A DNA stretch of 42,590 nt from Winogradskyella sp. (GTDB taxonomy: Bacteria; Bacteroidota; Bacteroidia; Flavobacteriales; Flavobacteriaceae). The notes under the pieces are model-generated. The model was not told the DNA's origin and did not search any database. It saw only the letters and a list, made by a program, of their open reading frames with translations. Position 1 is the stretch's first letter; every line of letters starts with the position of its first letter. Below are positions 1-42,590 of the stretch, piece after piece. The DNA is taken from the NCBI RefSeq assembly GCF_025210595.1, contig NZ_JAOARH010000051.1, positions 1 to 42,590 on the forward strand. The letters are read 5' to 3'. A program made the translations under genes and the position numbers.

Positions 1-1308
1 ACCGACTTTGTTTTCGCCAACAGCCAAATGATTTTTTAATACTAAAACTGTATTTAGCTTAGACAAAATTATGGCAGGATAATACCCAGAGAGAAAAGTT
101 ACTGCCAGAAGTAACACTACCACACCAACAATAACAATAGGTTCACTTAACAACTGAATACTTAAATCTTGTGGCACAAAATCTACAAACGCAGATTGTA
201 TTAACCATTGCGCTAAGCCTAAAGATATTATAGCTGCTACAATAACTAACAAAAAGGTTTCGCCTAAAAATTGAGCAATTAATTGCTTTCTAGAACTTCC
301 TAAGGTTTTTCTAATTCCAATTTCTTTGGCACGTTGTGTAGCTTGAGCCGTATTTAAATTAATAAAATTAATGCAACCTAAAAGCAATAAAAACCCAGCG
401 ATAAGCGCTAAATTTCTTAGTAATGCTTTACTAGCTTGTCCACGATCCCAATCGTAAATACCATATTTTTCATTAAAATGAATATCGCTTAACGGTTGTA
501 GCGTAAATTGTCGTGTTTCACCATAAGCTTTAGATTCTTCATCTAAATGTGCCTCTGCCAATGCATCTAAGGCTGTTTGAATTTGCTCAAAATTGGCATT
601 AGCAGTTGTTTTCACATACAATTGCGAGTTAGAATTTGTAGCATTCCAATTTTGTTCTAAAATTTGCTCACGCATTGATGTTTGAAGCAAGGTTGGTCTA
701 GAAATAAATTCCTGAAACACAAAATCTGTTCGTCCTTTTAGATGCTCTACAACTCCAGTTACTTTGATAGGTATGGAATCGTTATACATGAGTGATTTTC
801 CAATAATTTCTGTAGGCTCTAATTTTGGAAAATATAGTTTTGCTCTTGTAGTTGTTAATACAACTGTATTAGGTTTTGAAAGTGCTAAAATAGCATCACC
901 AGCAATGAAATTATAATTAAACATTTCAAAATACTCAGGATCAGTATAGATGACTTGACTAGGCCATTTAAAAACCGTAGCATCTTCAAGATTCTCAACT
1001 TTTGAAGGCCGTTCTATATAAAACCCACTTATAACTTCAAAATTGGTATTATCTTTTATTGCATTTTCGAGCGCTAAGGTTACACCTGAATTATGGTACA
1101 TACCATCTGGCTCATCAAAATCCGTAACCACTCTATAAATGCGTTCTCCATCTTTATGAAAATTATCAAAAGTATAATCGTAATAAATCATTAAACCCAT
1201 TACAAACGATGCACTTAAACCAATAGTGATTCCAATGATATTTATTAGAGAAAACGCCTTGTTTTTCATAAGGTTTCTCCATGCTATTTTGAAATAATTT
1301 TTAATCAT
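1..1308 (-). CDS. FtsX/MacB-like ABC transporter permease, third of three tandem copies (partial)
   Basis: The frame opens at the ATG at 1308 (protein begins MIKNYFKIAWRNLMKNKAFS) and stays open for 436 codons to the window edge, so the C-terminal half is missing. Visible parts are the N-terminal cytoplasmic amphipathic stretch, a first membrane segment near residues 20-42, a large extracytoplasmic MacB_PCD-like region, and the first part of the FtsX membrane bundle with the motif RAKEIGIRKTLGSSRKQL near residues 330-350. The start closely matches the two permeases upstream (NYFKIA.RNL..NK), so this is a tandem paralogue. It is the distal gene of the minus-strand operon with HlyD-type adaptor and ATPase and probably exports a peptide, lipid or drug. 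The substrate cannot be told from sequence. Confidence 0.9.
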   Translation of the reverse strand, partial: MIKNYFKIAWRNLMKNKAFSLINIIGITIGLSASFVMGLMIYYDYTFDNFHKDGERIYRVVTDFDEPDGMYHNSGVTLALENAIKDNTNFEVISGFYIERPSKVENLEDATVFKWPSQVIYTDPEYFEMFNYNFIAGDAILALSKPNTVVLTTTRAKLYFPKLEPTEIIGKSLMYNDSIPIKVTGVVEHLKGRTDFVFQEFISRPTLLQTSMREQILEQNWNATNSNSQLYVKTTANANFEQIQTALDALAEAHLDEESKAYGETRQFTLQPLSDIHFNEKYGIYDWDRGQASKALLRNLALIAGFLLLLGCINFINLNTAQATQRAKEIGIRKTLGSSRKQLIAQFLGETFLLVIVAAIISLGLAQWLIQSAFVDFVPQDLSIQLLSEPIVIVGVVVLLLAVTFLSGYYPAIILSKLNTVLVLKNHLAVGENKVG

Positions 1309-1370
1309 GATTAACGATTTATGATTGATGATTTTCAAGTTCAATTATAATTTCATCTTCGTTCTCAATC

Positions 1371-3797
1371 CTATTCAGCTCGTAATGATTTTACAGGATT
1401 AGCAATAGCAGATTTTATAGTTTTATAACTAATAGATAGTAATACCATTGCAAATACCACCAAAATAGGAAACACAAACAACCAAACATTAACATCAATC
1501 TTATTAGCAAAGTTGTTGAGCCATTTGTTAACCAATAAATATGTAATTGGCACACTAATGAGCACTGAGATTAATACTGTTTTTACAAAGTCTCTGGAAA
1601 GTAATATGAGTATGGCTGTAGTACTTGCACCAACAACTTTTCGTATACCAATTTCTTTTTGTCTTTTGGCTACTGCAAATGATGCTAATCCTAACAAGCC
1701 TAAACAAGCAATAAGGATAGAAATTATAGTAAGAATCATGAATACACTTTTAAAACGGTCTTCTATCTTATATTGATTGTCATATTCTTGATCCATAAAA
1801 AATGATGAAAATGCTGCACCAGGATACACCTCAGCAAAAATTTGCTCTACAAAAGCTAAATTGTCTTGAGGCGAACCACTAGTAAATTGTACAGAAGCTA
1901 AACTTCTAAAGGTGTTACTAAAAATATGAATCATTGGTAGCATTGGTGATTTTGGCGATAACTGGTGGTAATCATTAACTACACCTTTAATCGTCCATTC
2001 ATTGCCCCAAAATGCTAGCTTTTTACCAATAGCTTCATCTGTGTTTGTAATATTCCAACGGCTTAAGGCTTCTTTATTAACAAGTACTTCAGATTTTTGA
2101 GGTGTTGAATTTTCATCAAAATTAGCGCCAGAAAGTAACTCTAAATTCAACAATGGCACATAATCATTATCCACAAAAGTGAGATAAAAATTGTGGTATT
2201 TATCTGGTGTTGTTCCTGTGATATGAATATCGGCTGTTGTTGTAAGTGCACTAGAAGGTAAACCAGGTACAGTGTGCGATAAAGACACTGTTTTCACATT
2301 AGAATTAGCTACTAATTTTTGTTTAAATGCTGAATAATTTGCTGTAGCATTTTTAGCTGGTGATTCAATTACAATACTGTTTTCAACATTAATACCTTTA
2401 TCTAGATCTCGTATAAAATCGAGCTGTTGATTTACTGTAAACGTTTGAATCAATAAAATAATGGTAATAGCAAATTGAAATACCACTAAGCCTTTTCGTA
2501 AGAGATTGCCTTTTAAGGAATGTGAAAAATCTCCTTTAAGAACGGTCGAAGTCTTAAATGATGATAACACAAAAGCTGGATAAAATCCTGAAAGTAATCC
2601 GCCTAAAATCACAAATAAAAGCAGTAACAACCAAAAAGAAACACTTTTAAATATTGCAAACTGTTCAGGAAGTCCAGACAAGCCGATAAAATTAGATTTT
2701 ACCATAGCAACAATACCAATTGCAATACCAGCAGCAATACTATTTAAGACTAAAGATTCTACCAAAAATTGTAAGCGCAACTGCGATTTTGTTGAGCCCA
2801 ACACTTTCTTTACACCAACTTCTTTAGCTCTATCTAAAGCTTTTGCTGTAGTTAGATTTATATAATTGACAAAAGCACTAACTATAATTAAAATAGAAAC
2901 TACAAAAAGAAAGAATACAGCATTGGCATCACCATTGGTTTCTGGCTCAAAAGTTTTATGCGAATACAAATGAATATCTGTTATTTTTTGACCAACAATG
3001 GCTTCGCTTTCAATTTTTTCTTCAGCGATTAAGCGTTTGTTAAAAGCGTGTAATGAACTTTCAAAATTTTTATACTTAGCTCCTTCAGCAAGCTGTACGT
3101 ACATGTAAGAGTTATTGTTGCTCCAATTATCTTTACGTTCACCATGTCTGCTCACCATCTGTGGATCTGCATACATCGTTGAATACGAAATAAGCATATC
3201 AAATTTAAGATGTGTATTTGGTGGACTATCATGTGTAACGCCGACAATATTATATAGAATAGTACCTCCTGCTTTTGAAGACTTTAATACTTCACCAACC
3301 ACATCTGTACGATTAAAATACTTAAGTGCTAGAGACTCGGTAACAACTGCTTCATTTGGTTTTTGAAATAAGTTGGTTGCATTACCATGTATTAATTTAT
3401 AATTAAACATGTCAAAAAAATCGGCATCAACAGCATAAAGTTCTTTCATAAGAAATTCCTTTTCACCAACTTGAATCGGTGAATAAGGCTCACCTATAGC
3501 ATAAGCTCTCGTGTATTTTTCAACTTCAGAAAGTTCATCTTTAATTCTTGGCCCAACAGATGGATACACTTCACAATCTTCTGTAGTGACCGTATTTCCT
3601 GTTAAATAATTTAAAGTAAGTCTTACAACATTATTGGCTTTTGGATTTTCAGCTTCATAACTTTTTTCAAACTGAACATAAAGCACAATGAGTAAGGTAA
3701 TAGCAAAACCGGTTGACAATCCAACTAGATTAATAAAGGTTAAGCCTTTGTTTCGTAATAGATTCCTTATTGCTATTTTAAAATAATTTCTAATCAT
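1371..3797 (-). CDS. FtsX/MacB-like ABC transporter permease
   Basis: 808 residues, the usual length for Bacteroidetes permeases that carry two FtsX modules. In order: N-terminal TM near residues 18-42, extracytoplasmic MacB_PCD-like domain to about 285, three TM segments (about 290-410) starting after the RAKEVGVKKVLGSTKSQLRL loop, a second TM and periplasmic domain (430-670), and a final three-TM FtsX bundle with RQKEIGIRKVVGAS near 700. The two repeated KEIG..K.(L/V)G loops are the coupling segments that contact the ATPase in this family. It is separated from the preceding permease by 61 bp. The ATPase encoded upstream in the operon is the probable energy source. Substrate unknown. Confidence 0.93.
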   Translation of the reverse strand: MIRNYFKIAIRNLLRNKGLTFINLVGLSTGFAITLLIVLYVQFEKSYEAENPKANNVVRLTLNYLTGNTVTTEDCEVYPSVGPRIKDELSEVEKYTRAYAIGEPYSPIQVGEKEFLMKELYAVDADFFDMFNYKLIHGNATNLFQKPNEAVVTESLALKYFNRTDVVGEVLKSSKAGGTILYNIVGVTHDSPPNTHLKFDMLISYSTMYADPQMVSRHGERKDNWSNNNSYMYVQLAEGAKYKNFESSLHAFNKRLIAEEKIESEAIVGQKITDIHLYSHKTFEPETNGDANAVFFLFVVSILIIVSAFVNYINLTTAKALDRAKEVGVKKVLGSTKSQLRLQFLVESLVLNSIAAGIAIGIVAMVKSNFIGLSGLPEQFAIFKSVSFWLLLLLFVILGGLLSGFYPAFVLSSFKTSTVLKGDFSHSLKGNLLRKGLVVFQFAITIILLIQTFTVNQQLDFIRDLDKGINVENSIVIESPAKNATANYSAFKQKLVANSNVKTVSLSHTVPGLPSSALTTTADIHITGTTPDKYHNFYLTFVDNDYVPLLNLELLSGANFDENSTPQKSEVLVNKEALSRWNITNTDEAIGKKLAFWGNEWTIKGVVNDYHQLSPKSPMLPMIHIFSNTFRSLASVQFTSGSPQDNLAFVEQIFAEVYPGAAFSSFFMDQEYDNQYKIEDRFKSVFMILTIISILIACLGLLGLASFAVAKRQKEIGIRKVVGASTTAILILLSRDFVKTVLISVLISVPITYLLVNKWLNNFANKIDVNVWLFVFPILVVFAMVLLSISYKTIKSAIANPVKSLRAE

Positions 3798-3858
3798 GAT
3801 TTACGATTGTTAATTTTTAAGTTCGATTTCGGTATCATCTTCGTCTTCAGCTTCATCC

Positions 3859-6258
3859 CTATTCCGTACGTAATGATTTCACAGGATTTGCTGTTGCTGC
3901 CTTTATAGCCTGAAAACTAACCGTTATTAAGGTGATGATTAATGCACCAAAACAAGCAATGGCAAACACATCCCAACCTACAGAAGTTCTATAAGTAAAT
4001 TTCTGTAACCATTGGCTCATAACATAATAAGCAATAGGTGACGCTACCAGAAGTGCAATGGTTACCAACGCAATAAAGTCTTTGGATAACAACAACCATA
4101 ACTGACTAATAGAAGCACCTAATACTTTTCTAACACCTATTTCTTTTGTACGCTGTTCTGCCACATAAGATGCCAGACCAAACAATCCTAAACAACTTAT
4201 AAAAATGGCCAAGATCGTAAACACTCTTGCCAAGCTAGCAATACGTTCTTCTGCTCTAAATTTCCTACCATATTCTTCATCAACAAATTGATAATCAAAA
4301 GGTGTATCTGGAAAATTCTTTTTAAAAACACTTTCAATAAGCGATAAGCTTTCACTAGTGCTTTTTTGAGGATTAAGTCTTAAGTTGTAGAATGAGATAT
4401 TACCAAATCTATCAAATTCATACATAGCTTGCTTAACAGGTTCATAAGGTGATTGTACAATCATGTCATCAATAACACCAATGATTTTCATTGGCACGAA
4501 GTCCTCTTCTACATCACTAGATTTTATATATTTTCCTATTGGATTTTGAATACCCATGTGCTTAAGAGCTGTTTTATTAAGAATAACTGCATTAGAATCT
4601 GTAGCAAATTCTCGCGAAAAACCACGACCTTCAATAAGTCTTAGTCCTAGTGTTTTTACAAAATCATAACTCACAGATGTATACGCTAAATCTTCCTGAA
4701 GCCCTTCTGGCTTTCCTTCCCAAGTATAACCACTGCGATTAGACCATACACTTGTTGTTGGACTACTCATGGTTGTCATACTAACCGCACCACCAGAAGC
4801 CAAAAACTGGTTTCGCATCGTTTCTTGCTTACCATCAAACTCAGAGCTCATCACAGGAATTTGAATTAAGCCCTTTTTATCATATCCAGTTGGTCTATCC
4901 TTACTAAATTGAATCTGATTCATAACTACCAAAGTGCCAATAATTAAGGCTATGGAAACCGTAAATTGTGTTACCACAAGAATTTTTCTTGGCAAAGACG
5001 AATAACGACCTGCTTTAAACGTACCCTTTAAGACTGCAACTGGATTAAAGGATGACAAGTACAAAGCAGGATAACTTCCCGACAGAAATGCAGTAATTAA
5101 TATGAATAGTAATGAAAACAACCAAAACCCAACATTTGTCCAAGGAAAAATGATAGACTTACTAGCTAGATTATTGAACCCATTTAAACTTACAAGTACA
5201 ATACAAACTGCTAGAATAAACGCCAATACTACGATTAGGAATGACTCTGTTAAAAATTGAAATATAAGTTGCCCACGTTGAGAGCCAATTGATTTTCTAA
5301 TCCCTACTTCCGTGGCACGCTTTTCGGAACGTGCTGTACTTAAATTTATGAAGTTGATACAAGCTAGTAATAAAATAAAAGTGCCTATAACTCCAAAAAG
5401 CCATACATTTTCAATACGTCCTCCAGACTGTACACCATTTTCATAACTATTTCGCAAATACCAATCTTTCATAGGAAGCAAGAACATTTCAGGATTGTAT
5501 TCTACCAAACCGGGCGCGTTTATTTTTTTAACATCAACAATCTTAGACGTTACCGCATCCATTGTGGTATTCTCATTAATCTGCACAAAAAGCTGAAAAG
5601 AATTATTATCCCATTGGTCTCTAGCATTTCTTACCCAATCTTGTGTTGTTATATAGAATTCCCAAGACATAATAAATTCCATAGCACTAAAAAAATTGCC
5701 TTCTGGAATATCCTTGTATATGCCTGAAACAATTAAATCATGTGCATTGTTAACTTTTATTGTTTTACCAATGGCATTTTCAGAATTAAATAGTGCCTTA
5801 GATGTAGACTCAGATATCATTATCGAATTCATATCATCCAAACCATTCTTAACACCTTCAATAATTTCTAAATTCCATAAATCTGGCGCACCTTTTTGCA
5901 TGGCGTAACCAGTCGTATAAATATTAGTTTCACCAAATTTTAAATATCTAGGTTGCTCCCATGACGACATTACAATGTGTTTAAAATTATCGGCATACTG
6001 CTCACGCAATGCAAACTCTAAAGGCCTTGGGATTGCTGGACCAGTACCAATATCACCATTCCAAGTTTGATGCTGATAGATAATGGCCGTTGTATCCTTA
6101 TCTTCAAAATAACTATTGTAGCTAAGCTCGTCGTAAATCCAAAGCCCAATAAGCATGGTCGCAGCCATCCCAATAGCTAATCCAGAAATATTAATAAATG
6201 AATACACCTTATTTTTAAGTAGGTTTCTAAATGCTATTTTGAAATAATTTTTGAGCAT
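3859..6258 (-). CDS. FtsX/MacB-like ABC transporter permease
   Basis: 799 residues with the same plan as its neighbour: N-terminal TM (about 18-42), MacB_PCD-like periplasmic domain, FtsX bundle near 285-400 following KRATEVGIRKSIGSQRGQL, a second periplasmic domain, and a C-terminal FtsX bundle after RTKEIGVRKVLGASISQL. It is the first permease after the ATPase gene, from which it is separated by 160 bp containing a long inverted repeat. The presence of three non-identical permeases with a single ATPase suggests that they either form alternative complexes or handle different substrates with a shared motor; that is inference. Confidence 0.93.
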   Translation of the reverse strand: MLKNYFKIAFRNLLKNKVYSFINISGLAIGMAATMLIGLWIYDELSYNSYFEDKDTTAIIYQHQTWNGDIGTGPAIPRPLEFALREQYADNFKHIVMSSWEQPRYLKFGETNIYTTGYAMQKGAPDLWNLEIIEGVKNGLDDMNSIMISESTSKALFNSENAIGKTIKVNNAHDLIVSGIYKDIPEGNFFSAMEFIMSWEFYITTQDWVRNARDQWDNNSFQLFVQINENTTMDAVTSKIVDVKKINAPGLVEYNPEMFLLPMKDWYLRNSYENGVQSGGRIENVWLFGVIGTFILLLACINFINLSTARSEKRATEVGIRKSIGSQRGQLIFQFLTESFLIVVLAFILAVCIVLVSLNGFNNLASKSIIFPWTNVGFWLFSLLFILITAFLSGSYPALYLSSFNPVAVLKGTFKAGRYSSLPRKILVVTQFTVSIALIIGTLVVMNQIQFSKDRPTGYDKKGLIQIPVMSSEFDGKQETMRNQFLASGGAVSMTTMSSPTTSVWSNRSGYTWEGKPEGLQEDLAYTSVSYDFVKTLGLRLIEGRGFSREFATDSNAVILNKTALKHMGIQNPIGKYIKSSDVEEDFVPMKIIGVIDDMIVQSPYEPVKQAMYEFDRFGNISFYNLRLNPQKSTSESLSLIESVFKKNFPDTPFDYQFVDEEYGRKFRAEERIASLARVFTILAIFISCLGLFGLASYVAEQRTKEIGVRKVLGASISQLWLLLSKDFIALVTIALLVASPIAYYVMSQWLQKFTYRTSVGWDVFAIACFGALIITLITVSFQAIKAATANPVKSLRTE

Positions 6259-6333
6259 GGTTTCTTTAAATTACTGTCCGTTTTTTGATTTATTCACCAA
6301 AGTTTTAGCGAAAGTGAATTGTTGTGGCTGCAA

Positions 6334-6380
6334 CACTTCAGTATATTTTAACCGATTAGCTGGAAAATAATACTGAAGTG
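6334..6380 (-). repeat. Long inverted repeat between ATPase and first permease gene
   Basis: CACTTCAGTAT at 6334-6344 is exactly complementary to ATACTGAAGTG at 6370-6380, and the stem can continue with ATTTT/AAAAT past one bulged base, giving about 16 bp around a 15-20 nt loop. It lies in the only long gap inside the operon (6259-6418). No T-run follows on the transcribed strand, so it does not look like a full terminator; an RNA stability or partial-termination element that sets ATPase:permease ratio is possible. Confidence 0.6.
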
Positions 6381-6418
6381 CATTCACCTAACTGATTGAT
6401 TTTGATTGATGATCATTT

Positions 6419-7105
6419 TTATGCTAAAATGTTTTCTGTAACTTTTTGACCATCTAACATTCTAATAATGCGATGACTATACTTAGCATCATGCTCACTA
6501 TGCGTTACCATAATGATTGTTGTACCTGCTTCATTAAGATCTATAAGCAAATCCATAACCTCATTTCCATTTGTACTGTCTAAGTTTCCTGTTGGTTCAT
6601 CAGCTAAGATTAATTTAGGATTATTAACAACTGCTCTTGCTACGGCTACACGCTGTTGTTGACCTCCAGATAATTGCTGTGGAAAATGGTTTCTACGATG
6701 CATTATTTGCATTTTTTCTAACACAGCTTCAACTTTATTTTTTCGCTCAGCTGGTTTTACACCTGTATAGATTAATGGTAGCTCAACATTTTCGAAAACA
6801 GTAAGCTCATCGATAAGATTAAAACTTTGAAACACAAAACCTATGTTGTGTTTGCGTAATTCTGAACGCTTGCGTTCGTTATAACCAGCAACCTCCGTTC
6901 CGTTAAACATAAAGCTACCACCATCAGGATCATCTAAGAGCCCCAAAATATTTAGCAGTGTAGATTTACCACAGCCTGATGGCCCCATGATGGCAACAAA
7001 TTCACCTTCCTTTACATCAAAAGATAATTTGTTGAGCGCTATGGTCTGAACCTCTTCAGTTTTGTAAAACTTCTCTAAATCGGTAATTTGTATCATTGTA
7101 TTCAT
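6419..7105 (-). CDS. ABC transporter ATP-binding protein (MacB/LolD-type)
   Basis: 228 residues, a complete single nucleotide-binding domain. Walker A GPSGCGKST is at 41-49, Q-loop Q93, signature LSGGQQQR at 145-152, Walker B LILADE at 165-170 with catalytic E170, D-loop GNLD, and H-loop H202 in VTHSEH. The sequence around the signature is typical of the LolD/MacB/FtsE branch that drives FtsX-type permeases mechanotransmission-style. It lies 20 bp downstream of the adaptor gene and upstream of three permeases, as expected for a tripartite exporter. M4 is an alternative start; the first ATG is kept because it is preceded by an A-rich leader. Confidence 0.96.
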   Translation of the reverse strand: MNTMIQITDLEKFYKTEEVQTIALNKLSFDVKEGEFVAIMGPSGCGKSTLLNILGLLDDPDGGSFMFNGTEVAGYNERKRSELRKHNIGFVFQSFNLIDELTVFENVELPLIYTGVKPAERKNKVEAVLEKMQIMHRRNHFPQQLSGGQQQRVAVARAVVNNPKLILADEPTGNLDSTNGNEVMDLLIDLNEAGTTIIMVTHSEHDAKYSHRIIRMLDGQKVTENILA

Positions 7106-7125
7106 TTTTTAATTGATTGTCTCTG

Positions 7126-8376
7126 TTATTTCAATATTAGTTCTTCAACATCACCAAAAGAGTCGTAGCTAGATGTAACGACTTTATCTCCTGGATTTAA
7201 GCCTTCAAGAACTTCATAATATTCTGTGTTTTGACTTCCTAACCTTACATTTACTTTATAAGCAGTGTTTCCGTCTTCACTTATTTTATACATCCAGTTA
7301 CCACCTGTTTTTTGAAAAAATCCTCCTTTGGCTACTAATAAGGCTTCTTTCTCTGCACTTAAAGCTACACGTATTTGTAAATTTTGCCCTCTTCTAATGC
7401 CTTCTGGAACTTCACCTTCAAATTTCATATCTACTTGAAAACGTCCATTATTGACTTGCGTAAACACTTTCTTTATCACTAATGTGTATGTTTTATTATT
7501 AAGTTTAAAAGTTCCTGTTTGTCCATTGTATATTCTAGAGATGTAGTGCTCATCAATATCTACTCTTACTTTATAAGCACTTGTAACATCTACCTGACCT
7601 AATCGAGTTCCTTTAGTAATAGATTGTCCAATCTCAGCATCTAAGGATGTTAATTGACCATCTATTGGTGCACGCACTACAAGATCACCTACCTTTTTGC
7701 GCATTAACTCTAAAGCACTTTGCGTTCTGGCGTATGAACTCTTAGCTTGATTAATTTCAAGTCTAGAAGAAATTGAATCTTCTGAAAGCACTTGCTTAGC
7801 AAGCTTCATACGTTCTTTTTGATAATCAAAATTATTCTTAGAAGATTCGTAATCCATTCTACCAATCGCTCCTTTATCATATAAGCGTTTATTCAGATTG
7901 TATACACGTTCAGCTTCTATTAAACTATTCTCTACATCAGTAAATTGGTTTTGTCTATTAATTGTATTTTGACGTGCGGCATTTTGCGAAATCTGCATTT
8001 GAGTCAATAGATTATAAACTGAAGTTTCTTGATTAACTAAACTTAATTCTAAATCTGTATTGGATAAACGCAAAATTGGTTCACCCTTTTTCATCATAGC
8101 ACCATCTTCTACAAATTTTTCTTCTACACGACCGCCTTCTAAAGCATCTAAATAAATAGTAGTAATAGGAAGTACTATTCCATTCACAGGAATATTTTCT
8201 TGAAAAATATCTTTTGCTACGGTATGGATAGAAATACGTTCTTTTTCTACATTCAATTTAGAGCCACCTGATGTATTTACAATTACATAAGTAATCAATG
8301 CAATAATTGCCAAAATACCAGCTATAAGCCCTAGCTTTTTACTTGAGAATTTTTTCTTTTGAATTGGTACGTCCAT
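7126..8376 (-). CDS. HlyD/MacA-type periplasmic adaptor (membrane fusion protein)
   Basis: 416 residues from the ATG at 8376 (MDVPIQKKKFSSKKLG). An in-frame TTG at 8421 would add 15 residues but overlaps the putative promoter, so it is rejected. One N-terminal TM is near residues 16-35. A lipoyl half motif (VEEKFVEDGAMMKKGEPILRL) is followed by a long coiled-coil hairpin (about 110-225), the second lipoyl half (VVRAPIDGQLTSLDAEIGQ) and beta-barrel/membrane-proximal domains. It should bridge the FtsX permeases to an outer-membrane channel; no TolC-like gene is in this window. First gene of the minus-strand export operon and transcribed divergently from the sigma-54 regulator. Confidence 0.95.
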   Translation of the reverse strand: MDVPIQKKKFSSKKLGLIAGILAIIALITYVIVNTSGGSKLNVEKERISIHTVAKDIFQENIPVNGIVLPITTIYLDALEGGRVEEKFVEDGAMMKKGEPILRLSNTDLELSLVNQETSVYNLLTQMQISQNAARQNTINRQNQFTDVENSLIEAERVYNLNKRLYDKGAIGRMDYESSKNNFDYQKERMKLAKQVLSEDSISSRLEINQAKSSYARTQSALELMRKKVGDLVVRAPIDGQLTSLDAEIGQSITKGTRLGQVDVTSAYKVRVDIDEHYISRIYNGQTGTFKLNNKTYTLVIKKVFTQVNNGRFQVDMKFEGEVPEGIRRGQNLQIRVALSAEKEALLVAKGGFFQKTGGNWMYKISEDGNTAYKVNVRLGSQNTEYYEVLEGLNPGDKVVTSSYDSFGDVEELILK

Positions 8377-8405
8377 TTTTATTTTTTTATGACACTTATT
8401 ATATA

Positions 8406-8420
8406 GTGAAGATGATGCCA
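8406..8420 (-). promoter_or_regulatory. Possible sigma-54 -24/-12 promoter of the export operon
   Basis: On the minus strand the sequence TGGCATCATCTTCAC keeps the -24 element (TGGCA) and places a C at the position of the -12 GC doublet with correct spacing, 30 bp before the ATG at 8376. The -12 box is poor (TCAC instead of TTGC). No TAnnTTTG -7 box is visible for this operon, and the divergent gene encodes a sigma-54 activator, which is why I list it. Weak evidence. Confidence 0.3.
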
Positions 8421-8427
8421 AAAAAAC

Positions 8428-8450
8428 AAATCACTAACAATCAGTGATTT
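8428..8450. promoter_or_regulatory. Perfect inverted repeat in the divergent control region
   Basis: AAATCACT (8428-8435), 7-nt spacer, AGTGATTT (8443-8450). It lies just upstream of the candidate -24 box of the export operon. It may be an activator or repressor site. On the minus strand it is followed by a T7 run and so also resembles a terminator, but no minus-strand gene ends here. Confidence 0.5.
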
Positions 8451-8470
8451 AAAATTTACTTATAAAAACA

Positions 8471-8495
8471 AAAGTGTCCGTTTTTGATACACTTT
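8471..8495. promoter_or_regulatory. Candidate upstream activator site for the NtrC-type regulator
   Basis: AAAGTGT (8471-8477), 11-nt spacer, ACACTTT (8489-8495): perfect 7-bp arms. It is about 55-75 bp upstream of the candidate -24/-12 element, the normal range for a bacterial enhancer-binding protein. A related half site ACACTCTT lies at 8510-8517. Inferred to be bound by the regulator encoded at 8573. Confidence 0.4.
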
Positions 8496-8572
8496 ATGTT
8501 CGAATATGTACACTCTTAAAAGACCAAAAAAATTATTTTCATAAGCAGTCTATATATCGTAATATTGTATAG

Positions 8573-9925
8573 ATGGTTTTAAAAAATGCTAGCATATTAG
8601 TTGTTGATGATGATGCAGACGTACTTACTGCATTGCGCTTACTTCTTAAGCCTCAAGTTAAGGAAGTAATCACCGAAAAAAATCCTAATAATATTATTTC
8701 GCTTATTGAGCGTAATAACTTTGACATTATAATTCTAGATATGAATTTTAATGGACTTGTTAATACTGGTAATGAAGGTATTTTTTGGTTGAATAAAATT
8801 AAAAAACTAAATCCCGAAATAGCGGTTATTCTTATGACCGCCTATGCAGATATAGATTTAGCAATAAAAGGTCTTAAAGAAGGAGCATCTGATTTCTTAA
8901 TGAAACCTTGGAAAAATGATAAGATTCTCGAAACTACATCTACCATCTTAAAAAGTAAAACGTCTAGATCCACTAAAAAAGAAACTATAAACTCTAGTAG
9001 TGTAGAAATTATTGGCAACAGTGATGTGATGAACGATGTTTTTGTAAAATTAAAAAAAGTAGCACCTACAGATGCCAATGTTCTTATACTTGGCGAAAAT
9101 GGAACTGGTAAAGACTTAATAGCTAGAGCACTTCATGATAACTCAAATAGAAAAAACAAACCTTTTATAAAAGTTGATGTGGGAGCGTTGACATCTTCAC
9201 TGTTTGAGAGCGAACTTTTTGGATACAAAAAAGGTGCTTTTACCGATGCTCGCGAAGACAGAAAAGGACGTTTTGAAGCTGCTAATGGTGGCACATTATT
9301 TTTAGATGAGATTGGTAATATTACTTTAGCTCAACAAGCTAGGTTATTAACAGTTCTACAAAACAGACAGGTTACTCCTCTTGGCTCTAATACTTCTATT
9401 CCAATTGACATACGATTAATCTGTGCTACTAATGAAAACCCTAAAGTTTTGGCCGATGAAAAGCGATTTAGAAAAGATTTAATTTACAGAATTAATACGG
9501 TTGATATCATTGTACCACCTCTTCGTAATCGCGGAACAGATATCACAGAACTAGCTCATCATTTTGTTGCACTTTATGCTGAAAAATATAATAAAACTAA
9601 CTTCTCTTTCGATACTGGTTTTATTTCAAAATTGAAACAACATGACTTCCCAGGAAATGTTAGAGAATTACAATATGCTTTAGAACGCGCCGTAATTATG
9701 ACAGATGGCAATATGTTGAAACCTGAAGATTTAGTCTTTTCATCTATTGAAAGATCTACGGCAACAAAAAGCATAGAGACTACAAGCATGAACTTAGATG
9801 ACATTGAAAAAAATGCTATACTCACTGTATTAGAAAAACATAAAGGAAATGTCTCTAAATCTGCAAAAGAATTAGGTATCACAAGAGCTGCACTTTATAG
9901 ACGACTAGAGAAGCATGAACTTTAA
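8573..9925 (+). CDS. NtrC-family sigma-54-dependent response regulator
   Basis: 450 residues. Receiver domain 1-125 with acidic pocket D12/D13, phospho-acceptor D56 (IIILDMN) and K111. AAA+ domain 145-385: Walker A GENGTGKD at 174-181, the sigma-54 contact loop reads GAFTDA at 221-226 rather than GAFTGA, Walker B LFLDEIG from 243. C-terminal Fis-type helix-turn-helix (about 408-450, with GNVSKSAKELGIT). It activates sigma-54 promoters after phosphorylation by the kinase whose gene overlaps it by 11 bp. Being divergent from the export operon it is the likely activator of that operon, which is inference. Confidence 0.96.
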   Translation: MVLKNASILVVDDDADVLTALRLLLKPQVKEVITEKNPNNIISLIERNNFDIIILDMNFNGLVNTGNEGIFWLNKIKKLNPEIAVILMTAYADIDLAIKGLKEGASDFLMKPWKNDKILETTSTILKSKTSRSTKKETINSSSVEIIGNSDVMNDVFVKLKKVAPTDANVLILGENGTGKDLIARALHDNSNRKNKPFIKVDVGALTSSLFESELFGYKKGAFTDAREDRKGRFEAANGGTLFLDEIGNITLAQQARLLTVLQNRQVTPLGSNTSIPIDIRLICATNENPKVLADEKRFRKDLIYRINTVDIIVPPLRNRGTDITELAHHFVALYAEKYNKTNFSFDTGFISKLKQHDFPGNVRELQYALERAVIMTDGNMLKPEDLVFSSIERSTATKSIETTSMNLDDIEKNAILTVLEKHKGNVSKSAKELGITRAALYRRLEKHEL

Positions 9926-11258
9926 AGGTTACATCTTTAGACTACTTTTTAGAATTTTACTAATTACTAGTACAATTTTAGGTTTAACGTATTGTATTTA
10001 TAAAGATTACATCATTTATGTAGTCCTAACATGTCTAGCCTTACTTTATCTTATTGCAAACACTTACACTTTTGTAAAACGCCGTTTTGTAGCCATGGAT
10101 GACTTTTTTGAAGCCGTGAAATATCGTGATTTTTCGAGATGGTTTCCAGAGGACAGAGGCCCTAAGGATATTCGGTTTTTATATGCAGGATTTAATGAAA
10201 TTAATAGAACCATAAAAGAAATTAATTCTAAAAATGAAGCCCAATATGTTTATCTTCAAAAAATTCTAGAAATGGTAGATATAGGCATTATTGCCTATAA
10301 TCTAGAGACGGGAGATGTTCTATGGTCCAATGATTCTTTTAGTGATATATTAGATTTACCATCATTTAAAAACATCCGCTTTGTTGAAAGCAGAAAACCG
10401 GAGTTGTTTAATACAGTTTTTGAAACCTATCATAGAGAACCTAATTCTATATCCATTTCACTGCAAAATGAGAGCATTAAAATCTTAATATCTGACACTG
10501 TTTTTCAAGTAGATGAAGATGCATTTAAACTAGTTGTTATACAAGATATTGATAACACCTTGAATAAAAATGAGTCTGAATCTTGGAAAAAATTATTGAG
10601 TGTTATGACTCATGAAATTATGAATTCCATTGCTCCAATTTCGTCTTTAGCAGATACTTTGCAATTCAATTTACAATTAGCAATAGAACAACCAAAGGAA
10701 AATTCATTAGAATTAGAAGATTTAAATGCAGGAATTAAAACCATAAAAAATCGAAGCGAAGGTTTATTGAAATTCGCTAAAACCTATCGTAGCTTAAGCA
10801 AAGTCACCAATCTTAACCTACAACGAGTTAGAATATCAGAACTATTTAATAATATTCAATTATTGATGGCGCCTTCAATTGAGGCAAAGCATATTAATAT
10901 TGAATTTAAGATTTCTGGACCAAAATTAGAGTTAGATATAGACACACATCTCATTGAACAAGTTTTAATCAACTTAATACTTAATGCCGTTGACGCATGT
11001 AAAAACAGTGAAAACCCAGAGATTAAAGTCATTGCTACTCAAAACTCAAACAGAGATATTGTTATTAAAGTCTATGATAACGGTACAGGCATACCACAAG
11101 ACATTCTTGAGAATATATTTGTTCCATTCTTTACGAGTAAAGCTACTGGTAGTGGAATTGGACTAAGTCTTTGTAAACAAATTATGCTACTTCACAAAGG
11201 AAGAATTATCGTAAAAAGTATAGAAGGAGAAGGCACTGTATTTAGTCTTGTTTTTTAG
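9915..11258 (+). CDS. NtrY-like sensor histidine kinase
   Basis: 447 residues. Two TM segments at about 9-28 and 33-52 with almost no periplasmic loop, so the signal is probably sensed in the membrane or cytoplasm. A HAMP-like/PAS region (about 60-215) is followed by an atypical DHp segment with H233 in [13 protein letters not shown], the NtrY-type H-box, and an HATPase_c domain with N box [12 protein letters not shown]1 VYDNGTGI and G2 GSGIGLSLC. The ATG lies inside the 3' end of the regulator gene (11-bp overlap), so the two are translationally coupled cognate partners. Confidence 0.95.
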
Positions 11259-11517
11259 CTTCTGTTCAATTTTTAGTTTTCTTATACCATAATTCACAAG
11301 CTCTTTTATGGTTACTACATTTAAAGAAAACGCTAAAACCACACACAACAAACTAAGAAAAAAACAGCATGATTAAACCAATAATATAACCCTATAAATG
11401 ATGCCCAAAGAACCATTTAGAGCACAACAATATATAGCTCCCACCTATTAGTTAAGCTCAATTCACAACCTATAATTGGTGTTATAAAATTTCTTTTGAA
11501 AGTGTCTATTTTAGAAT
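11259..11517. other. Convergent intergenic gap with no identifiable element
   Basis: This 259-bp gap separates the 3' ends of the kinase (+) and dsbD (-) genes. I found no strong hairpin with a T-run, no tRNA-like structure and only ORFs of 16-22 codons, which I do not regard as genes. Confidence 0.5.
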
Positions 11518-13905
11518 TTAGTCTTTCTTAAAATTATCTATACCTGTTTTAAGCCAATTATTATACTCTTCAACATCTGGAGTGTAACCAACCGGATCAA
11601 TTATATTTTCCTCATTATGATCCATAAGCACGTAATAAGGTTGGGTATTAGTTTTGTACCTAATGGTTTGCATCTCACTCCATTTCTGACCAACATTTCT
11701 TAGTTTTTTCCCAGGCTTCAATTTTGAATCTGGCGCTTGTCCTTCAGGAAACTTTATCTGCTCATCTACATATAAAGAGATTAAAACTACATCGTTTTTC
11801 AACTTAGATAATATTTTAGGTTTAACCCATACGTTTTGTTCCATTTTACGACAATTTACACAAGCCCAGCCAGTAAAATCTAACATAACAGGTTTTCCTA
11901 CTTCTTTTGCATACGCTAAACCTTTTTCATAATCATTAAATGCTAAAATATCATGAGGTGCTAAAAGGTGTGCGCCATCTGGTAAATCTTCAGCGTGGAC
12001 AGAACCAGCACTACCACCTTTTGAGTTTCCTACACCATAAGGAGATTCACTATAATCTATTGGTGGTGGAAAAGCACTAATAATATTTAAAGGTGCTCCC
12101 CAAAGACCAGGAATCATATATACTGTAAACGATAAGGTTAATAGACCTAATAATAATCTACCAACTGAAATATGCTTTAAAGGCGAATCGTGTGGTAATT
12201 GAATTTTTCCAAAAAGATATAAAGACAATGCACCAAAAATAGCTATCCAAATAGCTAAAAACACTTCGCGCTCTAACCAATGTAATTGTAATACTAAATC
12301 TGCTTGAGATAAAAATTTAAAAGCTAAAGCTAACTCTAAAAACCCTAATACGACCTTAACTGTATTTAACCAACCACCAGATTTAGGCAACGAATTTAAC
12401 CATCCTGGGAAAGCTGCAAATAAAGCAAATGGAAGTGCTATTGCTGTAGAAAATCCTAACATACCTATAACTGGTGCAACACCACCTTTTGAAGCTGCTT
12501 CAACTAGAATTGTTCCAACTATTGGCCCTGTACAAGAAAAAGACACTATAGCTAATGCAAGTGCCATAAAAAATATACCTACAAGACCTCCTCTATCGGC
12601 TTGTCTATCTGCTTTATTAGCCCATGAATTTGGTAAAACAATCTCAAATGCTCCTAAAAATGAAATTGCAAAAACAACTAACAATAAAAAGAAAATAAGG
12701 TTAAACCAAACATTAGTTGCTAGCGCATTCAATGCATCTGCACCAAATATTGCAGTTATAATTGTTCCTAACAGAACATAAATAACAATGATAGATAATC
12801 CATAAATAACAGCATTTCTAATGCCTTTAGTTTTAGATTTACTTTGCTTAATAAAGAAGCTTACAGTCATTGGTATCATAGGAAACACACAAGGCGTTAA
12901 TAACGCAACAAAACCTGATAAAAACGCTACTAAAAAAATAGACCATAAGCCTTTAGTGGCTCCTTTATCTTTTTTGGTTTTAATATCTGAGCCTTTTACA
13001 GCTTTTGTTAAGTCATAATCTAAATCTAAAAAACTTGGCGCTAAACATTGCTTATCATCACATGCCATAAAGCCTACTTCGGCTTTAATGTTTTTTATAT
13101 TCTTATCAGTAACTTCTATTTTTTGCTTAAAAACAGTGGACTTTTTGAAGAATTTAATCTTTAATTCAAAAACTTTGTCCATTACTTCTTTTCCCTCCGC
13201 TTCGATAGTTTCACCTATTAACTTAACTCCATCTTTAACAGTATAATCAAACGAAGTTGCAATTGGACCACCTTCCGGAACTGTTTGTGAATACAGTTTC
13301 CAATTATCATCAATATTAGCAGTTGAAACTAAAATATATTCTGTATCTGAAACTTTCTCTACTGAGGTTTTCCATTTAACTGGCTCTAAAATACCTGAAG
13401 TAGAATTATCTTCATTTTCACCAAAAGACAATTGATTAGACTTTGCTTGTTCAAGGTTAAATTTTAGGTCTACATAAGTTGGTGGAAGACACTTTTCATC
13501 ATCACAAACCATAAATCCAACCTCACCTTCTACAATAGACAGTTCTTTATTTAATACTTTGATACGCTGTCTAAATTCAGTCTTATTTTCAAAGAATTTA
13601 ATCTTCATTTCAAAAACCGGATCATCAACAACATGACCTTCTTCTTCTTGTGTTTTCCCATCTTTTTGATAAGCTGAATCTTCTTTATAAGAAAACGAGG
13701 TAGGTATTGGACCACCTTCTGGCACTTCTTGAGAATATAAATGCCAACCACTATCAATTGTAGCACTAGAAATTAAATCGTACTCATTATCTGAAATTTT
13801 TTCTACACTAGTTTCCCATTTTACAGGTTCAAAAACTTGGGCAGATAGATTAAATGAAAAACAAAATGCTAAAAAGCAGTATAGGAGGGCTTTTTTTATA
13901 GACAT
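11518..13905 (-). CDS. DsbD-type thiol:disulfide interchange protein with duplicated N-terminal domain
   Basis: 795 residues from the ATG at 13905; an upstream TTG adding 7 residues is less likely because the signal peptide [20 protein letters not shown] begins at the ATG. After it come two tandem DsbD-alpha-like domains (about 23-155 and 165-300), each opening with EPVKW.TSVEK and each ending with a Cys pair, CDDEKC and CDDKQC. Then an eight-TM DsbD-beta/CcdA region (about 315-600, with [10 protein letters not shown] and FSCTGPIVG) and a C-terminal thioredoxin domain with CVNC near residue 680. It carries electrons from cytoplasmic thioredoxin to periplasmic thiols. The duplicated alpha domain is unusual compared with the single one of E. 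coli DsbD. Confidence 0.94.
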
Positions 13906-13997
13906 ATACAAAATATTAATGCGCAAAAAATCAAAATTGCGATTTTATTATTTTTTAAAAGTCGTCTAATTTATAAAAACCTTAGGAATTATTTATA

Positions 13998-14017
13998 GTG
14001 ATTTTATATAATATCAC
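13998..14017. promoter_or_regulatory. Near-perfect 20-bp palindrome upstream of dsbD
   Basis: GTGATTTTATATAATATCAC matches its own reverse complement at 18 of 20 positions. It lies about 95-110 bp upstream of the dsbD ATG. The spacing between GTGA and TCAC (12) is too wide for a CRP/FNR site. Possible operator. Confidence 0.4.
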
Positions 14018-14025
14018 AATTGTTA

Positions 14026-14054
14026 CAAAGTAAAACGTAAGATCGTTTACTTTG
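14026..14054. promoter_or_regulatory. Inverted repeat upstream of dsbD
   Basis: CAAAGTAAAACG (14026-14037) pairs with CGTTTACTTTG (14044-14054) with one unpaired base and a 6-nt loop. It sits in the 247-bp region between the dsbD start and the rhodanese terminator, together with the palindrome at 13998. Operator or 5' leader hairpin; function unknown. Confidence 0.4.
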
Positions 14055-14116
14055 AGAGGTTAAAATAGATCTATTTTTTCTATATCTTGAAATTTATAAC
14101 GCTAATAAACAGAACA

Positions 14117-14146
14117 TAAAAAAACCGAACAAAATTGTTCGGTTTT
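14117..14146 (-). terminator. Terminator of the rhodanese pair
   Basis: AAAACCGAAC (14121-14130) pairs with GTTCGGTTTT (14137-14146). On the minus strand the hairpin is followed by a T-run, 7 bp after the stop of the rhodanese lipoprotein gene. A classic intrinsic terminator. Confidence 0.85.
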
Positions 14147-14152
14147 ATAAAT

Positions 14153-14563
14153 TTAAGACTTTACTTCGATATCGATTTTATCAGAATGTCGCCATTTTGA
14201 AATGCCTCCTTCTAAATCGTAAATTTTTTCAAATCCTGCATCTTTTAGTTTTTTTGCACATTTGGCACTTCTATTACCTCGTCTACAATACAGAATTACA
14301 GGTTTTGTTTTATCTAATTTTGTAATATCCTCATCAAAAGTTGGTGAGTTATAGTCTATATTTTGAGAATTAGCTATACGCTCTTCACTATACTCTTTTG
14401 GAGTACGAACATCTACTAATTGTACATCCTCTAACTCGAGGATAGATTGCATCTCTTCTGCAGTTACAAGTTTTACTCCTGTATTTTCTATTTTACTATC
14501 AATACAACTAGTACCAAAACTCACTACTAACAAAAAACAACTGATTATAAATAATTTTCTCAT
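14153..14563 (-). CDS. Rhodanese-domain lipoprotein
   Basis: 136 residues. The signal peptide ends in a lipobox with C20 (FGTSC), so it should be anchored in the periplasm or outer membrane. A single rhodanese domain spans about 33-133: the LVDVRTPKEY motif at 49-58 and the active-site loop CRRGNRSA with the persulfide Cys at 93. The CR..GNRSA loop is the usual six-residue sulfurtransferase type. It lies 41 bp after the cytoplasmic rhodanese gene and shares its terminator; the pair could pass sulfane sulfur or monitor periplasmic thiol state. Function beyond the family is not known to me. Confidence 0.9.
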   Translation of the reverse strand: MRKLFIISCFLLVVSFGTSCIDSKIENTGVKLVTAEEMQSILELEDVQLVDVRTPKEYSEERIANSQNIDYNSPTFDEDITKLDKTKPVILYCRRGNRSAKCAKKLKDAGFEKIYDLEGGISKWRHSDKIDIEVKS

Positions 14564-14604
14564 ACCTGTGACCTGAAAAATTCAGGATATTTTTAGTTAT
14601 TCTT

Positions 14605-14919
14605 TTATTCTATAAGTACAACCTCACCTTGCCATTGGCTAAAACCGCCAACTAAATTATAGGTGTTTTCAAATCCTAACTGGTTCATTACAGCGCATGC
14701 TTGTGCGCTTCGTCCACCAGCTTTACAATATACATAATAGTTTTTGGTTTTATCTAGCTTATCTACTTCATAAATAAAACCTTGACCTTTATATATATCT
14801 ATATGAATAGCGTTAGGTATTACTCCTAATTCTATTTCTTCTTGAGTTCTAACATCTAAAACAACTGCGTTCTTATCTTCCTCTAGTTGTTTTATCCAAT
14901 CATTTTGTAATAAATCCAC
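14605..14919 (-). CDS. Cytoplasmic rhodanese-domain protein
   Basis: 104 residues with no signal peptide. A single rhodanese domain fills the protein: VLDVRTQEE at 20-28 and active-site loop CKAGGRSA with C65. It is similar in plan to GlpE-like sulfurtransferases that move sulfane sulfur to cyanide, thioredoxin or another thiol acceptor. It precedes the lipoprotein rhodanese in a two-gene unit bounded by the redoxin terminator upstream and its own terminator downstream, so it should be transcribed from the 14920-14970 region, where a 16-bp palindrome lies. Confidence 0.9.
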   Translation of the reverse strand: MDLLQNDWIKQLEEDKNAVVLDVRTQEEIELGVIPNAIHIDIYKGQGFIYEVDKLDKTKNYYVYCKAGGRSAQACAVMNQLGFENTYNLVGGFSQWQGEVVLIE

Positions 14920-14928
14920 GTTTTATAG

Positions 14929-14944
14929 TTTGTTTATAAACAAA
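14929..14944. promoter_or_regulatory. Perfect 16-bp palindrome in the rhodanese promoter
   Basis: TTTGTTTATAAACAAA is completely self-complementary. On the minus strand a -7-like TAATTTTG box (14948-14941) overlaps it, and the gene's ATG is at 14919, so a bound protein would block transcription. The TTTGT...ACAAA ends resemble the MarR-promoter repeats at 16347-16377. Confidence 0.5.
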
Positions 14945-14970
14945 ATTAACATTTCCTTATGATATAGACG

Positions 14971-15001
14971 AAAAAAAATCCGAAGTGTTACACTTCGGAT
15001 T
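14971..15001 (-). terminator. Terminator of the tlpA-redoxin unit
   Basis: AATCCGAAGTG (14977-14987) pairs perfectly with CACTTCGGATT (14991-15001) around a 3-nt loop. On the minus strand a T8 run follows. It ends the transcript of the redoxin gene (stop at 15043) and separates it from the rhodanese unit. Confidence 0.9.
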
Positions 15002-15042
15002 AAATTTTAACAAAATTAGTCGTTATAGTTATAAATTATGCT

Positions 15043-15654
15043 TTAGACCTTTATAGAACAACCAATTGCTCTGGTTCTATTTACTTCAACTTCCTTACCT
15101 TGCAATAACGCATCTACAGCATTTTCTACATATTTATCATTGACAGCACTAGCGTCTTTATAGTTATCATCTATGGCACCAATATACTTTACTTCATTTC
15201 CTTTTTTAGTTTTTTCTAAAATGTATACATGTGGTGTTTTTGTTGCTCCATATCGTGGATAAACTTTCTGTCCTTCATCCATTAAATAAGGAAATGTAAA
15301 ACCTTTAGCTTTTGCTCTAGCTTTCATAGCTTCCATACTATCTCCAGGTTTTACATCTGTATTATTAGGCATAATAGCAATTACAGGATACCCTTTATCT
15401 GCATACTTTTTGTTTAATGCCTCTACTCTATCCTCGTATGCTACTGCATAAGGACAAGTATTGCAAGTAAATACAACAATAAACCCTTTAGCGTCTTTAA
15501 AGTCTGCAAGCGATACCATATTGCCATCTATATTTTCTAAACTAAAGTCTGTAGCTATATCGCCTATTTCATATCCTTTTCCTTCAGTTTTAATTGTAAA
15601 AGCAGATAGTGTACATGTTAATACAACTACTGCGAGTAATTTTAAAGTTTTCAT
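15043..15654 (-). CDS. Secreted thioredoxin-fold redoxin (AhpC/TSA-like)
   Basis: 203 residues with a cleavable signal peptide (about 1-22). A thioredoxin-fold redoxin domain covers about 30-180; the motif CNTCP places C64 and C67 at the CXXC active-site position after the FIVVFT strand, and a cis-Pro-like TPHVYI segment follows near 145. A third Cys near the C-terminus (IGCSIKV) may be resolving. Such proteins in Bacteroidetes are annotated as thioredoxin family/peroxiredoxin-like; whether it reduces peroxides or disulfides cannot be decided here. It follows the TlpA-like gene and shares the terminator at 14971. Confidence 0.9.
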   Translation of the reverse strand: MKTLKLLAVVVLTCTLSAFTIKTEGKGYEIGDIATDFSLENIDGNMVSLADFKDAKGFIVVFTCNTCPYAVAYEDRVEALNKKYADKGYPVIAIMPNNTDVKPGDSMEAMKARAKAKGFTFPYLMDEGQKVYPRYGATKTPHVYILEKTKKGNEVKYIGAIDDNYKDASAVNDKYVENAVDALLQGKEVEVNRTRAIGCSIKV

Positions 15655-15721
15655 TATGTGAATTTTTTGAATTGTTTTGTTTTAAATGATTAAAATTATT
15701 TATGAAATATTCCAAATGTCA

Positions 15722-16255
15722 TTATGGGCTTAAAAATTGTTTTAGTTCGGTTTCTAACTCCTCTTTTGTAAACGATCGCTCATAGAATTGGCGTTTATTT
15801 TTATTATAAATGATGGTTGCAGGTAAAGCTCCCGTCCATTTTTCATTTATAGCTGGTATCCATCTATTTTGATTAACATCATCAAAAGCAACTATTTTAG
15901 ATTGTAAATTGTGCTTCTTTATAAATGGTTTTAGTTTAGAATCGTAATCTCTAGGAAAATCTAAACTCACCAATAATACTTCTACATTATTGTTTTTATA
16001 AGTTTTATTAATTTCTTCAAAATAAGGTAATTCTTTTACACATGGAGCACACCACGTTGCCCAAAAATTAACAACATGGACTTTATCATCACCTTTGTTA
16101 ATTAATGGCTCTAAACCATCATAATCAAAAACCTCTAATTTGTAATCTAATTGTGTACTATTAGTAACTTCCTCAGCACCAATCACGCCAGTAATACTTG
16201 TTTCATTTTTGCAAGATAAAAAAACTAATACCACAATTATTAAAGTATACTTCAT
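15722..16255 (-). CDS. TlpA/ResA-like thioredoxin lipoprotein
   Basis: 177 residues. Lipobox Cys at 15 (VFLSC) gives a membrane-anchored periplasmic protein. The thioredoxin domain has WATWCAPC with C69 and C72, the signature of TlpA/ResA-type reductants, and a LPATIIYN cis-Pro region near 145. It probably receives electrons from a DsbD-type protein such as the one encoded at 11518 and reduces periplasmic cysteines, for example in cytochrome c maturation; partner assignment is inference. Divergent from the marR-like gene, with 120 bp between start codons. Confidence 0.92.
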   Translation of the reverse strand: MKYTLIIVVLVFLSCKNETSITGVIGAEEVTNSTQLDYKLEVFDYDGLEPLINKGDDKVHVVNFWATWCAPCVKELPYFEEINKTYKNNNVEVLLVSLDFPRDYDSKLKPFIKKHNLQSKIVAFDDVNQNRWIPAINEKWTGALPATIIYNKNKRQFYERSFTKEELETELKQFLSP

Positions 16256-16321
16256 CTCATAAATTTATTAATCAAAACCTTAGGCTTAAAAAATTTAACA
16301 AAAAATTATAGCGAACTAAGC

Positions 16322-16351
16322 TTGTACAAAAGTAAATCAATTATATATTTG
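16322..16351 (+). promoter_or_regulatory. Promoter of the marR-yceI unit
   Basis: TTG at 16322-16324, 19-bp spacer, TATATTTG at 16344-16351, fitting the Bacteroidetes -33/-7 pattern. The predicted transcription start is near 16357-16359, giving a leader of about 18 nt. Confidence 0.6.
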
Positions 16352-16377
16352 TATACACAATATTTGTATAGACAAAT
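16347..16377. promoter_or_regulatory. Two tandem operator-like repeats over the marR start
   Basis: ATTTGTATACACAA (16347-16360) and ATTTGTATAGACAAAT (16362-16377) are a direct repeat with a 15-bp period. The second is an inverted repeat with perfect 6-bp arms (ATTTGT/ACAAAT), the first has 4-bp arms. They overlap the -7 box, the predicted start site and the ATG, so they suit autorepression by the MarR protein. A further TTGTACAA palindrome lies at 16322-16329. Confidence 0.55.
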
Positions 16378-16828
16378 GTCGATAGAAGAAGATATAAAAA
16401 GTACTGTAAAATTAGATGAGCGTCAGAAAACCATCATCAATCTAGTTTACACCAATAATTGGTTAAAAGAAAAAGCGATGTACTTTTTTAAAGATTATGA
16501 TTTATCGGCTGAGCAATATAATGTCTTAAGAATATTAAGAGGACAAAAAGGAAATCCTGCCAATTTAAGCACTTTACAAGAGCGAATGTTAAACAAAATG
16601 AGTAACACAACACGCCTTGTAGACAAACTAGTTTCTAAAGAATTAGTTATACGTCAGCAATGCGCTACTAACAGAAGAAAAATTGAAATTTATATTACAG
16701 AAAAAGGTTTAGAATTATTAGCTGAATTAGATCCAAAAATCAATCAGAATAATGATAATACAACAAAAAACTTAAGTCTAGAAGAACTAAAAACATTAAA
16801 CACGCTTTTAGACAAACTAAGATTTTAA
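16376..16828 (+). CDS. MarR-family transcriptional regulator
   Basis: 150 residues from the ATG at 16376; the in-frame TTG at 16322 is inside the promoter and rejected. A winged helix-turn-helix spans about 45-115 (LSAEQYNVLRILRG, recognition helix near MLNKMSNTTRLVDKL, wing RRKIEIYITEKG). One Cys, C96, lies in the wing just before NRRK, a position where thiol modification could affect DNA binding. It is followed 24 bp later by yceI. The MarR-YceI pair next to thioredoxin-like genes suggests response to oxidative or thiol stress, which is inference. Confidence 0.93.
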   Translation: MSIEEDIKSTVKLDERQKTIINLVYTNNWLKEKAMYFFKDYDLSAEQYNVLRILRGQKGNPANLSTLQERMLNKMSNTTRLVDKLVSKELVIRQQCATNRRKIEIYITEKGLELLAELDPKINQNNDNTTKNLSLEELKTLNTLLDKLRF

Positions 16829-16851
16829 CAAAAACTCAAAAATTAATACTT

Positions 16852-17424
16852 ATGAAAAAGAATATTTTAAGATCTGCATTTATACTAGTTTTAGCTTTAG
16901 CTCTAGTATCATTTACATCAAAAACATCAAAAAAAGTAGATGTAAGCAAAAGTAAAGTTACTTGGAAAGGTTATAAAGTTACAGGTTCTCATGAAGGAAC
17001 AATTAACTTGAAATCTGGCGTTATAGAACTAGAAGACGATAAATTAATTGGCGGTAACTTTACCATGGATATGACTAGCATAAACACTACAGACATTAAA
17101 GGTGAATATGCTAAAAAATTAGATGGTCATCTTAAATCTGACGACTTTTTTGGTACAGACAACTATCCTACATCAACACTAAAAATTACTGATTCAGAAT
17201 CTAAAGGAAAAAACACCTATTCGGTTACAGCCGATTTAACCATAAAAGGAAAAACACATCCTGTTACATTTAACATATCTATTAATGGTAGTAAAGCAAC
17301 TGCAAACCTAAAAATAGATAGAACAAAATACGATATTAAATATGGCTCTTCTAGCTTTTTTGACAACCTAAAAGACAAAGCCATTGATAACGAATTTGAT
17401 TTAACGGTAGACTTACAATTTTAA
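16852..17424 (+). CDS. YceI-family periplasmic protein
   Basis: 190 residues with an N-terminal signal peptide (about 1-22, LVLALALVSFTSK). The mature part is a single YceI lipocalin-like beta-barrel, with VDVSKSKVTWKGYKVTG at the start, the loop GHLKSDDFFGTDNYPTSTL and FNISINGSKATANLKIDRTKYDIKYGSSSFF near the end. YceI proteins bind polyisoprenoid chains; in many Bacteroidetes the gene follows a MarR or sigma factor and is stress-induced. It is 24 bp downstream of the marR gene and ends at a clear terminator. Confidence 0.93.
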   Translation: MKKNILRSAFILVLALALVSFTSKTSKKVDVSKSKVTWKGYKVTGSHEGTINLKSGVIELEDDKLIGGNFTMDMTSINTTDIKGEYAKKLDGHLKSDDFFGTDNYPTSTLKITDSESKGKNTYSVTADLTIKGKTHPVTFNISINGSKATANLKIDRTKYDIKYGSSSFFDNLKDKAIDNEFDLTVDLQF

Positions 17425-17470
17425 ACTTAAATGAAAAAGAAAGATTAATAGCAACCCTTAATTAAAACTG

Positions 17471-17500
17471 AGACTGTCTTTTATAGGCAGTCTTTTTTAT
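17471..17500 (+). terminator. Terminator after yceI
   Basis: AGACTGTC (17471-17478) pairs with GGCAGTCT (17486-17493, one G-U) around a TTTTATA loop, followed by a T6 run. It isolates the marR-yceI unit from the trp operon. Confidence 0.8.
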
Positions 17501-17506
17501 TTTTTA

Positions 17507-17537
17507 TTTGATTTATAACTTTGGATTTCTATATTTG
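17507..17537 (+). promoter_or_regulatory. Promoter of the trp operon
   Basis: TTTG at 17507-17510, exactly 19 bp, then TATATTTG at 17530-17537: both Bacteroidetes housekeeping boxes match. A second perfect -7 box, TAACTTTG, is at 17516-17523 but lacks a good -33 box. With the first pair the RNA would start only a few bases before the leader ATG at 17546; with the second, about 17 nt before it. Confidence 0.65.
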
Positions 17538-17545
17538 AATTAAAT

Positions 17546-17602
17546 ATGAAAAAAACAATAAATAATACTTGGTGGTGGAATTTCTCAAACTCATGTTCGT
17601 GA
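17546..17602 (+). CDS. trpL: trp operon leader peptide with Trp-Trp-Trp
   Basis: An 18-codon ORF reads MKKTINNTWWWNFSNSCS. Three consecutive TGG codons (17570-17578) make it a Trp sensor: the ribosome stalls there when charged tRNA-Trp is scarce. It starts just after the promoter boxes and ends 28 bp before the attenuator hairpin. The stop codon TGA (17600-17602) lies inside the sequence that can pair with the terminator, the arrangement required for ribosome-mediated attenuation. Too short for normal gene finding, but its composition and place leave little doubt. Confidence 0.9.
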   Translation: MKKTINNTWWWNFSNSCS

Positions 17603-17662
17603 AATAAACCTTGTATGTAAAAATATTAAAAAAGGCTTGTCATTCACGACAAGCCTTTTTTT
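17594..17662 (+). promoter_or_regulatory. trp attenuator: terminator and competing antiterminator
   Basis: Terminator: AAAGGCTTGTC (17631-17641) pairs with GACAAGCCTTT (17648-17658) around a 6-nt loop, followed by T residues to 17662. Antiterminator: TGTTCGTGAA (17594-17603) can pair, with one bulge, with TTCACGACA (17643-17651), which is the terminator loop plus the start of its 3' arm. A ribosome stalled at the Trp codons leaves 17594-17603 free (read-through); one that reaches the stop codon covers it (termination). Pairing is read by eye; energies were not computed. Confidence 0.8.
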
Positions 17663-17737
17663 ATTCTGAATAACCGTATTGAGCTTTTCTAAGTACAATT
17701 GAAGTGTTAATTTTAGAATATTAAAATTAAAAGATTC

Positions 17738-17754
17738 CACACCCTAAAAGTGTG
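17738..17754 (+). repeat. Hairpin 8 nt upstream of the trpE start
   Basis: CACAC (17738-17742), 7-nt loop, GTGTG (17750-17754), then 8 nt to the ATG at 17763. It is preceded by AAGATTC, as are the hairpins before trpC and coaD. Weak stem on its own; listed as part of a recurring pattern. Confidence 0.5.
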
Positions 17755-17762
17755 ACGTAAAT

Positions 17763-19163
17763 ATGAAAACATTTAGTCTATATACACATTACAAAAAGAT
17801 ACTTGCAGACACTATAACACCAGTTAGTATTTATCTGAAAATTAGAGACAAATTTCCTAATAGTATTTTACTAGAGAGTAGTGATTACCACACCAATGAT
17901 AATAGTTTCTCTTATATATGTTGCAACCCTATTGCATCAATCACAGTTAAAAACGGGATAATATCTCAAACTTATCCAGATGGCAGTATCAAAAATAATT
18001 ATGCAAAAACGATTGGTGTCGTAGAGGAAATCCACAAATTCACACAACGCTTTAAGGTAGAACCTAACAAAGAATTTAAATTTATAAACAACGGTATCTT
18101 TGGATATACTGCGTATGATGCTGTTAAATATTTTGAAGACATAGAAATATCTAAAAAAGATAATTCAATAGACATTCCAGATGTCTACTATGCTGTTTAT
18201 CAAAACATCATTGCTATAAATCACTTTAAAAACGAAGCCTATATTTTTGCGCACTGTTTTGATACTGAAAATAATATTGAAGAGATACTCCAATTAATTA
18301 AAACCAGACAATACGCATCTTATAACTTTAACAGCAAAGGAGATATTCAATCTAACTTAACTGATGATGAATATAAACAGCATGTTGAGCTCGCAAAAAA
18401 GCATTGTGCCAGAGGTGATGTTTTTCAATTAGTACTATCAAAACAATTTTCACAACAATTTAGCGGAGACGAATTCAACGTTTATAGAGCATTACGAAGT
18501 ATTAATCCGTCACCATATCTTTTCTATTTTGACTACGGAAATTTTAAAATTTTCGGTAGTTCTCCTGAAGCACAATTAATTGTAAATGATAGAAAAGCAG
18601 AAATCCATCCCATAGCAGGCACATTTAAACGCACAGGAAATGATTTAAAAGATGCAGAATTAGCAGAACAACTCATTGAAGATGATAAGGAAAATCGTGA
18701 ACACGTAATGCTTGTTGATTTAGCAAGAAATGATTTAAGCAGAAATGGTTCTAATGTTTCTATTGAGAATTACAGAGAAGTGCAATTCTTTTCTCATGTA
18801 ATCCATTTAGTTAGTAAAGTAACTGGTATAAAAAACAAAGACACAGACACTATGCAAGTAGTAGCAGACACTTTCCCAGCTGGCACATTAAGTGGTGCGC
18901 CTAAACATAAAGCTATGCAACTCATTGAAAAATATGAAAAAACAAGCAGAACGTATTACGGAGGTGCAATAGGTTTTATGGACTTTGAAGGCAATTTTAA
19001 CCATGCCATAATGATAAGAACATTTTTGAGTAAAAATCATACACTCTTTTGGCAAGCAGGAGCAGGATTAGTCTCTCAATCAAATCCAGAAAGCGAATTG
19101 CAAGAAGTCTATAACAAATTAGGTGCTTTAACAAAAGCCATAGAATTAGCTAGAGAATTATAA
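17763..19163 (+). CDS. trpE: Anthranilate synthase component I
   Basis: 466 residues, full length. Converts chorismate with ammonia from TrpG to anthranilate, the first step of Trp synthesis. The N-terminal domain keeps the Trp feedback-binding motif LLES at 36-39; the chorismate-binding domain (about 195-460) has GSSPEAQLIV, HPIAGTFKRTG, DLARNDLSR and PAGTLSGAPKHKAM. First structural gene of the operon behind the leader peptide attenuator, so it is likely controlled both by attenuation and by Trp inhibition. The start ATG is the first in frame. Confidence 0.97.
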   Translation: MKTFSLYTHYKKILADTITPVSIYLKIRDKFPNSILLESSDYHTNDNSFSYICCNPIASITVKNGIISQTYPDGSIKNNYAKTIGVVEEIHKFTQRFKVEPNKEFKFINNGIFGYTAYDAVKYFEDIEISKKDNSIDIPDVYYAVYQNIIAINHFKNEAYIFAHCFDTENNIEEILQLIKTRQYASYNFNSKGDIQSNLTDDEYKQHVELAKKHCARGDVFQLVLSKQFSQQFSGDEFNVYRALRSINPSPYLFYFDYGNFKIFGSSPEAQLIVNDRKAEIHPIAGTFKRTGNDLKDAELAEQLIEDDKENREHVMLVDLARNDLSRNGSNVSIENYREVQFFSHVIHLVSKVTGIKNKDTDTMQVVADTFPAGTLSGAPKHKAMQLIEKYEKTSRTYYGGAIGFMDFEGNFNHAIMIRTFLSKNHTLFWQAGAGLVSQSNPESELQEVYNKLGALTKAIELAREL

Positions 19164-19187
19164 AAAATGAAGTTTAATAAAAAAGGA

Positions 19188-19203
19188 TCCCTCTTTAGCG
19201 GGA
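19188..19203 (+). repeat. Palindromic element 7 nt upstream of the trpG start
   Basis: TCCC (19188-19191) and GGGA (19200-19203) enclose TCTTTAGC; a single change would give the longer palindrome CCCGC-TTTA-GCGGG, so it looks like a decayed copy of the hairpin family seen before trpD, trpC and coaD. It fills the trpE-trpG gap. Confidence 0.5.
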
Positions 19204-19210
19204 AGTGAGC

Positions 19211-19777
19211 ATGAAAAAAGTATTAGTAATTGACAACTACGACAGTTTCACTTATAATCTAGTTCATTATTTAGAGGATTTAGATTGCGATGTCACAGTT
19301 AAAAGAAACGACAAACTATCTCTTGAAGAAGTTGATGCTTTTCATAAAATAGTTCTGTCACCTGGTCCAGGAATTCCAGAAGAAGCTGGCTTGCTTAAAG
19401 CTATAATTACTAAATACGCTCCTACAAAAAGTATATTAGGAGTTTGTTTAGGCCAACAAGCTATTTGCGAGGTTTTTGGAGGTACATTAGAAAATTTAAA
19501 ATCGGTTTATCATGGTGTTTCAACTGAAGTTACTATTTGTGTAGATAATGAAACCTTATTTAAAGGCTTAGATAAAACCTTTAAAGTTGGTCGCTACCAT
19601 TCTTGGGTGGTGAGTACTAATTTACCAGACAGTTTAGAAGCTACATCATTAGATGCTAACGGACAAATAATGTCTTTAAGGCATAAGGTTTATGATGTTA
19701 AAGGTGTACAATATCATCCAGAATCTGTATTAACACCCAACGGTAAAAAGATTTTAGAAAATTGGGTGAACAGCTAG
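19211..19777 (+). CDS. trpG: Anthranilate synthase component II (glutamine amidotransferase)
   Basis: 188 residues from the ATG at 19211; a GTG two codons earlier is in frame but less likely. Class I glutamine amidotransferase domain with VIDNYDSFTYNL at the N-terminus, nucleophile C79 in GVCLGQQA, and the catalytic H169/E171 in YHPES. It hydrolyses glutamine and channels ammonia to TrpE. There is no fusion to TrpD. Close homologues (PabA) serve folate synthesis, but the trp operon context favours TrpG; dual use is possible. Confidence 0.96.
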   Translation: MKKVLVIDNYDSFTYNLVHYLEDLDCDVTVKRNDKLSLEEVDAFHKIVLSPGPGIPEEAGLLKAIITKYAPTKSILGVCLGQQAICEVFGGTLENLKSVYHGVSTEVTICVDNETLFKGLDKTFKVGRYHSWVVSTNLPDSLEATSLDANGQIMSLRHKVYDVKGVQYHPESVLTPNGKKILENWVNS

Positions 19778-19778
19778 T

Positions 19779-19795
19779 TTTGCAATTACTGCAAA
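19779..19795 (+). repeat. Hairpin just after the trpG stop
   Basis: TTTGCA (19779-19784), ATTAC loop, TGCAAA (19790-19795). An alternative fold pairs CTGC (19789-19792) with GCAG (19797-19800). No T-run follows. Together with 19837-19850 it occupies the trpG-trpD gap. Confidence 0.4.
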
Positions 19796-19836
19796 GGCAG
19801 AAACCCATTATTAACCAAAGTAAAATTAAAAAGTTA

Positions 19837-19850
19837 CTCGCTTTAGCGAG
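19837..19850 (+). repeat. Hairpin 6 nt upstream of the trpD start
   Basis: CTCGC (19837-19841), TTTA loop, GCGAG (19846-19850): a perfect 5-bp stem, then CATAAA and the ATG at 19857. It falls within the expected ribosome footprint on the mRNA. Confidence 0.65.
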
Positions 19851-19856
19851 CATAAA

Positions 19857-20852
19857 ATGAAAGAATTATTAAATAGATTAATTAATCAAGAAAGCATCTC
19901 AAGTGAAGAAGCCAAAAATGTTTTAGTTAATATTTCTAACGGAAAATACAATCAAAGTCAAATCGCTTCTTTTCTAACAGTTTATATGATGCGTAATATT
20001 ACCATAGAAGAACTTCGTGGGTTTAGAGATGCACTTTTAGAATTATGCATTCCTGTAGATTTAGAAGGTTATAATACAATTGATTTATGTGGTACAGGCG
20101 GAGATAGCAAAAACACTTTCAATATTTCTACAATAGCATCTTTTGTAACAGCAGGTGCAGGTATTCATGTTACAAAGCATGGGAATTATGGTGTTTCATC
20201 AGCATGCGGATCATCAAACGTTATGGAACACTTAGGCATAAAGTTTTCTAATAACATTGATTTTTTAAAACGCTGCATAGATGAAGCAGGCATTTGTGTT
20301 TTGCATGCTCCTCTATTTCATCCTGCTATGAAAAAAGTAGCACCAATTAGAAAAGAACTAGGTGTGAAAACCTTTTTTAATATGCTAGGTCCTTTGGTTA
20401 ATCCTGCCTTTCCAACAAACCAAATGGTCGGTGTATTCAATTTAGAATTACTAAGATTATATGGTTACTTATATCAAGAAACCAACAAAAATTACGCAAT
20501 AGTACATACTTTAGATGGTTACGACGAAATTTCATTAACAGGAAAAACCAAAATTATTTCTAACACATCTGAATTATTATTTGAACCTGAAGATTTTGAA
20601 ATAAACAAAATTGAGCAATCAGACTTATTTGGAGGTAAAACTATACGAAAGTCAGCACGAATATTTACTAAAATAATAGACGGAAAAGGTACCAAAGCTC
20701 AAAACAATGTGGTTTGTGCAAATGCAGGATTAGCTATAGCAACTGCAAAACAAATCTCTCATAAAGAAGGGTTTGAACTAGCCAAAGAATCGCTCTATAA
20801 CGGTAAAGCAAAAGAAAGCTTCAATAAATTAATTGAGTTAAGTGACACGTAG
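19857..20852 (+). CDS. trpD: Anthranilate phosphoribosyltransferase
   Basis: 331 residues. Transfers phosphoribosyl from PRPP to anthranilate. The N-terminal helical domain is followed by the PRPP-binding GTGGD at 79-83 and KHGNYGVSSACGSSNVMEHLG, then the RKELGVKTFFNMLGPLVNP anthranilate-site segment. Complete. The stop codon TAG (20850-20852) lies between the arms of a small inverted repeat (TGACAC/GTGTCA, 20843-20857) continuous with a REP-like palindrome, so the last few codons (SDT) are repeat-derived. Confidence 0.97.
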   Translation: MKELLNRLINQESISSEEAKNVLVNISNGKYNQSQIASFLTVYMMRNITIEELRGFRDALLELCIPVDLEGYNTIDLCGTGGDSKNTFNISTIASFVTAGAGIHVTKHGNYGVSSACGSSNVMEHLGIKFSNNIDFLKRCIDEAGICVLHAPLFHPAMKKVAPIRKELGVKTFFNMLGPLVNPAFPTNQMVGVFNLELLRLYGYLYQETNKNYAIVHTLDGYDEISLTGKTKIISNTSELLFEPEDFEINKIEQSDLFGGKTIRKSARIFTKIIDGKGTKAQNNVVCANAGLAIATAKQISHKEGFELAKESLYNGKAKESFNKLIELSDT

Positions 20853-20880
20853 TGTCATCCTGAACTTGATTCAGGATCTA
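20853..20880 (+). repeat. REP-like palindrome, trpD-trpC gap (forward copy)
   Basis: ATCCTGAA (20857-20864), CTTGA loop, TTCAGGAT (20870-20877): perfect 8-bp stem, with the GTC before and CT after that recur in other copies. Member of the family also found at 23608, 23919, 27703, 29140, 29180 and 38237. Confidence 0.85.
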
Positions 20881-20898
20881 ATTATAAATTAAAAAAGA

Positions 20899-20916
20899 TT
20901 CCTGCCTACGCAGGAA
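20899..20916 (+). repeat. Hairpin 6 nt upstream of the trpC start
   Basis: TTCCTGC (20899-20905), CTAC loop, GCAGGAA (20910-20916): perfect 7-bp stem, then ATAAAT and the ATG at 20923. Nearly identical to the hairpin before coaD (32098-32115). Confidence 0.85.
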
Positions 20917-20922
20917 ATAAAT

Positions 20923-21708
20923 ATGAATATTTTAGCTAAAATAGTAAGTGATAAACGTAAAGAAGTTGATTTAAAAAAATCTCTAATTCCTATTCAACAA
21001 CTAGAATCTTCTGTTCTTTTTAAAAGAGAAACCATTTCTTTATCAAAAACACTTCAAAATAGTGAAAGCGGCATCATTGCAGAACATAAAAGACAATCTC
21101 CATCAAAATCTATCATTAATCAAAGTTTAAATGTACAAGATGTGGCTAAAGGTTATGAAAATGCTGGTGTTTGTGGCATGTCAATCTTAACTAACGGCAA
21201 ATATTTTGGAGGATCTTTAGATGATTTAATACTAGCTAGAGCCAGTTGTCAATTGCCCCTTTTAAGAAAAGAATTTATAATAGATTCTTATCAAATTATT
21301 GAAGCAAAATCTTATGGAGCAGATGCCATTCTTTTAATTGCAGCCATTTTAACAAAAAATGAGATTAAACAATTTTCAGAACTAGCCAAAAGTTTGCATC
21401 TAGATGTGTTGTTAGAAGTACATAACAAAGAAGAATTACAAAAATCCATTATACCTTCTTTAGACATGATAGGTGTTAATAACAGAAACCTTAAAACTTT
21501 TGAAGTCAATCTAGAAACATCAAAACAATTAAGTGAACAAATACCTGATGATTTTGTAAAAGTATCTGAGAGTGGAATTAGTTCTGTTAATGCTATTAAA
21601 GAGTTACAGCTTTTGGGTTATAAAGGATTTTTAATAGGAGAAAACTTTATGAAAACAGATAATCCAGGAGCAAGTGCAACAGAGTTCATAAACGCCTTAA
21701 AAACATGA
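20923..21708 (+). CDS. trpC: Indole-3-glycerol phosphate synthase
   Basis: 261 residues, TIM-barrel. Closes CdRP to indole-3-glycerol phosphate. Diagnostic segments are IIAEHKRQSPSKSII (catalytic Lys), SILTNGKYFGGSLDDL, LLRKEFIIDSYQI (Lys and Glu region), LLEVHNKEEL, IGVNNRNLKTFEVN and ESGISSVNAIKEL with the phosphate site GFLIGENFM. Not fused to TrpF, unlike E. coli. Overlaps trpF by 4 bp (ATGA), indicating translational coupling. Confidence 0.97.
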   Translation: MNILAKIVSDKRKEVDLKKSLIPIQQLESSVLFKRETISLSKTLQNSESGIIAEHKRQSPSKSIINQSLNVQDVAKGYENAGVCGMSILTNGKYFGGSLDDLILARASCQLPLLRKEFIIDSYQIIEAKSYGADAILLIAAILTKNEIKQFSELAKSLHLDVLLEVHNKEELQKSIIPSLDMIGVNNRNLKTFEVNLETSKQLSEQIPDDFVKVSESGISSVNAIKELQLLGYKGFLIGENFMKTDNPGASATEFINALKT

Positions 21709-22328
21709 AACTAAAAATCTGCGGCATAAAACATAACATAAATGAAGTTGCAGCATTGCAACCGGATTATTTTGGGTTTATTTTTTATAAGAATTCACCC
21801 AGAAATTTTGAAAGCGAAATTCCTAAGTTATCAAAATCAATAAAGAAAGTTGGTGTTTTTGTAAATGAAAAAATTGAAAGCATTACCCGTAAAATTGAAA
21901 AATACAATCTTGATATTATACAATTACACGGTAATGAATCACCAGAAACTTGTAAACTATTAAAATCCACTAAAAAAGAAATCATCAAAGTCTTTTCTAT
22001 AAAAAACGAATTTGATTTTTCAATATTAAAAGACTACGAAAAAGTTTGTGATTATTTTCTTTTTGACACCAAAGGAAAATTACCAGGTGGCAATGGCTAT
22101 GCCTTTAATTGGGATATCTTAAAAGATTATCCATCAACCAAACCTTACTTTTTGAGCGGTGGAATTGGTTTAAGCGAAATTGAAAGCATTTTATCATTCC
22201 TGAGTAAGGAGGGATCTAAATACTGCTATGCTATTGACATAAATAGCAAATTTGAAATTAAACCAGGACTAAAAAACATTGATGAATTAGAAAAATTTAA
22301 AAAACACATCACTTCGAGTGATTTTTGA
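21705..22328 (+). CDS. trpF: Phosphoribosylanthranilate isomerase
   Basis: 207 residues, TIM-barrel. Isomerises PRA to CdRP, the step before TrpC. KICGIK at 3-8 carries the catalytic Cys, YFGFIFYKNSPR follows, and the catalytic Asp is in LFDTKGKLPGGNGYAFNW; the phosphate loop is FLSGGIG. The last residues (HITSSDF) and the stop are encoded by a repeat-like inverted sequence (22310 onward), so the C-terminus seems to have been reshaped by a repeat insertion. Overlaps trpC by 4 bp. Confidence 0.96.
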   Translation: MKLKICGIKHNINEVAALQPDYFGFIFYKNSPRNFESEIPKLSKSIKKVGVFVNEKIESITRKIEKYNLDIIQLHGNESPETCKLLKSTKKEIIKVFSIKNEFDFSILKDYEKVCDYFLFDTKGKLPGGNGYAFNWDILKDYPSTKPYFLSGGIGLSEIESILSFLSKEGSKYCYAIDINSKFEIKPGLKNIDELEKFKKHITSSDF

Positions 22329-22406
22329 AGTTTAAAAGAATTGTATTGGAAAGTAAAAGATAAGTTTCCGTACAATTTCGATAAAAATCGAAAATCACTC
22401 AAACTA
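22310..22406. repeat. Inverted pair of ~45-bp repeats, trpF-trpB junction
   Basis: Copy 1 (22310-22354) and the reverse complement of copy 2 (22363-22406) both contain GAGTGATTTT followed about 15-20 nt later by AATTGTA and GGAAA. The copies themselves contain hairpins: ATCACT-TCG-AGTGAT at 22308-22322 and TTTCGAT-AAAA-ATCGAAA at 22376-22393. The head-to-head arrangement resembles a BIME. It overlaps the trpF stop and fills the gap before trpB. Confidence 0.7.
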
Positions 22407-22424
22407 ACGAGAAGGTTAAAAATT

Positions 22425-23606
22425 ATGAGTTATAACATTAACAACAAAGGCTATTACGGTGAATTTGGCGGAGCATATATACCAGAAATGCTTTATCCAA
22501 ATGTTGAAGAACTACGACAGAATTATTTAAAAATAATGGCTGAACCTTCATTTCAAAAAGATTTTCATCAATTATTAAAAGATTATGTTGGTCGTCCTTC
22601 ACCACTCTATTTTGCAAAACGTCTTTCAAAAAAACACAACACCAAAATCTATCTAAAAAGAGAAGACCTTAACCATACAGGTGCACATAAAATCAACAAT
22701 ACTATCGGACAAATACTTATGGCAAAACGCTTAGGTAAAAACAGAATTATTGCCGAAACTGGTGCTGGTCAGCATGGTGTTGCCACAGCTACTGTTTGTG
22801 CTTTAATGGGAATTGAATGCATTGTGTATATGGGAGAAATTGATATTGCAAGACAAGCACCTAATGTTGCTCGTATGAAAATGCTAGGTGCAGAAGTAAG
22901 ACCTGCACTATCAGGAAGCCGAACATTAAAAGATGCAACCAACGAAGCTATTCGTGATTGGATAAATAACCCTGTGGATACACATTATATTATTGGCTCA
23001 GTAATTGGGCCTCATCCATATCCAGATATGGTAACTAAATTTCAGTCTGTAATTTCAGAGGAAATCAAATGGCAACTTAAAGAAAAAGAAGGCAAAGAAA
23101 ATCCTGATTATGTAGTGGCTTGTATTGGTGGTGGCAGTAATGCTGCTGGCACTTATTATCACTTTTTAGACAATACAAATGTTAGAATCATTGCAATTGA
23201 AGCAGCAGGAAAAGGCATCAATTCTGGCAAAAGCGCAGCAACTTCAGCTCTTGGCAAAGAAGGTATTATTCATGGTTGTAAAACCTTATTAATGCAAACT
23301 AATGATGGGCAAATTACAGAGCCTTATTCTATTTCGGCTGGTTTAGATTATCCTGGTGTTGGCCCTTTACATTCCCATTTATATAAATCTGGTCGTGGTG
23401 AGTTTTACTCTGCAACAGACGATGAAGCTATGGCAGCAGGATTAGAATTATGCAAATTAGAAGGTATTATCCCAGCCATTGAAAGCGCTCATGCACTTGC
23501 TGTTTTTGAGCACAAATCGTTTCAACCTGATGATATTGTAGTTATTAGTTTATCTGGTCGTGGTGATAAAGATTTACAGAATTATATTGATTATTTTAAA
23601 TTTTAG
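22425..23606 (+). CDS. trpB: Tryptophan synthase beta chain
   Basis: 393 residues from the ATG at 22425. An in-frame TTG at 22341 would add 28 residues translated from the repeat and is rejected. PLP lysine is K89 in HTGAHKIN, the PLP phosphate loop is GGGSNAAG, and the segment ETGAGQHGVA holds the catalytic Glu region. Fold type II enzyme that condenses indole and serine; forms an alpha2beta2 complex with TrpA. Its partner gene is displaced by 392 bp because the GIY-YIG gene lies between them. Confidence 0.97.
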   Translation: MSYNINNKGYYGEFGGAYIPEMLYPNVEELRQNYLKIMAEPSFQKDFHQLLKDYVGRPSPLYFAKRLSKKHNTKIYLKREDLNHTGAHKINNTIGQILMAKRLGKNRIIAETGAGQHGVATATVCALMGIECIVYMGEIDIARQAPNVARMKMLGAEVRPALSGSRTLKDATNEAIRDWINNPVDTHYIIGSVIGPHPYPDMVTKFQSVISEEIKWQLKEKEGKENPDYVVACIGGGSNAAGTYYHFLDNTNVRIIAIEAAGKGINSGKSAATSALGKEGIIHGCKTLLMQTNDGQITEPYSISAGLDYPGVGPLHSHLYKSGRGEFYSATDDEAMAAGLELCKLEGIIPAIESAHALAVFEHKSFQPDDIVVISLSGRGDKDLQNYIDYFKF

Positions 23607-23607
23607 C

Positions 23608-23633
23608 GTCATGCTGAACTTGTTTCAGCATCT
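23608..23633 (+). repeat. REP-like palindrome left of the GIY-YIG gene (forward copy)
   Basis: ATGCTGAA (23611-23618), CTTGT loop, TTCAGCAT (23624-23631): perfect 8-bp stem, preceded by GTC and followed by CT. It begins one base after the trpB stop codon and ends 10 nt before the GIY-YIG ATG. Confidence 0.88.
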
Positions 23634-23641
23634 CAATAGAA

Positions 23642-23923
23642 ATGAAATACAGTTTTGTTTACATAATGACTAATACTTACAGAACAACTTTTTACATAGG
23701 TGCTATAACTAATTTGGAAAAAAGAATAACTGAACATGCTAATGGTACAGGTGCTCAGTTTACTAAAAAATATAATCTTAAAGATCTAATTTATTTTGAA
23801 AAACTTACAGACGTAAATCAAGCAATAGATAGAGAAAATCAATTAAAAAATTGGCATAAGGACTGGAAAATTAATTTAATTAAGAAAAAAAACCCAAAAC
23901 TTGAAACACTAAAAATTATGTGA
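23642..23923 (+). CDS. Small GIY-YIG nuclease-like protein inserted between trpB and trpA
   Basis: 93 residues, a single GIY-YIG domain of the small stand-alone type (UPF0213/YhbQ-like, often misannotated as UvrC-like). The motif pair is VYI at 6-8 and YIG at 18-20; the catalytic Arg is R28 (LEKRITEH) with H32, and the metal-binding Glu is E65 in DRENQLK. All key residues are present, so activity as a DNA nickase/nuclease is plausible. The gene is not part of Trp synthesis. It is bracketed by two REP-like palindromes in inverted orientation, and its stop codon overlaps the right-hand one, which suggests insertion as a unit. Confidence 0.9.
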   Translation: MKYSFVYIMTNTYRTTFYIGAITNLEKRITEHANGTGAQFTKKYNLKDLIYFEKLTDVNQAIDRENQLKNWHKDWKINLIKKKNPKLETLKIM

Positions 23924-23946
23924 CCCTGAAACAAGTTCAGGGTGAC
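23919..23946 (-). repeat. REP-like palindrome right of the GIY-YIG gene (reverse copy)
   Basis: ACCCTGAA (23923-23930), ACAAG loop, TTCAGGGT (23936-23943), followed by GAC. It is the reverse complement form of the element at 23608, so the gene between is flanked by inverted copies. The GIY-YIG stop codon (TGA 23921-23923) overlaps the stem. Confidence 0.88.
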
Positions 23947-23973
23947 GAAAATAAACTAATGTTTAATTAAAAG

Positions 23974-23994
23974 ATTTTCGCATTCGTAGAAAAT
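23974..23994 (+). repeat. Hairpin 4 nt upstream of the trpA start
   Basis: ATTTTC (23974-23979) pairs with GAAAAT (23989-23994), with GCATTCGTA between. Preceded by AAG as in the trpC and coaD hairpins. ATG at 23999. Confidence 0.6.
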
Positions 23995-23998
23995 AGAC

Positions 23999-24763
23999 AT
24001 GAATAGAATAAATCAAAAATTACAGGAAAACAAAAAGCTTCTTTCCATATACTTTACAGCAGGTTATCCTAATATTGATGATACGGTTAGCATCATTCAA
24101 AATTTAGAAAAATCTGGTGTAGATATGATTGAAATAGGACTGCCATTTAGTGATCCTTTAGCAGATGGACCAACGATACAAGCTAGCTCTACATCTGCAC
24201 TTAAACATGGAATGACAACCGAAAAACTATTTAAACAGCTAAAAAACATTCGTCAATCTGTATCAATTCCATTAATAATTATGGGCTATTTCAATCCTGT
24301 GTTACAATATGGTGTTGAAGCCTTTTGCAAAAAATGCCAAGACATTGGTATTGACGGACTTATTATTCCAGATTTACCAGCAGATATTTATGACGAATAC
24401 TACAAAACTACGTTTGAAAAATATAGTTTAATCAATGTCTTTTTAATAACTCCTCAAACTTCAGAAAAACGTATTCATTATATCGATTCCATTTCAAACG
24501 GATTCATTTATATGGTAAGTTCAGCAAGTACAACTGGAGCACAAACTGGCTTTGGCAACACACAAACAGACTACTTTAATCGTATAGCCAATATGCAACT
24601 TAGAAATCCGCAAATAGTTGGTTTTGGTATTTCAAACAATGATACTTTTACTCAAGCCACACAATATGCCAAAGGAGCAATAATAGGAAGTGCTTTTATA
24701 AAACATTTATCTAAACATGGTATCAATGAAATTGATAGCTTTGTAAAACAAATTATATACTAA
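23999..24763 (+). CDS. trpA: Tryptophan synthase alpha chain
   Basis: 254 residues, TIM-barrel. Splits indole-3-glycerol phosphate and passes indole to TrpB. Catalytic E45 and D56 lie in MIEIGLPFSDPLADGPTIQ (equivalent to E49/D60 of E. coli); phosphate-binding segments are VGFGIS and GAIIGSAF. Complete. It overlaps the next gene by one base (TAATG), so the methyltransferase is probably co-transcribed. Confidence 0.97.
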   Translation: MNRINQKLQENKKLLSIYFTAGYPNIDDTVSIIQNLEKSGVDMIEIGLPFSDPLADGPTIQASSTSALKHGMTTEKLFKQLKNIRQSVSIPLIIMGYFNPVLQYGVEAFCKKCQDIGIDGLIIPDLPADIYDEYYKTTFEKYSLINVFLITPQTSEKRIHYIDSISNGFIYMVSSASTTGAQTGFGNTQTDYFNRIANMQLRNPQIVGFGISNNDTFTQATQYAKGAIIGSAFIKHLSKHGINEIDSFVKQIIY

Positions 24764-25383
24764 TGGATACATTTAACAGAAAAGAGCATTGGGAAAATAT
24801 TTATAGTACCAAACAATTAAATGAAGTCAGTTGGTATCAACCAACACCCACAACATCACTTAACCTTATAGAAGAATTAAATATTCCTAAAACTGCTAGT
24901 ATTATAGATATTGGAGGAGGTGATAGCTTTTTAGTAGATAATTTATTGAAATTAGGATACGAAAACATAACTGTTTTAGACATCTCAATAAAGGCAATTG
25001 AAAGAGCAAAAAAGCGTTTAGGAAAACAAAGCGAAAATGTAAAATGGATTGAGGCTGATGCTTCTAACTTTAACCCAAAAGCAAGCTATGATCTTTGGCA
25101 TGATAGAGCTGCATTTCATTTTCTAACCGATGATAAAGATATTGAAAATTATCTAAAAGCAGCTCAAAGAGGCATTAAACCTTCTGGAAGCTTAATTATT
25201 GGAACCTTTTCTACAGAAGGCCCTAAAAAATGTAGTGGCATAGACATTAAACAATATTCTGAAGACTCCTTAAATCATATTTTTAAAGACACATTTAGTA
25301 AGATTGATTGCAAAACCATAGAGCATCAAACGCCGTTTAGCACCACACAAAGCTTTACTTTTTGCAAGTTTAAAAAAGCTTAA
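24763..25383 (+). CDS. Class I SAM-dependent methyltransferase
   Basis: 206 residues. Methyltransf_11/25-type Rossmann fold: motif I IIDIGGGDSFLVDNLL near 46-61, acidic strand-2 end TVLDIS, and EADASNF for adenine contact, then LWHDRAAFHFL. The N-terminus (FNRKEHWENIYSTKQLNEVSWYQ) is typical of a widespread bacterial group whose substrate is unknown; members have been annotated as thiopurine or generic methyltransferases. Start codon overlaps the trpA stop, so it is translationally coupled to the operon; a link to Trp metabolism is not implied. Confidence 0.9.
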   Translation: MDTFNRKEHWENIYSTKQLNEVSWYQPTPTTSLNLIEELNIPKTASIIDIGGGDSFLVDNLLKLGYENITVLDISIKAIERAKKRLGKQSENVKWIEADASNFNPKASYDLWHDRAAFHFLTDDKDIENYLKAAQRGIKPSGSLIIGTFSTEGPKKCSGIDIKQYSEDSLNHIFKDTFSKIDCKTIEHQTPFSTTQSFTFCKFKKA

Positions 25384-25385
25384 TT

Positions 25386-25598
25386 ATGAAGACAATCAAT
25401 AATTGGCGTATCGTAATTTTATTATGCTTAACCTTAGGGTTAGCCCCTTTTTTTCCTGAACCACATATTATAGGTAAAGTAAGGTGGCTTACTGGAGGAG
25501 CCGTTGGAATGACAGCTGCAGATTATTTTGATGTTTTACTCCATGGGTTCCCGTTTATATTATTAATTAGGCTAATTATTTTAAAATTAAAAAAGTGA
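25386..25598 (+). CDS. Small conserved membrane protein
   Basis: 70 residues, starting 2 bp after the methyltransferase stop. Two hydrophobic segments, about 8-24 (IVILLCLTLGLAPFFP) and 50-66 (LLHGFPFILLIRLIILKL), joined by a polar loop with EPHIIGKVRWLTGG. I recognise similar short proteins in Flavobacteriaceae but know no function; automatic labels as RND transporter are not supported by its size. Probably the last gene of the extended trp transcript. Confidence 0.75.
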   Translation: MKTINNWRIVILLCLTLGLAPFFPEPHIIGKVRWLTGGAVGMTAADYFDVLLHGFPFILLIRLIILKLKK

Positions 25599-25663
25599 GA
25601 GTCTAAAATTAGTTAATAATAATTGCGGCACTAAACATTACTCTTGAAAACACTAAACAACTA

Positions 25664-26518
25664 ATGAAATATAAAATTCTATTAATAGTAATCATCACAT
25701 CACTTTTTTCGTGCAGTGAGGATAACAAATCGAGTTATGTAGATAAAGAATCAAAAGTTTTAGATAGTATTTATGCTAGTCATTCACCTCAAATTGAACA
25801 ACTTCTTAATAACGTTAACTCTTTGAATCTAGAAGATTTATTAGCCTCAAAATTCGAATTGATAGACTCCACAAATACCGAAGAATTAGTTACCAAAAGA
25901 AGAGCATTACTTAAAATCAAACCCTTTATAAAAACTAACCTAAATTTAACGCTATCAAATACTGTAGTTGTAAACAATTCCGCTAATTGGCTTTCGCTTT
26001 ACGGTATAAACGATGAAGTTATTAGCAAACTAAAGACCAAATACGTATTAACAAATTTTTCTGATGGAACCTATGAAAATAGCCCTTTACATGTATCAGA
26101 TCTTGTTCCAGATTACTTTCATTATTACAACAATCCCAACTTTTTTGATAGATACAAAGATTCTATCAACCTCAAGAAAAAAAATCGTTTAAAATTAGAC
26201 CGTCAGTCTAGACTATTAAAGCTTAAGCAAATTCAATATATTGTTTTCATTAATGATATTTATGCCAAGAAACCTAGTTTGGTTATGAGAGATAAATTTA
26301 TTGGAGGAGTTTTAATGTCTACTGCTAATGTGTATGATCTTAACTCTAAAGAATTGATAGGTTATACTACTATTACCGTTAAAAACAGTGATGAAGTAAA
26401 ACATCAGGCACTGGCTGACATTAGAAATATAAGAAGAACCATATTAAACAGAAGGCTAAAAGAGGACTTATTAAAACAACGAAATAAAAGAATAGTAAAC
26501 TATTTTAATATTAAATAA
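25664..26518 (+). CDS. Uncharacterised lipoprotein
   Basis: 284 residues. Signal peptide with lipobox Cys at about 17 (SLFSCSEDN); the S-E-D after the Cys fits the acidic lipoprotein export signal of Bacteroidetes, so surface exposure is possible. The rest is hydrophilic, Lys/Arg-rich and mostly helical with a YVLTNFSDGTYENSPLHV segment; no known domain recognised. TrmL starts 2 bp after its stop, so the two form a unit; functional connection unknown. Confidence 0.8.
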   Translation: MKYKILLIVIITSLFSCSEDNKSSYVDKESKVLDSIYASHSPQIEQLLNNVNSLNLEDLLASKFELIDSTNTEELVTKRRALLKIKPFIKTNLNLTLSNTVVVNNSANWLSLYGINDEVISKLKTKYVLTNFSDGTYENSPLHVSDLVPDYFHYYNNPNFFDRYKDSINLKKKNRLKLDRQSRLLKLKQIQYIVFINDIYAKKPSLVMRDKFIGGVLMSTANVYDLNSKELIGYTTITVKNSDEVKHQALADIRNIRRTILNRRLKEDLLKQRNKRIVNYFNIK

Positions 26519-26519
26519 A

Positions 26520-26972
26520 ATGCCTCTAAACATTGTACTCATAGAGCCTGAAATACCCAATAATACTGGAAATATTGGCAGATTAGCTTTAGCAACAGGT
26601 TCAAAATTGCATTTAGTAAAACCCTTTGGATTTGAAATTGACAATAAACGTTTAAAACGTGCTGGCTTAGACTATTGGCAACATCTAGAAGTCATTTACT
26701 ACGATTCTATAAATGACTTTTTTGTAAAAAATTCTGAAGCCAAAATGGTATTCCTATCCAGCCATGGTAAACAATCACATTGGGATATAAATTTTTCAGA
26801 CGATATGTTTGTTGTTTTTGGTAAAGAATCTGTGGGCTTACCCAAGCCTTTAATCGAAAAACACAAAGATCAACTTTTTAAAATACCTATGTACAGTGAG
26901 CATATTAGAAGCCTTAATCTTGCTAATGCCGTAAGTATTATTATTTATGAAGGTCTAAGGCAACTACGTTAA
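26520..26972 (+). CDS. trmL: tRNA (cytidine/uridine-2'-O-)-methyltransferase TrmL
   Basis: 150 residues, the minimal SPOUT fold without extra domains. Motif 1 begins LIEPEIPNNTGNIGRLALAT, motif 2 is VVFGKESVGLP and motif 3 IRSLNLANAVSIIIYEGLRQ, all typical of TrmL/YibK, which methylates the wobble ribose (position 34) of tRNA-Leu. Both motif 2 and 3 are needed for the trefoil knot and are intact. Begins immediately after the lipoprotein gene. Confidence 0.94.
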   Translation: MPLNIVLIEPEIPNNTGNIGRLALATGSKLHLVKPFGFEIDNKRLKRAGLDYWQHLEVIYYDSINDFFVKNSEAKMVFLSSHGKQSHWDINFSDDMFVVFGKESVGLPKPLIEKHKDQLFKIPMYSEHIRSLNLANAVSIIIYEGLRQLR

Positions 26973-27057
26973 ATATTTCATAAAAGAAAACTTACTATTA
27001 AACCCTTTTAGAATATCTCAGTCATAGTAGTGTTCATTAATTAAAACACAAAATATT

Positions 27058-27477
27058 ATGATTTTAAAAACAGCAAAAGTTAGTCTATTAGTAGTTACGT
27101 TATGTTCTATTTCATTTGTAAACGCACAAGAAAAAAAGGGTAGAAAAAAGCATGATCCTGAAAAAATATTTCAAAAATTAGACACTAATGAAGATGGCGC
27201 TTTAACCCTAGAAGAATTTAAAGATCAACGTCAGAGAAAAGAAATAAAAGCCGAAATTATTGAGGATCGTTTTAAAGAATTAGACACAGACACAAACGGA
27301 TCTTTATCCTTAGAAGAGTTTACTACTAGGAAAAAACTATCTAAAGAAGAACGCATAGAAAAACGATTTGCTGAGATGGATGCAGATGGCAATGGAACTA
27401 TAAATAAAGAAGAATACAAAGCTTTTGTTGAAGAAAAACAAGCGCAAAGACCAAAGCATAAGCGTCGTAGACACTAA
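27058..27477 (+). CDS. Secreted EF-hand protein
   Basis: 139 residues with signal peptide (about 1-23, ending FVNAQ). Three EF-hand loops are visible: DTNEDGALTLEE, DTDTNGSLSLEE and DADGNGTINKEE, each with D-x-D/N-x-D/N-G and a Glu at position 12, so all should bind Ca2+. A basic tail (RPKHKRRRH) ends the protein. Probably a periplasmic Ca2+-binding protein; role unknown. Monocistronic, with a terminator 14 bp after the stop. Confidence 0.88.
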   Translation: MILKTAKVSLLVVTLCSISFVNAQEKKGRKKHDPEKIFQKLDTNEDGALTLEEFKDQRQRKEIKAEIIEDRFKELDTDTNGSLSLEEFTTRKKLSKEERIEKRFAEMDADGNGTINKEEYKAFVEEKQAQRPKHKRRRH

Positions 27478-27493
27478 ACGAAACACTAAACAA

Positions 27494-27520
27494 CAAATCT
27501 CTGGAAATTTCAGAGGTTTG
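27494..27520 (+). terminator. Terminator between the convergent EF-hand and UDG-like genes
   Basis: CAAATCTCTG (27494-27503) pairs with CAGAGGTTTG (27511-27520, one G-U), followed by a T-rich TTTGTTT. It could act for both directions, since A-rich sequence precedes it. Confidence 0.7.
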
Positions 27521-27525
27521 TTTGT

Positions 27526-28227
27526 TTAAAAATATTCAGAATATTGCATCACTCTAAAATCGAATGTATTAAAATTTGGATTTTTAGCTTTTAATTGCTT
27601 GTAAAGTGGTAATCTACTTATAGAAATATTGGCTGCACCTGAACCTGAGGTTAGAGACACTGTTTTTATGATTCTTTTTGGTTCATCAATCTTAGCTTTT
27701 TCAGATTCTGAAACAAGTTCAGATTCGCAAAGTGTAAACTGATGAATTCTCGGCACTTCGTTATTCACCAACTCCAACTTTAATCCATAATCCCTTATAT
27801 GTCTTCTAAAGAAATATTCTGGTCCGTTTTTACTGTTTCCTCCTGTAAACAAAATAGTTTCTATACTTGGATAGACTTTAAGATAACCAATAATATTTCT
27901 CAACTTAATGTTTTGCATACCCAAATCAGAAGCATCTATTTTTTCACGTTCTGCACTTTCTACGATGTCGCAAACACCTATTTTATGATTAATTAAAAAC
28001 TGCTTGCGCTCTTCAATAGCTTGTTGGGAATTATCGTATCTTAAATTGAGGTTATGAATTTTGTCTATAAATAACCATAAAGAATTATAGTAACTGCCAT
28101 AACAAAAATCAACGTCTTTTTCTAATAACTCACCTGTTGAAAATCTTGGTGGTGGCAACGTACCAACAATTAACTTTTTGGTATCTTTTTGTATAAAAGG
28201 CTTGTAAGGATGCTTATGAAAAAACAT
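27526..28227 (-). CDS. Uracil-DNA glycosylase family protein with an in-frame REP copy
   Basis: 233 residues. The LIVGTLPPPRF start and ETILFTGGNSKNGPEYFFRRH and KTVSLTSGSGAANISIS blocks match a UDG-superfamily group common in Bacteroidetes; the last block corresponds to the substrate-gripping loop. Substrate not established. Residues 167-176 (ESELVSESE region) are encoded by a near-perfect copy of the palindrome found between genes elsewhere in the window (27703-27727). The reading frame crosses it without a stop, so the protein has acquired an acidic insert between two conserved blocks. ATG overlaps the yaaA stop (TAATG). Confidence 0.82.
   Translation of the reverse strand: MFFHKHPYKPFIQKDTKKLIVGTLPPPRFSTGELLEKDVDFCYGSYYNSLWLFIDKIHNLNLRYDNSQQAIEERKQFLINHKIGVCDIVESAEREKIDASDLGMQNIKLRNIIGYLKVYPSIETILFTGGNSKNGPEYFFRRHIRDYGLKLELVNNEVPRIHQFTLCESELVSESEKAKIDEPKRIIKTVSLTSGSGAANISISRLPLYKQLKAKNPNFNTFDFRVMQYSEYF
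27703..27727 (-). repeat. REP-like palindrome inside a coding sequence
   Basis: ATTCTGAA (27705-27712), ACAAG loop, TTCAGATT (27718-27725). Differs from the copy at 38239-38259 only at the distal end of one arm. On the coding strand it is in the forward orientation. Confidence 0.8.
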
Positions 28228-28985
28228 TATCTTATAAAAACCAACTCATTCTCAGAAGATAAACTTTCACTAAAACCATAACCTTCGTAATTAAACCCTT
28301 TTACATCATCTATAGTTTTAGCATCTGTATCTATAATATAGCGCGTCATATAACCACGTGCTAGTTTTGCAAAGGTCATTATGGTTTTATATTCACCATT
28401 TTTTAAATCCTTAAAATTTGCAGTAATTACAGGTGCTTTTAATGCTTTTGTATCTATGACTTTAAAATACTCATTACTTGCTAAGTTTAAAAACACTTCA
28501 TCATCTTCTAACTCATCATTTAGAGCTTGGGTCACTTTCTTTTTCCAGAACTCATAAAGGTTTTTATTTCTACCAACTGTCATTTTAGTACCCATTTCTA
28601 ATCGGTATGGCTGAATTAAATCTAATGGTTTTAAAATACCATATAATCCTGAAATGATTCTTACAGTGTCTTGTACTTTATCGAGCCTATTTGTATCAAT
28701 AGTGTAAGCATCTATGCCTCTATACACATCACCACTAAAAGCATACAAAGCTTGTCTTGCATTATCTTTTGTAAACGGTAATTGCCACTCTTGGTTGCGC
28801 TCGTAATTGAGCTGACCGAGATTATCTGATATTTTCATAAGCTTAGACAAGCTCTTAGCAGATTTCTTTTTGAGTAGCTTATTTAAACGTTCAGCTTCAG
28901 CTAAAAAACAACCTTCAGATGTTTTGGTTGTTGGAATTTGGCTTTCAAAATTTAAAGATTTTGCTGGTGACAATACGAGTTTCAT
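28227..28985 (-). CDS. yaaA: Peroxide stress protein YaaA (UPF0246)
   Basis: 252 residues, full length. Begins MKLVLSPAKSLNFE, the signature of YaaA/DUF328, with RQALYAFSGDVYRGIDA, GLYGILKPLDLIQPYRLEMGTKM and FAKLARGYMTRYII in order. E. coli YaaA limits iron-driven oxidative damage to DNA and protein during peroxide stress. Here it is translationally coupled to a UDG-like DNA repair protein, a reasonable pairing for oxidative DNA damage (inference). A 6-bp hairpin lies 7 nt before the start. Confidence 0.95.
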   Translation of the reverse strand: MKLVLSPAKSLNFESQIPTTKTSEGCFLAEAERLNKLLKKKSAKSLSKLMKISDNLGQLNYERNQEWQLPFTKDNARQALYAFSGDVYRGIDAYTIDTNRLDKVQDTVRIISGLYGILKPLDLIQPYRLEMGTKMTVGRNKNLYEFWKKKVTQALNDELEDDEVFLNLASNEYFKVIDTKALKAPVITANFKDLKNGEYKTIMTFAKLARGYMTRYIIDTDAKTIDDVKGFNYEGYGFSESLSSENELVFIR

Positions 28986-28992
28986 AGGCTAC

Positions 28993-29010
28993 TACCTGCA
29001 AAAACAGGTA
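28993..29010 (-). repeat. Hairpin 7 nt upstream of the yaaA start
   Basis: TACCTG (28993-28998), CAAAAA loop, CAGGTA (29005-29010). On the minus strand it precedes the ATG at 28985. Same placement as the hairpins before trpD, trpC, trpA, ddl and coaD. Confidence 0.6.
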
Positions 29011-29080
29011 TCTTATTTAAGTTAAACAATATTTTTTATGTAAAAATACGATGTAATTAGAATAGTTTCAAGTATCGCTA

Positions 29081-29101
29081 ACAACTAATCTAGATAGTTG
29101 T
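29081..29101. repeat. Palindrome upstream of yaaA
   Basis: ACAACTA (29081-29087), ATCTAGA, TAGTTGT (29095-29101): perfect 7-bp arms. It lies about 100 bp upstream of yaaA and may be an operator; no function assigned. Confidence 0.35.
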
Positions 29102-29139
29102 ATAAGGATTATTTATATCTAAAAAAGTATTATTAGTCT

Positions 29140-29165
29140 GTCATGCTGAATTTATTTCAGCATCT
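29140..29165 (+). repeat. REP-like palindrome (forward copy of an inverted pair)
   Basis: ATGCTGAA (29143-29150), TTTAT loop, TTCAGCAT (29156-29163), preceded by GTC and followed by CT. It faces the reverse copy at 29180 with only about 15 bp between. Confidence 0.85.
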
Positions 29166-29179
29166 AAAATTTTAGAAGT

Positions 29180-29204
29180 AGATTCTGAAACAAGTTCAAA
29201 TGAC
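29180..29204 (-). repeat. REP-like palindrome (reverse copy, partly decayed)
   Basis: ATTCTGAA (29182-29189), ACAAG loop, TTCAAAT (29195-29201), then GAC. One arm has lost a base. With the copy at 29140 it forms the same forward/reverse pair that flanks the GIY-YIG gene, but without a gene inside. Confidence 0.75.
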
Positions 29205-29255
29205 AAAAAAATGTTATTAATTATTCTAATTAATTTGCTTTACTTTCTATATGGG

Positions 29256-29275
29256 ATTCCTGCTTTCGCTGGAAT
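29256..29275 (-). repeat. Hairpin directly after the rluD stop
   Basis: ATTCC (29256-29260) pairs with GGAAT (29271-29275); inside, GC/GC pair around TTTC with one T-T mismatch. Same family as the trpC and coaD hairpins. It abuts the rluD stop codon at 29276. No T-run. Confidence 0.6.
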
Positions 29276-30307
29276 TTAATACTGATGCTTAGCATAAATC
29301 CTCCACTTCTCTATACATAATTGTATATCTTCTGGAATATCTGTTGAAAAGCTCAACCATTTGCCAGTTGTTGGGTGTTCAAAACCTAGTGTTTTTGCAT
29401 GTAGTGCTTGCCTTGGGAGTACTTTAAAACAATTTTCTACAAATTGCTTATACTTTGTAAATGTTGTTCCTTTTAAGATCTTTTCGCCTCCATAACGTTC
29501 GTCATTAAAAAGCGTGTGACCTATGTGTTTCATGTGTACACGTATTTGATGTGTACGACCAGTTTCGAGCTTACAACTTACTAAAGTAACATAACCTAAA
29601 CGTTCTAAAACTTTATAATGTGTTACTGCTGGCTTTCCCTTATAGGCTTCTTCACCTTCATAAACCGTATTTTGCAATCTGTTTTTGGGATGGCGACCAA
29701 TATTACCCTCAACAGTACCTTCGTCTTCTTTAATATTTCCCCAAACTAAAGCCACATATTCTCTTTCACTAGTTTTTTCTGCAAATTGATTAGATAAATG
29801 TGCCATAGCTTTTTCTGTCTTAGCCACAACTAACAAACCACTAGTATCTTTATCTATACGATGCACTAAACCAGGTCTATCGCTAGAATTATTAGGTAAG
29901 TTTTCAAAATGATAAATAAGGCCATTAATTAAAGTACCTGAGTAATTACCATGACCAGGATGCACTACCATACCTGCTGGTTTATTAACCACTAATACAT
30001 CTTCATCCTCGTAAATAATATCTATAGGAATATCTTCTGCTACTAATAGGTTTTCGTGTGGTGGATGCTCAAATTTTACAATTATTTGATCGTTTGGTTT
30101 TACTTTGTAATTAGATTTTACTGCATTTCCATTTACAAAAATAAAACCGTCTTTTGCAGCTTGTTGAATTTTGTTTCGTGTAGCATTCTCAACAAAATTC
30201 ATTAAATATTTATCTATACGAAGTGGTTGCTGACCTTTTTCTACTTTAAAAGCATAATGCTCATATAGTTCGTCTTCGTGATTTGAATCATCAACAATAA
30301 TACTCAT
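29276..30307 (-). CDS. rluD: RluD-family 23S rRNA pseudouridine synthase
   Basis: 343 residues. N-terminal S4 RNA-binding domain (about 28-85, RIDKYLMNFV...NGNAVKSNYKVKPND) followed by the PseudoU_synth_2 catalytic domain; the catalytic Asp is in HRIDKDTSGLLVVAKT, and GRTHQIRVHMKHIGHTLFND is present. RluD makes pseudouridines in helix 69 of 23S rRNA (1911, 1915, 1917 in E. coli); assignment as RluD rather than RluC or RluA rests on length and S4 presence. Starts 6 bp after the PASTA gene stop. Confidence 0.92.
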   Translation of the reverse strand: MSIIVDDSNHEDELYEHYAFKVEKGQQPLRIDKYLMNFVENATRNKIQQAAKDGFIFVNGNAVKSNYKVKPNDQIIVKFEHPPHENLLVAEDIPIDIIYEDEDVLVVNKPAGMVVHPGHGNYSGTLINGLIYHFENLPNNSSDRPGLVHRIDKDTSGLLVVAKTEKAMAHLSNQFAEKTSEREYVALVWGNIKEDEGTVEGNIGRHPKNRLQNTVYEGEEAYKGKPAVTHYKVLERLGYVTLVSCKLETGRTHQIRVHMKHIGHTLFNDERYGGEKILKGTTFTKYKQFVENCFKVLPRQALHAKTLGFEHPTTGKWLSFSTDIPEDIQLCIEKWRIYAKHQY

Positions 30308-30313
30308 TACAGT

Positions 30314-30865
30314 TTAGCGTTTACCATTACCCAAAATCAAATCAATTGTAGATGTTAAAGGCAACATAGCTCCAGGCGCTAAGGTTTTGCCTTTGTGCTT
30401 CATTCCTAAAACTACATCTTTACCAATGTTATCTATATAGGTAATTTCACCTATTTTAAATTCTAAAGCTTGTAGTTGTGGCTTGGCTTGTCTAAAAGTA
30501 CGTTTAAGAATATTAGGCACCTCAACTTTACGGTAACCAGATGGATTTAGAATTAAGTAAATCTTTCTATTTTCTTTGACTTGTGCGCCAGCTATTGGGT
30601 TTTGTTCTATAACTGAATATTTAGGATATTTAGGATTAAAATTTGCTGAATCTTGTATTTCCATAACTAAGTCATTATCGTCTAATTCTATCTTAACGGT
30701 TTCAACTGACTTTCCTTTTAAATCTGGCACAACAACAAATTCACCATGATTTGTGGTAATATTCAACCATTTAAGCATAATAAAAGTTAATACTACAATG
30801 GCAACTACTGCTAGTGCTAATTGTTTAAAAAATACTTTACTGGTTAAAAACTTAACTAAACTCAT
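30314..30865 (-). CDS. PASTA-domain membrane protein
   Basis: 183 residues from the ATG at 30865 (MSLVKFLTSKVFFKQ); a TTG seven codons upstream is in frame. One TM at about 13-34, then two or three extracytoplasmic PASTA repeats, VVPDLKGKSVETVKIELDD, an intermediate NPIAGAQVKENRKIYL, and VEVPNILKRTFRQAKPQLQ. PASTA domains bind peptidoglycan stem peptides or muropeptides in kinases and PBPs, but here no kinase or transpeptidase domain is attached. Position next to rluD and opposite ddl (D-Ala-D-Ala ligase) is conserved in my recollection of flavobacterial genomes. Confidence 0.88.
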   Translation of the reverse strand: MSLVKFLTSKVFFKQLALAVVAIVVLTFIMLKWLNITTNHGEFVVVPDLKGKSVETVKIELDDNDLVMEIQDSANFNPKYPKYSVIEQNPIAGAQVKENRKIYLILNPSGYRKVEVPNILKRTFRQAKPQLQALEFKIGEITYIDNIGKDVVLGMKHKGKTLAPGAMLPLTSTIDLILGNGKR

Positions 30866-31018
30866 AGGCTGTTTACTTGTTGACAAATCTAATAAATAAT
30901 CTTATGCAATAAAATTAATATACGTTTACTAGAATAGATTTAGATTGTTACTACCAGAATTGAAAAACTTCTGAAAATAAATGATACTTTTACGTAAGAA
31001 GATTTTTAATTAAAGCTA

Positions 31019-31032
31019 CCCACTTGCGTGGG
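31019..31032 (+). repeat. Hairpin 8 nt upstream of the ddl start
   Basis: CCCAC (31019-31023), TTGC loop, GTGGG (31028-31032): perfect 5-bp stem with a UUGC tetraloop, then 8 nt to the ATG at 31041. Confidence 0.65.
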
Positions 31033-31040
31033 CAATAGAG

Positions 31041-32018
31041 ATGAAAAAAAACATTGCCATAATTATGGGAGGCTATTCTAGCGAATACAAAATTTCGCTT
31101 AAGAGTGGTAACGTTGTATACAATACCTTAAACAAAGAAAAATATAATGCCTACCGTATTCATATTTTTAAAGACAAATGGGTTTACGTCAATGATTCTA
31201 ATGAAGAATTTCCTATTGACAAAAACGATTTTTCTATTACTATAAATGATAATAAAATTGTATTCGACTGTGTTTTTAATGCTATACACGGAGCACCAGG
31301 CGAAGATGGCTACATGCAAGCTTATTTTGAATTATTAGGATTACCTCAAACCAGTTGTGGTATGTACCAAGCTGCTTTAACTTTTAACAAACGTGATTTA
31401 TTAGCCACATTAAAACCTTTTGGTATAAAAACTGCTGACAGTTATTATCTTAATCTTGGAGATGCTATAAATGAAGATGCCATTGTAGATAAAGTAGGTT
31501 TACCTTGTTTTGTCAAGGCCAATAAAGCTGGTAGTAGTTTTGGCATTTATAAAGTTTACAAAAAAGAAGACTTAAAAGCTGCTATTAAAAGCTCTTTTAA
31601 AGAAGATGACGAAATTATTATTGAGCAATTTTTAGATGGAGTAGAAGTATCTGTTGGTGTCATTTCTTATAAAGGTAAAATTATTGTTTTACCTATTACT
31701 GAAATTGTATCTGAAAACGACTTTTTTGATTATGCAGCTAAATACGAAGGAAAATCACAAGAAATTACTCCAGCCAGAATCTCTGATGACTATGCCAATA
31801 AAGTAAGAATAGAAGCCAAAAAGGTTTATAAAATTCTTGGTATGAAAGGCTTCTCTAGAAGCGAGTTTATTTTTAAAAACGATGAACCTCACCTTTTAGA
31901 AATGAATACTGTACCTGGTTTAACCAAAGAAAGTATTTTGCCTCAACAAGCTGCTGAAGCGGGTATTAATTTACAAGAATTGTTTACTAATGCTATTGAG
32001 GAAGCTTTAAATAATTGA
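31041..32018 (+). CDS. ddl: D-alanine--D-alanine ligase
   Basis: 325 residues. ATP-grasp enzyme that makes the D-Ala-D-Ala dipeptide for peptidoglycan. N-terminal domain IMGGYSSEYKISLKSG; ATP-grasp core with VKANKAGSSFGIYKV and EQFLDGVEVSVGV; metal/substrate end HLLEMNTVPGLTKESILPQQA with catalytic residues. Complete. Divergent from the PASTA-rluD genes and 103 bp upstream of coaD; a weak TTG-N22-TACTTTTA promoter is at 30960-30992. Confidence 0.96.
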   Translation: MKKNIAIIMGGYSSEYKISLKSGNVVYNTLNKEKYNAYRIHIFKDKWVYVNDSNEEFPIDKNDFSITINDNKIVFDCVFNAIHGAPGEDGYMQAYFELLGLPQTSCGMYQAALTFNKRDLLATLKPFGIKTADSYYLNLGDAINEDAIVDKVGLPCFVKANKAGSSFGIYKVYKKEDLKAAIKSSFKEDDEIIIEQFLDGVEVSVGVISYKGKIIVLPITEIVSENDFFDYAAKYEGKSQEITPARISDDYANKVRIEAKKVYKILGMKGFSRSEFIFKNDEPHLLEMNTVPGLTKESILPQQAAEAGINLQELFTNAIEEALNN

Positions 32019-32097
32019 CGATTTAAGATTTATGAATTCTGAATCAGTTACTCAATTTCTTAATTCTTATATTTGCTAATAGTTATAATTAATAAGA

Positions 32098-32115
32098 TTC
32101 CTGCCTTCGCAGGAA
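32098..32115 (+). repeat. Hairpin 6 nt upstream of the coaD start
   Basis: TTCCTGC (32098-32104), CTTC loop, GCAGGAA (32109-32115): perfect 7-bp stem, then GTTAAC and the ATG at 32122. Arms identical to the trpC hairpin. Confidence 0.85.
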
Positions 32116-32121
32116 GTTAAC

Positions 32122-32583
32122 ATGAGACGCGCACTTTTCCCAGGATCCTTTGATCCGATTACAAACGGACACTACGATATTATAAAACGTGGTGTAAAAC
32201 TTTTTGATGAAGTTGTTGTTGCTATAGGCATTAATGCTGATAAAAAGTATATGTTCTCGCTAGAAGAACGTAAGGCTTTTATTGAAAAAGCATTTGCACA
32301 CCAACCTAAAGTTAAAGTTACTACTTACCAAGGTTTAACCGTAGACTACTGTAAAGAAATTAACGCCAAATATATATTACGAGGTTTGCGTAATCCTGCC
32401 GATTTTGAATTTGAAAAGGCTATTGCACATACCAATCGTAAGCTTTCTAAGATTGAAACTGTATTCTTATTAACTGCTGCTAAAACATCGTACATCTCAT
32501 CTTCTATTGTGCGCGATGTTATTAGAAATAATGGAGATTATACCATTCTGGTTCCAGATAGTGTGAGGGTAACAAATCCTTAA
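32122..32583 (+). CDS. coaD: Phosphopantetheine adenylyltransferase
   Basis: 153 residues. Transfers AMP from ATP to 4'-phosphopantetheine, the fourth step of coenzyme A synthesis. Nucleotidyltransferase fold with FPGSFDPITNGHYDII (the (T/H)xGH signature as NGHY), RGLRNPADFEFEKAIAHTNRKL for substrate binding and the C-terminal ISSSIVRDVI motif. Full length. The start is only 6 nt after a strong hairpin. Confidence 0.96.
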   Translation: MRRALFPGSFDPITNGHYDIIKRGVKLFDEVVVAIGINADKKYMFSLEERKAFIEKAFAHQPKVKVTTYQGLTVDYCKEINAKYILRGLRNPADFEFEKAIAHTNRKLSKIETVFLLTAAKTSYISSSIVRDVIRNNGDYTILVPDSVRVTNP

Positions 32584-32607
32584 AATTTGAAGCTTATTTT
32601 TTATAAG

Positions 32608-32651
32608 ATCTTGAAACTACACTTCGACAAGCTCAACGTGACAGTTCAAGG
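32608..32651. repeat. REP-like composite element between convergent coaD and response regulator
   Basis: The core CACTTCGACAAGCTCAACGT with following GACA (32620-32643) resembles a repeat I recall as common in flavobacterial genomes. It is enclosed by CTTGAA (from 32610) and TTCAAG (to 32650), which can pair. A short CTTAT-TTTTT-ATAAG hairpin lies just before (32593-32607). It may serve as a two-way transcription end. Confidence 0.5.
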
Positions 32652-32673
32652 TAGAAACAATAAAAAATTGTTG

Positions 32674-33321
32674 TCAAATAATATTATTTCGTCTCGCTTT
32701 TGCAACGGCTTCTAACTTATTGTGAACTTGTAATTTTCGATAAATATGCTCTATATGCTTCCTAATAGTACCTGTAGATAAAATAAGGTTTTCTGCTACA
32801 GCATTATAACTTAAGCCTTTACTAAGCTGTTCTAAAACATCTACTTCTCTACTGGTAAGTTTAATTTCTTCCTTGTCTTGCTTGTCTTCCACAAACGGAT
32901 TACGAAGCAATTTTAAGGTCTTTAAGGCAATTGAAGGATTCATTGCAGCACCTCCATTTAAGGTTTCTAAAATACCAGAATGTAAATCTTCCGCATTAAT
33001 TTCTTTTAGTAAATAACCATCAGCACCAGCTTTTATAGCATTAAATATATTTTCGTCATTATCAAAAACAGTAAGCATTATAATCTTTATATGTGGATAC
33101 TTTTGCTTTACTTGTTCTGTAGCTTCAATACCATTCATTTCAGGCATTTCAATATCCATTAAGATTAAATCAATATTATGGTTTTCTTTGAGCTTTTCTA
33201 TAACATCCTTACCATTCATGGCAATAAATCTCACCTGCAAATCATCAAAAAAAGACAATTTTTCTTTTACTGCTTTTATTAAAAAAGTGTTATCATCTAC
33301 TATGGCTATTCTTATGACCAT
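32674..33321 (-). CDS. NarL/LuxR-family response regulator
   Basis: 215 residues. Receiver domain 1-125 with D9/D10, phospho-acceptor D56 in LILMDIEMPEMNG, and K105 region YLLKE; C-terminal LuxR-type helix-turn-helix (about 150-213: LTSREVDVLEQLSKG, AENLILSTGTIRKHIEHIY). It lies 68 bp downstream of the sensor kinase gene, the usual HisKA_3 kinase-NarL regulator arrangement. An 18-bp palindrome in that 68-bp gap, repeated upstream of the lipoprotein gene at 37162, is a likely binding site. Confidence 0.95.
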   Translation of the reverse strand: MVIRIAIVDDNTFLIKAVKEKLSFFDDLQVRFIAMNGKDVIEKLKENHNIDLILMDIEMPEMNGIEATEQVKQKYPHIKIIMLTVFDNDENIFNAIKAGADGYLLKEINAEDLHSGILETLNGGAAMNPSIALKTLKLLRNPFVEDKQDKEEIKLTSREVDVLEQLSKGLSYNAVAENLILSTGTIRKHIEHIYRKLQVHNKLEAVAKARRNNII

Positions 33322-33370
33322 TTATTTTGCTTTTATATTATAAATATCACTCTTTAAATATAGAATACCT

Positions 33371-33388
33371 ATACGTAATTCATCGTAT
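33371..33388. promoter_or_regulatory. Candidate NarL-type operator, copy 1
   Basis: ATACGTAATTCATCGTAT: ATACG and CGTAT arms separated by 8 bp. 16 of 18 bases match the reverse complement of copy 2 at 37225-37242. It begins 50 bp upstream of the response regulator ATG and 2 bp after the kinase stop. Confidence 0.6.
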
Positions 33389-33389
33389 T

Positions 33390-35252
33390 TCAAAATTCTA
33401 AAATTATGATTGTACCATCGGTTGTATTAGAATTAATTGTTAGCTCTCCATGAATTTCTTCGGCTCGTTTCTTCATATTATTTAAACCGTTTCCTAAATC
33501 GACATCAGCTTCATTAAAACCGTTTCCATCATCAGAAATGCTAATTTTCATTTGTTCTTTTGCTTCAGTTATTAAAACCTCTATAACTGAAGCATTGGCA
33601 TATTTTAAACTATTATTTATAGCCTCTTGAATGATTCTATAAATATTTATTCCTTTAATAGAAGAAAAGGTAATTTGTTTATCTACTTTATTTTCTACTT
33701 TAAAATTGAATTTAATATTTTGTGCTGCAAGATTGGCTTTATCAATAAAATTTGAAATTCTAATCTCTAGGTCTTCAAAGGTAATTTCATCTTTATTCAT
33801 TGCCCAAATTGTATCTCTTAGCTCATGAATTGTTGTAGTGGTAAACTCACTTATACTTTTAAGCTTATCACCTAGTTTATATGGAATTTTAAATCCGTAT
33901 TTAAGATTATCTATTGATGAGATAATGAATGTAAGTTGAGCACCTATATTATCGTGCAAATCTCTACTAATTCTCAGGCGCTGCTCTTGCAACTTATTCT
34001 GAGTTTCAATTTTAATTAAAGCATCTTTTAATTCATTTTCTTTTTGAAGTTGTCTATTCTTTAGCCTTTGCTGATTGTAAAATAAATATCCTAAAAGACC
34101 TAAAACCACAGCAAGGGCTCCTAAACCAAGTATATATGTATTCTTTTTACTAAGATCTAACTCTTTTTCGGCAAGGTCTGCACGCTGCGATAGTATTTCT
34201 TTTTCTTTTTTTTCGGTTTGAAAACGAATCTCTAGCTCGTGTATGCGATTATTTGTTTCTGTATTAAGAACACTGTCCTTGAGTTTTGTATAAACTAAAT
34301 GATAATGCAAAGCATTCTTATAATCGTTCTTAGCCTCATAGCTTTTATAAAGATATTCCGAAGCATATTTTTTTAAAGGATAATAGCTATTACCCTTAGA
34401 GAGATTAAACCCTTTTTCATAACTATTTACGGCTTTATTGTAATCTTTCTTTTTAAAATAAAGATCACCAATATATAAATGTGTATCAGAAATGCCGTAA
34501 ATATCCTTTCGCTTTTCCCTAATTACCATTGCACTATCTAAATAAGCTTCTGCCTTATTGTACTCGGACTGCTTGGCATATATCTCAGCCAAATGACAAT
34601 ACCCAAACGGTATACCTACACTATCGTTGAGTGTTTTTTTTAGTTTTAGCGATTTGTTATGGTAATAAAGTGCACTATCTAATTGATGTTTTAAAGCATG
34701 CAACACTCCATAATTATCATAAACCGGATTAATAATCTGTGCATCAAAATTTGACTCTAATAAAGCAATAGCTTTTGTCATATACCTCATAGATTTATCT
34801 AAATCTAGATACTTAATTTTCCACGCTAAGTTGGCATAACTATCACCAACTTTAACCGGAAGATTTAAGGTTTCATAAAGCTTAATTATCTCTAAAGACA
34901 AGGCTATTGTTTCTTCCGTTCGAGATGTAAAATGAAGCACCAAACGCTTCTTTTCTAAAGATTTTGCCAACAACAACGTGTCCTTAATCTCTTTAGAATA
35001 TGCGATAGCTTTTTCGGTTAAACTATCTAAAAACCTAATATTACTTACCACTTTATCGTAAGGTATGCTAACAATTTGCTCTACTTGCTCTTTTTTTGAA
35101 AGTTTAGATATTTCTTGCGACAGCGAATCTAAATAAGAGCCTTTTTGAGAAAATGCCTGAAAAGAATACAGTAGTAAAATTGAGAGAACTAATTTTCTTA
35201 TCATAGGTTTAATTAATAGCAATAACAAGATACTAATTTTAAAAAAACTCAT
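33390..35252 (-). CDS. TPR-containing sensor histidine kinase (HisKA_3)
   Basis: 620 residues if started at the ATG at 35252, which overlaps the preceding stop as ATGA; M17 (35204, MIRKLVLSILLLYSFQAFSQ) gives a cleaner signal peptide and may be the true start. Periplasmic part (about 40-340) is made of tetratricopeptide repeats (for example AEIYAKQSEYNKAEAYLDSA, LYFKKKDYNKAVNSYEKG), then a TM near 372-392, a coiled coil, the phospho-acceptor H433 in SRDLHDNIGAQL, and an HATPase_c domain with DDGNGF and GNGLNNMKKR. Signals to the NarL-type regulator encoded next. Confidence 0.94.
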   Translation of the reverse strand: MSFFKISILLLLLIKPMIRKLVLSILLLYSFQAFSQKGSYLDSLSQEISKLSKKEQVEQIVSIPYDKVVSNIRFLDSLTEKAIAYSKEIKDTLLLAKSLEKKRLVLHFTSRTEETIALSLEIIKLYETLNLPVKVGDSYANLAWKIKYLDLDKSMRYMTKAIALLESNFDAQIINPVYDNYGVLHALKHQLDSALYYHNKSLKLKKTLNDSVGIPFGYCHLAEIYAKQSEYNKAEAYLDSAMVIREKRKDIYGISDTHLYIGDLYFKKKDYNKAVNSYEKGFNLSKGNSYYPLKKYASEYLYKSYEAKNDYKNALHYHLVYTKLKDSVLNTETNNRIHELEIRFQTEKKEKEILSQRADLAEKELDLSKKNTYILGLGALAVVLGLLGYLFYNQQRLKNRQLQKENELKDALIKIETQNKLQEQRLRISRDLHDNIGAQLTFIISSIDNLKYGFKIPYKLGDKLKSISEFTTTTIHELRDTIWAMNKDEITFEDLEIRISNFIDKANLAAQNIKFNFKVENKVDKQITFSSIKGINIYRIIQEAINNSLKYANASVIEVLITEAKEQMKISISDDGNGFNEADVDLGNGLNNMKKRAEEIHGELTINSNTTDGTIIILEF

Positions 35253-36271
35253 ACAGTAACTATAATCTCAGTGCCTTGATTTTCTTTTGAATTTATCTTT
35301 AACTCACCTCCAATACTAGAAATTCTTTGTCTCATAGTATTAAAACCATTTCCGCTTTTTACAGAAGCTATATCAAAACCAATTCCGTTATCTGAAATTT
35401 TAAAGACATAGTTTAATATATTTTTTGAAACATTCACTTTAATTTTAGAAGCTCTAGCATATTTTAAACTATTTTGAATAGCTTCTTGAGTTACACGATG
35501 AATATTCATCCCCTCTACGGAAGTAAATTTTTTAGAGATATCTACACTGTCTTCTACATTAAAAACAAACTGAACTTTAGTATCGTATAAATGCGCCTTA
35601 TCAATGTAATTAGAAATTCTAGTTTGTAAATCTTCAAAAGTGATTTCACTTTTATTCATTGCCCAAATACTATCTCTTAACTCATATATAGCACCAGAAG
35701 TGAAACTACTTATTGTTTCTAGCTTTCTTATTAACTTTTCGTTCTTAATCTCAAAGCCATATTTTAAATTATCTATGGAAGAAATTATGAATGTAAGTTG
35801 AGCACATATAGTATTGTGCAAATCTCTACTTATTCTTAAACGTTGTTCTTGTAACTTGTTTTGAGTTTCAATTCTAATTAAAGCATTTTTTAATTCGCTT
35901 TCTTTGCGTGATTGCTGGGTTCTAAACCTTTTTTGGTTATAAAACAGAAAACTTATTAAACTTAATACTATAACAATTGTGGTAAAGCTAAAAATTTGAT
36001 AATTGCGCTTTTGTATCACTAAACTTTGCTCTGCTGATTTTGCGCGCTGAATTAAAATTTGCTTTTGTTTTTCAACCGAATGGTATTCTTTAAATAAGAC
36101 TAATACATTATTTGTTTGCTTATTGGATAAATCAATGGAGCTATCTACACTTCTGCTCTTATCATTTTGACTATTAGCAACTATTAACAATAAAAAAAAC
36201 ATCAGATACATTCGGCCTTTTAAGGCAGAAACAATAACTGATGTTTTCTTAAAAAAATTGATTAATAGCAT
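35249..36271 (-). CDS. Second HisKA_3 sensor kinase, paralogue without TPRs and with altered H-box
   Basis: 340 residues from the ATG at 36271; ATGs at 36211 and 36202 are alternatives that start next to a hydrophobic signal-like segment. Its C-terminal two thirds closely match the kinase that follows (QNKLQEQRLRISRDLH, AQLTFIISSIDNLKYGF), so the genes are tandem paralogues. The TPR sensor is absent; only about 35 polar residues precede the TM. In the H-box the residue after His is Asn (LHNT) where the paralogue has Asp (LHDN); this acidic residue normally serves as general base. The ATPase domain keeps DNGIGF and GNGFNTM. Stop overlaps the next gene (ATGA). Confidence 0.85.
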   Translation of the reverse strand: MLLINFFKKTSVIVSALKGRMYLMFFLLLIVANSQNDKSRSVDSSIDLSNKQTNNVLVLFKEYHSVEKQKQILIQRAKSAEQSLVIQKRNYQIFSFTTIVIVLSLISFLFYNQKRFRTQQSRKESELKNALIRIETQNKLQEQRLRISRDLHNTICAQLTFIISSIDNLKYGFEIKNEKLIRKLETISSFTSGAIYELRDSIWAMNKSEITFEDLQTRISNYIDKAHLYDTKVQFVFNVEDSVDISKKFTSVEGMNIHRVTQEAIQNSLKYARASKIKVNVSKNILNYVFKISDNGIGFDIASVKSGNGFNTMRQRISSIGGELKINSKENQGTEIIVTV

Positions 36272-36326
36272 ATACAATATATAATTAATTGTCCTTAAAT
36301 CTCTTTTTATTCGATTAAGAGGTGTT

Positions 36327-36368
36327 AAAAAAAGATTAAGCGCAATTATGTAGGAATTACGCTTAATC
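36327..36368 (-). terminator. Terminator or attenuator before the kinase pair
   Basis: GATTAAGCG (36334-36342) pairs with CGCTTAATC (36360-36368), with AATT/AATT able to pair inside after one mismatch. On the minus strand a T7 run follows. It lies 56 bp before the kinase ATG at 36271 and 82 bp after the small ORF at 36450-36581, so it either ends that ORF's transcript or controls the kinase genes. The loop strand contains CGTAATTC, the core of the putative operator. Confidence 0.75.
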
Positions 36369-36449
36369 CTAATAAACCTCAACAACAAGATTTATTTGTT
36401 AGGGTTATAGACATAAATCATTTCATCATTTGGTTTATAATTAAAAGAG

Positions 36450-36581
36450 CTACAGAATTATGGTGTCTCTTCCACAATTAATGATGTAATACTTACCCAA
36501 AGCACTAGCATTATTATTGTTTATACTTGAGTCAATAGCAGTTTCATCTGTTAAAAATTTATTTATTTTATTAGTAAGCAT
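36450..36581 (-). CDS. Candidate small peptide gene (43 aa)
   Basis: An ATG at 36581 opens a 43-codon frame (MLTNKINKFLTDETAIDSSI at the N-terminus, ending in ALGKYYIINCGRDTIIL). Codon composition looks coding: no rare runs, a balanced polar N-terminal half and a hydrophobic C-terminal half with one Cys. It is followed by an intrinsic terminator. No homologue known to me. It lies between the surface lipoprotein and the two sensor kinases, so a secreted or signalling peptide is conceivable but unproven; chance ORF remains possible. Confidence 0.3.
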   Translation of the reverse strand: MLTNKINKFLTDETAIDSSINNNNASALGKYYIINCGRDTIIL

Positions 36582-36628
36582 TAGAAGGAAAACCCAAACT
36601 TCGAAATGAGCATTTTCTAATTACAGAA

Positions 36629-37162
36629 CTATATAGTTTGCTTATCTAAGTTGAAAGATCCATTAGTAATATCCTTCAATGACTGGTCTCCATTCACATT
36701 TTTACCATTAAAATTGAAAGTTCCCATAATTTTATTTTCTGTTTCTTCTGAAATATTAACTTCTCCAACTTGTGTATCATCATAAGGTGCTTGCCATATT
36801 TCTGTGGTAGAGTTTTGAGGGTTGCTAATGTCAACATCTGTTTCTGTATAAGAGGCAGAATTAAAAATGTTTGCTCCACCACCTAAAGGATAGGTTCCTG
36901 GTCCAGAATAACCGACTATGGTTATAGAAAAAGCATTCCCATCGCTATTAGAAGCAATAATAATTAAATTGTTTCCGTTGTTTGCAACTGTTGCAGAAGA
37001 TGAAATATCTAAAGACTGAAAATTTGCTCCATCTATACGTGCTATTAATGTACCTGAAGGTGCATCTCCTCCATCACCTCCGTCATCATCACTTTTACAT
37101 GATGTAAATGTTACCAATGACATTGTCATTAATAATAACATAAAATTTTTTAAAGTTCTCAT
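36629..37162 (-). CDS. Surface lipoprotein, DUF6252-like
   Basis: 177 residues. Signal peptide with lipobox Cys at 22 (TFTSC) followed by KSDDDGGDGGD, matching the acidic lipoprotein export signal that sends Bacteroidetes lipoproteins to the cell surface. The body is beta-rich (IARIDGANFQSLDIS, FSITIVGYSGPGTYPLGGG, MGTFNFNGKNVNG), resembling the DUF6252 group of small flavobacterial lipoproteins of unknown function. Its promoter region contains the 18-bp palindrome shared with the NarL-type regulator, so it is probably a target of that system. Confidence 0.85.
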   Translation of the reverse strand: MRTLKNFMLLLMTMSLVTFTSCKSDDDGGDGGDAPSGTLIARIDGANFQSLDISSSATVANNGNNLIIIASNSDGNAFSITIVGYSGPGTYPLGGGANIFNSASYTETDVDISNPQNSTTEIWQAPYDDTQVGEVNISEETENKIMGTFNFNGKNVNGDQSLKDITNGSFNLDKQTI

Positions 37163-37224
37163 TGTTGAAATAATTTATTGGTTAATAATTGAGGTAAATC
37201 TCAACAATAAGATGATGATAAAAC

Positions 37225-37242
37225 ATACGACGAATTGCGTAT
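37225..37242. promoter_or_regulatory. Candidate NarL-type operator, copy 2
   Basis: ATACGACGAATTGCGTAT, read on the minus strand ATACGCAATTCGTCGTAT. Arms ATACG/CGTAT and 8-bp spacer as in copy 1; only two of 18 positions differ. It lies 63-80 bp upstream of the lipoprotein ATG. Confidence 0.6.
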
Positions 37243-37276
37243 ATTTTTATAACATATTGATTTTTAAATAATTAAA

Positions 37277-38227
37277 CTAAAATAAGATGTCAGGAAATTT
37301 TGCTTGTAAATCTTCAATCTCTAATTCTAGTTTGGCAAGAAATTTTTGATGTGCTTCAGAATTAGGATTAAAAGGTCGATGTGCTTTTTTAGCTTGAATA
37401 CTACCTACTTTTTCTGAAACCTTTATTGCTTCTTCAGTTAACCAAACTGTATTAAATTTTTCCCAGATGTAGTCTATTGCCAAATCGTTTGGATGAATCA
37501 TATCTGTACTGTAAAAACGATAATCTCTTAGTTCATCCATTACAATTTCGTAAGATGGAAAATAATACAACTGCTTTCTAGGTTCTACAATATGGTGTAT
37601 TGCAGATAACAAATGTGCTTTGCTTCTATTATTTTCTACAAAGCCATCTTTTAAATGACGAACTGGAGAAACCGTGAATATAAAATTAACTTTAGGGTTT
37701 ATACTCTTAACCAAACTAACAATGGCTTCTAATGACTCAGCAATTTGCTCAACAGAAAGTAACTCTTTTAAAAACTGTTTTTGAGGCACTTTGTGGCAAT
37801 TTGCTACAAGTTTATCTGTAGCAATATGCCTGTAAACCCAAGCTGTTCCTAAAGTAATAATGATATGAGATGATGCATTGAGATGCTGATGCGTTAATTC
37901 GATTTGGTCGTTCAAACTTTTTAACAAATCGCCTTTCGAAATAGTATCCAATCTAGAATGCGTATCAAAACAACTCCAAACTTCATTATGTTGTATAAGT
38001 TCACCTTCAGAATAAAAATCTTTATTAATTGCTCTTGCAATAAGATTCTCAATAGCCAATGGGTGAAACAATATCCCAAATGGATTAACTGTATTCTGAA
38101 ACTTATAATACTTAAACTTACTTCCAATATTTTCAGAAAAACATGAACCCAACAACATAATCTTAGAATTGTAATCTATTTGATTATGTTGTTGTGATTG
38201 TAATGGTATGTTGGTTTTAAGTTTCAT
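37277..38227 (-). CDS. GSCFA domain-containing protein
   Basis: 316 residues. The family name motif is visible as LLGSCFSENIGSKF near 25-38, followed by NPFGILFHPLAI, the central ITLGTAWVYRH and the C-terminal YFPSYEIVMDELRDYRFYSTDMIHPND with the conserved Ser/Asp/His set expected of an SGNH-like esterase. The family is related to SGNH hydrolases; substrate unknown. No signal peptide. Located just downstream of alaS with a REP-like palindrome in the 36-bp gap, an arrangement suggesting co-transcription. Confidence 0.9.
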   Translation of the reverse strand: MKLKTNIPLQSQQHNQIDYNSKIMLLGSCFSENIGSKFKYYKFQNTVNPFGILFHPLAIENLIARAINKDFYSEGELIQHNEVWSCFDTHSRLDTISKGDLLKSLNDQIELTHQHLNASSHIIITLGTAWVYRHIATDKLVANCHKVPQKQFLKELLSVEQIAESLEAIVSLVKSINPKVNFIFTVSPVRHLKDGFVENNRSKAHLLSAIHHIVEPRKQLYYFPSYEIVMDELRDYRFYSTDMIHPNDLAIDYIWEKFNTVWLTEEAIKVSEKVGSIQAKKAHRPFNPNSEAHQKFLAKLELEIEDLQAKFPDILF

Positions 38228-38236
38228 GTTTTAAAG

Positions 38237-38262
38237 AGATTCTGAAACAAGTTCAGAATAAC
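38237..38262 (-). repeat. REP-like palindrome between alaS and the GSCFA gene
   Basis: ATTCTGAA (38239-38246), ACAAG loop, TTCAGAAT (38252-38259): perfect 8-bp stem. It occupies almost the whole 36-bp gap and ends 4 bp before the alaS stop codon. Confidence 0.88.
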
Positions 38263-38263
38263 A

Positions 38264-40876
38264 TTAAAAATAATTTTTCGCAGCATTCAAAGCCTCATCA
38301 ATACCACTAGGGTTTTTACCACCAGCAGTTGCAAAGAATGGTTGTCCTCCTCCACCTCCTTGGATATACTTACCAAGTTCTCTTACAATCTGCCCAGCAT
38401 TAAGATCTTTTTCCGCAACCAAGTTCTTAGACACATAACAAGATAAAATTGCTTTTCCATTAGTGTCAGCACCAAATAAAGCAAAAAGATTATCTACTTC
38501 GCCACCTAATTCAAAACATAAATCTTTAATTCCTGAGGCATCTAAATCTACTTTTTTAGCGATAAAGTTTATACCATTAACTTCGGTAATTTGGCTTTTA
38601 AGTTCACCTTTTACATTCTTGGCTTTATCTTTAAGTAATTGCTCTATTTGTTTCTTTAGATTAGTATTTTCAGTTTGTAAATTTTGTAATGCTTTTACAG
38701 GTTCTTTAGCATTATTAAGTAGGTCTCTCATTTCAAAATAAGCTCTGTTATTTTCAAAATAAAAGTCCTTAACCGCATCATAGGTAATGGCTTCTATTCG
38801 TCGTATTCCTGCTGCTACTGCTCCTTCAGAAACAATTTTAAAATGCCAAATATCTGATGTGTTTTTAACATGCGTACCACCACATAACTCAATAGATTGT
38901 CCAAAACGGATAGTTCTTACTGTATCACCATATTTTTCGCCAAACAAAGCCATAGCACCATCTGCCATAGCTTTATCCATTGGTACATTTCTATTTTCTT
39001 CTAGAGCTAATTTTCCATCAATACGTGCATTTACAAAATTTTCTACATCTCTTAGCTCTTCAACTGTTAATTTAGAAAAATGAGAAAAATCGAAACGCAG
39101 ATGTTTAGAATGTACTGCAGATCCTTTTTGTTCTACATGTGTACCTAAAACTTCGCGTAATGCTTGATGCAATAAATGTGTTGCAGTATGATTACATTCT
39201 GTTCTAAAACGTTGCTTTTCATCTACTACAGCTTTAAAAGTTTCGTTAAGATGCTTAGGTAGGTTTTTTACAAAATGAATAATAACATTATTCTCCTTTT
39301 TAGTATCTAAAATATAAACTACATCACCATGATTATCTTGCAAATATCCTTTGTCACCTACTTGTCCTCCACCTTCTGCATAAAACGGAGTTAGATTAAA
39401 AACCAACTGATACATGTCACCATCTTTCTTAGAGGTAACTTTTCTGTAACGTGTAATTTTCACATTAGCCTCAAGTGCATCGTAACCAATAAATTCTTGC
39501 TCGCTATCTTCTACTAACAATGTCCAATCATCCGTTGAAGTTTCACTAGCTTTACGAGAACGATTTTTCTGAATTTGAAGCTGCTCTTCAAATCCTTTTT
39601 CATCGAGTTTTAAATTCTTTTCAGAAAGAATTAAAGCTGTCAAATCTATTGGAAATCCGTAAGTATCATATAATTCAAAAGCTTTTTCACCAGAAACGGT
39701 ATCGCCTTTTGTTTCTTCTACAATACGATTCAATAAAATTAAACCCTGTTCTAAAGTCCTTAAAAAGGAAGATTCTTCTTCTTTAATAACATTTTCAATG
39801 AGTTGTTTTTGAGCTTTAATTTCAGGAAACGCTTTTCCCATTTTTTTACTCAAAATATCAACTAATCGATATATAAATGGCTCTTTTTTGTCTAAAAACG
39901 TAAAGCCATAACGCACAGCACGACGTAATATTCTTCTAATTACATAACCTGCTCCAGTATTACTAGGCAACTGACCATCTGCAATAGAAAATGCAACAGC
40001 TCTTACATGGTCTGATATAACTCTGATAGCTATATCTGTTTTTTCGTCTTTACCATAATCCTTGTTGGTAATGGTTTCAATCTCGCGAATAATTGGCGTA
40101 AACACATCTGTATCGTAGTTAGATTGTACACCTTGTAATACCATACACAAACGTTCAAAGCCCATTCCTGTATCGATATGTTTATTCGGAAGCGCCTCTA
40201 AAGTGCCATTTGCTTTACGGTTGTATTGCATAAAAACTAAATTCCAGATTTCTACAACCTGAGGGTGATCCATATTTACTAAAGATTTACCATCTACTTT
40301 GGCTTTTTCTTCAGCAGAACGAATATCGACATGTATTTCGCTACAAGGTCCACAAGGCCCTTGGTCTCCCATTTCCCAAAAATTGTCCTTTTTATTTCCC
40401 ATAAGAATACGATCTTCTGGAATAAATGCTTTCCATAAATCGTATGCTTCTTGATCCATTTTTAAATTATCATCATCATCACTTCCTTCAAAAACCGTAA
40501 CATATAAAATGTCCTTATCTATGCCGTAAACTTCAGTCAATAATTCCCAAGCCCAAGCTATAGCTTCTTTCTTAAAATAATCACCAAAGCTCCAGTTACC
40601 TAGCATTTCAAATAAAGTATGATGATAGGTATCATAACCTACTTCTTCTAAATCATTATGCTTACCAGAAACTCTTAAACACTTTTGCGAGTCTGCAATC
40701 CTATTATTTTTCGGATCACTGTTACCTAAAAAATATTCTTTAAAAGGTGCCATACCTGAATTAACAAACATTAAAGTAGGATCATTTTTGGTCACCATTG
40801 GTGCTGAAGGTACAATAAGGTGCTTTTTGCTTTCAAAAAAATTTAAAAACTTAGTACGAATATCTTGAGATGTCAT
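38264..40876 (-). CDS. alaS: Alanyl-tRNA synthetase
   Basis: 870 residues, full length. Class II catalytic domain with motif 1 region [35 protein letters not shown] and [22 protein letters not shown]; tRNA-recognition helices; editing domain with the Zn-binding HTATHLLH and CGGTHV motifs; C-terminal DHHA1 domain rich in Gly ([19 protein letters not shown]). Charges tRNA-Ala and clears Ser/Gly-AMP errors. Divergent from the M23 peptidase gene with 129 bp between. Confidence 0.98.
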
Positions 40877-40930
40877 ATACTGAAATTATAGCTTGTTTCG
40901 TTAATATTACCACATTTGCAAAACAATCTT

Positions 40931-40938
40931 TATATTTG
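40931..40938 (+). promoter_or_regulatory. Possible -7 box of the M23 peptidase operon
   Basis: TATATTTG matches TAnnTTTG. No convincing TTTG lies 17-23 bp before it; the nearest TTTG is only 12 bp away. The predicted RNA start near 40945 coincides with the foot of the hairpin below. Confidence 0.4.
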
Positions 40939-40944
40939 AAAGTT

Positions 40945-40983
40945 CAGCAATTTTGGCAGAACACGTAAAGTGTATGATTGCTG
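40945..40983 (+). repeat. Stem-loop in the M23 peptidase leader
   Basis: CAGCAAT (40945-40951) pairs with ATTGCTG (40977-40983); inside, ACAC (40961-40964) pairs with GTGT (40970-40973). It would form at the very 5' end of the mRNA, 22 nt before the ATG at 41006, where it may protect the transcript. Confidence 0.4.
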
Positions 40984-41005
40984 CAAAAATAGTATAAATT
41001 AGAAC

Positions 41006-41977
41006 ATGGCTAAGGTAAAATATTATTATGATGCAGAGACGCTTTCTTACCGTAAAATAAAGCGTAAAAAAGTAACAACGTTAAAATACGCAACCGTTTT
41101 TCTCTTGGCTGCTGCTTTGTTTGGTTTTTTATCTTTTGCTATCGTTAGTAATTACATACACTCTCCTAAAGAACGTCAGTTAGCAAGAGAATTGCAAAAT
41201 ATGCAATTGCAATATGAGCTCTTAAACAAACGTATGGATGATGCTATCACTGCTTTAGAAAATGTAGAAGAACGCGATAATGCCATTTACAGATTATATT
41301 TTGAAGCCAATCCTATACCAGAAGAACAAAGACGCGCTGGATTTGGAGGTATTAATCGCTACAAAAAGTTTGAAGGTTTTGACAATTCACAATTAATTTC
41401 AGAAAGCAATAAACGTCTAGATATTTTAGAAAAAGCAATAGTCGTTCAGTCTAAATCGCTTGATGAAATTGCCAAGTTAGCAGAAGACAAAGAAAAGTTT
41501 TTAGAAGCCATACCAGCTATTCAACCTGTAAGAAATGAAAATTTAACTCGTATGGCATCTGGTTATGGTTATAGAACAGATCCTTTTACAAAGGCAAGAA
41601 AATTTCACTTTGGCATGGATTTTACTGCACCACGTGGCACACCAATCTATGCTACTGGAGATGGTATTATAAAACGTGCAGACAATAGAGCTTCAGGATA
41701 TGGTAAACACATACGCCTAGACCATGGTTATGGTTATGTTTCCTTGTATGCGCATTTATATAAATATAATGTACGAGTTAATCAGCGTGTAAAACGAGGC
41801 GACCTCATTGGCTATGTTGGTAGTACAGGACGATCTGAAGCTCCACATTTACATTACGAAGTTTTTAAAGATGGTGAACGCATCAATCCTATAAATTTCT
41901 ATTATGGTAACTTATCTGCATCAGAGTTTAATGAACTACTGAGAAAAGCCTCATTAGAAAACCAATCCCTAGATTAA
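41006..41977 (+). CDS. M23-family peptidoglycan endopeptidase
   Basis: 323 residues. Short basic cytoplasmic start (YRKIKRKK), one TM near 27-48, a coiled coil (about 52-85, 125-160) and a C-terminal M23/LytM domain. Zn ligands are in HFGMD and HLHYE, with GYGYRTDPFTKARKFHFGMD and GDLIGYVGSTGRSEAPHLHY typical of active DD-endopeptidases of the MepM/NlpD group. Membrane-anchored, acting on peptidoglycan in the periplasm. It starts a plus-strand unit with the MerR and LemA genes. Confidence 0.94.
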   Translation: MAKVKYYYDAETLSYRKIKRKKVTTLKYATVFLLAAALFGFLSFAIVSNYIHSPKERQLARELQNMQLQYELLNKRMDDAITALENVEERDNAIYRLYFEANPIPEEQRRAGFGGINRYKKFEGFDNSQLISESNKRLDILEKAIVVQSKSLDEIAKLAEDKEKFLEAIPAIQPVRNENLTRMASGYGYRTDPFTKARKFHFGMDFTAPRGTPIYATGDGIIKRADNRASGYGKHIRLDHGYGYVSLYAHLYKYNVRVNQRVKRGDLIGYVGSTGRSEAPHLHYEVFKDGERINPINFYYGNLSASEFNELLRKASLENQSLD

Positions 41978-41978
41978 T

Positions 41979-42308
41979 ATGTATATAGATTTACCAGAAA
42001 AACGTTACTATGGCATTGGTGAAGTTGCCAAAGCCTTTAAGGTAAATGCATCTTTAATTCGTTTTTGGGAAAAGGAATTTGACATTATTAAACCTAAGAA
42101 AAATGCTAAGGGCAACAGAAAATTTACTCCAGAGGATATCAAAAACCTAAAGTTTATTTATCATCTCGTAAAAGAAAGAGGGTTTACATTAGAAGGAGCA
42201 AAAACTCACCTAAAAGAAGAAAAGAAACAATCTTTAGAAAAGTTTGAAATCATAGAAAAACTTGAAAGCATAAAAGCACAACTTATTAAAATAAAAACAC
42301 AACTTTAA
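41979..42308 (+). CDS. MerR-family transcriptional regulator
   Basis: 109 residues, starting one base after the M23 stop. N-terminal MerR helix-turn-helix with YYGIGEVAKAFKVNASLIRFWEKEFDIIKPKKNAKGNRKFTPEDI, then a short coiled-coil dimerisation helix. It lacks the Cys or ligand-binding C-terminal domain of metal or drug sensors, so it is a minimal regulator of unknown signal. Tight packing between the M23 peptidase and LemA genes suggests it controls or is co-regulated with cell-envelope functions. Confidence 0.93.
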   Translation: MYIDLPEKRYYGIGEVAKAFKVNASLIRFWEKEFDIIKPKKNAKGNRKFTPEDIKNLKFIYHLVKERGFTLEGAKTHLKEEKKQSLEKFEIIEKLESIKAQLIKIKTQL

Positions 42309-42321
42309 AAACATATCAATT

Positions 42322-42590
42322 ATGAAAAGATGGTTAGTTCCTGTTATTGTTATTGCCATAATAGGGTTTGGTATTTACCAATGGGCTGTTGGCATAAACA
42401 ACACATCTGTTGAGCTAGAAGCAAATGCAAAAACAGCATGGTCTAACGTAGAAAGCACTTATCAAAGACGTAGCGATTTATATAGTACAGTAATTAAAAC
42501 AGTACAAGGTGCTGCAGATTTTGAAAGAAAAACATTAAATGAAGTTATAGAAGCACGTTCTAAAGCAACTTCAATTAATGTTGATGTTAG
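42322..42590 (+). CDS. lemA: LemA family protein (partial)
   Basis: The ATG at 42322 opens a frame that runs off the window after 89 codons. It begins MKRWLVPVIVIAIIGFGIYQ, one N-terminal TM, followed by the LemA start AKTAWSNVESTYQRRSDLYS and TVQGAADFERKTLNEVIEAR. LemA proteins form helical bundles at the membrane; their molecular role is unclear. 13 bp after the MerR gene. Confidence 0.92.
   Translation, partial: MKRWLVPVIVIAIIGFGIYQWAVGINNTSVELEANAKTAWSNVESTYQRRSDLYSTVIKTVQGAADFERKTLNEVIEARSKATSINVDV

Follow-up and report, generated by a model that had tools for sequence, protein, structure and literature searches.

Inverted CGTC-type REPs bracket standalone GIY-YIG nuclease genes in Winogradskyella and other bacteria: a candidate REP-type mobile system

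Results

A GIY-YIG gene flanked by REPs separates trpB from trpA

The window, a 42.6-kb Winogradskyella contig, carries trpB (positions 22341 to 23606 on the + strand, an open reading frame as listed mechanically, with its stop at 23606) and trpA (23999 to 24763, + strand, with its start at 23999). Between these genes is a + strand unit (23607 to 23946) composed of a head-out REP, a GIY-YIG gene, and a head-out inverted REP, in the order head-REP-tail, gene, tail-REP-head. The forward palindrome begins at 23608, 1 base past the trpB stop, and reads GTC-ATGCTGAA-CTTGT-TTCAGCAT-CT. It is a CGTC-type REP of type A (GTCATGCTGAACTTGTTTCAGCATCT; 23608 to 23633, + strand, head out of the unit) that has 0 mismatches to the search pattern, an 8-bp stem, and a 5-nt loop. 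The nuclease gene (23642 to 23923, + strand) encodes 93 amino acids, and its stop codon is covered by an inverted type A REP (23921 to 23946, - strand, head out) with 3 mismatches to the pattern and a perfect 8-bp stem. The initial annotation of this DNA had reported a 93-codon GIY-YIG frame at this place, a forward palindrome one base after the trpB stop, and a reverse form across the end of the frame, and all three are present.

The short spacer before trpA (23947 to 23998, + strand) contains an imperfect hairpin, seen by eye, that resembles the downstream palindrome of type D units located at trpB-trpA in other genera; read by eye, with no statistic attached, it is an older layer. Upstream of the trp genes, the window also contains a match to the Rfam Bacteroid-trp leader RNA (RF01692, 17526 to 17641).

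The encoded protein belongs with the standalone GIY-YIG nucleases and is no RAYT. Comparison with Pfam returned the GIY-YIG domain (PF01541, 52.7 bits; cut-off 22.6) and no other domain in the 93 residues, so no added NUMOD-type DNA-binding domain was found. In all 39 aligned sequences nine residues are the same (Y7, Y18, G20, R28, H32, E53, E65, K69, and K76), the active-site Tyr, Tyr, Arg, and Glu among them; R28 and E65 had been listed as intact in the initial annotation. Solved relatives by sequence are the UPF0213 proteins BH0048 (1zg2) and EF2693 (1ywl) and the UvrC domain 1yd6. In domain, size, and catalytic residues, the window protein is like the standalone GIY-YIG proteins of PF01541 and UPF0213, BH0048 and EF2693 included, and the available text of the matches listed for those proteins describes no REP association. 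In 3 of 7 nuclease pairs dN was 0.03-0.09 compared with a dS of 0.7-1.0, dS being not estimable in the other four. The host genome has four GIY-YIG matches, namely the window gene, a 115-codon frame (L001), and two within frames of 258 and 456 codons. L001, on contig C120, is a second standalone GIY-YIG gene, beside which other hairpins are visible by eye, one of them approximately TTCCCGA...TCGGGAA.

Type A REPs are dispersed in the window and the genome

Further type A REPs are present in the window as singles and as a pair. Single copies lie between trpD and trpC (20854 to 20879, + strand, 1 mismatch; the initial annotation had given 20853), at 27703 to 27728 (- strand), and at 38237 to 38262 (- strand, 1 mismatch). 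According to the pattern search and the list of open reading frames, the 27703 copy is coding rather than intergenic, as it is read in frame (CESELVSESE) inside the frame 27526-28227. The second forward-reverse pair that had been noted at 29140 to 29204 is also present; it is an inverted, REPIN-like pair without a gene, with a + strand copy at 29140-29165 and a - strand copy at about 29180-29204 that is not among the matches of the genome pattern search. REP pairs (REPINs) are a dispersed form of REPs in REPtron systems, and a GIY-YIG unit is a plausible source of the 29140 pair.

A genome-wide count, which had been proposed from the window alone, gave 31 matches to the type A pattern at up to 3 mismatches in the host genome (3.12 Mb, 157 contigs) and 0 for the backwards pattern. 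Six of the 31 copies are on the window contig (binomial P = 3.5e-6; P = 6e-4 without the two copies that flank the gene). At up to 2 mismatches the pattern had matches in 64 of 149 genomes of the family, with as many as 41 type A REPs per genome, and the backward control had 0 in all 149.

Each palindrome has an unpaired (C/T)GTC head and a short tail, and between them lies an 8-bp stem that starts with AT and encloses a 5-nt loop. The head is CGTC from 23607 and TGTC from 29139 and 20853, and GTCAT is found in most of the 31 genome copies. Searches of Rfam at the gathering threshold found no family for the palindromes. By the features tested (tag, stem, loop, and dispersal) they fit CGTC-type REPs, the tails in the window being CTCA or CTAA. 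In the accessible text of Di Nocera, De Gregorio, and Rocco (PMC3733652), CGTC REPs likewise have an unpaired CGTC or TGTC head, a stem of 8-9 bp starting with AT, and a loop of 4-5 nt; they occur as dispersed copies, dimers, and intragenic copies, and their hosts include Bacteroidetes and Alphaproteobacteria. The REPs described there differ from those in the window in having mostly a CCA tail, which we found in a type B locus (L134) and in several alphaproteobacterial relatives. The types counted below include other stems and longer loops, which the definition in that text may not cover.

Bracketing by REPs is common to standalone GIY-YIG genes of the family

A family sample of 149 genomes, one per genus, contained relatives of the window protein at E 1e-10 in 72 genomes. 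The loci used were 30 that were returned and 60 chosen stretches, with the remaining matching rows left out, and they yielded 94 distinct open reading frames of at least 75 residues after removal of the window duplicate, one long protein, fragments below 75 residues, and genes with internal stops. Control frames were called mechanically and came from these loci too, no closer than 400 bp to a GIY-YIG gene. A tagged hairpin upstream together with its inverse downstream, both within 200 bp, was found at 36 of 94 GIY-YIG frames and at 0 of 279 controls, and seven other tags yielded no pair at the 94 GIY-YIG frames and no more than one at the 279 controls. A second detector found the pair at 33 of 94 compared with 0 of 258 controls (thirteen other tags, 0 to 3 of 94). 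By contrast, none of the nine long GIY-YIG proteins that were complete in their loci had REP flanking.

When the upstream and downstream flanks were compared without reference to any tag, 50 of 94 GIY-YIG genes scored above the 99th percentile of the controls, as did 3 of 264 controls. With flanks swapped between two GIY-YIG genes 18 of 94 still did so, as is expected if types are shared, and the tag-free test therefore cannot show that both flanks belong together. Type patterns, which were derived from these same flanks, placed REPs on both sides of 57 of 94 genes, compared with 3 of 243 controls, and 76 of the 94 had a REP on one side or both; by these patterns of our own, 37 of 94 lack a recognised REP on one or both sides.

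The orientation of the REPs was read from tagged REPs only, because regular-expression typing matched self-complementary types both ways. For the 174 GIY-YIG genes of this and the named-genome set (94 and 80), the nearest tagged REP within 150 bp had its head outward in 142 cases (72 upstream, 70 downstream) and inward in 28 (13 upstream, 15 downstream). The median distances were 25 nt from REP tail to gene start and 10 nt from gene stop to tail.

The association extends to other bacterial groups

The named-genome set comprised the best 80 of 566 relatives, mostly from Alphaproteobacteria. Within these best 80 of 566, proper tagged pairs were found at 31 loci compared with 3 of 143 controls, seven other tags gave 0 of 80, and 49 loci failed the strict pair test; the tag-free flank comparison gave 31 of 79 compared with 2 of 150 controls and 6 of 79 mismatched pairs. 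The 31 loci include Bacteroidota (L229, L241, and L242, the last coinciding with L065 in the family set), a MAG of Armatimonadetes (L217), and one of UBP14 (L204). No locus of Ignavibacteriales, Elusimicrobiales, Omnitrophota, or Parcubacteria passed the strict pair test, although some (L206, L231) have tagged palindromes nearby.

A second alphaproteobacterial sample, with little overlap with the named-genome set, covered 150 genomes of one order, 81 of which had relatives, and 40 loci were taken from the better matches. Properly oriented tagged REPs were present on both sides of 11 of 40 genes compared with 0 of 52 controls and on at least one side of 26 of 40 compared with 4 of 52, and ten other tags gave both sides at 0 of 40. 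Two loci (L315 and L325) are places shared with the named set (L188 and L225), and neither is among the 11. In this group, too, the palindromes beside the genes are dispersed repeats; one rhizobial REP type had 2 to 68 copies in 17 of the 25 genomes searched and none in the other 8.

In addition, the window protein, compared with plasmid records by tblastn, matched 33 of them, and eight were chosen for inspection. In seven of the eight plasmids (from Sinorhizobium, Sphingobium, Azospirillum, Novosphingobium, Shinella, Planktothrix, and Aeromonas) the gene is flanked upstream and downstream by CGTC-like palindromes, as judged by eye and by tagged search; in the Aeromonas plasmid (L132) the two flanking palindromes are in the same orientation. 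The Photobacterium plasmid (L130) has one palindrome, on one side only. Based on the results from these samples (36 of 94, 31 of 80, and 11 of 40 genes, compared with 0 of 279, 3 of 143, and 0 of 52 controls), the association of standalone GIY-YIG genes with REPs is close to certain, and GIY-YIG copies other than that of the window are strongly associated with palindromes. Where the initial annotation saw one local unit, a widespread system appears to exist.

The REP-bracketed unit of an Azospirillum lipoferum plasmid (L127) lies between sufB and sufC, a parallel to the trpB-trpA case, and that of the Planktothrix plasmid (L129) lies between a gene for an MmeI-type restriction enzyme and the DISARM gene drmA.

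REP type follows nuclease clade

One REP type, from type patterns that are our own, could be given to 61 of the 94 family genes, and the 33 unlabelled genes were outside the test. On the nuclease protein tree the REP type changes 11 times, compared with a mean of 31.2 for shuffled labels (0 of 200 shuffles as low). When types were taken singly, A, B, and E clustered (0 of 500 shuffles as low), and D, F, and H clustered less or not at all (20, 39, and 66 of 500 as low). Shuffling labels only within genomes, 13 of which carry two or more types, gave a mean of 23.3 changes and a minimum of 16, with 0 of 500 as low as 11. Keeping one gene per shared context and type, a pruning that applied to four shared contexts with several labelled genes and left 48 genes, gave 11 changes compared with 27.9 shuffled (0 of 500 as low). 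These shuffles indicate that a nuclease tends to accompany the REP type of its own clade and not simply the commonest REP of its host. Part of this match could reflect shared descent of the flanks.

One clade, with a YILTHERNH-like motif, includes six frames without an assigned REP type (L081, L083, L102, L104, L108, and L113). L001 and L121 have their gene neighbourhood in common with these loci, and the clade is perhaps domesticated.

REPs are more abundant in genomes that carry the nuclease

At least 5 type A REPs were found in 32 of the 72 family genomes with a nuclease relative and in 6 of the 77 without (P = 2e-7), and at least 5 type B REPs in 16 and 4, respectively (P = 0.003). Among relative-positive genomes, those whose loci are nearest to the window protein had at least 5 type A REPs in 23 of 30 cases compared with 9 of 42 for the others. 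In the alphaproteobacterial order, one exact REP pattern was present in 37 of 81 nuclease genomes compared with 11 of 69 without (P = 1e-4), and at 5 or more copies in 16 of 81 compared with 4 of 69 (P = 0.015). REPs were also enriched locally, with 9 extra type A copies in 29 three-kb loci compared with 0.21 expected, and tandem copies may account for part of this enrichment.

At least one type A REP was present in 16 of the 77 GIY-negative genomes. Of eight REP-rich genomes without a relative, five (G034, G079, G096, G131, and G132) have distant standalone GIY-YIG genes, several of which are bracketed by other repeats when read by eye. The three exceptions (G051, G059, and G070) have 5 to 8 type A REPs and GIY-YIG matches only in frames of at least 280 codons. 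A distant standalone group with a YYVYILKCSDG-like motif (L244-L247, L249, L250, and L259) is likewise bracketed, by eye, by another repeat, for example CACTTCGACTGCGCTCAGTGTGAC.

Comparison of sites suggests gain, loss, and replacement of units

Rather than lying at one fixed place in all relatives, the 94 GIY-YIG genes occupy 68 contexts when both neighbours must agree and 51 when one shared neighbour suffices. Among 30 same-genus trpA loci that were examined, 23 showed a readable trpB-trpA junction. The initial annotation had proposed a search for an empty site, and at 8 of the 23 the unit is absent and trpB and trpA are directly joined, 1-2 bp apart. A GIY-YIG unit is present at three, which are the window, with type A REPs, and two loci from two species (L134 and L135), with a different nuclease that resembles the type B clade and with type B REPs. 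The remaining junctions are a REP pair without a gene (L139), two remnants (L151 and L154), and 9 spacers in which no REP was recognised. A further GIY-YIG clade, with type D palindromes, is located at trpB-trpA in six other genera. Comparison shows that this junction can be occupied, differently occupied, or directly joined.

Derivatives of the unit were found at two loci. In L084 (G019) one full unit is followed by two units with the same internal gene deletion, each still bracketed, and in L125 a 5'-truncated nuclease copy lies between REPs beside a full unit. GIY-YIG genes are also clustered elsewhere; four lie within about 6 kb in L083 (G087), and the tandem of full and deleted units in L084 is a further cluster. 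A candidate for a strain-level empty site in Sinorhizobium (K101) was set aside, as the site keeps one collapsed palindrome.

At the codon site of the 27703 copy, 5 of 23 orthologues (the window included) are empty and 18 have extra codons. By eye, 16 of these 18 inserts are REP-like; they are of at least four types, and three are inverted pairs. The frame that contains them (27526-28227; orthologues L275-L296), by eye a uracil-DNA-glycosylase-type protein, is a REP insertion hot spot.

Discussion

Comparison of loci and genomes reveals the structure of the unit, the dispersal of its REPs as singles and inverted pairs, the matching of REP type to nuclease clade, the co-occurrence of REPs and nuclease, and the existence of derivatives. 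The explanation that we favor from these sequence comparisons, and that is probably correct, is that these units form a REP-type mobile system whose enzyme is a standalone GIY-YIG nuclease instead of the HUH transposase TnpA_REP (RAYT) of classical REPtrons. The initial annotation had suggested a RAYT-like role for the nuclease. Neither of the two outcomes that it had named as refuting its reading was observed. The pairing with REPs has held up, and the clade-type match, the co-occurrence, the deleted and truncated units at two loci, and the absence of a Y1 transposase match in the host genome make this role the best reading; its enzymatic side is something that we infer, and it is likely.

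Two hallmarks of REPtrons are found here, inverted REPs that bracket an enzyme gene and REP abundance that correlates with the presence of the enzyme. As far as the accessible text of the REPtron literature goes (PMC8266576, PMC6006769, PMC3116915), TnpA_REP/RAYT genes are likewise REP-flanked and mostly single copy, and coevolution of enzyme and cognate REP is a further likeness. Single copy and a correlation of REP abundance with the enzyme are RAYT features noted in PMC8266576, and both are seen here. The systems differ in that a REPtron has an HUH Y1 transposase of the IS200/IS605 superfamily and a GTAG tag, whereas the units described here have a GIY-YIG nuclease and a CGTC tag.

The main rival to this explanation is a free-standing homing endonuclease gene for which REPs or REP pairs are the landing site, cut where the gene is absent and filled by repair, with the REPs themselves spread by something else. 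We consider this unlikely. In its favor, an inverted REP pair does enclose the gene, the GIY-YIG fold is a classic one among homing enzymes, and the catalytic domain is like that of I-TevI-type enzymes. The protein has a partial match to the NCBIfam group I intron endonuclease model (25.9 bits, below the 56.05 cut-off), REPs occur in some genomes without a standalone nuclease, and both type match and co-occurrence would follow from homing too. However, a homing gene is expected to fill many sites, and the few gene copies beside many REPs argue against it: genomes with up to 41 type A REPs have mostly one nuclease per small clade among the genes fetched, and in our reading of the tree two nucleases of one small clade occur only in G123, G087, and G085. 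Moreover, REPs are commoner in nuclease-bearing genomes, and, unlike GIY-YIG homing endonucleases, the window protein has no further Pfam domain, no intron or intein was seen around its gene, and dispersed palindromes bracket it.

A less probable alternative is that the nuclease is a host repair or cruciform-resolving enzyme, similar to Slx1, that keeps REPs in check and is flanked by them for regulation or excision. In the accessible text of a GIY-YIG survey (PMC1564403), prokaryotic Slx1-family proteins are standalone GIY-YIG domains, and one clade does occupy trpB-trpA in six genera with palindromes that are similar by eye. A control enzyme should not accompany more REPs, though, and the patchy presence of the gene (72 of 149 genomes), its many contexts, and the presence in one genome of several clades that each have a REP type of their own all speak against a host function of this kind.

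It is more improbable still that IS200-like Y1 transposases (RAYT) spread the REPs and that the GIY-YIG gene is a passenger. A search for Y1 transposases (PF01797) in 20 REP-rich genomes found them in 13, but none was found in 7, namely the window's own genome (a 157-contig draft with 31 REPs at up to 3 mismatches) and six others with 12 to 19 type A REPs; a RAYT as the mover in the window genome was rejected on this ground. In addition, the accessible text of Di Nocera et al. (PMC3733652) states that in CGTC-positive species none of the tyrosine transposase genes is flanked by CGTC REPs. Finally, chance or a general habit of hairpins such as terminators to bracket small genes has a negligible probability and was rejected, for although hairpins downstream of genes are common and tagged hairpins are found on one side of 10 and 7 of 279 controls, the pair is not shown by control frames, other tags, backward patterns, or long GIY-YIG genes.

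For the favored system, in which the nuclease serves its own REPs, the following mechanism can be proposed. The nuclease would recognise its own REP as a hairpin, either in single-stranded DNA at a replication fork or as a cruciform, and would make its cut in or close to the GTCAT head or the ATC tail. GIY-YIG enzymes hydrolyse DNA and are not known to join it, and the joining or insertion step must therefore come from the host. Replication and repair by the host, and not transposase-like strand transfer, would then establish a freed or re-copied REP or REP pair at a new site; the tandem arrays, whose linkers are similar (L084 and L125), fit such re-copying. The intact REP-gene-REP unit would move rarely and be kept at about one copy per type per genome, and deleted units, REP pairs, and single REPs would be its non-autonomous progeny.

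Among REPs, repeats that are widespread in bacteria, the GTAG class is paired with an enzyme, the RAYT, and the CGTC class was reported without one. In 2013, Di Nocera, De Gregorio, and Rocco described CGTC-tagged REPs as apparently lacking a dedicated transposase and suggested, in the text accessible to us, that they were going extinct or were moved by other transposases (PMC3733652). Their CGTC REPs have no associated transposase gene, and those described here differ in that they bracket a GIY-YIG gene. A link between GIY-YIG genes and REPs had no prior description among the literature matches listed, a scope that left aside subscription papers and preprints. By term count in the accessible text, the GIY-YIG survey (PMC1564403) never uses the word "palindrome", and a REP tool paper (PMC12306157) uses neither "nuclease" nor "transposase".

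A broader proposal, to which we give an even chance from the sequence data, is that standalone GIY-YIG nucleases are dedicated enzymes of CGTC-REP dissemination across bacteria, constituting a second, non-homologous origin of the partnership of REP and enzyme that would depend on cutting guided by structure and on host repair. The proposal would also cover cases in which one REP type takes over a site from another, and could so explain the CGTC REPs within proteins. If true, the proposal would answer the question of the CGTC-REP partner, give a function to many unexplained small nucleases, and make possible direct tests of how REPs spread and enter protein-coding genes.

At three loci (L139, L280, and L042) one REP type is inserted, by eye, inside the loop of another type, and REP loops are a possible target preference.
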